This document shows positions 1 through 64,000 of a DNA stretch of 64,000 nucleotides, one piece after another. This DNA comes from Argopecten irradians (taxonomy: Eukaryota > Mollusca > Bivalvia > Pectinida > Pectinidae). Each line of letters opens with the position of its first letter. The stretch's first letter is position 1. The translations under genes were made by a program, and so were the position numbers. The notes under the pieces were generated by a model that worked only from the letters and a program-made list of their open reading frames with translations, had not been told where the DNA came from and did no database searches. The stretch spans positions 18,671,544 through 18,735,543 of the forward strand of contig NC_091144.1 in assembly GCF_041381155.1 (NCBI RefSeq). The letters are read 5' to 3'.

Positions 1-170
1 TACTCTTCATAGATTGAAAAGTCAGTTATAAAATTACTGACTGGTTTCAAGGGCCTGATGATGGGCCAATATATAGTGTTTTTGTGTCTTTGTTTCATTC
101 TGTATCCGAAATCAGGTGACCGCTAAGGCCCATGAAAAAGGCCTCTTGTTATATTTATACACAGTTATAA

Positions 171-410
171 ATGGGACAAATTCACTTGCCACGTGATAAT
201 GTTGGTGCGGGACTAGTATCTACTTGCAGTGGTGATGGAACGTAACTCTTTGTAATCTTCTTGCTGAAACGACGTTTGCGTGGGATATCACATTTTGACG
301 TCATTCAATCACCAACAGAAACAATATTCCCGCACAAACGTTATCGGGCATCACAGAAAAGTGAATACATTGTAACGAATGACTGTCTTGTCCAGTCCCA
401 CTTTTAGTTT
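171..410. mobile_element. Short TIR-like element, first copy
   Basis: It starts ATGGGACAAATTCAC and ends near CCAGTCCCA. It shares a collinear set of blocks (GTGATGGAACGTAACT, TTGTAATCTTC, GGGATATCA, CAATCACCAACAGAAACAAT, GCACAAACGTTATC) with 32758-32975. Two diverged copies in one window support a dispersed family. Confidence 0.65.
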
Positions 411-479
411 TATTTTTGGGTGTTTTTTTGTAAATCATATTAACAGTCATGACCATTAATGGGCTAGTCAGAATAACCA

Positions 480-565
480 GTCTGGCTGGTCATTATCAAA
501 TAAGATGTTCTGGCTGGTCATTATCAAATAGGACGTTCTGGCTGGTCATTATCAAATAGGACGTT
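480..565 (+). repeat. 28-bp tandem repeat, 3 copies
   Basis: TCTGGCTGGTCATTATCAAA with a TA(A/G)GA(C/T)GT tail repeats three times head to tail. Confidence 0.85.
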
Positions 566-1499
566 GCAATCCACAGATGAAGGGCCGTGTGAACAAGAAA
601 ATGTTTCTTCATTACCAATGTCCCATCATGGCCCTCTGCACCTAACGTATTCGCCGTAATTAGCGCCCAGGGCGCTTAAATAATTGTAACAAAGGGGGCA
701 CTTCTTAATGCACAAAATGTAAGTTGTGGATGAGAAAATCAGCCATACTTTAAATCTTTCTGAACTGATAGTACATAAATTTTTATCCTGTGAGACAAAT
801 TATTATGTAATGATTCGATCACATGTAAAAGACTTACAAGTTCATGTAATATGGGATACAATGCTGATGTTAGAGGCATCACATGTTGTAAAACATTGTT
901 AAATCCATGAGATAGGGGCGTTCATACAACTTCAACTCAGAGAAGGGGGGGATGCTTATAGGGGAGGGGTGCTAATTATGGTGAATACGCAATTAATGCT
1001 TATATACGTGATGCAGATGATGGTTCTAAACAAGACAGCATGGTTTACTTTACACAGAGTAAAATCTTAGCAACATGTGGCATTTGGATTGAAATCATAT
1101 GAGGGGAAAAAACAAGAACACAATTTACAGATTTTAGAGGAACAACTTTCTAAATGATTTCCTAGACTTGGTCCTTATATATTATTCTTTGTCATTCGAT
1201 TACGTACTGTAGAAGCAATTCTTTATTCTTATACAGTAAAAGCCTCCCTCTGTATAAAAACCACCTACTTAAAAAGACCACCTTTCCCAAATGACTAATT
1301 TCAACAATTCCAGCTGTGTATAAAGATCATCAGCCTATAAAGGTAGTTTCCCTTCTTTGTCAGTAAATGGATTAATAGAATCTTACATGGGGCTGTCAGG
1401 TGGACAGGGATATCTCAACCTGAGTTAGAGATTTTGGCTGGTCAACCCGAAGCTTGCCAATGGTTGATGGTCAAAATCTTTTTAAGATTCATGTAAGAT

Positions 1500-2035
1500 T
1501 CTTTTTCTCTCATGCTTTAACGAGAAATGGTGAAAATATAAGTTGATATGAATGTCGATGTGGGTATAAATGGTCGCCGCATGTATTGATGACGTCAATG
1601 TCTAGCATGTGTGAGCTGTCTTTTCCAGATCCTGGAAAAAACAACAGAGTTATCATTTCCCCTAGCAACGGCAGCATAACCCTGTCAAGTATGGGAGAAA
1701 GAGGGGTCATTCCTCTTTGCCTTTCCCTTCTTTGTTAGTCAATGGATAGATGGTTTTTATCTCTTTGCCTTTCCCTTCTTTGTCAGTCACGAGGGTTGAG
1801 ATATCCCTGTCCTCTTCACAGACTCATGATTCTTTTTCTTCCATACTTTAGTAGAAAAAATGATGAAATTCCACTTGGTTTCCAGCTTTTTCATGGTGCC
1901 ATTATCTCAGGAACGTCGTTATGCGTCAAAATTGATGACGTCATCTACAATGCACCCCGCAGTTACGCCGCATGTATTGATGGCGTCATGTTATTGTCTA
2001 GTACGTGTGAGCTGTCCTACACCCCTCTGTGTAAG
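1500..2035. repeat. Duplicated MITE-like segment
   Basis: Two related blocks, about 1504-1690 and 1830-2030, share CGCCGCATGTATTGATG(A/G)CG, TGTCTAG(C/T)A(C/T)GTGTGAGC and TTCT..CTTTAA(C/G)GAG. The motif GTTGAGATATCCCTGTCC at about 1795 is inverted relative to GGACAGGGATATCTCAAC at about 1402, pointing to more than one insertion of a small inverted-repeat family. Short open frames here are repeat sequence. Confidence 0.55.
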
Positions 2036-2226
2036 ATAGAGGTAGAGATATAGAAGAAGAAAAATCCAATAAATTTCAGGTATTTTCACTTTAGGCTCCA
2101 AGTACTACATGCATATGATTTGAGAAAACTCACTTCATTACATTCTTGAACCAGGAGGCCCAAGACGAATAATTTTACACTGAACGCGTTTATAGATACT
2201 TTTATTATATCTTAGAGGCATGAGGA

Positions 2227-2395
2227 AAAAAAATCTGTTACCTGAAAGTGATTGAGATCAGGTTATCTCAGTCTCGGGCTAAGATTTTGTAACATCCCAA
2301 CCTCGGCTAACGTCTCAGTTGGGATTATGTTACAAAATATTAGCCCTCAGCTGAGATAACCTGATCTCAATCACTTTCAGGTAACAGATTTTATT
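2227..2395. repeat. About 170-bp near-perfect palindrome
   Basis: The arms AAATCTGTTACCTGAAAGTG...GAGATAACCTG read outwards as complements from a centre near 2310. The pairing continues inward through GGGCTAA..TTTTGTAAC / GTTACAAAATATTAGCCC. It would form a long hairpin and looks like a foldback MITE. Confidence 0.85.
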
Positions 2396-2795
2396 AAAAT
2401 AGACTAACCATCTGATAAAATACACAGGTAATTCCTGAATATAATTTCCTTTCGATGATATTGGTCGGGTATAACATGATGATGTGTGTCCTTGTTGATA
2501 AAGGAATATACGTACAAGATGTAAAAAATAGACCTTCAACATGGTGAAATACATGTACACAGGAGTAAGACCATATGTCACAATCTTTATCCATATTGCT
2601 GATAGGGGTACATGTAGTCTGAAATAGAATCGCAAAATAGTAAATTACAAACGTAAATTCCAGCCTTGGTGTCCATATCAACAATACAGTTACATTGAGC
2701 CTAATTTAGTTTCTAACAATGATACAGATACAGGGAGCCTATAAAACAGACTTACAATCTGTTGAAATACTCAGATGATTCCCTGATCCTCCTTT

Positions 2796-3720
2796 TATTA
2801 GGTCATCTGACCCGAAGAGTAAGGATGACCTATTGTCATCATACACAGTCCATCGTCGTGCGCTGTCTGCCGTGCGTAAATTTTCATTTAAACAACTTCT
2901 TCTCAAAAACCAAAAGGCCAAAGGTACTGATATTTGGCCTGTAGCATGCTGGGATAAGGGCTACAAGTTTTGTCCAATTGAATGACTTGACATGCATTCA
3001 AGGTCACAGGGGTCAAATAGGCTAAAAACTTTAAACAACTTTTTCTCAAGAACTGAAAGGCCCAGGGTACTGATATTTGTCCTGTAGAATGCTGGGATGA
3101 AGGGCTACCAAGTTTGTATGAATGAATTAATTTGACCTTCATTCAAGGTCACAGGGCTCAAAAAGGCTAAAATCTTTAAATGTCTTCTTCTCAAGAATGG
3201 AAAGGCCCGAGGGTACTCATATTGGGCCTACAGCATGTTTGGATGAAGGCCTACTAAGTTTTTTCAAGTGAATGACCTTGATCTATATTCAAAGTCATAG
3301 GGGTCAGGTAGGCAAAAACTTTTTAATGACTTCTTGTGAATAACTAAGAATTTAGCCTAAAGACCTTATATTAAGCCTATGATATGCTGGGATGAAGTGC
3401 TACCGAGTTTGTTCAAATGAATGACCTTGACCTTCATTTATGGTTACAGGGATCAAATAGGCTAAAATCTTTAAACCAATTCTTTTAAATAACTTAGAGG
3501 TCTAGGAGACTGGATATTGGACTTATCGCATGTTGGGGGATGAAGGGACCTTCATTCATGGTCTAATTCATCAAATATATCAGAACCTGAACTTCTTCTA
3601 TTAAAAGAGTTCTTTTGTTTTGCCTTAATAGTTTTCCACTACTATATTCTTTGAGGTGTTATATTGTGCCAGTATAGTCAGATGACTGTTATATGTAAGG
3701 CCCATTGGCTTCTTGTATAG
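2796..3720 (+). mobile_element. Molluscan non-coding repeat with internal about 145-bp diverged tandem units
   Basis: It begins GGTCATCTGACCCGAAGAG and ends with AAGGCCCATTGGCTTCTTG, a terminal motif recognisable from bivalve genomes. Inside are about five diverged units containing TTCTCAAGAA..GAAAGGCCCA, TACTGATATTTG, CATGCTGGGATGAAGGGCTA, TGACCTTCATTCAAGGTCAC and GGTCAAATAGGCTAAAA. No protein is encoded. Confidence 0.7.
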
Positions 3721-5853
3721 ATATGGAAACAGTCCCACAACCTTGGTTAATGTGACGATTTATTCTTCCTACTGTCACTGCTGATGTTTGTATGCATATA
3801 CTAATTTTGCAATTGTATGGTACAACTCAATGTAGGGTTAAAAACATAATGCAACCTAATACTGTTTACATTTGAAAATGGAAATGCATCATTCTTCAGC
3901 AGGATTTTGTGACTTGTACACATCACACTCTGCTGGACCAAAGATATCAGACTTCCTCACAGCTTCATTTTCCTACACAACAAAAGCTTCAACTTTTCGT
4001 TCTCCCTTTTGATGGCATAAAAAAAGAATTTTTGTAATTTGAAAATATGTAAAAATCATTACAATATTGATCACTTTATTGTGTCTCCGAACACTATTAC
4101 AATTATAATTATACTGCTAGTGTAAAATTATATGTTATAGTAGTTCAAAGTTAAGGTACAGAATAATATTTAGTTATTATTTACCATAAATGAAATAGAT
4201 CTGGACTGCTGAAGTCCACAAAGATGTTGTACCCTTTCAGAAGATAGGGTTCATTGATACAGACCACAAGGTCAAACACCACTCCATCCTGACCACTGAT
4301 AGCTGTCTAGTATAAATTTTATTTGTGAACAATACATTTTTATAGTCACAAAGCATGTGTAATTTAATGACAAGGTTGAGCTATATCACACAATGTGTTT
4401 TCAAGATGGCGGCGATGGCTCCCATCTTGGATTTGGGATCAACCCTAAAATAACAACACTTGGTCAGGACCACGTCATGATCATTTCAAGCAAGTTTAAA
4501 CTAAATTGTACCACTAGAACTTGACAAATATAAAATGTGGAAAATTTCCTAACGGTAGATTATAGACAGTTGACTGTGATAGACAAAGCATGATGACTTT
4601 GAATAGATGTAATATCTTTGATATAGTGATAATGAAAACTTTGAAAAGAGTTGGTAGTATAGAACCCATGCATTCAGATAACTACAATTTAAAATTTAAT
4701 ATGTTTTTATTTTTCATTTATTTTCAAAACATGTTATTAACACATGTGGATTTTGATTTTACTTGTTCATTGTATGAAAATGAGCAATTAATTTGTCATC
4801 AAAATGAATCCAGAATATGTCTCATTCTGTTTGATGAAAAGCTGTTGTAAGTGCACAGACAATAAAAGTAATATAAATGTACATTTTGTACTGTGATAGA
4901 AAGAAATAATTGTTTCATTCTGAAGCTTGAGGCTCATAAGATCAAATATTGCGTGATTTCTGTAATCACACACCGACGAAATCCGTGCTACAAAAGACAG
5001 TTGACATAGTCCCAACGTTGGACAGCTGTCATGGCTGCCCACGTTATCGCGTGGCGGAAGAGTATTTCCTCCGTCGTTTGATTAACTCAAATAGCAACCC
5101 TCAAAAAAGCCTGACCACAAAGTCAAGGTTAGTGGGGTCGCCATATTTAGCCGATATTGAATGGTGTGGGAGACAGGCCTTACCTAGTCAATGGTAAGTC
5201 ATTATTACTCAGATGACAATCCGCCTTCACAGCCCTGTATTTTTGTACAATGCATGCTCTGTTGGGGGAGTGGGTCAGGTGGGTCACTGCGGGGGAGGAT
5301 TGGTTACTATACAACCTGGGGGTCTCAGGATTTCCTTAGTTTATTGGAGGCCATGTAGGTTGTACCAGCCATGTGCTTGGCATATTAGAGAAGGAACTAC
5401 TATCATGTTGTTTGTAGCAGCTATCGTTGGGCCCCTTGTTGGCATAACATGAAAATTTATGTTTTTATTGATAACTCCACTACTGTAGCCAGCTTAAACA
5501 AGGGGACTTTCCAAAAACCCTATACTCATGGGACATATTCGTAATATGTGTCTTTGTTGTTGTCTGTTCTATTCAACTTTCATATAGTGGCTAGGCACAT
5601 CAAAGGTGTCAACTATGGTATTAGCTGACACCTTGTCACGCTTCATGAGGCAGTACATTTACAACAGTGTTTGTCACAGTTTGTATATGCCTGTACCAGT
5701 AGTGTTACTTTTCTGGACCATATGTCAGCTCCATCCTTTTTCTATATATCTGAACAGGTGCCCAGGGTCCTGCGTCTTCATCCACCTTAATGCAAGCACC
5801 TTGATGCTACAGTGGGGTTCCCTTCGGGCAAGTAATTTTTCGAAGGTCCCACA
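3721..5853. other. Gene-free stretch
   Basis: Nothing here supports a gene. Short open frames at 4590-4850, 4949-5197 and 5213-5452 have no recognisable domain, no consistent splice structure and no neighbouring exon. A 'CAAGATGGCGGC' segment near 4403 resembles part of the 8640-9340 repeat family. Confidence 0.5.
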
Positions 5854-5886
5854 GGGGGGGGGGGGGGGGGTGGGGGGGAGGGGGGG

Positions 5887-5923
<37 letters not shown>
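5854..5923 (+). repeat. 70-nt poly-G tract
   Basis: Almost unbroken G from 5854 to 5923, interrupted only by T at 5871, A at 5879 and C at 5887. It could form G-quadruplexes, and its exact length in an assembly is unreliable. Confidence 0.95.
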
Positions 5924-5925
<2 letters not shown>

Positions 5926-7470
5926 GTAAGACTTACAGTACCTACCGTGTCTTCCTACAGAAAGTTTTGCATGCTAGTTGACATACCCTTAGTATTCCCT
6001 TTTATCTCCAGTTAACTTGGGTCGTATATTTGCAAAATTTTTTTTGTCTGAACGTCTCTCTTTCCCTCCCTGCCATACGACGTACAGTATTTGTCTATCA
6101 AGATGTTGTACATCTAGAATCAGGCTTTCCCTAGACCCGTCTGGCCATCCTTTTACATTAGTATCCCATCTTGAAAGGACGCACGCTGAGCCTGACCCTA
6201 GGTGACCACACTTGCACCCCTAAACTCCCCATTACCCTTGTGCATCTTAAGGAGAAAATATTCTCCCAAGATTTGTCTGATCCTCAATCCAAAGATATCA
6301 CCTTTTTGGTCAGCTATAGCCTAGTGGCCTTCTTTGCCTTCTTCAGGTGAAATCCAACTTATTTATAATCCAAGAATCAGGCCTTCGAGAAGTGTAAACA
6401 TTTAAGTAGGCGTGACGTTCATATTCATCTCACAAATCAGGGAACTATGCCTTTCTGTCTGTCTCATGGTCCAAAACCATTCAGTTTAAAGAACGTTGTC
6501 TTCTTATCCCCCTCCCTTATTACCCCTGGGTCACCATTCTGCCCCACACAGGCCTTGACCTTGGCATTTGCCCTAACACCTGGTGCATGCCAAAGGATGG
6601 GGCCAGGCCTTCGTTTACAGATCACATAGTGGGATACCGGGAACCCTTACATGATGAATCTACTTTTAAATCACAATGTCACAGCTTCAACCAATGAACT
6701 GTGGTAATAGCGCTACTGTGAATATCGTACTTTATATTGATGAGGTATCCGTGTCATGGACAACCAATGAACTGTGGTAATAGCGTTATCCAACATACAC
6801 TATGTGCTATGAACACCTTTCAGGATTATTGTGATTGTGAGATACCGACAGCAGTTTACACAGACTTTGCAGACGTGATTGATACAATATGGACACATTA
6901 ACTTTGATCTCACTGCCTGTGATAATAACAGTGACATTTTAGTCTCTACAATGAATATCATTATTTTATACTTGTAGTGTGGAAATTCTTATTAATACGT
7001 TTTTTTTTTTTATGATCCTACTTCTACACAGGTTTGGGCTATATTTTTTGGAAGACCAATATTTCATATTTAGGGACTATCGTTTCCACAGATATATATT
7101 GTGTATTATTACAGAATATTACATAATATTAAATATTGGTTACTTTTGGCCCAAACCTAGTCTTTGTGTTTTTATTTACCAACAGTATATCTGATTAATG
7201 TAGGTAAAAAAAAAATTATTAATAAGATGGAATGTCACCTAATTAGTTCTGGCTCCACTACTTCATGTTCTGATTGCCCAAGGGTCACTTTCATCCTCTG
7301 TCAGCTATGTGTTTATATGTCTTTAATTTGTTTAATTAGTTGTTTCATTATATATTCTAACTCAGGTGACCGTTAAGGCCCATGGGCCTCTTGTTTATAT
7401 CTAGTTTCAGATATTTTTTTATATCTAGTTTAGTTTTATTTCCGATACACAATGATTCCAATGCTTTACG
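5924..7470. other. Gene-free stretch with a short direct repeat and a repeat end
   Basis: A direct repeat of AACCAATGAACTGTGGTAAT lies at about 6692 and 6761. The motif CAGGTGACCGTTAAGGCCCA then TGGGCCTCTTGT at 7364-7395 is the terminal signature of the repeat family also ending near 110-150. I see no coding exon. Confidence 0.5.
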
Positions 7471-8262
7471 ATACACTCCTATGCAAGCTCTAACAACACG
7501 CCGTTCAGGGACACCTCAGCATGACCCCTGTGGTTAGCCAATCTGCGTGTCACCTATGAAATCTTAGGTGTGATTAAAGGGACAATTCCCTCAGGCTAAT
7601 TCTTTTACGTAACCAAGAAGCAAAATGTGGCATATATGCATTGTTCTATATTTCTTATGAAACATATAACACAAAATATTGGCAAATTCCATGTCATTGC
7701 TTAGTATTTTAATTGATACCGTTGTAATTACAAATCGTTGATCAATACGATTAAGCAGGTACAATATGTACGCTGTACCCATACCCGAGCCAAAGTCACG
7801 CACGTTAAACAAATGAACTACATAACCACTGAGGAGGTGATAGAATGACTTTTTAGGCAAGACAATTTACTTAAAAAGGTAAACACGCTGCTGTCAGAGC
7901 AATTTGAGCAGTTCTAGACAAAAGTTGCTTTACGCTACAAGCAAGGGATTGGGTTCTGCATATAAGATGTTCGACCACAATGTGTAATGGCGGACAGCGA
8001 GCGAGTTTGAACATTTCACACGCATTTCACCACCATAGGCTTTTGTGGCATATCACAGTAAAACCGACTCATCTAATTTCCATTAGAACTGGGTTTTTCC
8101 CGATATATGTACAAATTTTAATGTTCTCTTATACTGAATTGTCCCTTTAAATCTCAGGGAAGTATAAATGGCTACTAGTATGTCACAAGATGTTCCAGGG
8201 GTCATGCTGAGGTGACCCTGAACGGGAAGTTGTTAGATCATGTATTGGAGCGTATCATAGAG
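7470..8262. mobile_element. TIR element interrupted by a TTAA-flanked MITE
   Basis: The outer arms are inverted: GTTCAGGG(A)CACCTCAGCATGA at about 7503-7525 pairs with TCATGCTGAGGTGACCCTGA at about 8202-8222. Further pairing of GATACACTCC.. and ..GGAGCGTATC lies outside. A related single arm is at about 21980-22040. The inner sequence is the separate element 7578-8146. Confidence 0.65.
7578..8146. mobile_element. TTAA-flanked MITE (piggyBac-like), copy A
   Basis: Terminal inverted repeats AGGGACAATTC ... GAATTGTCCCT are flanked on both sides by TTAA (7574-7577, 8147-8150), the target duplication typical of piggyBac-superfamily elements. The 569 bp carries no transposase, so it is non-autonomous. 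Diverged copy B lies at 53846-54368. Confidence 0.8.
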
Positions 8263-8639
8263 CATGGCAGTGGAGCAGAATTACAAGTCTAATTTTAATT
8301 AGATATGGCAGACATACAGTTGAGTGGACAAGCCCAAATTATTCTCTCCTTTTTTTAAAGGTGGGATATATGAGTGTAATGTTTGCTGATGATGGTGAAA
8401 CCATGATTGGGAAAGCTGCACGTGTCAGTGATGACCAAAAGGGGCGCAGAATTGGACACCAGTTACAGCGATATATCGAACATCAACACAAGTCTGACAA
8501 GCAAAAAAACGTTCAGCCAATACATCAATGCTAAAAGGAATGTTGGGAAAGGTGGAAAATGGAACAGCAGAGCTTATTTCCATAAGGGTATGTAGCAGAA
8601 TTTTTTTAATTCAATAAATTGTTTACTGTAAAACTGAAA

Positions 8640-9345
8640 ACAAGAGATCCAGAGTGATATCGGTGCCCACCAAAGAATGATCTATGTCTGACATTGGAAA
8701 GAGGGATCTTTTCCCTGCTTTTCAAACTTTTTCAAACATACTACATATGAAATTTACAGACAGATCGCTTGAGTACTTTCTGAGAAATAGCGGTAACAAA
8801 CTTCAACAATGAAGTCCAAAATGGAAGACAGTTGGCCATCTTGTTGATCAGTCTCAAAAGGCATTATGCACAACTAGGACCCAAGAGGAACATACGTATG
8901 GAATTTGAGAGAGATCCCTTCTGTAAATTTCTGAGAAATAGTGGTAACTATCAAATACAAGATGGCGGCCACTTGGCCATCTTGTTGACCAATCGGTTAC
9001 AAAATGCATTATGCACAACTAGGGTCCTAGGGGAACCTACATATGAAATTTGAGACCGACCCTTCAGTACTTTCTGAGAATTAGCGATAACAAACTGTAA
9101 TTATCAAAATCCAAGATGGATGCCTGGCGCCGATCTTGTTAACCGATCAGTCCAAAATGCAATATGCACAACTAGGGCCCCAGAGGAACCTACATATGAA
9201 ATTTGAGAATGATCCCTTCCGTACATTCTGAGAAATAGTAATTATAACAAGAATTGTTAAAGGACGAACAGACGGAAGGACGGACCAGAGATGAAAAGCG
9301 ATTTGAAAAGCCCACCATCTGATGATGCTTGGCTAATAATAAGAT
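8640..9345 (+). mobile_element. Non-coding repeat of about 160-bp diverged units
   Basis: Starts ACAAGAGATCCAGAG and ends with AAAAGCGATTTGAAAAGCCC then ACCATCTGATG. About four units each contain ATATGAAATTTGAGA, TTTCTGAGAAATAG, AAGATGG, TGGCCATCTTGTTGA and ATGCACAACTAGG(A/G)(C/T)CC. The open frame crossing 9291-9503 starts inside the repeat end and is not a credible gene. Confidence 0.65.
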
Positions 9346-9566
9346 ATTTTGAAGAAAGCAAGACTGCAGAGCATGAAGTTTTATTGTATGTTAAAGCCGG
9401 ATCTTTTATTGTACAAATTCTAAAAAGCCGTTTTGCCGTGAGTCAAATAGCATCATTTTTAGTCAGTATAGGCCTAGGAGAAACACCTCAAACTGTAGAT
9501 TAGTCAAGATAGTGGACAACTCGAGGCCCAGAGGGCAGAGAATTGTTCGTTATCTTGACTAATAAG

Positions 9567-9657
9567 TACAACTTTCACTGTACATTAGTTCACCTGTAGC
9601 TGTAGATTAGTTTCAACTAATCTACAGGTCCAGGTAAACTAATGTACAATGAAAAGT
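9567..9657. repeat. Palindrome (hairpin)
   Basis: CTTTCACTGTACATTAGTT...GTAGATTAGTTT is followed by the complement AACTAATCTAC...AACTAATGTACAATGAAAAG. The arms are about 40 bp around a centre near 9613. Confidence 0.8.
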
Positions 9658-9932
9658 AGAGAGTAACACTACATACAGCTTTGTAAAAAATTGGACAGAT
9701 AAATAACAAGTTTAATAGTCTAAATAAAGCACTGGTGACAACAAAAGATGACATCATAGCCATATTTTAAACATGAGTAATTTTAAGCTGTCCTAGCAGA
9801 AGTAAAACTTTAAATAAAGTAAACGGCTAATAGGGGAGACTTTTAATTTACGAAGGTTATAGACTACAGTTGGTGTACTTTACTTTCTTCAACAACACTT
9901 TGTATTCAAACGGAACATGATTTCTTTACAGA

Positions 9933-10515
9933 ACATCATGTACTTCAAAGGCAAACGAGATAGTATACAGCAGATAGCTCCAAACCATGGCCAGGTCCAT
10001 CTTTTAAACAAAGAGAAACTTCGAGAGATTTTTATCAATAGCAGGGAAAATAAATGTTTATTTCCCGATAAAAGACTTATGGTGGATTTAGTAACATATC
10101 GTTTATATGAATCAAATGTGGATATTCTTTATGATGAGCATTGTCATGTTCTCTACAGTAGAATTGACCAATCAGAAGGTCCAGGATTCTGCAACAGTAT
10201 TGACCAATCAGAAAGTTCTGGACTTTACAGTAGAATCGACCAATCAGAAGGCCCGACACTTCTGACTGTAGGGTATGCCTACCTTACCCCTACAGGGTAC
10301 TTCTGCAGTATAGACATATATGGAAATTTTTGATAAACATATCCAACAGCATGTACATGAGTGTAAAGAAAAAGGGATGGATATGGTGTGGTTTGGTTGT
10401 GTATACTTCAAAGATCACCACGACTAGAGTATTATCTCCAGGGTCATGAAGAAATATGGACTTGTAAAGGACGGGAGTTATTTAGTGTATTTAGCAGAGG
10501 AGACCGGAAGATTTT
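9933..10515 (+). pseudogene. Decayed coding-like remnant of unknown origin
   Basis: I do not recognise this sequence. After a TTTCTTTACAG acceptor-like site, an open frame to 10333 runs through KGKRDSIQQIAPNHGQ and ..LVTYRLYESNVDILYDEH. A shifted frame from 10319 then reads MEIFDKHIQQHVHECKEKG, ..MVWFGCVYFKDHHD, a stop, RVMKKYGLVKDGSYLVYLAE and another stop at 10513-10515. Composition looks protein-coding, but the frame change and stops argue for a dead gene or a fragment with unresolved introns. The middle (10150-10260) holds three tandem copies of GACCAATCAGAA. The adjoining minisatellite at 10590-11455 repeats a CA/GTAAGTG motif. Confidence 0.35.
10150..10262 (+). repeat. Three tandem copies of a GACCAATCAGAA-containing unit
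   Basis: AGAATTGACCAATCAGAAGG, AGTATTGACCAATCAGAAAG and AGAATCGACCAATCAGAAGG repeat at about 48-50 bp. Each has a CCAAT-box core (CCAATCA), but here they lie in coding-like sequence, so any promoter role is speculative. Confidence 0.8.
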
Positions 10516-10589
10516 GAGCAGAATTAGCGTGATGCTGACTGACACATATTCTGTAGAAAGCTATCAGCAAGTGTACATTGTAGTTCTTA

Positions 10590-11455
10590 TTCGGCTGTGG
10601 ACAACTATATGAGTAAGAGTAATTTCATATTTGACTTAACAACTATCAGTAAGTGTAATTCATATTTGGGTGTTGACAACTATCAGTAAGTGTAATTCAT
10701 ATTTGGGTGTTGACAACTATCAGTAAGTGTAATTCATATTTGACTGTGGACAACTTATATATAATCAGTAAATGTAATTCATATTTGGGTGTGGACAACT
10801 ATCAGTACGTGTATTTCATATTTGACTGTGGACACCTTAATGTAATTCATATTCAGGTGTGGACAACTATGTGGACAACTATCAGTACGTGTATTTCATA
10901 TTTGACTGTGGACACCTTAATGTAATTCATATTCAGGTGTGGACAACTATGTGGACAACTATCAGTAAGTGTATTTCATATTTGACTGTGAACAACTATC
11001 AGTAAATGTAATTCATATTTAACTGTGGACAACTATCAGTAAATGTTATTCATATTTGACTGGACAACTTATATATAATCAGTAAATGTAATTCATATTC
11101 GGGTGGGGACAACTATCAGTAAATGTAATTCATATTTGACTGGACAACTTATATATAATCAGTAAATGTAATTCATATTCGGGTGTGGACAACTATCAGT
11201 AAATGTAATTCATATTCGGGTGCGGACAACTATGTGGACAACTATCAGTAAATGTAATTCATATTCGGGTGTGGACAATTATCAGTAAGTGTAATTCATA
11301 TTCGGGTGCGGACAACTATCAGTAAATATAATTCATATTCAGGTGCGGACAACTATGTGGACAACTATCAGTAAGTGTAATTCGTATTCAGGTGTGGACA
11401 ACTATCAGTAAATATAATTCATATTTTACTGTGGACAACTATCAGTAAATGTAAT
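10590..11455 (+). repeat. About 37-bp minisatellite, about 22 copies
   Basis: The unit is GGACAACTATCAGTAAGTGT followed by AATTCATATTYGGGTGT or AATTCATATTTGACTGT. Some units carry an extra ATGTGGACAACT. Many copies keep GTAAGTG, a strong 5' splice-site core on the plus strand, directly after the coding-like remnant. Confidence 0.9.
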
Positions 11456-11549
11456 AAATCTGATCACAGGCCAATATACAAACAACCTGTCTCATCTGTT
11501 GTCGCACAAAGAGCCTTCAGTTTTACCATGACATTGTGTTCTGTATTTA

Positions 11550-11714
11550 CATATTACAGAGTTATCTGTCCTTGTGGGTAGGTATTGATTGTTATGTCAT
11601 GTGTTTGGGAGCATAACGCCATACGTTTCTCAGAAAACAATTAGAATTTTACTCTCAAAATATAATGACGTCATAATGGATACCTACCCGCAAGGAAGGC
11701 AACTCTGTAATATG
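11550..11714. mobile_element. Small TIR element, copy 1
   Basis: Inverted ends CATATTACAGAGTTATCTG ... CAACTCTGTAATATG, with inner pairing GTGGGTAGGTAT / ATACCTACCCGC. Related copies are at about 23986-24120 and 31117-31280. Confidence 0.7.
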
Positions 11715-12645
11715 CAAAGATGTAATAAGAGTCTATATAAACCCCTGGATTATTGAGACGAGACAGGAAGGACATTATCACAAAAGCCAACAATACTCTC
11801 ATATCTTTGTTTATTCAGACAAAATTGTGTTCATATTAATAATAAAATGTTTACATATCACAATAACACATACTGACTCAGTATGACTCGATACCAATTA
11901 TTGCACTCAAGCACCCGGCTCTAGATTAATAGATATCCATTTACAGGTAAAGCATTGTCAATTTGAAAGTTACAGTTCAGGAAACATCTCCATTTATGAG
12001 AAGACATTTCACATTTCATTGTCAAGACAAGCAACAGAACATTGTTGTAATCAAGAAATGATCAATAAATCTAGAGCCAGTATTCAACAATCATATATAT
12101 AGTGTATTTAAATAAAATAATACATGTGTATTAGACAAAACACAGACACTTTGCGTTTCTAAACAAAAATGTATTTGTAAGCCGGTGTAGACTGTAGTAG
12201 CTATGCTGGTGTGAGTCCCTGTTGATTCTAGCCACTAATACTGGATATGGACATTTGACAAATCACTGGTGTAGGGTACAAAGGATGAGAGGTAAATACA
12301 AAAGCCCTGATACATGTACCAGAAATGAATAACTTACATCACATTCACTTAGGTTTGGAAATGGATCTCGCAATCCGTTTTTGGAAATGGTGCATGTTTG
12401 TGTTGTCAACACACGTGATAACAGAAGCCTAGGGTTGAAGCAGGTACATGTAACATATATAAAATTATTATATGTTGCAATGATGAAGCATGCATAAATT
12501 ATTTAGTGTTTCTAACTAATCATGATCTATGCAATGCAACTTTGTTTCATCCTTCTTCCTACAACCGGAAACAAATTTATTTTACAGCCCTTCCACTACA
12601 CTCCAACTCATACACACATGAAGAGTAAAGTTTCACACACAGTCT
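11550..12645 (-). other. EXOC4 3' flank / probable 3' UTR region
   Basis: Sequence downstream of the EXOC4 stop. On the minus strand an AATAAA polyadenylation signal (plus-strand TTTATT at 12576-12581) lies about 65 nt after the stop codon and is the likeliest 3' end. A second TTTATT lies near 11,810. No open frame here looks coding. The distal part contains the short TIR element at 11550-11714. Confidence 0.45.
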
Positions 12646-15600
12646 TCAGTCTCTAGAAACTCCATTCTGGCCTCTCTCTATGATCTCGCGCAGCCTCTGC
12701 ATGCGTTTGTCGAGCTGGTTTGGGTCCCCGCCGGGGTGGGATCGGTGGTATAGCTGTATCAGTTGGCAGTACTCTGTGTAGGTAAATTGGGCTCCCTTCT
12801 CTGCTATTGATGTTAGGATATCCTACAGAAAAAAACATGATATGAAATATCAATAATATTCAAGATATGGCAATCTCAGTATGGACTTGAAAATTCTTAC
12901 TTCAACATCAGATTTGAAAAGTACTTTGCATCTTTAAAATTTATAAAATTTGACTACACGGAAGGATAATTACTTTTTCTTATTTCTTTTATTTTGTATG
13001 TCGTTTATCATATATGTATCAATTATTGACTTTGAATCTACCATGTAGATGGAAAATGTGATATCATTTCATTATAACATAATTTGTTTAAAAATCTGAT
13101 TACCAACTTTTGAAAGTTGTTTTATTTAAAATAAAAAACACATTAAAGCAAAAGACTTAAATTGCATTAAATATGTTAATAACTTACGTCTGGATTAAGG
13201 TAGAGAAGTTCGTAGTATTGGCGGGCCATATCCAAGTCAGTTTCTCGGGACATGGAAATGTTGGTCAGGTTTTGTTGGATAGCAAATAAATTCCTACACC
13301 TGATGGAAGTAAAATAGTACTTTTTTATTCAAGTAAGAAGGTTTAAGATTATTCAAATTCATTTTAAAATAAACATATTCTGTTGATGAAATACCTGAAT
13401 AGCATGTTGGCTTTTAGAATGTTGACAAGCATATTTTCTCAACCCCGTTAACAAAACCAACAAGGTCCCGGTAAAGTACAAGGTACATATTTTCCTCCAT
13501 ATCAAGCATCATATCCTATCATATAAATTTGAGGTTTCAAAAATCATTTCAGAAAGTGAGTATGTTTGACACCCTTATTTATGAACTGAGGTTGATATCA
13601 TTTGAATTAGCTGCAGACTGACAATTTGGTCCTTGTAGCTGTAGACATGTAGACAAGTGTTTAACTTCTCCATAGGAAAGCATAGCCATGGGGAATTAGT
13701 GTGATAACTGATACAACACACATAGAAACTTGGTCACAACATGTGCTTATTTGTTCATATAAAGACAATATAGTGAATTAAAAGTTAGTTTAAAAAACTC
13801 ACATCTTCTTAATGCCATTCTCGTTGATCTTAGGTAAAAACTGTATGCTGTTCATCAATATAGATGCCACCAAGAATCCAAGGCCTTCAAATATATATCT
13901 GTCAAGAAAAATCGTCATTGATAAAAGATAGCATAATTATCAATGTGGAGTATGTCAAGCATTTCAAGGTTATAATGAGTTGAATCTCACAAATTACAAC
14001 CCATGTAACTTGGTGACACTGCATTTAATTTGAAGTAAGTGACCTCTGAAAAAGTTCTTTATTTGTTCAAATGTCTTTCTAAAGCTAATGAGATAATGAT
14101 GCTTGACTGCCTTTCACAGTTCTCCTTCAATGTTGTTCCAAACTAAAAATGATTAATATGTCCAAGGCTACAGATAAATAGTCTAAGAGGCCTAATTGCA
14201 GGGGACAAAAAATTTTGACAAATAATATTATTGATAAAGAAAAATTTCATTCCCTGTTTTGATTGTCTGAAAAGCTGGATGCTTCTGCTATTCAGAGGAA
14301 GGACCAAGGGATCTAGCATTATCAACACTTTCAGACACTGGCTTAAATTTACAACTACAAGTATATCATACAAATGAGTATAATATGTACTGACTTAAAT
14401 TTATTGGGCTGTAGACTCTGTGACAACATTTCCTCCATAGCAGTTAGGTCCTTGTTCAACTTTAACACATTGGAGTCAGGGTCAAGGTCATCAATAGGTC
14501 CTGCATAGTTAGACTGAAAATAGAAAAGGTCAAGGTCATCAATAGGTCCCGCATAGTTAGACCGAAAATAGAAATGGTCAAGGTCATCAATACGTCCTGC
14601 ATAGTTAGACTGAAAATAGAAATGGTCAAGGTCATCAATAGGTCCTGCATGGTTAGACTGAAAATAGAAAAGGTCAAGGTCATCAATAGGTCCTGCATAG
14701 TTAGACTGAAAATAGAAAAGGTCAAGGTCATCAATAGGTCCCGCATAGTTAGACTGAAAATAGAAATGGACAAGGTCATCAATAGGTCCTGCATAGTTAG
14801 ACTGAAAATAGAAAAGGTCAAGGTCATCAATAGGTCCTGCATGGTTAGACTGAAAATAGAAAGGTAAAGATGTTTTCAATGAATACGTACGTTGTACCAG
14901 TATATATGTCCTAAATGTATCTTTTACACCCGGTCCACCCCAACTGCGAATGATAAATATTATGAAGTTCCTTACCGTCAATCGATTGATTTGTAACACA
15001 GCGAGAAATTCTGTACCGTGTAGCGATAAACGCTAACACTCTACCGACACAACGTGGCTATTTTTAGACTCGAGTACTGTCGCCAAATCCACAGGTAAAT
15101 CGCGGGGCGCTCTGGCTACATCAGCTATACCAAACACAATCGTAAATGTTACAAATACCGTAAAATCTTGTGTTACTTACACACCAGTGTACTTTGCACA
15201 TGTATTTTTTCTTATGGCTTTAAATACTGAAAAAAATCTACTATCGGTATATTTTGCGCATTCAAATTTTGGGGAAAACGATGTCCGGGGAACCACAAAT
15301 TCAGTGTTATAAAGGTGGTAATTTCATTGCAAAACATTCACAATAAATGCTTGACAACTTGCACAAAAAGTGTTGTATTTAGAAGAAATAACATAATATA
15401 ATTGCACTGTGCTTGTTTTCTTTTATTGGCCACCGCAACTGAAACAGTGAAATATATCTTGCAGAACATGTCAAAAACATTGGCAGTCCGCCGTATTCGA
15501 TCCGTACACATGTCAATGTCTGGAGATATTACACATGAATAGTTATCAGAACTATTTGAAAATATTATAATTTAGTTACTTTAATATTGCCACAATAAGT

Positions 15601-18600
15601 TTTAAGTGTGTTTGAGATCATTAACAAACTTTAAAGAGCATTCCGATAGCATTTACGTTGGCTTGCAATAATCACATCGTGAGTGAACTCACTATCTGTA
15701 CGGCACCAGATCCAAGCTGATGGCTAATTATATATAACAGTACGGTTAAAATGCCACTAACCTTGTAGCTTGTCAGTTTTGCTGTAATAATATTACAAAC
15801 CACTTATTGAAAATCCTAAATATAGGACAGTTTAGGACTCGTCTTATAAATCCCACGTGTGTTTTGACTTTTTGCACACGGCCTGCAGCCGGGACATGTT
15901 ATGGCGGTTCCCTACGTAATGAGCATAGCTAGATCTATAAGGAGTTTCATATGCAGTTTTACTAGAAATATGAAGATTTGTTAAAATATCTAAAATAAAG
16001 AAATACTAGTCAAGTGAATTTTTATGCAATTTGAAGAATATTTGTTTTGTTTTTAAGTAGATACAGACGCATTGTTGATGATATATAGATCGGTTAAGCT
16101 AACTAGCCATTCAGTTTCGTTAAGCTGGATGAGAGGCCCGAGCGTAGCATCCAGTACCAGTTTACCTGTGGATTTGGCGACAGTACTGGAGTCTATAAAT
16201 AACTACACTCATTCAATACATCGATACAAGTCAGCGGTAGAGCGGTAGGGGTTTATATACACGCATCGTTCGCAGTTGGGGTGGACCGGGTGTAAATATT
16301 GTATAAACCTTTGTGCAAATGACATTACAGTTTTCAGAGATTGATAAAGTGCTGTAAGGAGATTCACCTTCATTTCTACTTAAAGCATACAATGCAATTT
16401 CCATTGTATTTAATTTCCTGACACCAATATCTAAAATAAATAGGTAAAACTGGACCAAGGTAATCTCCTGGTATTTTGAAATTACCTGACAACTTACATC
16501 TGGCAGTTTCTATCAACTTACCTTCTGGGTGATCTACAGGTAACATTGTAATTATATTTACCTTTCTCTGTAGACTTACCTGTAAGTTTGTTACTACATG
16601 TATATTTACCTTTCTGGCTACCAGTTCCAGGTAGTAGAAGCAGTGAACTCTGACCTCTAAGTGTAACAGCAGCAGACAGATTTCAGCAAGCTCCTGGAAA
16701 TCCTTCTCCAGCGTGTTAAGTGACCTAGATATAATTATAATAGTCAGACATTGAGACCGTCTTTGTGTGCAAATCAGGAAACCCATTTTACCCTTACCAA
16801 TAGAAAGAACATATAGTGATCATCATGTATGATTTTAATGTTGATGTATTTTTCGTTTCGACTAGTATAAATTTTTGTACGTCTTTAGTTATTTCATCAG
16901 CTATCCATTTAACAAAATTTTATTGAAACGTTTGCACTACATAATATACCTTTATCTTTGACATTGAAATAAATGTCCAGTAACCGCAATTGATGTATGA
17001 CCATATATCTGGTTTTCATTAATGGTCCAAAATGATGACAATTGAAAACAAGACAATAACTAGTGTATGTACATATAGATACTTACTCCAACGCCTTGTG
17101 TGATACTGGTGGATATTTCTGATAAATGAAAAATACAACATTACAGAAATCTCTTAATTTAAGTAATAACAGATTCATTGAACATTTCTGAGATCCAACT
17201 TAACATTTAGATTGCGCAAAATGATAAAAAGAAGTATATTTATTGATAAAACACAATGCTGTCAGTCAAAATTACATTCCCTTGATTAAATTAGAATTAG
17301 AATTCTCTATAGAAGTTTCTTGTTTAAACAATTCTCATATGAAACATTATAATAATGATATTAAGATAATCCTGCTCTTCACAAAAGGGAACAATTTGAT
17401 TTTATTCTTCTCATTTCAAATAAAGAATATATCTAGTAAATAATAAAGAAAACATTCTGTTTCTGATACATAGACTTACAGATGTTTTTTGTGATCCCTG
17501 TTTATCAGACTTTGAAGACAGTGACTGGGCGAAGTGTCCAAGCCTACCTGTAAACCACTCCTGTAAACAAAACCACAGGACAGGTGTAAACATACCACAG
17601 TAGGATAAATGTCTCAATAATGTATTAATGGCTTTTTATTAATACATGTAAATAAGAGGTAAAAGTACCAAATCTAACTCCATGAAGTCATAGATCCATA
17701 TTAGGCAAGTTTTGATTGCTACTGTTAAAGTTTAGACAGGTTTTCATACTAGCCTCTGCAGGGGTCAAAATAGACAGGCGCACTCACAAAACTCTGGTGA
17801 AGCCGGTATAGGCAAGTATACATACCTGACTCTGGTGATAAGTTGGCTATAGTAGTCGGTATAGACAGATGTACATACCAGACTCTGGTGATAGTTGGCT
17901 ATAGTAATTGGTATAGACAGGTGTACATACCAGACTCTGGTGATAGTTGGCTATAGTAGTCGGTATACACAGGTGTACATAACAGACTCTGGTGATAGTT
18001 GGCTATAGTAGTCGGTATAGACAGATGTACATACCAGACATTGGAGATAATTGGCTATAGTAGTCGGTATAGACAGATGTACATACCAGACATTGGAGAT
18101 AATTGGCTATAGTAGTCGGTATAGACAGAAGTATATACCAGACTCTGGTGATAAGTTAGCTATAGTAGTCGATATAGACAGGTGTACATACCAGACTGGT
18201 GATAGTTAGCTATAGTAGTCGGTATAGACAGGTGTACATACCAGACTCTGGTGATAGTTGGCTATAGTAGTCGGTATAGACAGATGTACATACCAGACTC
18301 TGGTGATAGTTAGTTATAGTAGTCGGTATAGACAGATGTACATACCAGACTCTGGTGATAGTTAGCTATAGTAGTCAGTATACACAGGTGTACATAACAG
18401 ACTCTGGTGATAGTTGGCTATAGTAGTCGGTATAGACAGATGTACATATCAGACATTGGAGATAATTGGCTATAGTAGTCGGTATAGACAGAAGTATATA
18501 CCAGACTCTGGTGATAAGTTAGCTATAGTAGTCGGTATAGACAGGTGTACATACCAGACTGGTGATAGTTAGCTATAGTAGTCGGTATAGACAGGTGTAC

Positions 18601-21600
18601 ATACCAGACTCTGGTGATAAGTTGGCTATAGTAGTCGGTATAGACAGATGTACATACCAGACTCTGGTGATAGTTGGCTATAGTAATTGGTATAGACAGG
18701 TGTACATACCAGACTCTGGTGATAGTTGGCTATAGTAGTCGGTATACACAGGTGTACATAACAGACTCTGGTGATAGTTGGCTATAGTAGTCGGTATAGA
18801 CAGATGTACATACCAGACATTGGAGATAATTGGCTATAGTAGTCGGTATAGACAGATGTACATAACAGACATTGGAGATAATTGGCTATAGTAGTCGGTA
18901 TAGACAGAAGTATATACCAGACTCTGGTGATAAGTTAGCTATAGTAGTCGATATAGACAGGTGTACATACCAGACTGGTGATAGTTAGCTATAGTAGTCG
19001 GTATAGACAGGTGTACATACCAGACTCTGGTGATAAGTTGGCTATAGTAGTCGGTATAGACAGATGTACATACCAGACTCTGGTGATAGTTAGTTATAGT
19101 AGTCGGTATAGACAGATGTACATACCAGACTCTGGTGATAGTTAGCTATAGTAGTCAGTATACACAGGTGTACATAACAGACTCTGGTGATAGTTGGCTA
19201 TAGTAGTCGGTATAGACAGATGTACATATCAGACATTGGAGATAATTGGCTATAGTAGTCGGTATAGACAGAAGTATATACCAGACTCTGGTGATAAGTT
19301 AGCTATAGTAGTCGGTATAGACAGGTGTACATACCAGACTCTGGTGATAAGTTGGCTATAGTAGTCGGTATAGACAGATGTACATACCAGACTCTGGAGA
19401 TAATTGGCTATAGTAGTCGGTATAGACAGATGTACATACCAGACTCTGGTGATAGTTAGTTATAGTAGTCGGTATAGACAGATGTACAGAGCTATAGTAG
19501 TCGGTATAGACAGGTGTACATACCAGACTGGTGATAGTTAGCTATAGTAGTCGGTATAGACAGGTGTACATACCAGACTCTGGTGATAAGTTGGCTATAG
19601 TAGTCGGTATAGACAGATGTACATACCAGACTCTGGTGATAGTTGGCTATAGTAATTGGTATAGACAGGTGTACATACCAGACTCTGGTGATAGTTGGCT
19701 ATAGTAGTCGGTATACACAGGTGTACATAACAGACTCTGGTGATAGTTGGCTATAGTAGTCGGTATAGACAGATGTACATACCAGACATTGGAGATAATT
19801 GGCTATAGTAGTCGGTATAGACAGATGTACATACCAGACATTGGAGATAATTGGCTATAGTAGTCGGTATAGACAGAAGTATATACCAGACTCTGGTGAT
19901 AAGTTAGCTATAGTAGTCGATATAGACAGGTGTACATACCAGACTGGTGATAGTTAGCTATAGTAGTCGGTATAGACAGGTGTACATACCAGACTCTGGT
20001 GATAAGTTGGCTATAGTAGTCGGTATAGACAGATGTACATACCAGACTCTGGTGATAGTTAGTTATAGTAGTCGGTATAGACAGATGTACATACCAGACT
20101 CTGGTGATAGTTAGCTATAGTAGTCAGTATACACAGGTGTACATAACAGACTCTGGTGATAGTTGGCTATAGTAGTCGGTATAGACAGATGTACATATCA
20201 GACATTGGAGATAATTGGCTATAGTAGTCGGTATAGACAGAAGTATATACCAGACTCTGGTGATAAGTTAGCTATAGTAGTCGGTATAGACAGGTGTACA
20301 TACCAGACTCTGGTGATAAGTTGGCTATAGTAGTCGGTATAGACAGATGTACATACCAGACTCTGGAGATAATTGGCTATAGTAGTCGGTATAGACAGAT
20401 GTACATACCAGACTCTGGTGATAGTTAGTTATAGTAGTCGGTATAGACAGATGTACATACCAGACTCTGGTGATAAGTTGCTATAGTAGTCGGTATAGAC
20501 AGATGTACATACCAGACTCTGGAGATAATTGGCTATAGTAGTCGGTATAGACAGATGTACATACCAGACTCTGGAGATAATTGGCTATAGTAGTCGGTAT
20601 AGACAGATGTACATACCAGACTCTGGAGATAATTGGCTATAGTAGTCGGTATAGACAGATGTACATACCAGACTCTGGTGAAAGTTAGCTATAGTAGTCG
20701 GTATAGACAGATGTACATACCAGACATTGGAGATAATTGGCTATAGTAGTTGGTATAGACAGGTATACATACCAGACTCTGGTGATAGTTGGCTATTGTC
20801 CTCATCTGCGTCGAGTCGGTGATGATCTCCTGCTGCGGAATCATGGAGTCTGAGGAGGACAGGTTACTGATGAGGATGTTCACCTCCTTTGAGTTCAGGG
20901 TCCTCATCTCCTCCTCTGAACACATGGCTTGGTTCAGGTCCTGGCCCTCCATTGGCTGTAGGACCTGCCAGCTTGGTAACGATCTACGGCAGAAATACTG
21001 GATATAACATTGGCTCATGGGATATAAAATTATTCAAATTGTTTGATAAATTTGATGTTACATTGCCACAGAAAAACAAGAGGCCCAGAGGGCCTGTATC
21101 GTTCACCTGGTTTGTAATGTCATGTTCTGAAAACAGGTTCATTGTTTCTTTTCTGAAGGAATTTGAATATTTACCTCTTATTTCCCTATTGGGCCCCGCC
21201 CTTCCTGCCCCCAGGGGTCAGAGCCAAAATTTATACAAGTTCTGTTCCCCTTCCCCAAAGGATATTTGTGGCCAAATTTGGTTACATTCCATGCAGAACT
21301 CTAGGACAAGTAGCGATTTATAGGATTTACCTCTATTTCCCCTATTGGACCCCGCCCCTCCTGCCTCCAGGTGGTCAGAGACAAAATGTATACAAGTTCT
21401 GTTCCCCTTCACCCAAGGATGTTTGTGGCCAAAGGAGTAGATATGATAGGACCAGTATTTGGCCTTAATTTTTTCATAAATACTCTCATACTTGCCATTC
21501 ATCAAAACATAACTTTTTATAACCATGTACACAATGTGCTCCACCTATGACGTCATCAAATTGATGATTTTCCTCTTATCGCCCTTAGGTTTGAAAAGGC

Positions 21601-24600
21601 TTGAAATGGATTTGGCCGCCACCTTGGAGCAACTTTATATTTTGCATGGATATGCGTAAATATACGATACACAATGTGTGAAAATCTCTTTCTGCTCCAT
21701 GAAGGCGGCTACATTCATTTTTAGAGAAAACCATTCAAAAAGTATGATTTTTCAAGGATTTTTGTGAAAAATGGCGGGAAACTGCATGTTGATGACGTCA
21801 TAGTGAACATAATTGGCACATGCGGGATATTTTCGGGATTTAATGTGTTAGCAAATGTATTCAACTGTTATATGGCAAAATATGTTGTTCTTTGCTGGAG
21901 AATTAATTTCGGGCCAGGTGAGCTAAAAATTGGTTACAGAATGTTCAATCTAATTAAAACTAGACTTATAATTCTGGTCCACTACGATGCTCCAATACAA
22001 GATCTAACAACTCCCCTTTTGGGGTCACCTCAGCATGCGACATGGCTAGCTGCATTCTGCCTGGTGGTTGTTTAATTTTGTGATTTGGAGTCTTTTTCTT
22101 CTACGGAACATGTACCATATTTTGCGATGTCTAAATTCACTATTTTTGCTTGACTACGAAATATGCCAAATTTCATATAAGTTGATTATAGGTACTAGTA
22201 TATGTTAGGCAGCATTTTTCAACTATATCAACTAGTATATTTTGTTCATGGAATAGATTGTTTGTGACAGGATTCAAATGAGCCACTCTGCAGTCACATA
22301 TACATTGCTTTTGTCTTTTACAAACCACTTTTTCTAACCCCATATTTTTAAAACATTCTAACCCTGACATTTTCCACATATTCTTATTAATCAAAGCATT
22401 GACTAACCTATTTTGATGGCCAGTATGGGCCAAAATATCTACAAGATGTTTTGTGTATTACCTAAGAAACCTGCTGATGTCCTCATCCTTAGCCCACATG
22501 GCACTGATCATCCGCTTCTCATCCGTCTCATTCTGAACCATACCTACAATCATCACATAACACTGTATACACATACTGTAAAACACGAAATATTCATGGG
22601 TAAAAAAAAATTGTGGGAAAATATTTGTGATTCATCTTTTTAACAAGGATTCTGCTATTAACAAGTATTGCTGTTTTTATATTCATGGTTCCTTAGCAAC
22701 AACATAAACAACAAAGGCTTTACACACATGAAAATTTCATGTTATACGATACAATTAACGACCTATTTTCAGGAGGATACGGTGAGTTATCAAACCGAGT
22801 AAGAAATATATCCAGAGGTCGAGGGTTATATCATTTTTGAGGGTTAATAACTCACCGTATCCACCTGAAAATAGGTTGATAACTATTTTATTATATGATA
22901 TTTGCAGGATATTAACCCGATTATTCAAAGACTTCAGAATAAACAGGATGATATTCACAAATGTTCTCTTTACAAAAATACATGTTGTTTATCCATTACA
23001 TGTAGTTTATATATTGTAAATATCCAAATGCTTCTTGCTATTGTTTTAGACTGGTAGAACCGGAATATTTTGTCGTTGCATCAACTGCCGGCTGTCTGGC
23101 ATTCTTAAACATTTTCCATAAATTGAAGTTCGCAGTTAACCACCGTTGATTGCAGTAAACTTGCTGCCTTCTGCCATATATGTTGCGGACTATAATAATG
23201 ATTATCCCGACATCATTGAATTAGGAAACTCCCGTTTCGCTATATTTTCGTATGACTCGACGTCAAAAGTGATTGTGACGTCACATCTAAAGGGAGTTTC
23301 CCTCTATCTATTTTTGACACAGGTTAGGGTCTGTATGTCTTACACTGTATGACAGGTGTCTCTATAGGGTCTGTATGTCTTACACTGTATGACAGGTGTC
23401 TCTATAGGGTCTGTATGTCTTACACTGTATGACAGGTGTCTCTATAGGGTCTGTATGTCTTACACTGTATGACAGGTGTCTCTATAGGGTCTGTATGTCT
23501 TACGCTGTATGACAGGTGTCTTTATAGGGTCTGTAAGTCTTACACTGTATGACAGGTGTCTCTATAGGGTCTGTAAGTCTTACACTGTATGACAGGTGTC
23601 TTTATAGGGTCTGTATGTCTTACACTGTATGACAGGTGTCTCTATAGGGTCTGTATGTCTTCCACTGTATGACAGTTGTCTCTATATGATCTGTATGACT
23701 TACCCTGTATGCTGTATGACAGGTGTCTCTGTAATATCTGTATGACTTACCCCTGTATGCTGTATGACAGGTGTCTCTGTAGTCCTTCAGTATATTACAG
23801 ATCATGTTGAGAAATTGATCAGCGTAAGTTGGTAGATCTATCATCAATTCCTGCAGGTCCTGTATGTTCTTATCAACTATCACAGTGCTCTGAAAAAAGT
23901 ATTGATCAGTGGGGTAAAGAATGTCACTAAGGGAATAGAAGACTTTAGACTTCTATTTTATTACCATTGCATATTTTTCATTTTAGAGAATTATCTGCCC
24001 TTGTGCCTAGGTATCGCTAGTGGGAGTGCAAATTACCAGTATGTATGTGTTTATAACCATATGCTATCACAAACATGATGCAGCAAGCAATACTGACAAA
24101 AAATGGGCAGATAACTCTATATCAGGTGTAACAACTGAGAGCTGATTAGCAAACTAGCTTGACTAATACAGATTAAAACACCAGCAACGACTTAGCCAAG
24201 GAACAGAATACAAAGTTCTTTTCACATGGCAGCCACTGAAGTGAAATCTGGTGTAACTAATACATTAGAATAAGAACATCAAGAATCAAAATTAATTCAC
24301 AAATATATTTTATAAATTAGTTCATGCACTATACAGCCATAAGTCTAAAATGTCTATCTTTTACCTGTAAGATTGACTATGAAATGTCAAGCTTGTATTT
24401 AATGACATGAGGAATTATCATGAGTTAAAAAAGCTGAATAAGTGTTAATTTGACAAGGGAGACAACTTACTGTTAGTAGGGGCCGGGAGACACCAAGATC
24501 TCTCTGTGTCTTGTGATCAACAACATGGCGTAGAGAATCAAAACCTGTGACAGAACATCAAAGATAATAAACCAATACAATAATTGATATAATACAATTC

Positions 24601-27600
24601 TATACCAGGTAGCTTTCTCTGTAACTACAATTGGCTTCTTATATTTCTATATATTACCAATTATCTATGACGTCATTAACTGTAATGTTGGAGACTTCCC
24701 AGGGGATGTTCTCTGTCTTGAATTACAGTGACATTAGTAGTGTGTAACTAATAATAATATATTTTTACATCAAAACTACCTTTATTTCACTCCAATTAAC
24801 ATGTAAATATAAGTATCAGTTATCATATTTTTTTTATATCCATTCACTTTTTACTTATTCTAAATGAAGCACTAGTGTGCATAATTAAATATGTAGGTAT
24901 TCCAATATATGTTACAAACAACAGAATTCATAAATGAATACATAAATGAATATGGGTCAAGGAATTAATATCAACAGTTGTATTCCATATAACACTGGAT
25001 CCTTACAGACATATGTCTGTAGGATACAAATTATTTAATGTAGTAAATATAGGACAAACAAAAAATTCTTACAGCGTGGACAAAATATTATCTAATTTTC
25101 CGAGGCGATCTGCCCCTTTGTTACGACACAAAAAGAAACAATAAATAACATATTAAGGACAGTCACGGACGTTCACAAAAACATAAACAATGAACACATA
25201 TAGAACATACAGATAAACTATAGGGACAATCGGTATGCATATTGTCTGAATGATCCCTTCAATCAGTCGCTATAATGCAGCGATCACAACTAATCATAGC
25301 GACTGACTGAAGAGATCATTCAGACAAAGGGGCAGATCGTCTCGAAAATTCAACAATATTTTGTCCACACTGTTAGAATTGCTTCTTTGCCCTATAAATA
25401 AACAAATAGTTATACAAGCAAGCTATTTCTTTTATCACCCAGAATGTAAGGTGTATGCTTGGATACATAGCATATTTATTAGATAAAGATAAATATTACT
25501 CTTCATTACGTAAGAAGACAATATAGGAAAACATAAATATTTTTTCTATTTACTCCATGTTTTAATTCCTAAGTAATAGTATCCATTATCTGAACCCATA
25601 ATACATGCTATGGATAATAAACATTCACTTTTGTGAGATCTGGGTGGCAATCATTTGTGGTTGGAAGAGCTGTGGTCAACAACAGACGATATGTAGGTAC
25701 ACACTCAAAAACAATAGGATCCAATAACTAAGCGCCCCCTCCCTCTTCTTTAGTCTTCAATTTCACTTAAGCTTCTAATTAAATGCAGACTGAAAATATG
25801 AAAACTGTTGGTTTTCCTACAGATTTCTTTTGCAAATTAAGTTTTGGCTTACTTTGTAGTATAATTTTTATCAAAAGCTAGTCCAATTTTAATTCTATTA
25901 AGCACCCCCTGATTGGCTTCATTTTTTGAATTGCCCAGGTGCTTATTGGGTCAAATACTATTTTAGCTAAAATAACTTAAAAAAAATTAACCTGAACAAT
26001 GTATTATTTTACAACAATTATGAAATTTGTACCAATTTTTATTTATTTATTTATTTATTTATTTAGAAACACTTGCAAAGTGAAAAGGAGAGAGACACAC
26101 TAGAAATCGGACTTTGGAATGAACACAATAATTAAATGAATTTGTTCAAATTCATATTTTATAATTATTAAAAGTCACTACAAACTACATACATCACAAT
26201 AAAGCTAAAAACAATATACCAGGCAGCACAAAATCAAGACACACCGTAGACAAAACAACAAAACAGAAATAGACACTAGATGTGTTGAAAAGTTTGAATT
26301 CAAGATATACAAGTGTAAGTGTTATTCATAGAAAAAAATACATGTAAAGTCAAACCTGTCTATAAAGACCACCCATGGGACAGAGGGAAAATGGTCCTTA
26401 TAGCCAGGTGGTCTATGTACACAGGTTGAATTGTGAATTGTCATTTGGGGCCCTAGAAAAGCAAGTAGTAGTTATAGACAAGCGGTTGCTATGACAAGTT
26501 TTTCTGTACTTAAAAATCCCAAATTCCAGTTATTGAATAATTTTTGTGTGATGAAAATGTGTATGATAAAGATTCACCAAATTTTTATTTCAGAAACAGA
26601 ACTGTGAATTAAACAATATACATATGTAAAGGCCAGGTATCACATTAAAACAAAGAGTGTTTTAATTATGATTTGAAAATTATGGGTTATGAAACTTGAA
26701 ACCAAAGATGGGAAGAAAACAATAATCACCTCTTACTGAAAGCTAACGACAAGCGGAACACGAAAATAATGGATAAATAAGGTAAACATAAGTATTGGTG
26801 ATGTACAAAGCTGACCACTGTAGTATCGTCTGGCCAAAATGACCGCCAGAAACATGCTGACCAACTTACACTGTTCTTCCTCATCCACTGTAGTAGTAGA
26901 GTGACCGCAAAACAGAGCAGTAGGACAAAATTTAACAAAGAGGAATTATACTGAATACATCTGCTTAAATGACTCATTTAATGACTTTTTCTAATCGTAC
27001 TCCAATTCAGTGTAGTACCAACATTTTAACAAAGAACAGACAATGCTAGCCTGCTAGTAGTATGAAAAATTCTATTACCTAATCAGAGATAAAATCAGCT
27101 ACAGTATATATGTAAATTTACAGTAATTCATCTGGATAATACATTACATGTTATACATGTATAGCTAAATAATTATAACATTAATCTAGCAGTAACTTTT
27201 GTATCTTCACTATTGTAGAATAAGGATACAAAATACATACTGGTATACATCTATGTATACCTGCAATACTGTAAAGTGCATTTATCAACCTTTTTTTTGT
27301 TTTTGTTTTTTGTTTTAGATAATTGGGGATAAAACATATAAGTGTGTCACATCTAATGACTGATGTCCTTCATAAGGTGGGTTTTCCAAATTATAATTAT
27401 CAATTGATCTGTAACCAAATGATATGCTGGTGATGCTGATAAATCAATAAACATTCTTTTAACATTGAATGTGAATGAAAATTATTTATAAAATTATCAA
27501 ATTCAATCTGAAAAAAAAACAACTTTGAGAATTACAGTCCTTTATCAGTTGAAGCCTACCGGGTACACAAATTCTGTGTAGGTGTAGACAGGTGGGGAAT

Positions 27601-30600
27601 TTGATCAAAATGTAGGTCATAGTGACATATACATTGTAACTATGACCTAATTATGAAATTCTAGTAACAGGTAGCAAAAGTGATAAACCTGCACAGCCAT
27701 GATGATCCATAGATGGACGGATGGACAGAGTGAAAAAATATCACCTTCCAGATATTCAGGCCTTAATAGAGAGGCCTGCAACCATAAAGGAAGCATTTAA
27801 TCTTTTCAAGTAACGGAATGTGTCCAAGTTTGTATATGTGTTCTCACCAAACATTCCGAAAGCTGTTATATTAGGATGTCATGAAAAGCTAACACAAGCT
27901 AAATTTAGTACTGCAATATTCGCTGGAAAAAGCATTGTTTCTTAATCTTTGAAAATATACAAGTTATAATAATATCTCATACCTATAGTAGCGGCCTCTA
28001 TGCTGTTTCTGACGGAGTAGTGGACCTGGCCCAGGAAGATATCCTGGACAAAGTCTGTCACGAAGGCCTGAAGGCTGGACGAACCATTCATACAAGCTAT
28101 AGCATCCTCTATCTCTCTGATGAAGTCTTGTAAAGGCTTAAAGATGGCTGAAACAAATACACAAAAGGTGTAATGAAAGCCAAAACACAAACATATATTA
28201 GCAGCTAGGAGATAACTAAATTCCTATACAACATAGAAATTACTTATTACATGGTATCTAATAGATCAAATATCTAGATAGTCTTACAATGTTTATTAAA
28301 AAGTTAAATCACTCATCGGATTAAATATTGAATTATAAGTATGATTTTTGTAAATGAAAATTATTATGGGGCAAAAAATTTCAATAATTCTTTAATTTTA
28401 CAAAACAGTATTCTCAATACGGGTAAACATATTACCCGGTATTTTTAGGCCTGTGATCTTGATGTTTACCTGTTATATTATAGACGCTTGGCTTGCACAC
28501 CATCTGGTGTTTCTCAAGTCCCATCTCAGCTAACATACTGGCATTAAACATGTCACTCTACAATTATTATTTATATAACAGTTTACAATTAGACATTGAT
28601 GATTATGTTTCTGTATGATCATGACACATGGTAACTACCAGTAATATACCTTAGAGGCGGTTATTTTCATGGCTCAAGATTTTTGTTATTTCAACTCAAA
28701 ACGAGGAATACTAAATTTTAGTGGAATCAACCATTTCTGAAAATTAAATGCATTAAATTTTCATGAAAATAACCAGCTATACAGTTAGTGATAACCATTT
28801 ATCTTTCTAAATTTACTCTTTTCAACTGGATTAAAATAAAATGTTCTGAATTTCAACATTTTTAATCAGATTATAAGTTTATAATCAATGATGTGACACT
28901 TTCATAATTTGATGTCTGTAATACTCACTGTATCAAACGCTCGACTGTCTTCGACATAACTATTGGTGCTCATAGCATGGATGGAGGCATCAAATCGGAA
29001 CAAGGCGGGCTAAAAGTCATAATTCATATATTAATCAAAATGTAGCACAAAAATAACAAAAGAAATGCCAATTATATTTTTACATTAGAAACAAATTATA
29101 ATTGAGGACAGTATGACAAGTTGTTGTGTAGGACATTAGTCCTGACTGGATTTAACTCAACTACTCAAACACATCCAAATTCAATCCACATGTTTTATCA
29201 ACTGCCTCAATACGAGTGTTCCACAAACAGCGTCATACATATACATGGGCGATAACTCTAATTGACTTATAGCAAGCATATAGGTATCACTACACTACAC
29301 AAGTATTTTTAATGTTTTATAAACGTGTAATTTCAAATTAACGCTGAAGAATATTTTTACTAATACATGTAATATTGATTCATATGTCAAATAATTTATG
29401 CTCCTTGAATAAACCTGATCACTAGAAAATAAATGCTCTAGGTAAGTGTAAATCAAGAAATATCAAACCTAAATCTGTTTTTATATCAAAGTTTCTCTCC
29501 GGGATGAAGTAAATGTACTTTCATACATTACCTTTTTGGGTTTGTTTGGTCGTTTCTTTGAGAAGTACTGACTGATATCAGTGCTTGGTTCATCAAAGCT
29601 GCTGGGGGCCCGCTGACGTGAGGCTGCAGTGTTTTGTACATCCAAGTACTCGCGGAGCAGCAATTCAATCTGAATATGAAGCCATCAAGGTCCTTTAGTT
29701 AGTTACACTGTTTGTGAGTGTTACTGATAAATAACATACCAGCTTTTACATTTAATCTAGATACAATTTTTGTTGTGTTTCATTTTGGAACTATTGGTAT
29801 AATTTTTTCAAATACCCCTCAATATATAAAGGTGCAGGTGGGCAGACGGCACTTTATCACATAATCTGCCTGATACATCCAGTGATTTCGCCTGTGTAAT
29901 ATTTTTGCATATGACACTAGTGTAGTATGACCTGGAGCGATATTCATTGGCTGTACTGAGCAGGAAATTCATTAATTACAGAAACAATAAAGTGACATCA
30001 GGAAAAATTACATGAGGTCAAGAGTTTGAGGACAGCAGAACAAAATAATTGCCTCTGCTTCATTTTTGTTGTACATTTTGGCATTGAAGTTTAGGTGGTG
30101 GTATTTAATATATGATATAAAGTATCTTAAATTTGTCTTCATTTCATATGAGATTTTATGAAACTCATCTCAAAGTTTTAAGTTTTTGCTCTCTACAGCT
30201 CGAAAAAAAAAAATTAAGATTCATTTAATAAAATCTCTTATAAAATGAACTCTCATTTAAGCCACCCATCCACATCTCCCACTAAAAATCAAACAAGACT
30301 TACCACAGCTTGTATTTTGGACCAGACATCAGTCATGTCATACATTTGTTCTCCACGGATAAGGACGCCTGATTTCTGATAAAACATGTTTATTCAGAAT
30401 TAGACAGGATTCAATTATGACTAATATAACTAAATGAAATGAAAGAACATGTAGATTGTTTTACTATGACTATTTCTGAGAAAACATTTCCTTCAAATGC
30501 TGTAAAATAACATGTTATGATAGACCAGGTATTAGGTACCAGGTATCTTAAGATATTACATGTAAAGTACTGGTAATGATTCTAAATGGTGTTTTACCAA

Positions 30601-33600
30601 AACATTTCACTTTGAACTTTTTCCATGTGTAATATTACTTTGTAATAACATTACGTTTAATGTTACTTTGTCATCAATTTAACAGTAAAGTAATAATTAA
30701 AACACCTTATTATCCTAAAATAAACATTTTAAAATGATTCTCAATGCATATCTTATATTGAATGCGAAAAAGCTGTGACACTTTACTATGTACTTCCATG
30801 CATTTTTTCTTGTTCCATTATTTAAGAGCAAAGCTAAATAAATTACTGTGTTGTCTTTCCAAGTATTTAGACTTAAATCATTGGTATTGATATCATGACA
30901 AAATTTGTTGACAAAATGCTATCTGTGAATGGTTTTAACAGAATGCTTCAACTGCACTTATTACCCCTCACCTTTAAATGCAATTCTCCATTTGCAAATA
31001 ACAGAGTTATCGCCCTTATTTGATATCAGACAAATTTTGTTGACAAAATGCTATCTGTGTGAATGGTTTTAAAGGAATGCTTCTAATTACCCCTCACCTT
31101 TAAATGCAATTCTCCATTTGCAAATAACAAGAGTTATCACCCTTATTGTTAGGTATTGATTGTTACATCTGAAGTTTGTGAGAGTAACATACTGTTTTAT
31201 CAGAAAAAACAACACAATTGCAATTATGTCCCGTTCTATACCAGCACTCAAGGGCAGATAACTTTGTGATATGCAAAAATGGAAAAGAGCAAATGCCATC
31301 ATTTCAAAGCATGAAAAAACGATTCAAGTTGATGGTAGCTATTTTTCTAGTGGAACAAGATCACCGAGTATGTCAAAAATTACCAAATGTATTCTAACTA
31401 ACAGGTCTACAGTATTCATCTAACACAGTAAGCTCATGCAAATGAAATAACAGGAATGTTATCTTATTTCTGAATTGAAAAAAATGTCAATTCAAACTAT
31501 ACCAAGCTAATATAATTAAGCCATCGTATCATTTGTATGAACAAACAATTGATCTTTAGAGACAACATGTTAAAAATATATAATATTTGTACTGCTAGGT
31601 CATTGGAAACAAAGTTGAAGCTTGAGAGACAAAAAATAAAGATCATGCCATGTATGCTGGCAGACTTACAAACATTTAATTTGTACATGTATATGCTAAA
31701 CTAGATAAAACTTCAAACAAGTATGTATACTTTCTTTAATTATATAATCATTCCTTACCTCATTTCATCAAACATAAAAGTAACTATTTATTAGTATGTG
31801 CAAACAAAATGACTACTGGTCATCTCTGTTACATCTGATGAAGATAATGATGTTTGGAGCATTCCCATGACAATCAAACTGGCATCTTTTTATGTTAGTC
31901 ACAATGAAAAACTGACATAACATTACCATAAACAACATAAATACTACCAACAGGCCATTGTAGTACACACAAAGAGATCAATTAGTATGGTATCTACTAG
32001 TTTAGTACATGTAATGGGTACAATAATAGATCATGTGTGGTTTGATTTTATAAGTATACTGTAACACCCTATTAATCGCCAAGGTCATTTAAGAATGTGC
32101 CAGGTTATTAAGGTGGTAAAGGAAAGCCGGATTACCCGTAGAAAAACCACAAACTGGCGGTCTGTACCTGGCAACTGCCCCACATGGGATTCAAACTCAT
32201 GAATCAAAGGTGGAGGGCTTGTGGTAACAAGTCTTGACATCTTAACCGCTTGACCACAGCAAGTGGAACATTAACATTATGTCATGTCCAAATTTTTTGT
32301 TATGATCAACAATTAAATTCATAAATATAATAAAATTCTATCCTGGAAATTGGAATTGTCTCCAAGACATTGCCTTCCCTGCCTCCATAAGAAATTGAGA
32401 TGAGACAGACATAAACAACACTACACCCCTCCACATTTCATGGCAGGGCATAAAGGTAGTTATAGGGACAAACAAGGTTTAAATAAACTTGGTGTTTGGG
32501 TATCAGATATATATCATTAAATGTGGCAAAAAATCTTATACCAAGTGATGAGTATGGTTCTAAACATAATTGTTAATACTTATTTGTGTTTATCATGTTA
32601 ATGCTTTGAAAAGATGTACCTATGATAATTTTATATGTAATAGGAAAAAAATAAAGTAATATTTAACAGACAAAAGAACATGTATTATCAATGTATGGCT
32701 AACAGATAATGTTTATGCATAACAATTTAGTCAAAAATCATTTTTTAACAAGACGTAATGGGACAAATTCATGTTAATGTAGCACATGATACCTGATAAC
32801 ATTTGTGTGGGACTATTATCTCCAGTAGTGATGGAACATAACTTTTTGTAATCTTCCCGTTGTAATGAAGTTAGCTCGGGATATCATCTTCAGATGTCAA
32901 TCCATCACCGATAGAAACAATAGTCACACACAAACGTTATCAGGTTTCATGTGGTACATTAATTAGTCCCATTATTACTAATAAAATTGATTTAACAAAT
33001 TGAACTTGTTCCTTTCTGTTTCAAAGCAAACTGTAAACATTCACCAGTCCAGAAGAACTAAGCAGGATGAAAAACAATTAAAAATAAGTAATCTTTTATA
33101 AATGATGTTCTATTATGAACTCTGAATTCATTACTCTTTGTTGCAAAGCCAGTGTGTATAATGTCTATAAGCTGTGCATGTGTTGTGTCTGTGACTTGCA
33201 AGTGATACCTAGCGATAGACTAGTGTGGAAAGATGGAGACTCAATAGTTCTCATCATAGATCCAAAGTTTGTTATAATATTTTATATCAAATACAAAATC
33301 ATAGATATTCTAGAGATCAAAAATATGATAGAAAAAGTTTTATCAATGATGTTTGAGGATTGTATAAGGGAAATAATCAAAACCTTGAGCCCAAAATCGC
33401 CAAAGCAGAACCATTCGCCCAGAGATGTCTCATCTTTATCATGATTTTTTTAAACATGAAAACCTTAATATCATAGACACTTGAAAACTTATATATGCTA
33501 TTTCCATTTTAAATAAATATTTTCTTATGTATCTAGGCCATTAGTTACTGAAGATATCATGAATGTAAAAGAGATCTCTTGTAGCGTTAATGTATATTTT

Positions 33601-36600
33601 TTATTATTATATAAAAAATTAAATAAAAAATAATATCATTGGACTGACAAGGAAAACAACATCACAATATCTTGTTTAATCCCTTGGCAAGAAATACATG
33701 CAAGAACCAATTTGACCAATCAAAGGAATCAAAGATATAACTTAATCCATAAACATTAACAAATAATTATAAGAAAACATAAAAAAAAATAAAGCAAAAA
33801 ATACATCTGCAAGAACATAAGACAAGGATGCAAAATCATTCTTGTTCAACAAAGGCATAATAAAATGTGTATGCTCAATCCACTTCAAGATTTGATTAGG
33901 CCTCCAGTTTAATCTGTGCATGTCTTTTACCTCTATGGCAATCCTCCAACTAAGCAACTATATTTATTTCACTACATTAAGCGATGTCATCATTAAAATC
34001 CTTCTTAGTCATTTACCTCATCAATATCTTTGTTATTTGAAAATATATGTGAAATGCTCAGATTATCTGTAGCTATAAAAGCTGACATCTGTATTTACTG
34101 TATTTATTCCAATAAATGCACAGGGTTTCATGATTTTTTTTCAAAGAGTACATTTAAGAGAATACAAAGTTTTAGACTTAGCAGTTGGTTGGGAAAACAG
34201 TTAAAATGTAAATAGACATGTGTTCTTCTGCTTTTGGAACTGATTCTTTTAGATTTATACTGGGATTAACTTATAATGTGAATATCTGATAACATTTCAA
34301 GGTAAATTTTGTTATTTAGAAATTGGAAAATAAGTGAGAAACAGCTAGGAAGAGGGTGTTTATTAGAGACAAAATATTAATTGGAATAAATACTGTAAAA
34401 ATAAAAATAAATTATTAAGTTTACTGGTTAATCAAAAAAATACATGCATTATCCATTTACAGGCAAATTGACATATTCGCATTATTTTCAGTAGATAATG
34501 ACAATGTTATTACCACTGTCATCACATTGTAGTCTATAGTGTAGAATATAATCACGTAAATAAAATGACCACTAAAACATGTACGATGACAGTAACTGCC
34601 TGATCTCCAATTGCTTAGTTGTTAGATTGTAGTAGAAGTACTGTGAATGTACAGGATGGATGCCAGATCAAAGTTTGAAAGTTAGACTGGTGCTTAGTAC
34701 ATGGCGGGGTACATCTGTAGGTGACAACAGGTCATTCCAACAAAATCATAATAACAATTACCTCCTCTTGTTGGTCAGCAGGGGTCGGCTTTAAAATATT
34801 TCAAATTTACTTTGAAAAGGTACATATAAAATATTTGATGGGCTATAATTGATTTTTTTTACATTCTGGAAACTTAAAATTGTTGTGGTTTTAGGCCTTG
34901 TTAGATATAACTTCCATTTTTTTAAATGGTTTTATAAAGAGCAACTCTAGATCTGTGATTGGACAGCATCCTTGTTCATTATCTAATGTATATAAGTCAT
35001 ATGTGTTATCCTGCAATGCATTTTCTTGTGTATCAACAAATAGCTGTCAAGTGAAAAATCGGCCATATATAGCAAAAACAATGAAAGAGATAAAAAAACT
35101 AAGAAATATCTGTAAGAAATAAATGGACAGGCATTTGTAACACTGTACTCTTCCCTCTTCTCCCCCCCTAACTTCCTTTATTTGGTTTCTGTTTGCTTCT
35201 GCTAAGTATACCTCATTCAGACTATAAAATTACACATTCACTATTTACTTACATGGGTTAGACTTGCGGGACGTTTTAATGGGATACAGAGTGCCGTTTA
35301 ATTAATCATTACTTTAACTTATGCACAATTCAAATTCTAAAGCATTCATTAAGATAAAAGAAACAGCATTATCAAATGCAAAAAGCCTAAAACAAAAATA
35401 GAATTTTCAGTCACATTCCTGTGTGAACATTCCACATAAAATTCTGGCTTGTTTCAACATAATTTCAGGCTAAAAGACTTCAATGAAAATTGAAGAAAAT
35501 ATCTAAAAAGATGAAGAAAAGACATTTTTTTCAATGCAATACTGATATAACAACTTCTAAATCATTTCCATGGTTAAACTTTCAGTTTCATTTTTCAACA
35601 TTCATTGTCAATATTTCTGTCTTCATTTCACCATTGATTTCTTTTTTATTTTCAATTTTAACTGTTTGAATACAATGCTGCTATAATCAAAATAAGTAAA
35701 AAAGATTGTTAGAAAAGAGAATAAATTCAAAGCTTTAAATATACAGAATAAGATATGACATGTACTCACTATTACTCTGTTAAGGTTCCGTAAGACCATT
35801 TTGTGCATATGTGCCACCAGACGGAATTGTTGAAACACTATAACTAACAACTCCAACAGAAACCTAGGCTGGTTATTATTGGCTAGCAGCTCCCCCTGTT
35901 GGCAAGAACTGAAAACAAAAGAAGATAACTCATTTTATTTGTCTATCAATTAACATTGTGGAAACTATGTTCATATAGATTCAATGACTAAAATTGTCAA
36001 TGATTACATGTACTATAAATTTAATATTGTATAATTTCTACCCTAGACAACATAAATATTTATTTAAACAAGCAAAATTTTCAAGCCTGAAACTGACCAC
36101 AAGAAATCTTGACCTGAAATTAAAAATTGTCATTTTAATCGAAAATGAACAGAATAGTAAATTTAAGGTTTAGTTTTTCAAACTGAATTTGATTATTCTG
36201 CCTGTGTAAGGTTATTTTAAGGTCAGATTTCAGGTTTAAGAAATTTTGCCTTTGTATCAAACTTTGAGTTACAAAAAACAATATATCATGGACAATTTTT
36301 TTTTTTTTTTTTTTTTTTTTTTGTACAGGATGCAACCTATACATATATACAAAAATATGACTGACTGAGTCTGAAACTAATGGAATATCAGGGACAGAAC
36401 AAAAACATAACTCTGACAGCATATGAAATCGTGAAAATGTTTAAAGTGAGTAGTCAGGCAATGAAAACCAGTCTAAATGAGTTTATATTGACCTTCTCAA
36501 AGTCATTATATATCAAAACGAGGGTCAAGCTCTGCTTACGTTGTCCAGTTTTTACCATTGAAATTATGGAAAGGCTCTGTGTAACTTTAGCAAAGTTCTA

Positions 36601-39600
36601 AATATAAATTCTTAAAGCGAGGCTGCATGGAAATATCAACACGGACATAGCAAGCTGGGAGGATGTTTTAGGATTCCTATGATATAAATTAATTTCTTCG
36701 CATTTTTTATGGGAAATTTTATTTTTCAATTCCATAAGAAATTATACTGGATATATCAACACCAATTTTACCGACTTTAGCCTTCCTTTGCCTGACTGTT
36801 CACTTTATATACCAAAATACAAATGTATATCTATATGTTGATTGCATGATTAAAGTAATTACACAGTTTACAACACAATACATTTGACCTATGATATGCG
36901 ATTGTTTGTACTTACTTTTCCACTACTTGTTGGGAAGCTCTCGCTACTATGGCAGATAACTCTGGCTGTATTCTGATCTTTAGTCCCTAAAATATCAAAT
37001 GACATCGGTTAAGTCACATTCATTAAACAGATTTATTTACAACAGTATTTAGATTAACAGTCAATTAAATATGACATGCTATTGATATTCAATAAGAATT
37101 CAGACTTGATCGCATAAAAAAAGATATATAAAGTCTGAAATTTAAGCTCGACAACTGTAGCCATTGTAATCATTATTGCTTGAAGAAAAATATGTATTTT
37201 AAATGTTCCTAAAGTTTGAGAAACACACATGAAAAACAATTTGATAAAGGGGTTGCAGTGGCCGAGTGACTAAGATGTTTCGACATATAACCTCTGGGTT
37301 TCCTCCACTATCAAACCTGGCACGTCCTTACATGATCCTGGCTGTTAATAGGATGTAAAACGAAACAAACAAACTTTGATAAATTTGATATTTACCTCTG
37401 CTCCCTCGGGAACTTTTTTCAGAACAAAGAGAGATTCCACCATGAGGGCGATGAAGTGAGATGGGTTATCCTCTGGGTTAGAGTTCAAATCTTCCTTAAT
37501 GTCCTCCCGTGTAAATGCCTCTACAGCAGGCAGCATATCCTGGGCAGACCCTGGTATTAAACACATCATTCAAGTTGCATATTTTAAGAATGAATTTTGA
37601 ACAGAATTTTTATTTCAGCATTATTTTTTTTTATAAAAAGTATTAAATAATATTAAAAGCTATTTTACTTCTTACATTGTATAATGAATGATGTAGAAGA
37701 AAAAACAACATTTTATAATCTTTTAGACATCTAATACAACAAATTTCCTGGTTCAAATCAGACAGGAAATAACCCCTGGCCAAAAGATCATGAAATGGTC
37801 TAAAACTGTCTCAGTTTAGATTCAGCCAATCACAGATGACATTACAAAAAGTTATGTTATTTTTGATTGGCTGAGTAAAATCGAAGTCTAAGACTGTTTC
37901 ATGATCCTGGGGCCTGTTATCAGAAATTATCTCCCCTTGCACTATTAGTTACATTGCCATTCAGCGGTACAATATTGGGTGGAAAGTCAGTTTGATTTAT
38001 GACAATATACAGCTAAGTTTCAATAGATTTTGAACACTGTCTTACTTTTGTTGCGTTCCAGTGATGGGTAATCCCCCTGGCGAGTGAGGGAATCAGTGCG
38101 CCTATAGCTGGGTTTCTGTGTGGCAGGAACCGTCACATAGATCTGTTTGTTGAGGCCGTCAATCAACACTTCATGCAATTGCTGCAAGGTAATTCAATTA
38201 ATACACCAGTCTGGTACAAATGTTTTATTAACTATATATCAGGCATTTATATGGATTCAACAAAATCCTGTTGTGAATGCAATTACTAACATAATCAAAT
38301 CTATGGTTCATAAAATACTTACTCATTAAAACAATTGACTTTAGCAATAGATCAATAAATCATTGTTCCCCCCCATTTAATCAAGATAACCAACATAAAA
38401 CTATCTTTATAAAGAATATATATAACAAATGAAGTTAAAGCTTTAGACTTTACCGCTTTTCGTGTTGTCAACTCTGATTTCAGATCTCTAAGGGCCATAA
38501 CTCCAGACAGAGGTCCTTCCAACTTTGCCACTGTCAAAACACAAATGATGTATCACTGGTCTCTAAAGAAATTCTGATAATAGATTGAGTCATTAATATT
38601 CATAATGCTGAAAGGAATATTAGTGCTATATCTGTATAGGTATATAGTTCATACAAGTTTGTATATATATTCATGTATATGATGATGTCACCAAATGTCA
38701 GAGCCCCACTTCATGCAAATTTGCTCTATCCATGGAAATGTAAAAAATAAGTTAAGTTACCAATGTGTACCATTTTCCACTGAGTAGAAAAATCTTGCAG
38801 ATATTTCTCCTTCTTTGATTTATATTGGTCGCTTTCAGACAGATAAAATTTATGCCATACCAAATACCGACAACATAAAAAACTCATCATTATCAACTTT
38901 TATGGATAAGAAAATGACTCAAATTGTCTCCCCTTGAGCCGTATATACGGTTGAACATAAGGATAACAAATTATCTCCTTTTGATCAATATTATAAATCC
39001 AAATACACATTCTGTTTGACCTACCTGCTTGGACAACTAAATCAGTAGCGTGAAGGTAGTGTTTTGTCAGGAGGAAATTGTCTAGTTTGGTAGGAACCTC
39101 TTTGATTTGTTCTCTGAAAGATACATTAAAATATATTAACCTTAAAATAAAACAATTTCAATCTGAAACATCATATCGTTTTACAGAAAATAATAGAAAT
39201 TATTAAAGAGATGATAAAACAATTATTATTTAATACTTTGTAATCAACTATGATCATTTAAAGATGTGAAATTTTTTGAAATACAGCTACAGATGGCTAG
39301 TACCTAGCAATACTTGGTGTGCCATCAAAGAAACAAAATGAGGATTCTGACTTCGCTACGTTGTATGTATATATATATATATACTTACATTTGATCAAGA
39401 AGTGAGACCATCGTTTTATGTTCCACTCCCTCTATCCAAAGTCGTCGTAGTTCATCACGTTTACAATGAAGTAATGTCTTACAACTACTAAGATCATCTT
39501 TTATCTTCTTTATCTTGTCACGAGACTCTGTAGTGTTATAATAGGATAATCATGGCAAATTAAAATTACATATGTATGTACATTTGTATACATTACACAT

Positions 39601-42600
39601 ATATATGTACATGTATTATGTTAACACAAAGTACTACAATCTTTTTTTTTTTACATCAAAATATCATAATACAAACAATTTACATGTATAAGAGTAATTT
39701 AACTGCTTTATCAACCTAATAATTTTGCATGTGATTATATTTCTGGAATTTTGTGAAAGAAGAAAAATCACAAAAAATCACAACTATGAAAATGTGTCTA
39801 ATGGTAGATTAAAGCCATATTACTTTAAGCAGTAAATCATGTGAAAATAAGACGGTGAACAGCATTTCAGATCATTTAAATTACTCATCAACCATATCAG
39901 GATCACATGATCAAAGTAATTCTTACCATATATTTTTTTGCTAATGGTACTGAAGGCCTGTGTTATTCTGGTTAAATCTTCATAATTTTCTGGCCAAAAA
40001 AATAAAAGGTAACAATAAAAGCAACATCACAACATGATTGTCTTATCAAACAAGCCTTTCATGACATTCACATAAAATCATTATGTTATCCATATATATA
40101 TGCATGTGCATTGACACTATATATACATATTTCATTTCTGATATTTTAAGGATTACATCTTATTGTAGTATGCCATTCTTCAACATGAACATCACTGACT
40201 TAATCAACATTGAATTAAAACAAGAAAAACATTTCTGTATTATAAAACAACAAACACTGAAGTCAACACATTGAATTACTTTATTAAATTCTACAATAAA
40301 GATATATAAGCTGCTCCATCTCCGACAGAGCATAAATGATATTTATCATTTGGATAAAATTGATGTTTAATCGTGTAAAATATGTCAAAATCAACACAAA
40401 AATGCATATAAATGATTTATTTTTGCTCTTGTTGTCTTGGCAATCATGATCAGTGGCATAGTTTCATAGATTTTGGCTTTCTTTTTAAAAATACTTTCAT
40501 ATTGAAATAAATTATCAAAAAAACCTCAAACTTTTAAATAATGGTAATAGTGTAAAAACTAGTAACTTTTGTTACTGAAGAAAAATACTAATTCATCTGT
40601 CCCTGTTTAAATGGATTAAAATTACCATTCTTTGGCGATGTAGCATCTTAAACTAGTTACCTGTCACAAGCTCCCCTAGACACTTGTCACTTTGTCTGAA
40701 GGCTTTCTCAATCCTTGCCTTTTCCTTTTCTCTTTGCTCAAAGTCAGCACTGGTTGAAAGCGTACGAACTATCATCATTAGGAAATCAGACTGAAATCAA
40801 AGTAAAGATATAAATACATTCCTATATTGTTAAGGGAACAAAATGTATTAATGATCATCAGGGTATTATCAATTTTAAAAAAGCAGATTGGTATAATATA
40901 TTACATTCTAAGAACATATATTCCCCAAGATGTGATCATCTAGTTTTTATTTAATCCTCTGACACCAGTCAACATGATTTGGGGCCGAAAATCTGCCCCA
41001 TTCCCCATGGCAAAACCTCTAAATTTTTCCCAATTCAAGCCTTAAATTTCCCAAAATCAAAATTTCTTGAAGCTATCCAAAAATATAACATGAACTTATT
41101 TATATACACATAGTTGGTTAAGACTTTAAATATCTGTGAATTGGCTTCAGAAAAGTACATAAAATAAATTGGAAATAAATAAATCTTATTCCTTATGCTT
41201 TATTTCATATTACAAAATGTTTCCCAAATCCTGGTTTTGTCGCACATTTTCCCAAATTCAAAGCCATAGGCCCCATTCCCAAAGCAGTGAGAAAAAGCCC
41301 TGAGTCAGCAGACAAATCCCAAGAGTAGACACACACATAAGCTGAACTGATTAAAGACAGCTTAACCCAAGTTCATAAGGATGTAGAAATTCAATTTTTA
41401 CTTACATATCAACAAACACCTTGTATGAAGTTAAATGAAGATTTATTATAATATGTAATAGTCTTAGATATTATACAAGTAAACAATAACAAAGTAGTAT
41501 AGAGAAGCATTTACAGAGATAACACACCTATAACACTAGCCCCTACATGTTCCTGTGACAACCTAGGTAATGATCGACACCCCTTCCAATATCTTCCCTT
41601 TTCCCAACTAACTCTACAACAGCCCCACTCCCTAAATTACGTTTAACACCTTATGTGTCCTAACGCAAGTACATACATACTGTAGTAGCTACAATGATGT
41701 AGTTCTGAACGACGGACGGAAGATTTCTGCCAGATTGTCGTCGTCCTACACCCAGGGGGAGATAACTCCCCTACCAGGCACTGACAACAGTTGCCACAGT
41801 GCTGATAACAGCACACGTATACAATTGTACTTAAGGACACTTAGGGGGTTAAACGTAGTTTAGGGAGCGGAGCTGTTGTGGAGTTAGCTAGGAGGAGGGA
41901 GGGATTAGGAAGGGGTGTTGGTCAATAGCTAGGCTCTCGGCAGGAACTTGTGGGGGCTAGTGTTATCCTTAGGCACTCTCTGTAAATACTTCTATTCTCT
42001 ATGCTTACTTTGTTATTGTTAATCTGTATATTATCTATGACGTAGTATAATAAATCTCCATTCAACTTTATACAATCTGTTTGTTGACATGTAATTAAAT
42101 TGCTCTGCTACATCCTTATGAACTCACCATGTGTGCGTGTCTCTACTCTCGGGATTCGCATGCTGGCCAATGTCGGGGGATTGTAAGTCAAAACTAAACG
42201 ATCACAACATTAGATTTGGGAATTCATATCTCCTCAACGCTGGTCAAGGGAGTGGGGACGCGCTATTATGCCAGGAACGGAGTGGAGGCAGGGTATGATT
42301 ATTCATTTTACATACATAGGTAAGTGTGCTGTTATCACTATATATATATATATATATACTATCATACTAGTAACTAAATAGTTATAATTACCATTATGTT
42401 GTTGGTATAAATTAAATTGTGTTGTAATTTTTTGTTGACTTTAAAGTCTGTTAAACAAAAATTTTACAAAGTGTAAAAAGATGTTCCTCGATATTATTTT
42501 CCTGAAAGTGATCCGCAAATTCTAGAATAGAAAATTCTGATTATTGTCCTGCAGACCTAGGCCAATTTATGTCAGATGAACAATTATATTTTAGTATACA

Positions 42601-43873
42601 TTCATGTGTGCATATGGGAATCATATTGGGTTATTTAGAAAGTTATAACAGAAACACTTATGTAACCTTGGTTAATACTAGTCGCAATATATTGCTCGGC
42701 TAGAGAACTTCTCTTTAGTTTGATCTCTTGAGCGTCAGACTAGTATTCCAGAGGTCTCGAGTTTGATCCCTGACAGAGGCAGGTATTTACTTTATTGTAA
42801 ATCCTGCACCCTGTTACATTGGCGCTCATATAGGGACTCAGAAATTATACTTAACGATACATGTGAAGGAATCGTTGTGACCCCTGGAAACTCGAGCACG
42901 AGTACATTCCCAGAGAGGGAGTATGTAACCCTGGTTAAAACTAGCCGCAATTAATCGCTTGGCTAGAGAGAACTTCTCTTTAGCTTGATCGGTTGAGCGT
43001 CAGACTAATAATCCATAAGTTTCAAGTTTGATCCCTGGCAGAGTCGGGTATTAAATTTATTGTAAATCCTGCACCCTGTAACATTTATACACAGACTTGA
43101 GTGAAACATGAACTAGCCCTCATAAAAACAAATACCACATCTTCTATTCTGCTCAAGTCTGCATCATACGCTTCACCGTTTCTGTAACAGCAGGGGAGAA
43201 ATGTAGCTGCCAGACCGTGATTTGAACCCAGGACATCTGAACACTGGCAAATGATTTACCGACTGAGCTACTTGGTAACCAATGATTATTTCTCCCTCCT
43301 TTCTACAAGTCTTTGCTTTGCATATCCACAGCTAAGCGTAATCCCACTTTTTTGCTTGAAACATGAGTTGGCAAGCTCCCCAATTTTGTAACAGGAGAGG
43401 AGGAATTGTACATACGTACATGTAGTGGCCAGAACGGGATTCGGACCGAATTTCCAAACATTATATACCTAGCCGAATGCTCTACCGACTGAGCTACCTG
43501 GTCACCGATGAACGGCCCAGTCCAATTTCACTACATTTGAAGTACATGCACAGTACAACAGTACAATGTTCATGTCTGTAGAGAAGAGTCAAGGGGGTAA
43601 TTATGATGATCGTCAGTTCGCTGACTTAGTTTGTTTTGGTGTTACACGAAGGTCTGTTTCAAAAGTATCACGTCGTGCTATACATTGTTCAAGGGACCCC
43701 TAACTACATATTTGCATAAAATGAGAAATGTCAGGACCGCGATTGGAAATTTGCAGCAATCAATATCGATCGTGATGCGTGACTCAGGTTATCGTTCAAT
43801 ATCGCTGCTTACTAACCGTTTCTCTTCCTTTCGAGGAAGGGGAAGGATAAATTTCCCCTCCATCTGATGCCAT
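12646..43873 (-). CDS. EXOC4: Exocyst complex component 4 (Sec8), complete, 26 coding exons
   Basis: Sec8 is a subunit of the eight-protein exocyst, which tethers secretory vesicles to the plasma membrane. Exons in transcript order (plus-strand coordinates): 43817-43873, 40661-40790, 39927-39989, 39389-39527, 39025-39113, 38454-38530, 38046-38181, 37396-37550, 36916-36986, 35770-35908, 30304-30375, 29532-29669, 28929-29009, 28470-28557, 27983-28147, 24471-24544, 23751-23889, 22462-22543, 20773-20983, 17480-17560, 17087-17118, 16580-16724, 14395-14513, 13803-13898, 13188-13299, 12646-12822. They sum to 2,868 nt (955 aa plus stop), and every junction keeps frame with GT..AG ends. Collinear matches to vertebrate EXOC4 include [40 protein letters not shown] and QRLREII near the C terminus; the human protein is 974 aa. 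The start ATG has a good context (CAAAATGGC), and exon 1 gives a MAxxGG..Y..S.SK leader like the vertebrate one. Exon 23 has a weak GTCAGT donor. Exon 1 and the 32-nt exon 21 are the least independently supported. Confidence 0.95.
14481..14864 (-). repeat. 48-bp minisatellite, 8 copies, carrying the EXOC4 exon 23 acceptor
   Basis: Eight 48-bp units start at 14481, 14529, 14577, 14625, 14673, 14721, 14769 and 14817. On the minus strand each unit reads as a pyrimidine tract ending TTCTATTTTCAG, followed by the first codons of exon 23 ([11 protein letters not shown]). The unit length is a multiple of three and the whole block is open in the exon's own phase, encoding repeated [16 protein letters not shown]. 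The unit at 14529 has TTCGG in place of TTCAG, so its acceptor is destroyed. The copy nearest the body of exon 23 is the annotated splice site. Use of an earlier acceptor would add 16 residues per unit without a frameshift. Confidence 0.95.
14923..16296. mobile_element. 1.37-kb TIR element in EXOC4 intron 22
   Basis: The ends form inverted repeats of about 28 bp: TTTACACCCGGTCCACCCCA at 14923 and its complement ending at 16296. A second inverted pair lies inside at 15066-15099 and 16161-16194. No transposase-like open frame is present, so this looks non-autonomous, or it may be one element nested in another. I could not define a target-site duplication. Confidence 0.7.
17087..17118 (-). CDS. 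EXOC4: EXOC4 32-nt microexon (exon 21)
   Basis: A TTATCAG acceptor and a GTAAGT donor bound 32 nt encoding [10 protein letters not shown] plus two bases of the next codon. It is needed to keep frame between exon 20 (phase 0) and exon 22, whose first base completes the split codon. It lies in the variable linker of Sec8 just before the conserved [10 protein letters not shown] block. Automated gene finders could easily miss an exon this small. Confidence 0.8.
17788..20772 (-). repeat. About 3-kb minisatellite of about 57 copies of the EXOC4 exon 19 donor junction
   Basis: Units of 47-53 bp (mostly 52) abut exon 19 directly. On the minus strand each unit contains about 24 nt matching the 3' end of exon 19 (ATAGCCAACTATCACCAGAG then TCTG) joined to GTATGTACA and about 25 nt of intron. 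Each unit is therefore a copied exon-intron boundary with an intact 5' splice-site core. Diagnostic variants recur at 780 bp (18361 and 19141) and about 969 bp later (near 20110), so blocks of about 15-18 units have themselves been duplicated. Confidence 0.95.
21078..21925 (+). mobile_element. Bivalve-type non-coding repeat (EXOC4 intron 18)
   Basis: It starts ACAAGAGGCCCAGAGGGCC and ends near GGGCCAGGTGAGCTAAAAAT, matching the GTTCACCTGG motif at its own start in inverted form. Internal duplicated blocks (TATACAAGTTCTGTTCCCC and CCCTATTGG(A/G)CCCCGCC) occur twice. Open frames here are repeat-derived. Confidence 0.65.
22764..22876. repeat. Palindromic foldback, 113 bp (EXOC4 intron 17/18 region)
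   Basis: CTATTTTCAGGAGGATACGG then TGAGTTAT pairs with ATAACTCA then CCGTATCCACCTGAAAATAG around an about 55-bp loop. Confidence 0.8.
23320..23750 (-). repeat. 40-bp minisatellite from the EXOC4 exon 17 donor junction
   Basis: About ten units, mostly exactly 40 bp, lie just beyond exon 17; the ones nearest the exon are longer and more exon-like. On the minus strand a unit reads AGAGACACCTGTCATACAG followed by GTAAGACATACAG. This matches the last codons of exon 17 ([10 protein letters not shown]) and its GTAAGTCATACAG donor. Most copies keep GTAAG; the unit whose plus strand reads TCTTCCACTG is altered. Unit length is not a multiple of three. Confidence 0.93.
23986..24120. mobile_element. Small TIR element, copy 2 (EXOC4 intron 16)
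   Basis: AGAGAATTATCTGCCCTTG ... GGGCAGATAACTCTAT inverted ends with a short spacer, related to 11550-11714. Confidence 0.6.
25064..25380. mobile_element. MITE with nested palindrome (EXOC4 intron 15)
   Basis: Inverted ends: ATTCTTACAGCGTGGACAAA at the left and the matching TTTGTCCACACTGTTAGAAT at the right. An inner pair (GAGGCGATCTGCCCCTTTGT / ACAAAGGGGCAGATCGTCTC) and a central palindrome around 25240-25326 (TGTCTGAATGATC ... GATCATTCAGACA) complete the fold. It is non-coding. Confidence 0.75.
31117..31280. mobile_element. Small TIR element, copy 3, plus a local duplication of its left flank (EXOC4 intron 10)
   Basis: TTTGCAAATAACAAGAGTTATC ends pair with GATAACTTTGTGATATGCAAA. The preceding 30950-31030 repeats TTACCCCTCACCTTTAAATG and the left end, so part of the locus was tandemly duplicated. 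Confidence 0.6.
32090..32275 (-). mobile_element. tRNA-derived SINE fragment (EXOC4 intron 10)
   Basis: Read on the minus strand it contains GTGGTCAAGCGGTTAAGATG, then a box-B-like stretch (TTTGAATCCCATGTGGGGCA) and the GCCAGTTTGTGGTTTTTC body. The same body is seen in plus orientation at 52285-52450. Confidence 0.6.
32758..32975. mobile_element. Short element, second copy of the 171-410 family (EXOC4 intron 10)
   Basis: It begins ATGGGACAAATTCATG and contains the blocks GTGATGGAACATAACTTTT, TTGTAATCTTCCCGTTG, GGGATATCA, CAATCCATCACC and ACACAAACGTTATCAGG in the same order as the copy at 171-410. The ends are roughly inverted (ATGGGACAAATT ... AATTAGTCCCAT). No open frame. Confidence 0.7.
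36298..36322. repeat. Poly-T tract in EXOC4 intron 9
   Basis: A homopolymer of about 25 T. Confidence 0.85.
37250..37375 (+). mobile_element. tRNA-derived SINE (EXOC4 intron 8)
   Basis: GCAGTGGCCGAGTGACTAAG resembles a tRNA A box region. The element ends with TAATAGGATGTAAAACGAAA then CAAACAAAC, a tail typical of molluscan SINEs. Confidence 0.6.
41370..42124. mobile_element. 755-bp foldback element with about 300-bp inverted arms (EXOC4 intron 1)
   Basis: The left arm starts AGTTCATAAGGATGTAG and the right arm ends with its complement at 42124. Similarity between the arms continues inward for about 300 bp on each side (for example GGGAGTGGGG/CCCCACTCCC-type and CCCTACATGTTCC/GGAACTTGTGGGGG-type pairs), leaving a short centre near 41,700-41,820. 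No coding capacity is visible. It is a long-TIR MITE or foldback. Confidence 0.75.
42655..43085 (+). mobile_element. Two tandem tRNA-like SINE copies (EXOC4 intron 1)
   Basis: Two direct copies share TTGAGCGTCAGACTA(G/A)TA, (C/T)GAGTTTGATCCCTG box-B-like sequence and TTTATTGTAAATCCTGCACC then CTGT. Both start GTAACC(T/C)TGGTTAA. No intact tRNA fold is claimed. Confidence 0.65.
43190..43510 (-). mobile_element. Two tRNA-derived SINE heads, minus orientation
   Basis: On the minus strand GGTTACCAAGTAGCTCAGTC (from 43285) and GGTGACCAGGTAGCTCAGTC (from 43505) are A-box regions. Each is followed by a box-B-like region, (T)GGGTTCAAATCACGG and TCGGTCCGAATCCCG. They lie about 350 bp from the EXOC4 start codon. 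Confidence 0.65.
43817..43873 (-). CDS. EXOC4: EXOC4 coding exon 1 with start codon
   Basis: This 57-nt segment begins with ATG at 43873 and encodes [19 protein letters not shown]. It ends at a GTTAGT donor in phase 0, which joins in frame to exon 2 ([12 protein letters not shown]). The leader pattern matches vertebrate EXOC4, which also opens with an alanine/glycine-rich start and a serine-lysine stretch before the VIRTLSTS motif. A different possible exon on the same strand (about 44242-44384, between AG and a GTACGT donor) has no useful open frame, so at most it could be 5' UTR. Confidence 0.75.
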
Positions 43874-45962
43874 TTTGAAACAAGTACCCTAATGTATTTT
43901 TTCTGCTCTGTTTTTCGTCAAAACCTCCCCACTTCCGTCTGACACTAATATATCTCCAAGTTTGAAGAGTTCCATAAGGCTAAAAATATGATAACTGCTG
44001 TTAAATCTTTCTTATTTAATTCCTTTCTTACTCAAGAAAATGATAATTACAGTTGTTTTCAAATCTCTTATTTGTTAAAACTTAATCAGTCTATATGAAT
44101 ATAATTCATCTGATTGTGTTTTCAAATTAAAATACTTCAAATTTATCGACTATTTTGTGCTAAAAATAATACGATAAAGGAGAAATGCGTCGTCTGCATA
44201 AGATGGTAATAATACACATTTACAATGTAGGATACGTACCTGAGAAAATCAGTCAAAGACCTCATACAAATCCTCAATTTGGTACACCATTCTTCAATCT
44301 TGATGCTGTTTTGGGTTTGACTTTCCTTTTGACTGAGTTAGACTGTCACTTTTAAAAAAGTTGATGGGATCCAATGTTTGATTTCCTAAAAAAATAAGTT
44401 TGACATATTTCCCTTCGTGCCTACCGGTAATACAAAATTAAAATATGAAATGTTTAAATGGTATTTCCAAAACGGCTTTTGATTTCTAAAACGGAAATGT
44501 GAAACGACATCGATAATTGATTGACTCACAAAAGTTAGATATTATTAGAAGTAGCCTACCGTTAGGCCTAATACTACACTTATTATCGCCTTATAAACAA
44601 TTTAATAAAAATAGATAAAATGTTAATTTTCATAATGCGAGTCGTCCTATGTTTCCTGCCATCGCTCTAAATACTGTACGGTATTGACTATCATTGCGCC
44701 AGACGGCAAAACAGCGAAATGGAATCATGATTGTTATCACAGATTACGCAGGAAACCTTTCACATGTTTGGTGTTTTAACCTCAACTTAGGCCATCGATA
44801 TATATTTTCTAATGTTATCAATGTTTTTAAGTAACCTTTAAATTTTGCTCCAGAAAGGTACTGGGCCTTAAATATTAACTGGTTATGTATAAATTTTGTT
44901 TCAAATTACTAATTAACTTCTGTATATATATCAATCACTGCCCACCTGTGCATGAATACTGCTCACCTGTCAATCTCGCCCTAGCTACCTTCTCGGTGAA
45001 CTTTCACCTCTTATTCCATATGTACGCTGCCCATTGGTCATAGGCAGGTGTGATAGCCCAAGAATTCATTCTCTCAGATTGTCCCGATGCAGAAAGACCG
45101 CTCAAAACCCTCCCTACCCACCCTAAATTTCTAATTTTTGGCTATGTTATGTGGCTTTATAATATCAATTTCATTCTGTCGCTATTTTATATATATATAT
45201 ACATATACATGTAGTAATCAATATTTTCATTGTATCTGTTACATTTATAGGTGATAAACATGCATTTTCTACATAATTATTTAATCATGCTCAGTTAAAT
45301 TGCATAACTTGCATGAGTGCATGTTAGATAATTCTGCTAGCTGTATGCATATGTATGATGTGACATGTTGATGGTTGATTTTGCTTGCTGGTGAAGCTGT
45401 GTTTGCCTTAGATTGTAAAGCTGTGCTTGCCTGAAATTGCTTATATATGTAGCCCTTTCACCCCCTATTATCAGTGAAAATCTGGAAATATGGACTTGCT
45501 TGAAATTCAGAACAGGGGTGAAAGGGAATTTATTTATTTATATATATTTGTAATAAAATAGCCAAAACTAGATACTTTAGTTTGTGATATATAAAAGGAG
45601 GTAATTCAAAATAAAAAAATAATAGCTAATAAATATGGTCTATATGTAAGTGCTGTTTTAGATCCCCTAATTAAATTAACAGCCAAAGTCATGCTTTTAG
45701 AACAATGGGCATGGTTTTATTTATTGTATTTAATAACTTATTTTAATGTCTATTCTTGGTAAAGAATGCTGTTTAAATTTTATCTTTATACAGGTGCTAA
45801 AGATATCACTTTTTAGACTCAGATTATAGAAAGAGTTAAACTATTTGTTTCGTCCACAACTAGCTATACAAAAATAAAACAACTTTACTTCTCAAATTAG
45901 ATTCCCAGCTTGGATAAAAATGCATTTTCATTTAATTGTTAGTGATACATTCATTTTTCAGC
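43874..45962. promoter_or_regulatory. Divergent intergenic region between EXOC4 and the iRhom gene
   Basis: EXOC4 runs leftwards and the iRhom gene rightwards from this about 2.1-kb interval, so both promoters and the 5' exons of the iRhom gene probably lie here. I see no clear TATA box or CpG-rich block. The interval contains the 44455-44877 MITE and a hairpin made of CCCTTTCACCCCC (about 45455) and GGGGTGAAAGGG (about 45515). The exact start sites cannot be placed from sequence alone. Confidence 0.4.
44455..44877. mobile_element. TTAA-type MITE, copy upstream of EXOC4
   Basis: It matches the 58483-58881 element through AACGGCTTTT, TAATACTACAC, AATTTTCATAA, CGTCCTATGTTTCC, GCGCCAGACGGCAAAACAGC and the right end AGAAAGGTACTGGGCC next to TTAA. 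The left end is eroded. Confidence 0.75.
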
Positions 45963-46234
45963 ATTCTGATAGCTGGGCAATGATTTCAAGCATATTTTCT
46001 GCCAGAGTAACACAACCCAATGAAGAAATGGTGAACTGTTTACAAGATGCACTGCAGAACATGATATTACAAGAGTCAGACATATTTAACAGAACTAAAC
46101 AGACACTTGATAAGGAAGAAAAGGAAAAAGCTTATACAAGGAATGTAGAATCTCGTGAGAAGATATGTCACCACTTCTCTGATAAAACTGAAGATAAGGT
46201 TGCTGAAAACAACAACAAAGATAGAGACATATAG
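45963..46234 (+). CDS. N-terminal iRhom exon segment in a shifted frame
   Basis: A TTTTTCAG acceptor at 45955-45962 opens a coding-like frame (HSDSWAMISSIFSARVTQPN ... SREKICHHFSDKTEDK) that stops at 46232-46234. The downstream coding frame of the same exon (from 46155 to 46773) is offset by one base. Both halves are rich in charged residues and appear continuous in character. A one-base indel or assembly error, or use of an internal Met, would each explain it. Confidence 0.5.
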
Positions 46235-49200
46235 TAAAACAGAAGATGTTAATATTAAAATGGATGCAATAGATGATATTTCCCAGGAAAGTAATGTTCC
46301 AAATATGCAGGATGTTATTCTTTCTATAAATAATTCTGCCAATGGAAATTCCTTTCAATGTTTTCTTGATGAAAAAAGTGCAGTATCTGATCATCCCACG
46401 ACAAAGGCTGAAAATTATGATAAAATATTGAAGAAAAACACAGAGGCTGTGGTTCAGGATATGAAGGATACCAGTGAGAATGAAACAGATGATTTTGGAA
46501 AGTGTACAAATAGTCCTACCAATACCAATTGTTCTGCTAATGGTCAGGATTGCCCTTCTGGACAGAAAGAGGAACCAGAGAAACATGATGACAAGGTAAT
46601 GAAAGCAGGTAATTCCTCTGAAAGTGACGTGGATGCAGGAACAGTAGATCCTCCAGTAGGTGACTATAAAGACCAAGATATTTCAGATGACAAAGGTAGT
46701 GAGGTATCATTCAAAACACAAACAAATAGTGAAGATTTGAAGACTGGAGAAACACAACAGTTACACACAGAAGGTATCAGCCAAAATCAAAGTTCTTGAA
46801 AAAATATGCATTTATTTTCTGATTTGATATTGATGATGTTATTTTTATGAATACAAAGTCATTAAGCTTTATTGAGGAAAACAGGTAATATGTTTTATAT
46901 ATACATGAAAAAAAATTGAAGTTTTAAAAGAAGAAAAGAAAAAAGAAAAGCTATATGTAAAAGTACATGTATTGATATATGCAGAATTTCTGTCAAAATA
47001 TTTATGATTTTTATTCTGTTACAGAAAGTACTATCAAAGATAACGAACCATCAGGAAATGATATTGCTGATTCTACAGAGGATTCTACAAATGAAAAGGA
47101 TATTTTTATTGCTGTAGATAGTGAAATAACTTTCAAACAGCAAACAGAAGGTGCTGAAGCTGAGTTGAAAATGGAAGAAAAGGAACAGTCACAAAAAGAT
47201 GGAAACAGCCAAACTCAAGTGATTGAAAAAACTAATACGGTTGTTGAAAACATCGAAGCATATGTTGGAAATGGCTTTGCAAGGATTGAAAAGGCCTTGT
47301 CAACTACTGATATCAAAAGGATTCAGGAGGACAGTACCAACACAGACAATCAAATTTCACATGAAGGAAGAAAACCATCTGGTAAAAGTACAACAGTTCT
47401 TAGAATTTCTGTTAAGGATATCAATAATGAATTTGATTCTATTAACACAGAATCTAACATTTTTGGGAAGAGCGATTTGGAGGAGAAGAAAGATCTTGAG
47501 GTCAACAATGATGTTGATAGTAAACATAGCCAAAGTCAAGAGAACATAGTTCATGCCAAGGATGATGAGAGGGAGGTAATCTATCTTTGATAAACATTAA
47601 AAAAAACCTGGGTAATTTAACTACATTTGTATACATGTAACTATTATACATTAAAGAGCATTTCATTATCTAGGTAAAAGATTGATTAGTTTACCTAGAA
47701 ATTATTTTGAAATTATTGGATATTATGAAACTACCTGAAAAATTGCTTATGTCATTGAAAATATGAAAAACGACTGGGAGTATTTACTTTATTAATTAAT
47801 TGAAAAATTATTAAATTGGAGAATATAATCGTTTAGGTTAACATAATGAAATAATAATATTACAAATAGCTATGATTACGTTGAACAATTGAATGAATGC
47901 TTGAAGATACAATACCAGGAATGATTCTTGACAAAATTTTGATTTTGGTTTACTCGACTAAATTTTGATTTTGGTTAACTTGTCACTACTGGCAATTTTG
48001 TTATGCCTTAACCTTTTCAGGAATCTGAGGAAAAGCTGTCCCTGAAGGACTTAGCATATGGAAATGAGGGCTACAAACATTTTAAACTGTATGCAGAGGT
48101 ACATTAGATTTTTACCAGTAATTAAACCTTGTAGATAATCTAGTGACACCTATTATATTTTTGTGTGGCAAAATCTTTCCAAACCTTACTGGTATATATA
48201 TTTTTGTTTTTAACTTTTTGTAGTATATTTGCATGGATACAATCACTTCTAATTTCAGTGTCCTGCAGTAAAAAGAATTATTGACAAAGATGACTAAGAT
48301 TAGAGGTTGAATATCAATAAGAAAAAGATTTGTTAGAAGGTAGCTGCAATAATCTTTCTTTTTAGTAAATTTAGCTACAAATGATCAATTTTGATTTGAA
48401 GCAGAGTTAAAAATGTGAGCTTTGCATCGGTATATGTGCTAATTATGCATAAAGCAGGACCAAATAAAAAGAAAAAAAAATTTTTTTTGTTATGTATCAG
48501 TATATCTGATGTACATTTGTATATTAATGGTAAAAATGTAAATGTTTCACTACATTAATCCTAAAATATTCATCAGAAAGATGAAGCTTATCTTGATTCA
48601 TTTGTTTATACATGTTTGTTTTTTCAGATTGATCGGAAAATCCAAGTGGATGAACTGCAAGATGCTAAGGAAGCTCTGAAGATGAATTATGATTGGAGAA
48701 TTCAACAAATTGATGAAATCATCAATGTTGCTAAAGGTGAAATAAAAACTACTTTGGTCAAGATTTTAAATCTTAGAGATATTCCCCACTTGATAACTTA
48801 ATAATATTTGGTTTCTTATTCTATTTTTGTTTGTGAACTGACCATTCATTTTAAATACTTATTTCACAAAGTAGGTGCTAAAGTTCCATAAAGATCAAAC
48901 AACCATTATAGGCCTACATGCAATGTGCAATGCATGTACCCTTTAGAATTATTTAGTGTGTAGACATTTTTGGTTAGTATGTTCGATGGTTTGATTAATT
49001 TAATTCTGATATGCTTAGGAATCAACTGTATTTTGCAGCATACTACAAAAATCCTAAGGACAGCAAGGCGGTATCTGAGTGGCATGAACTTAAGAAAACT
49101 GTTTCTGTAGACAAGAGGAGTGCAGTCAAGAGTAATACCGACATCAAGTTTCACCTCTCTTCTCTCCACGAGCATAGGACAATCTTCACATACATCCTCA

Positions 49201-52200
49201 TCACAGTTTAGTATCCCCATCTTATACTAGATATTCATACATGTGTAGGTCTCCTTTTGAATGCAAGCTTAACAAACCCCAAGGTAACTTGAGTTGCACT
49301 CCATTCTAACTTCCAGTCATCTAATTAGTAGCTCTTCTGGAACCTATTATGATCAATAAGGTTGGAAGAGCACACATCAAGTTGGTCCTGAGGCAAACTT
49401 GAGTAAAACATTTTTAGAAATGAGATTTTCTTTTAAACCTGCCATTTACCATTGACAATGTCTCATCTTTGAGATGTATTATATACAACAGGGCTGAATG
49501 CTGCGACTGTCACGAAAACAAAATGTACATTACAGCGTAAAGAATTCTGGTTGTTACTTTGATGGCTTCATTATTTTAACAACATTAAGCAAAAACATAT
49601 AGTAACCCCTCCCCCTCCTGATTTTATCTGTTTAGATGCAACTGGTATCGGTCATTGTGACTGGTATACTGGGCAAGCTGACACATATAGGGTTGGAGCC
49701 GAAGCTGGAGCTGTTTTCAGGGGTGAAGACTTTCATGGGCATAGAAATGGTCCACAAATGGATCCCTCCAAATGTATGGATAGGACCTGCAGATCAATAT
49801 TTAATCAGTAAGAGAAACCTAACAATACTTCTTATAGCCAAGTTTGAAAGGTATTCCGCATATGATCACTTGCCCTCCATCTCATAAAATTGATCTTCAT
49901 GTAAGTTCAAATCCTATGTGAGGCAGTTGTAAGGTCTGGGTACTCTGGCTTTAAAATCCCACTTCCTTAACCTGTGCAGAGTCAGATACCAAGATGGGCC
50001 TGGCAATATAATTAATACCTATAACTATGAGAATTTTTTGATATTTGAAAATTTAACTATTGACAAATAAGGTAGCTTACTTAATAAAGGTAAATATAAT
50101 TCTTTTAAATACTTTTAAAACAATTTGACAATAAATTTTGCATAGTAAAGACATCAGATTTAGTATAATTGAAATCTGTAACCAGGTATTGGAGCTCTGT
50201 ATGCCCCGTGTATGAGAGAGGACATTGGTATCCAGATAGAATACAGTAAAGACGGATACAGTAAAACTAGCACACTCGGCTGTTGTGAAGTGGCCAGTAG
50301 AAATGTAGCAGGGACAACAACCCAATCAGAGTGTCTGAATAACACCAATGGTAAAAGCACTTTTATTACACCTGTATATAGAATGGCATTTTTACTGTAG
50401 TAAACCTTTTGCGGCTTAACCATTTAGCACTGTTTTAACCTATTGAACTGTAACTCACTCTGGTCAGCAGAAAACTATAGGATATCACACATGTCACTTC
50501 AACGAGAAGTAGTTATTTATGATACAGTATTTACCCCTCCCCTTTTTCTGAAGAAAAGTTGAAGTTGTATAAATGTCCCAATTCCATGGATTTAACAATG
50601 ACTTTTTCGCCCACAACTATTTAGTAAGCACCCCAGTTTGTTATAATTATTTATCTACCCTGGGTGCTAATTACGGTGAATACGGTAGAAGAAAAAATAT
50701 TATGGTAAACTATACATAACATACGGTAAAAGTAAAGGAATTTCTAAAGTTATATATTTATCTATTTTATTAATTTGTATTTTTTGTTTGTTTTAAAAGT
50801 ACTGTAATTTTCAAAAAGTAATTTTTGATGATGAATAACTTAAAAGCTCATCTTGATTTGAGAGTATGAAAAATATGGCACGTAAAAACTTTAAGCAAAT
50901 TGAATTCTTTAATTATTACAGTATATCTCATTTTGAAGGTCATATTCTAAACCAGATTGATTTAATGTCAATGATCCTACTACATTTATCAGGACTATAA
51001 ATGCAGAATACAAAACCTTTTAGATTTTAGACATTTATTGATTTAACTAGTGTACATTATACTTTTCCAGCAGTAGGGGTTTGGAAAGAAGGCGTTGTGT
51101 GTGGTAGTCGGCCTTCAGGACAGAATTCTGTGGCCCATGTGTTAAAACCGTGTTGTACAGGAATCAAAGGACAGTGTCAGCTACTGTCACATGAACACTG
51201 TCAGTTTCTGCAGGGCACCTTTTATGTGAATGGGCCAGAGCACTGCAGCCAGGTAACATTGCATGGTCAAGATCATCTTTGATACACCAGGGGTTACTAT
51301 CACTATCAATATGTCCTGGAATGTATCATAGCAAAACTAAAGACAGTTCAGGAGATAAACTTACCATGCAATCACAAGCCAGTATCTAGGCCTACAGAGA
51401 CTTCCTTTGAAGATTATACAGACTGAATTAATCCCAACTTCAAAGTTCAGTGTACCGCTATTCGATTCTTTTGATGGACCAAACTATCTGTCTCAATTGT
51501 TCTCACACAGAGAGCCTCCAGTTTTACTATGAGATTGTCAAAGGGTGGATGTAATGGCAGTGATGAAAGTAACCCCTGGAGTATCAAGGATGGGTTAAGA
51601 TTATATATAATAGTTATTATTACTATTAATGGTAATTGATTACTTGTTTATGTGTGTGAGAATATATAAAATAATTCTGTTCTTTTTAAGATAAATAATT
51701 TCTTCAAGGAAAACCAAAACTTTGATAACCAACACTAATCGAAACAAAGTAAGAAAAATTTAAGCTGTTGTCTCATATTCATTCAAGTAATTGTTAAGAG
51801 AAAATTGTAATGTCCGGACTTGAGTAAGTGTTCGTGTGGTAAAGAGAATGGGGTTGAAGGCAGAGTTGTTGATGATCTTTATAGACGGGTTTTACTTAAT
51901 TTCTTGAAGGTGAACTGCCTGAGTTCAGTGTGTGGGATGGGAGGCCTGGAAGCTGACACTACGCGACCTTGGCTGCCAAGGCAACCTGTTCAATGGTGGA
52001 GACTTCCCCTAGCTCTAGTCTATCACCATGGAGTGATTCACGCTGTCCTTGTGAGCCTTGCACAGCTTCTGCTTTTCCGGAAGATTGAAAGGACCCTTGG
52101 CTGGCTTCGACTCACAATTTTGTATTTTATGACAGGGTTAGGTGGATTGCTGGTATGTCTGATAGTTACAGTGTCTACAGGTTTTGTTTCCCTGGTGGGA

Positions 52201-53701
52201 AAGTCATTGCAATATGGTGAAAAATAGTATAAATACTGTTCAAGCTTAAAACAAAAATTACTATTTCATTTAGATCTTGACCTTACTGCAAGGTGGCAAT
52301 CGGGATAGCAGTTAAGATGTAACAACATATTACCACAAGCACTCCACTTCTGAGTCATAAATTCAAATCCCATGTGATGAAGTTTGCCAGACACTGACCG
52401 CTGGTCTGTGGTTTTTCTCTGGCTTTCGTTAACTATCTAAACCTACCAGTCCTTAACATCCTTAATGTTATAGGACATAGAAATAAACCATATCAAGATG
52501 GCATGGTTCATAAATATCACTTTGTTGATAAAGATTGCAGATTAATATACCAGGTCTACTGGTTATATCTGTCCTTTAAGTTATCATTACATCAAAAGCT
52601 GCCTTTTCATTGGAGGCAATTTGATGTATAATATCCAGGTAAGACAAGTATGATTGATGCTCCATTGACCAATGGTATCAGACTATCAAAATCAATTATC
52701 TTTTCTCTAAACTAAGGGACATTCCAGGTGTGATATCTCAGTTATTTTTAACCCCGATGTTCCAAAATAAATAAACTGACCACATTGACATTGGACTCTG
52801 ACTGGAGATTATATATCATAATCTTATGTGGACTTTCACATGGAGTTATCTGATCTACTGAAAGTTTACAGTGCCCTTAATAATTAACCACTGACAAAAT
52901 AAAGATAGTATAGGTGCAAATAGACTTTTCACCATGTTCACAATGATTGTCTTTCAGAATTTTTATAGAATTCATTTCTTTTTATTCAAATGATTGCAAA
53001 CTGTCTTATTTGCAACACACAAGTAAAATTTTGCTTTATAATTGACACCTTTAATAAGTTCCTCCAAGCTGAGAGGATATCAGTATCTCATCAGTCCAAC
53101 ATCATTGGAAAGCCATATTTGTGTTCTTCCATTTTCTCTTCTAAAGCCTTATTGATTACATTAAACCGACTTGAAATATAGTAACTTTGGGTGAAATAGT
53201 GCATAGAATGGCGTAAAGAATCTAATATTTCATTTCTGTGTTGTTTTTCAGACAGCTGCTATATTCAGCCCCTATATACCACATGTAGGCAGCACAGCGA
53301 CAGTGTTTGGAATGGCTGGCTTAATCACAGCGGAACTCTTACACTACTGGCACCTTGTCCGAAACCCTGCTGTGGAAATGACCAAGATTTGTGCACTTCT
53401 GATCATCTTCTTGATGTGTGGAACTCTGCCTTATGTTGATAACTACAGTATCATATCTGGGTTCCTCTTGGGCTTTTTTTGCTCCGTATTCTTCCTTCCT
53501 TTTTTGTCCTTTAAGAAACAGCAGAAGCATTGCCGCATCCTTCTTCTCTGTTTTGGTGGACCGTTCTTATTTTTGGTGTATTTTGTCTTATTCTATGTTT
53601 TCTATAAGGTGCAAACTTTTGAGGAGTGTACTGGATGTAAACTTTTTAATTGTGTACCATATACAGAAACAATGTGCGATGAGTCACTCTGGGATGATTA
53701 G
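45963..53701 (+). CDS. Inactive rhomboid (iRhom) family protein
   Basis: iRhoms are rhomboid-fold pseudoproteases of the ER and secretory pathway that bind clients such as ADAM17 or EGF-family ligands. Exons: 45963-46773 (frame interrupted, see findings), 47025-47575, 48021-48098, 48628-48736, 49039-49205, 49636-49807, 50186-50350, 51071-51252, 51910-52152, 53252-53701. From 46155 onward they join in frame (912 codons with stop). The N terminus is long, acidic and low-complexity, then a charged helical stretch. TM1 follows HEHRTIFTYILIT. The luminal iRhom homology domain shows the family pattern W(I/V)GP, PC.R.D, CC, CCxGxKG.C, HC.F..G.F and CSQVxCL..VCG. The core has HHGVIHAVLVSL, GWLRL and the C-terminal CIPFT-like CVPYTETMC. 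Rhomboid GxSG is GSTA, and the TM6 His is Ile. The exon-5 donor (GTTTAG) is weak. Upstream exons are not resolved. The family is clear; assignment to RHBDF1 or RHBDF2 is not. Confidence 0.88.
49890..49990 (+). mobile_element. Partial SINE in iRhom intron
   Basis: GTTCAAATCCTATGTGAGGC and the following TGGGTACTCTGG resemble the box-B and body regions of the tRNA-derived SINEs in this window. Only part is present. Confidence 0.4.
52285..52450 (+). mobile_element. tRNA-derived SINE in iRhom intron 9
   Basis: CGGGATAGCAGTTAAGATGT, AAATTCAAATCCCATGTGAT and GCTGGTCTGTGGTTTTTCTC match, in opposite orientation, the element at 32090-32275. Confidence 0.6.
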
Positions 53702-53845
53702 TAACATGATTTGATAAGAAGATTTCGCATAAATCTTTGTTATAAGATATGATTTCTATTGAATGAACTATTTCTTGCATATATACCGTATTCAACCCAA
53801 TAAGTACTCAGGGCAGTTAAAAATTGACAAATGATGGGTCCTTAA

Positions 53846-54368
53846 ATGGACAATGTCAGTGACGCTAATTCTGTTTCATAACCATGGAGCAAAATATGGT
53901 ATAAATGTATTGTTCTACATTCCGTACAAAGCATATAACAAAAATTATTGCCGAATTCCAAGACATTATTTTAAAAGTTTTTAATAGGATTGAAATTCCA
54001 AATGTATAGCAATACGATTAGGTGGGTACACACTTCACCCACATCCGAGGCAATGTCGCATAAGTTAAATGAATGTAATACATAACCGCTGAGGAGCTGA
54101 TGAAATTGGTTTTTGGTTAGGAGCGTGTACCTAACACTTCTGTAAGAGCAGTTTCTGTTGATCTAAAAAGTTGCTTTACTCCACTAGCAAGAGTGAGGGT
54201 TCGGCATAGAAGACGTCCTACCATAATGTTTAATGGTGAACAGCGCGGGAGTTGGAACATTTCAAACACAATATCCCACAATTGCATTTTCTAGCATATT
54301 ACAGTAAAACCAAGTAATTTGACTTCTATTGGAACTGACCAATTTTAATGTACTCTTAGACTGTGCCT
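53846..54368. mobile_element. TTAA-flanked MITE, copy B of the 7578-8146 family
   Basis: TTAA at 53842-53845 and 54369-54372 flank ATGGACAATGTC ... GACTGTGCCT. The interior is collinear with copy A (GCAAAATATGG, GTATTGTTCTACATT, CATATAACA, AATACGATTA, CATAACCGCTGAGGAG, CAGTAAAACC). Confidence 0.8.
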
Positions 54369-54639
54369 TTAATGGGATCAAATTTGGGCTAACTGTATAG
54401 CATTTCACAAATTTATTTCACTGTCGGTAAGCCATTTATCAATTTACAAAAGAAATCAAATAGAGAAATGTTCACGGTTTTCATGATTTCATTCTCTATT
54501 AAGTCAATGTAAGTGATATTGAGGTCTCAAAAAGGGGGTGGCGCGCTAACAGGAAAGGGAACGCTTATACGGTTGTATATATGGTAAGTTGGAATATGAT
54601 TATGGTATTTTGTGTTATAAATGTATGACAACACTTTGT

Positions 54640-54985
54640 CGTTTGTTATCCACCAAATGTGAACATTTTTCATCTCAACAAATTCTTGTCAATAACTAAG
54701 AAGATTAGAGACATGATATTGGGCCAGAAGCATACGCCATGTTTGTTTAAATTGAATAAACTTAGCATAATTTCAATGTCACGGGTCAAATAGACCAAAA
54801 CCTTTAAACGACTTCCCAGACACTTGACATTGTGTCTGTGACATGTTGGGATGAAGGGCTACCATGTTTGTTTAAATAAATAAACTTGATTTTCATTCTC
54901 GGTCACAGGAGTCAAATAGATTAAACTCTTTTAACGGCTTCAAACTTTTGAACTTTGACCTTTATTTCCAACTGGAAGTTGACGT
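54640..54985 (+). mobile_element. Fragment of the 2796-3720 repeat family
   Basis: About two diverged units with CTCAACAAATTCTTGTCAAT, GATATTGGGCC, GACATGTTGGGATGAAGGGC, TACCATGTTTGTTTAAAT and GTCACAGGAGTCAAATAGAT are visible. The terminal motif is missing. Confidence 0.6.
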
Positions 54986-55024
54986 TTTACAGAAAAAAGT
55001 GTTACATTAGTTGTTTGTTCCATT

Positions 55025-56690
55025 ATGCCCCGGTCACACATTCACGGATCATATCGACGGTGCCACTACGGATTTAATTTCACGGATGGCCCCGGAAAAA
55101 GCTAGTTTTCAATGTTTGATACGGTTCCAATACGGCTTTGCAACGGTGTGTCTATATGCTACGGGTCTTCACGAATATACTGAGGGTAGTCAATGTTGTG
55201 GGCAATTTGACAACATAAGTGAAACATATTGTTAAGGTGCACGGACAATAAATGACATACTTGATATTAAAAAACGTTCCCCTTAAGTAACACAATACTG
55301 AAATCTAAACGAGGGAAAGAACATCAAAATATCCAGTTAAGAAAGTAAAGACTAAAATAATTCCACATGTGCATATAACTGAAAGGAAATTTCGATGTAA
55401 AATGTTTGTAAGGTTGTACTTACCACTTATTGAATACATATGTTTTCTTAAACCGATTGTTTCAATAAAATTGAGATATCTCATTCACATATACCCATTT
55501 AACCATTTCTAATTATGATTCACGATCAATCCAAAACATCTTTCTATGCTCTGTGATGGAGCTGTTACTTAAGTTGATTTAATTAATTATTGAGAGAAAC
55601 ATTGCATTCATAATTTAAACATTATCCATACCTCTTTCACCCTAGAAAACTCGTTAGCGATATCCGTCTGTAGAAAGACTTCAGAAGCCAGGTTTCCTAC
55701 CAAATACGTCGTCGCCAATAATGTTAAGATAGCCTAGTGGTTTGCCATTTTGGATGTTATAACAATGGCAAATAATCCATTTTCAAAGTTCTTCTTCTAT
55801 TCATTCTGGTGTTACCGATCTGATCGTCAGAGAACCACATTGGGAACCAACATTAAACAACTTGAATTCGAAATTGGCAAGGGCTGTTAGAACCAGTACA
55901 TGTACTCTTTATATTTGTAATTAATATAGGTATCATCTTGTTTTGCCATCTAGAGCACCAAATTAATACGGAAACTCTTATTCCATTGCAAATTATTTAG
56001 CTTCAATGTACGTATTGCAACTTTTTGGGTTCATTATGTGGTAACCATCTCTTGTAGCCAGGTAATGTAATAGAAAAGTTCAGTTTGGGATCATGAAAAT
56101 GTCGGCACAATACCTCTTACATATATAGCCTCTGGATGTACGTGTTATAAAAATGTATATTTAACTGGAATCTAAGCACAAATACCACAGAAGAGTCTTC
56201 AGAAAAGCCATTCCTTTTCTCTGCCTCCAGTCACTTTTTTCGACTCGAACATTTTTGATCGCATCAATGTATTTTTGTGCTATAATGGTACCATTTATTG
56301 GTCATCTCTACGCCATGACAAATCACTACGATGGGCCCTTCAAATACGAGGCCTTTCAGGTATCGTGCTAGTTTTGAACTTGCCAATCTTGTGACAGTAT
56401 TGGTAACTTGGTAGATCGTAATATTCCGTATTTTATCGTAATTTTACGTAGTTTACCGTTATCATCCTTGACAATCCTGGTTGATTCTGACCTATCCGTA
56501 AAGCAACGTAACTGTATCGTGTTGTGTCGTTACAATCCGCACCAAACCGTATTGTTCAATAATCAATTACGTAGCTGATACTTCCAAGTTTAACTACGGA
56601 AGACAACGGCTACTATTGGGAAATCTGCGGACCATTACAGAATACTACGATTGATGCCGGATTGTAACCGTAGCTTGTGACCGGGGCTTT
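55025..56690. mobile_element. 1.67-kb region bounded by short inverted repeats
   Basis: GCCCCGGTCACA near 55026 is the complement of TGTGACCGGGGC near 56678-56689. The interior is non-coding and CpG-richer near the right end (many TACGTA/CGTAAC words). It may be a non-autonomous DNA transposon. Confidence 0.5.
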
Positions 56691-58229
56691 ACTGATTCTC
56701 CATAACATGGAAAAGGAAAGAAATCTGTCGAGCCGTTAACGAGACGTTGACCTAAGTTGAAACTGGAAGTGAGGTCATGACGGCCATATTAGATTTTTGA
56801 CCAATATAAAAATTCTTCTGTCAAACCTTCAACTCTTTTGCATACAAATATACGGTGACACGTTCATTGGCGTATCTCTTATCATTTCGGAGATTCTTTG
56901 TATGAAACTTTGGATGCAGAAGTATATAAAAAATAGAACAAAAATTATTGGTCTTTTCATTCCCCATAGGTGAAAGACTTCGCTTGGTGAGCGATGCATG
57001 CCGTCCCGGCCTCATGTTACCATTTTAATCTTCAATTGGGGTACTAGTAAAGAGTGAGACCCAGCGGAAAAATTGTTCATTTGTCAAAGTCGGACGAAGG
57101 CACACATATTGGTATGGTCACCACCGACTTGCATGGTATGTACATACCTCCCAATAGAAAAATAAAGTGTGTTTGTCATAACGAAGCAGATACATGTATA
57201 GACCCCGCTATCCTCCTGTTTTATTTTCCTTGGAGCATTTGCGAATGATTTATCAAACCCATATCCCATAACTAATATTCACAGCCTGATTGTAATCAGT
57301 TGTTCCTACCCTATATATAGTCAAGAAAAGTTTACTTTCTAATGAAGCACATTTTCTCATTAGAATTCGTTTGTATCCGGTATTATGTATATATTTGCAT
57401 AAAAAACATCAATATACTCTTAGACGGAATTGTCTCTTTCTGTAATCATAACATATACAAAGAAAAGATGTTTGACCCCGCACTATATTTCACAGGTGTG
57501 TCCGTGCAGTATACAATTATAAAAAAAAATCAATTAATTACCGCAAAGAAAGTTTTTTCTAGGCGAAAACTATTCGTGAAATCAAACAGCCCTAAAAATT
57601 AACTAGACGCGAAAACACGACATTATGTCGTCGAGAAAATAACTATAGCAAATCTATATGGGATCACAAAGGTAAAATGGACGCAATGAGGGTCTGAATA
57701 AGCATGTTGTCGTGTATCAAATGAGCACAAATACACAGATATTTGAGTAGCAGTAATACGATGTGATAATAAAAGATTAAGAAAAAAATTAAAAACTATA
57801 ATTGAAAATCCACAGAATATAGAAAGACACATTAACAGCACAGAAAGACTTTTTGACGGTATTCAGTCTAATTAAAATACAAAATATACAAGTCTTACAT
57901 TCATAACGTGGTGAATTATGTGAAAATGTTAAAAAATATATGTTTCAATACTATTGAATTTGATCGAATAGTATGTAATGAATTATATCAAACACTATTT
58001 CAATCAGATTGAGAAACCAATGTCCATTAAGTATGCTTTCATAGTTAAATGGTGAGAATATAAGACATGTAAGGTGAAATCTTTTCCGCTATAACAGTAG
58101 CTAAAGTAACATGTACTTAATTATATACATTATCAATAACAAGTTAGAATCTGGATGTGTTTGTTAAAACACGAGAATAGAACACATGTAACATAAACTT
58201 TATTACATACATCATCCACAATCTAATAA
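56691..58229. other. Gene-free stretch
   Basis: I see no exon, RNA gene or structured repeat. Short frames near 57054-57248 and 57342-57602 lack splice support and any recognisable domain. Confidence 0.5.
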
Positions 58230-59006
58230 AGGACCGCTACCTTACCGAAATGGCTTTTAATTTTGAAAATTTTAGAGAGTCTCAAAAGTTATGAACTTAC
58301 CGTTAATACTACATTTATCATCACTTTCTGAACAATTATATTCAAATAAATGAAATGTTAATTTTCATAACGCGGGTCGTCTGATGTTTCCCGCCGTCGT
58401 CCTAAATACCACGTGGTAGTTGATTATCACTGCGCCAGAAAGCAAAACAGCGAAATGAAACCCAACTGTTATCATATGTTAAAGGCCCACTACCTTTCCG
58501 AAACGGCTTTTAATTTTTAAAATGGGAAAGTAAAACGAGATCGATATTTTTGTATAGTCTCTAAAGTTATTAACTTACCGTTAATACTACACGTGTCATC
58601 ACATTCTGAACAATTTGATTAAAATAAATAAAATGTTAATTTTCATAACCCGGGTCGTATTATGTTTCCCGCCGTCGTCCTAAATGCCGCGCGGTAGTTG
58701 ACTATCACTGCGCCAGACGGCAAAACAGCGAAATAACTCTCCATTGTTATCAAACATTACGCAGGAAATCTTGCATATGTTTTGTGTTGTAACCTCATCT
58801 TAGGCCATTGGTATATATTTTCCGATGTTATTAATGTTTTTAAGAAACCTCTATGTTTTCCTCCGGAAAGGTAGCGGGCCTTTAAGCATGATATCTTGCA
58901 TAAGCTCCATGTTATCACCTCATCTTAGGTCATCGTGATATAGTTTCTTATGTTATTTATGATTTTTAGAAACCTTTCAATTTTGCTCTGGATAGGTAGT
59001 GGGCCT
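58230..59006. mobile_element. Older TTAA-type MITE split by a younger copy
   Basis: The left part 58230-58478 begins AGGACCGCTACC and stops at ..TATCATATG. The right part resumes at 58886 with ATGATATCTTGCATAAG and ends GATAGGTAGTGGGCCT followed by TTAA (59007-59010). Together they reconstitute one element of the same family as the insert between them. Confidence 0.8.
58483..58881. mobile_element. Complete 399-bp TTAA-flanked MITE nested in a relative
   Basis: The termini AGGCCCACTACCTTTCCG ... CGGAAAGGTAGCGGGCCT are inverted repeats. TTAA lies on both sides (58479-58482, 58882-58885). It is non-coding. Confidence 0.88.
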
Positions 59007-59010
59007 TTAA

Positions 59011-60384
59011 AATACAGATCCTTTTAGTTAATCACCCCGTTCAATAGACCTCGTATCAAACGCAGTGATAATAAGGATCTGTATTTTGATTACATTGGCA
59101 TCATCGATAACAAGTTATAATCTCGATTTTCTAGTTAAAAAGGTGAGAATAAAAATTTATGTAACAGATATCTAATTATATGCATCATCAATAACACGTT
59201 AGAATCTGGATGTAATGCTCGATCGCTTTATCTAAGTATGGCTGAACATTGATATCCTATCTGCTCTCTTGGTCACACAGAGATAATGCATTCTCGGCAG
59301 GTCCTTGTCTAACAAGTGGGTCCTTCAATCTATTTGCATATCTACACAATTTTGTTAAGGTTTAACACTATATTGGCCTTTATATCGTGTTCGTGAATAT
59401 TTAATGTTTTATGATATATAGGTAACCCACCAAACAACCACAACAAACAAAACCAACATGAAATATACCAAATTTAAATTTTAAGATACAGTAATGTGAT
59501 CTCTACTAAACATTAAATAATTCATTAAAATTCCATCCTCCTCTCCCCCAAAAAAATGTGCATTTATATAAGTATCAATCACGAATGTTCCCCTTGAATA
59601 CCTTAATACTGAAACCTGTAAGTAGGTTAGCTTCTGTCATATATTTACATCTTATATATTCCATCTCCATTTGAGTCACTTCAGGTATATGCTTAACTCC
59701 ATTTTTTCGTGTGTTACACATTTCTATGTACATACTTCAATGAAATTGTCAAACTATGCCATGTATGCAGACATGAATCGGATCCCATTGATTGTCCCGA
59801 AAGCGAGTATATATGTATGTAGGAGTTGGAGGGGCAGTGCTTAAGTTAATTTTTAACTTTCTGGATCAAATATATGATAGTATCGTTATCAAACTCAGTA
59901 TCAGTTATAACCGATTGTAGAACAATCCAGTCCTTGCCTCATCCCACGATATATAGAGTGAGAATCTCCAATAGTTTATTCTGAATTAATCTCTCGTCGC
60001 TGCTTCTGATTCGTCGATAGGAAGAGCCACTTGAACATTGCCACCTCCTTCAATTGATATAAGCAGCATCATGCGCCACATTCTATTTATAGCACAAGCT
60101 ACAACAGTCGGGAGTCTCTTTGGCTACAGCACTGGGGAAACCCTATGTGAGATCTCGTCTACAACAATAGCTCGTGACTAACGCTGATGATATCTGAAAG
60201 CAATGGTGTACAGATGCTTTGATTTGATTGGCTAGTTGAAAGTAGAATCCAAAACAAATGCAATTCTTTAGAAAAATTTCCAAACGGTCTGTATGTGTTA
60301 CTATCTATCGTTAGGGATTTCTTCAAGGCATCGAGATGCTGCTGAAACAGAGAAACGAAAGTTATCAATTTTTGGAGTTTGTTG
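59011..60384. other. Upstream flank of the cytokine-like gene
   Basis: No gene is supported. On the minus strand a TTTCAG acceptor at about 60345 opens a 60-codon frame ending at 60159, with an AATAAA at 59975-59980. I could not connect it to other exons. Confidence 0.4.
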
Positions 60385-60393
60385 TATATAAAA
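60385..60393 (+). promoter_or_regulatory. TATA box of the cytokine-like gene
   Basis: TATATAAAA stands 85-93 bp before the start codon, which places transcription initiation near 60415-60420. A start there would exclude the out-of-frame ATG at 60402 from the mRNA. This is the clearest core promoter in the window. Confidence 0.55.
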
Positions 60394-60477
60394 CGGGAAA
60401 AATGTCTATACAGATCATTAGAATTCGAAGACTAAAGCAAGATATTAGTAAGCGAAGCAGTGCAATTAATAGACAAT

Positions 60478-62719
60478 ATGAAGCAAGGTAAGAATTAGTT
60501 AATTACAAAATGTAACTTAAGATATTTTCTAATTAACTTAATTAACCAGATCTTGAATGGTCTTCACTATATTATTATGTACATATTAGGTTTATGTAGC
60601 TAAATTATTATCAATTTTATTTTGTTATTTTATTGAAAGTTGATAAAATTAATTACAAAATATTTGTTCAAAGCTGTTTTGCAATAGAAATTTAGTGAGT
60701 TTAAACAATTTTCATTTTTATTTATTTATTTTTATGATGAGTTACACGTTAGGAAGCAATTAATCAAAGCTTTTAATTAAATAAATATTTCATAATTTCT
60801 TCTATTTAACACGTTCTTCATAAGTTACTAGCTGTTTCTTTCTAGTAAATACACGCCAACATAAGCAAAGTTTAATAATGTATTTCAAAACCATATCGAT
60901 CGGTGAAAATAACATTGACTCTAAAATGTTAAAAAGCAAAGACATTATCAGGATTATTTCTCGTCTTTTTTATAGGATTTACATTCAACCACTTCCTAGT
61001 GACCATCATTACATTGGCTTGTATCGTCCCGATGGTAACGAACGCCGCGCCCCTCCCTGGATACCAAGAGAAATGGAGAAATCCATGTGAAATACCTTCC
61101 CCAACATTTGAACCGTACGAGACGACAAACGCGCAGAAATCTTCCGTTCTCCAGGATTTACTTTTGAATCTCCAGGTGGCAGAGAATGTTATTTCCGATC
61201 TAAAAATGGAATATGTAAGTTTATCTAACTTTGTAACTATTGAATAAAAGTATTCTTTGAATGATGAGGGTGTCGAAAACTTAGTTAATCAATAAGTTCG
61301 AATTGTGAAAAAATGGAATTATGTATCGAAAATTCAATCAATCATTTTAGTTTTAATAAATTAAAGAGCTCGAAGAGCAAAAAATGCGAAACAGGAATGT
61401 TTACATATACCACGACTATTGAAAACAATTGTTATCGAATGGTGTGTGTATGTGTGTCGATAACTTATGTAATATGATTTAATTTAGTAAACAGAAACTT
61501 TGAATAGTGACAAATGAAATGCGTCAATATGCCTATGACTTTTGAAGCAGAATTGTTATTAAATGGTATGGGTGTCGATGACTAAAATACCTTTATATAG
61601 CACACTAGGTGCGGAAAGCATGGCGTAAAATTAATTATTGACCTCTTGATACAGATGTAAAAGTACATATGTAAAACTAATAGTTGTATAAATATTGATG
61701 TATCCAGGATTTAAAATGGTAGAAATTGTCTGTTTCAGAGAACACATCGTGTCGCGGGGAGAGTCTCTAACGGTTCGTGTGTCTCCAGCCTTGAAAACAA
61801 CCTCGATAATGTGTATAGGCATGTTGACGGCTTCCCAGACCTGGCGCCATACTTCTTGTCACGGAACTTCCTAGCTATTTGTGAAAACGTGAGTGTCTTC
61901 AATTTTGAATATCTTTTGATTTAGTGAACTTAATCACCAACGGGAGACTTAGGCATATGTTTTACCTTATTTAAACTGTTGGTATTTATTTTTTTCCATT
62001 TTTTTTTATTGAAGCAGCACATGCTGGTTTTATATACTCTGACAACTTTGCTAGCCAAGGATATTAAGCCGATTCTCTTCCTACTACCCTTGGCTAGCGA
62101 AGTTGATACTCTGAGGGATGACTACTTCTCCTGCCAATAATTATCGGATAGAACTATTGAAAACTAGTTTAACATCTTCTTTGTTATGATAAGAATATTC
62201 AATTTAGCGAAATTCTCTTCTCCCCACCCCTAATGTTAAGCTTTAGATGTACTCTTTCAGTCATCTTTATATTTACTTAGAATGAATGTGGCTCCATGCT
62301 CTTCCCAAGTTATGTTATAGACTAATAAAACATCATTTTACTAGATCATTTTCATGATTTTGTAGATTTCTACGACATTTTTGCACGACTACAAAATCCT
62401 TGTCCCAGTTATGATTTTCCTGGAAGAAACCATTGAAGAGGATTATCAGAACAACAACGCCACATACTTTTACCAACTGACGGAATTACACAACGCATTG
62501 AAAGGAGTGATGTGTAAATTTCATCAAATTGAACAACGTTGTGGCGCAGAGGAACAAACTCTGGACGCAACGGAACTTATTCACAATTACAAGGTATCGC
62601 CTAACTATGATCCTCGGGAGAGAGATTACCTTCTGATTAGGGATACAGGTGTTTTAGTTCGGGCGCTGCATGGTAGATATGATAACTGTCTCACGCTGTT
62701 CAGAAAAATCTCGTCATAA
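60478..62719 (+). CDS. Secreted four-helix cytokine-like protein (IL-6/LIF/CNTF-type candidate)
   Basis: Exons 60478-60487, 60976-61214, 61739-61888 and 62366-62719 have GT..AG ends and join in frame to 250 aa. Residues 1-27 (MKQGFTFNHFLVTIITLACI..) form a signal peptide with likely cleavage after TNA. The rest is predicted helical: A about 56-86, B about 126-160, C about 167-192, D about 217-247. Mature cysteines are 41, 97, 131, 183, 192 and 241, and sequons are N94, N133 and N164. Helix D (RDTGVLVRALHGRYDNCLTL) follows the K..G..VL..L..(W)....DL pattern of CNTF-family helix D. Helices B-C (DYKILVPVMIFLEE ... FHQIEQRC) resemble AYRTFHVLLARLLED ... AYQIEEL. As in LIF and IL-6 genes, exon 1 encodes only the first few signal residues and ends in phase 1. 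The gene structure is firm; the family assignment is inference from pattern. Confidence 0.7.
62035..62115. repeat. Hairpin in intron 3 of the cytokine-like gene
   Basis: TATACTCTGACAACTTTGCT then AGCCAAGG pairs with CCTTGGCT then AGCGAAGTTGATACTCTG. Confidence 0.65.
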
Positions 62720-62995
62720 TGACGTCAAATAGAAAATCTCGTCATAATGACGTCAAATAGAAAATCTCGTCATAATGACGTCAAATAGAAAATCTCGTCA
62801 TAATGACGTCAAATAGAAAATCCGTCATAATGACGTCAAATAGAAAATCTCGTCATAATGACGTCAAATAGAAAATCCGTTATAATGACATCCAATAGAA
62901 AATCTCGTCATAATGGCGCGCAATAGAAAATCTCTTAATAACGACGTGCAATAGAAAATCTCGTCATAACGGCGTACCATAGAAAATCTCGGCAT
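62705..62995 (+). repeat. 27-29-bp tandem repeat with CRE cores overlapping the stop codon
   Basis: About ten units of AGAAAATCTCGTCATAATGA then CGTCAAAT run head to tail. Six keep the palindrome TGACGTCA, the cAMP-response-element core; the last four are degenerate (for example TGGCGCGC). The first unit contains the final codons (K-I-S-S) and the TAA stop of the cytokine-like gene. Confidence 0.92.
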
Positions 62996-64000
62996 CTTTA
63001 CATTTAATTCAATACTTCTTCTAAAACTAACATATACTCAAATGTCCAAATTTCATTTTTCTATAACAATAACTAATGTACTATCTTCAAATCTCAATGT
63101 TCCATTTTTCTTTCCCTAAAAGTAGTTATAACTGTTACAAAGTTCATAATCAATTCCCGGTAAAGAAACTTCATTTTTTAGTTCGCTCAATTACTGTTTT
63201 GTTGAACTTACTTATTTCAAAATTCCATTTTAATTTCTTACCAATAGTTAAACATAATAACTCACATCATCTATTTTATATACCAACTGGTAATCGTAGT
63301 TTGCCAGAATAAATCTTTTAGCATAATATTTTGTATCATAATGCGATGACATATTCCACATTTCCCCCTGTTTTTTCCTAACACTCTTTGAAAATCAATC
63401 ATGTTTATCTAAATTTCATTTGCATTTGGTTGTATATTTTGATGTCTCTTTTTCTTTTTATCTAGACATTGTTTTCCTTTTTTCATTTTGTAAGTTTGAT
63501 TTGAATATGGTTGTAGAATGATATGTCCTTGAATGAATATGGTCTTGAATGCAAGTGTCAAACCTGAAAACATCGACCAAGCTGTTGAATATTTAGACAC
63601 TTATCATATTCCTGAAAACTTCAAAATGATGAGATGATTTTCAGGCATTCTTTATGATAGAGTTAGAATGAAATGTGTTTGTTTTCATAAATGTGACACT
63701 TGAGATGAATAATGCAGAATGGTATGAATATTATGCTGTGTTTGTTTGTAAACGTCCCGGTAATTGAAATTCAATTTCAATGCATTCCACAACAAGTAAT
63801 ATGCGTTATAAGGATTTAATTATTTATATGAATACAGTGTTTATGTATAGGGATATGTTTTATGTATTTACATGTGTTAATTTGAAGGCAATTGTGTGTC
63901 GAACTGCCATTGTGACAATGTTTGAATATACATGTAACAATATTGATATAATATTAGTATAACGCGCGTGCATGATATGGATGTCATTACGAATAATTGT
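62996..64000 (+). other. Probable 3' UTR and downstream flank
   Basis: AT-rich sequence with a polyadenylation signal AATAAA at 63308-63313, about 590 nt after the stop. No further exon is visible; the short open frames here are not credible genes. Confidence 0.4.

Follow-up and report, generated by a model that had tools for sequence, protein, structure and literature searches.

A scallop gene family encoding putatively secreted helical proteins with an exon plan resembling that of long-chain cytokines

A four-exon gene on the forward strand of the window (the whole stretch of 64,000 nucleotides analysed here, C11:18671544-18735543 of the 846 Mb genome of Argopecten irradians) belongs to a paralogue family located on the same chromosome, newly established here and composed of four well-supported genes and a partial fifth. 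The odds appear evenly balanced that this fast-evolving family, so far encountered in scallops only, belongs to the long-chain four-helix cytokine type, its secreted members perhaps serving as JAK-STAT ligands. The intron plan is the best argument for the cytokine reading and is supported by the genes examined; it fits long-chain cytokines in general and does not indicate the gp130 group. The narrower gp130 label (IL-6/LIF/CNTF), which had been proposed in a preliminary description of this DNA, is premature.

The gene and its four-exon model were confirmed as real, beyond chance, since the protein already has a public database entry under A. irradians, where it is called uncharacterized, and proteins 61% and 55% identical to it occur in two other scallops. 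Coding lengths are 10, 239, 150 and 354 nt, all borders are GT/AG, and intron phases are 1, 0 and 0. The translation of 250 aa, the four exons with a 10-nt phase-1 first exon, the six mature cysteines (41, 97, 131, 183, 192 and 241) and the three sequons (94, 133 and 164) were all recomputed as described before. Features of the locus are as follows.

57114..57135, + strand: alternative first coding exon MVTTDLH(G), phase 1, located by translation; used by neither orthologue
60387..60393, + strand: TATAAAA, weak candidate core promoter, 91 bp before the MKQ ATG
60478..60487, + strand: exon 1, ATGAAGCAAG, 10 coding nt, phase 1; MKQ start in both orthologues, identical exon in paralogue PAR1
60976..61214, + strand: exon 2, rest of the putative signal peptide, N-terminal segment with WR.PC and most of predicted helix A; ends ..LKMEY, phase 0
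61739..61888, + strand: exon 3, end of predicted helix A and A-B link with LDN..HV.GFPD; ends ..AICEN, phase 0
62366..62719, + strand: exon 4, most of predicted helix B, predicted helices C and D, stop codon; the PAR1 exon is equally long (354 nt)
62705..62995, no strand assigned: 28-bp tandem array of 10.5 copies beginning inside the coding sequence, with six TGACGTCA palindromes

The public protein model of A. irradians begins with MVTTDLHG, from the exon at 57114, and not with MKQ. The 10-nt exon 1 is nevertheless supported by the MKQ start of both orthologues and by the same ATGAAGCAAG exon in a paralogue 6.7 Mb away. Evidence for a promoter at TATAAAA is weak, as ten TATA-type matches (both strands, overlaps counted) lie in the surrounding A+T-rich DNA of about 1 kb. 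A simple pattern search of 59479-60500, not used as evidence, found no NF-kB consensus; STAT-type sites numbered two, and AP-1 and ISRE-like patterns matched once each. At the other end of the gene, the last residues and the stop codon are encoded by the first copy of the 28-bp array; the palindrome TGACGTCA, carried by six of the copies and taken to be the cAMP-response consensus, occurs at 8 more sites elsewhere in the window. Three other features of the window may be mentioned in their own right: frames upstream of the gene (51811-53701) match Pfam Rhomboid and display GMAG at the place of the catalytic GxSG, presumably indicating an inactive rhomboid (iRhom); an open frame at 9863-10333 matches Pfam Hisat_C, the C-terminal domain of histidine N-acetyltransferase; and a minus-strand frame at 14355-15032 is built of repeated units.

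Judged by eye, the four complete members display a hydrophobic N-terminus; in the window protein the putative signal peptide would extend to about residue 27, and this protein is probably secreted. Its mature chain, taken by eye from residue 28, would comprise 223 aa (25.8 kDa, pI 5.3).

The two orthologues, LOC117339900 of Pecten maximus (61% identity) and LOC132544064 of Ylistrum balloti (55%), both start with MKQ and are annotated only as uncharacterized. All six mature cysteines and sequon N133 are kept in the three scallop proteins. A search of 5.77 billion proteins, whose reach is limited to relatives sharing short exact words, retrieved the window protein and these two orthologues only. 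Pfam scans of one, three and five proteins (the five at E <= 10, a threshold that reaches less far than it appears, HMMER filters dropping most matches above about E 0.1) returned no cytokine family (LIF_OSM, IL6, CNTF or related); the sole match was DUF6873, in one member only and below its cut-off (E 0.066). Sequence searches of the PDB likewise gave no cytokine chain, the weak matches being to unrelated chains (best E 0.11, 0.23 and 0.042).

Direct alignment of the scallop trio with human CNTF, LIF, IL-6, GH, CLCF1 and OSM gave z values from -0.90 to 0.68, no better than shuffled sequence, and the reversed trio outscored the real one for four of the six cytokines (LIF, IL-6, GH and CLCF1). 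The same test detects CNTF-CLCF1 and LIF-OSM (z about 5) and misses IL-6 or GH against CNTF or LIF; it is therefore without power at this distance, as true relatives are also missed. Comparison by hhalign assigned the cytokines probabilities below 1% with the trio and of at most 4.6% with six members, in which the PAR4 row is six residues short at the start of exon 3; rotated controls, rotation being a weak control for local alignment, scored about alike.

Paralogues were gathered by searching the genome with the Y. balloti protein (22 places) and then with exon 4 of PAR2 (6 places). The window gene, PAR1, PAR2 and PAR3 were counted as family from the first search, and PAR4 was added by the second. 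PAR1 (C11, near 25.45 Mb) is composed of exons of 10 (the identical ATGAAGCAAG), 227, 141 and 354 nt with phases 1, 0 and 0, and encodes 243 aa. PAR2 (C11, 13.77 Mb) and PAR4 (C11, 11.73 Mb) both display exons 2 to 4 with the same borders, introns 2 and 3 being in phase 0. PAR3 (C11, 5.55 Mb) is partial: it retains an exon 2 with the same donor, ending in LKSQY, and an exon-4 stretch, while exon 3 was not identified at its locus. It is also the weakest member, with E 0.0027 against the Y. balloti protein and no match in the search with PAR2 exon 4. The loci of PAR2, PAR3 and PAR4 yielded no exon 1 when searched with an MKQ-type pattern. Family links are mutual, since PAR2 exon 4 retrieved PAR4 (E 8.6e-20), PAR1 (1.4e-10) and the window gene (3.7e-5).

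Pairwise identity among the four main genes ranged from 19% to 39%, and the persistence of the splice borders through such divergence is strong evidence that the exon model is right. The five aligned sequences have in common WR.PC ahead of helix A and the last residue of exon 2, a tyrosine. They also share H..G.PD (A-B link), L..Y..L......LE (helix B), MC (helix C) and RDY (close to where helix D starts). The tyrosine closing exon 2 is invariant in six of six sequences, PAR4 included. Cysteines were less uniform, numbering six in PAR1, four in PAR4 and two in PAR2.

Several other matches were set aside. Copies of the window gene on C7 (99% identical, with about 0.5 kb extra in intron 1 and frame-breaking differences in exons 2 and 3) and on C686 (a 40 kb contig; 87% over the query, with many breaks) have the appearance of haplotypes left unmerged or of duplicates in decay, and were left out of the family. 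C1229 carries a broken copy of PAR1, and a C3 match in the search with PAR2 exon 4 had E 5.28. Eight regularly spaced rows at C13:35233988-35235856 (E 0.09-0.39), which match the Y. balloti protein weakly in its helix B-C region and contain one stop each, have the look of a tandem repeat.

The four helices of the preliminary description appear in both AlphaFold models, together with the two long links, although at very low confidence (pLDDT 43-44).

61128..61762, + strand: predicted helix A, residues about 55-91, split by intron 2; low-confidence AlphaFold model
61862..62449, + strand: predicted helix B, residues about 125-161, split by intron 3; low-confidence model
62459..62536, + strand: predicted helix C, residues about 165-190; low-confidence model
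62612..62713, + strand: predicted helix D, residues about 216-249, with invariant RDY near its start; low-confidence model and alignment

Long-chain cytokines (CNTF, IL-11, CLCF1, IL-6, LIF and prolactin) were prominent among the structural matches, but these were weak and tied with unrelated bundles. A helical-moment test was uninformative, the best helix scoring little above a control link. The topology of the bundle and the pairing of the disulphides, as suggested by the low-confidence models, are to be regarded as predictions.

Intron positions were compared with this predicted structure, helix borders being uncertain. Intron 1 (phase 1) falls inside the putative signal peptide. Intron 2 (phase 0) precedes the end predicted for helix A by five to eight residues, and intron 3 (phase 0) follows the start predicted for helix B by six to eight. 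Long-chain class I cytokine genes typically have a coding intron within the signal peptide, which is not known as a trait of IL-10-type genes, and the phase plan of the former (phase 1 in the signal peptide, then phase 0) is found as 1-0-0 in the window gene and PAR1. IL-6 and GH1 display intron phases 1-0-0-0 with breaks near the same two places, and the first exon of GH1 also measures 10 nt; in LIF and CNTF the break in helix A follows a tyrosine. The scallop genes have no C-D intron. Phase-0 introns between adjacent secondary structures are described as conserved in four-helical cytokines (PMC12327624); the scallop introns lie 5-8 residues inside predicted helices and not cleanly between them, which lowers the odds for cytokine readings.

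The family could instead be a lineage-specific group of secreted helical proteins with another job (e.g. reproductive, antimicrobial or carrier) whose cytokine-like features arose by convergence, a reading that keeps a considerable share of the probability, though short of even. It would agree with relatives being found in three scallop species only (by searches limited to shared short exact words), with the fast divergence of the paralogues (19-39% identity) and with fold evidence so weak that unrelated helical bundles score equally. Against it stands the match to the cytokine plan of a phase-1 signal-peptide intron combined with two phase-0 introns, one close to where helix A ends and one close to where helix B starts, and the persistence of both phase-0 introns down to 19% identity.

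Of the cytokine reading itself, a stronger form would make the scallop family a true protostome branch of the long-chain helical cytokines, with exon plan and fold already present in the ancestor of molluscs and vertebrates and with members acting as the missing ligands of a molluscan IL6R/Domeless-JAK-STAT pathway. This is possible but tentative, at rather better than outside odds.

Components of such a pathway were sought in the genome by their domains. STAT_bind matches exceeded the cut-off at two C4 locations, and each of them spans about 35 of the domain's 133 positions. FERM F2, which we take to be the kind of domain found in JAKs and through which alone the presence of JAK was judged, likewise passed its cut-off at two C15 locations, whose scores are identical. 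The frames concerned, of 323 aa each, lie 17 kb apart in opposite orientation and represent an inverted duplication or an assembly fold-back. The search for a gp130-like receptor, suggested in the preliminary description, gave a single match of the IL6-receptor domain PF09240, below cut-off, whose surrounding frames appear by eye unlike a receptor. A recent survey reports that molluscs possess IL6R, JAK and STAT together, whereas ligands of the IL-6 family were confined to vertebrates (PMC13203501, 2026). Its searches required a BLAST E of 1e-5 or lower and an identity of 30% or more; proteins like those of the scallop family would probably miss these thresholds.

If the family is indeed of the long-chain cytokine type, we infer its receptor, signalling and biological role as follows. 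The protein would be made with a signal peptide and then released, its four long helices folding into an up-up-down-down bundle secured by disulphides. As a ligand it would probably join cell-surface receptor chains of the Domeless/IL6R type, whereupon receptor-attached JAK kinases would activate STAT.

As a narrower case of the cytokine reading, the scallop genes might be gp130-type cytokines (IL-6/LIF/CNTF), descended from one ancestral gene with vertebrate LIF and CNTF. CNTF was the top row by VIA in one fold comparison and, at rank 3, the top cytokine row in another, with CLCF1, IL-11, IL-6 and LIF close behind; prolactin, however, occupied Foldseek ranks 1-5 for the second model. CNTF and LIF likewise have a tyrosine just ahead of their phase-0 helix-A intron, but the intron plan does not single out gp130 cytokines, since GH and IL-6 share it. 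The motifs read earlier as kinship with CNTF were rejected, their residues not being conserved among the three scallops: where helix C ends, QIE gives way to FVE (P. maximus) and VLE (Y. balloti), and the G of the helix-D motif G..VL is replaced by A and I in these species. As the helix motifs vary, the CNTF assignment is unsupported, and neither Pfam or PDB searches nor the alignment z tests and hhalign gave any sequence signal for it. Even with an IL6R-like receptor reported in molluscs (PMC13203501), gp130 identity is unlikely; what stands of the former proposal is a putatively secreted helical protein with cytokine-type gene architecture, as indicated by conserved splice structure, four predicted helices and structural neighbours.

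A class II-type helical cytokine (interferon/IL-10-like) is very improbable: a molluscan interferon-like protein with class II-like structure has been published (PMC9756803), and from the general 5-exon/4-intron plan of class II genes, a related group, the third intron is reported to have been lost in cartilaginous-fish interferons and IFN-gamma (PMC5332411), but no class II cytokine was among the best 50 matches listed in each of four fold comparisons, an absence that excludes nothing, and a signal-peptide intron, as stated above, is typical of long-chain class I genes.

No report of a class I-type helical cytokine in molluscs was found by title among the matches listed from the open-access literature. 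With its cytokine-like exon plan, the scallop family supplies concrete candidates for such ligands. If it is homologous, long-chain cytokines would have originated before protostomes and deuterostomes diverged. The family further suggests that cytokine candidates missed by sequence searches may be uncovered through gene architecture and through paralogues within one genome. As scallops are farmed, an immune or growth ligand would be of practical use.

Among known systems, oyster CgIFNLP is likewise a molluscan cytokine-like protein; it is described as interferon-like, resembling helical cytokines and binding receptor CgIFNR-3 (PMC9756803, PMC8218723), and differs in being reported as class II-like, the likeness being by description only. 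Also by description only, the scallop proteins may be likened to the invertebrate helical ligands of Drosophila, namely Upd, which acts on the IL6R-like Domeless and JAK-STAT (PMC13203501, PMC2248247), and a putative helical cytokine, such cytokines having been claimed earlier (PMC2248247, PMC4172062). In shrimp, a C-type lectin and peroxiredoxin 4 are reported as alternative activators (Domeless ligands) of an IL6R-like receptor; these are not helical cytokines. A further comparison is with the gp130 family, with CNTF, CLCF1, IL-11, LIF and IL-6 among the best structural rows and a tyrosine before the helix-A intron, although the proposed motifs vary in the orthologues and the receptor domain is sub-threshold in the scallop genome. 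The long-chain class I cytokines as a whole (GH, prolactin, IL-6, G-CSF, LIF and CNTF) differ from the scallop genes, which come from a mollusc and not a vertebrate, show no detected sequence similarity, lack the C-D intron and display their own cysteine set; they resemble them in a putative signal peptide, in a length of about 200-250 aa and in the prediction of four long helices whose A-B and C-D links are also long. The gene plans agree as well, with a tiny first coding exon in phase 1 and with phase-0 introns close to where helix A ends and helix B starts.
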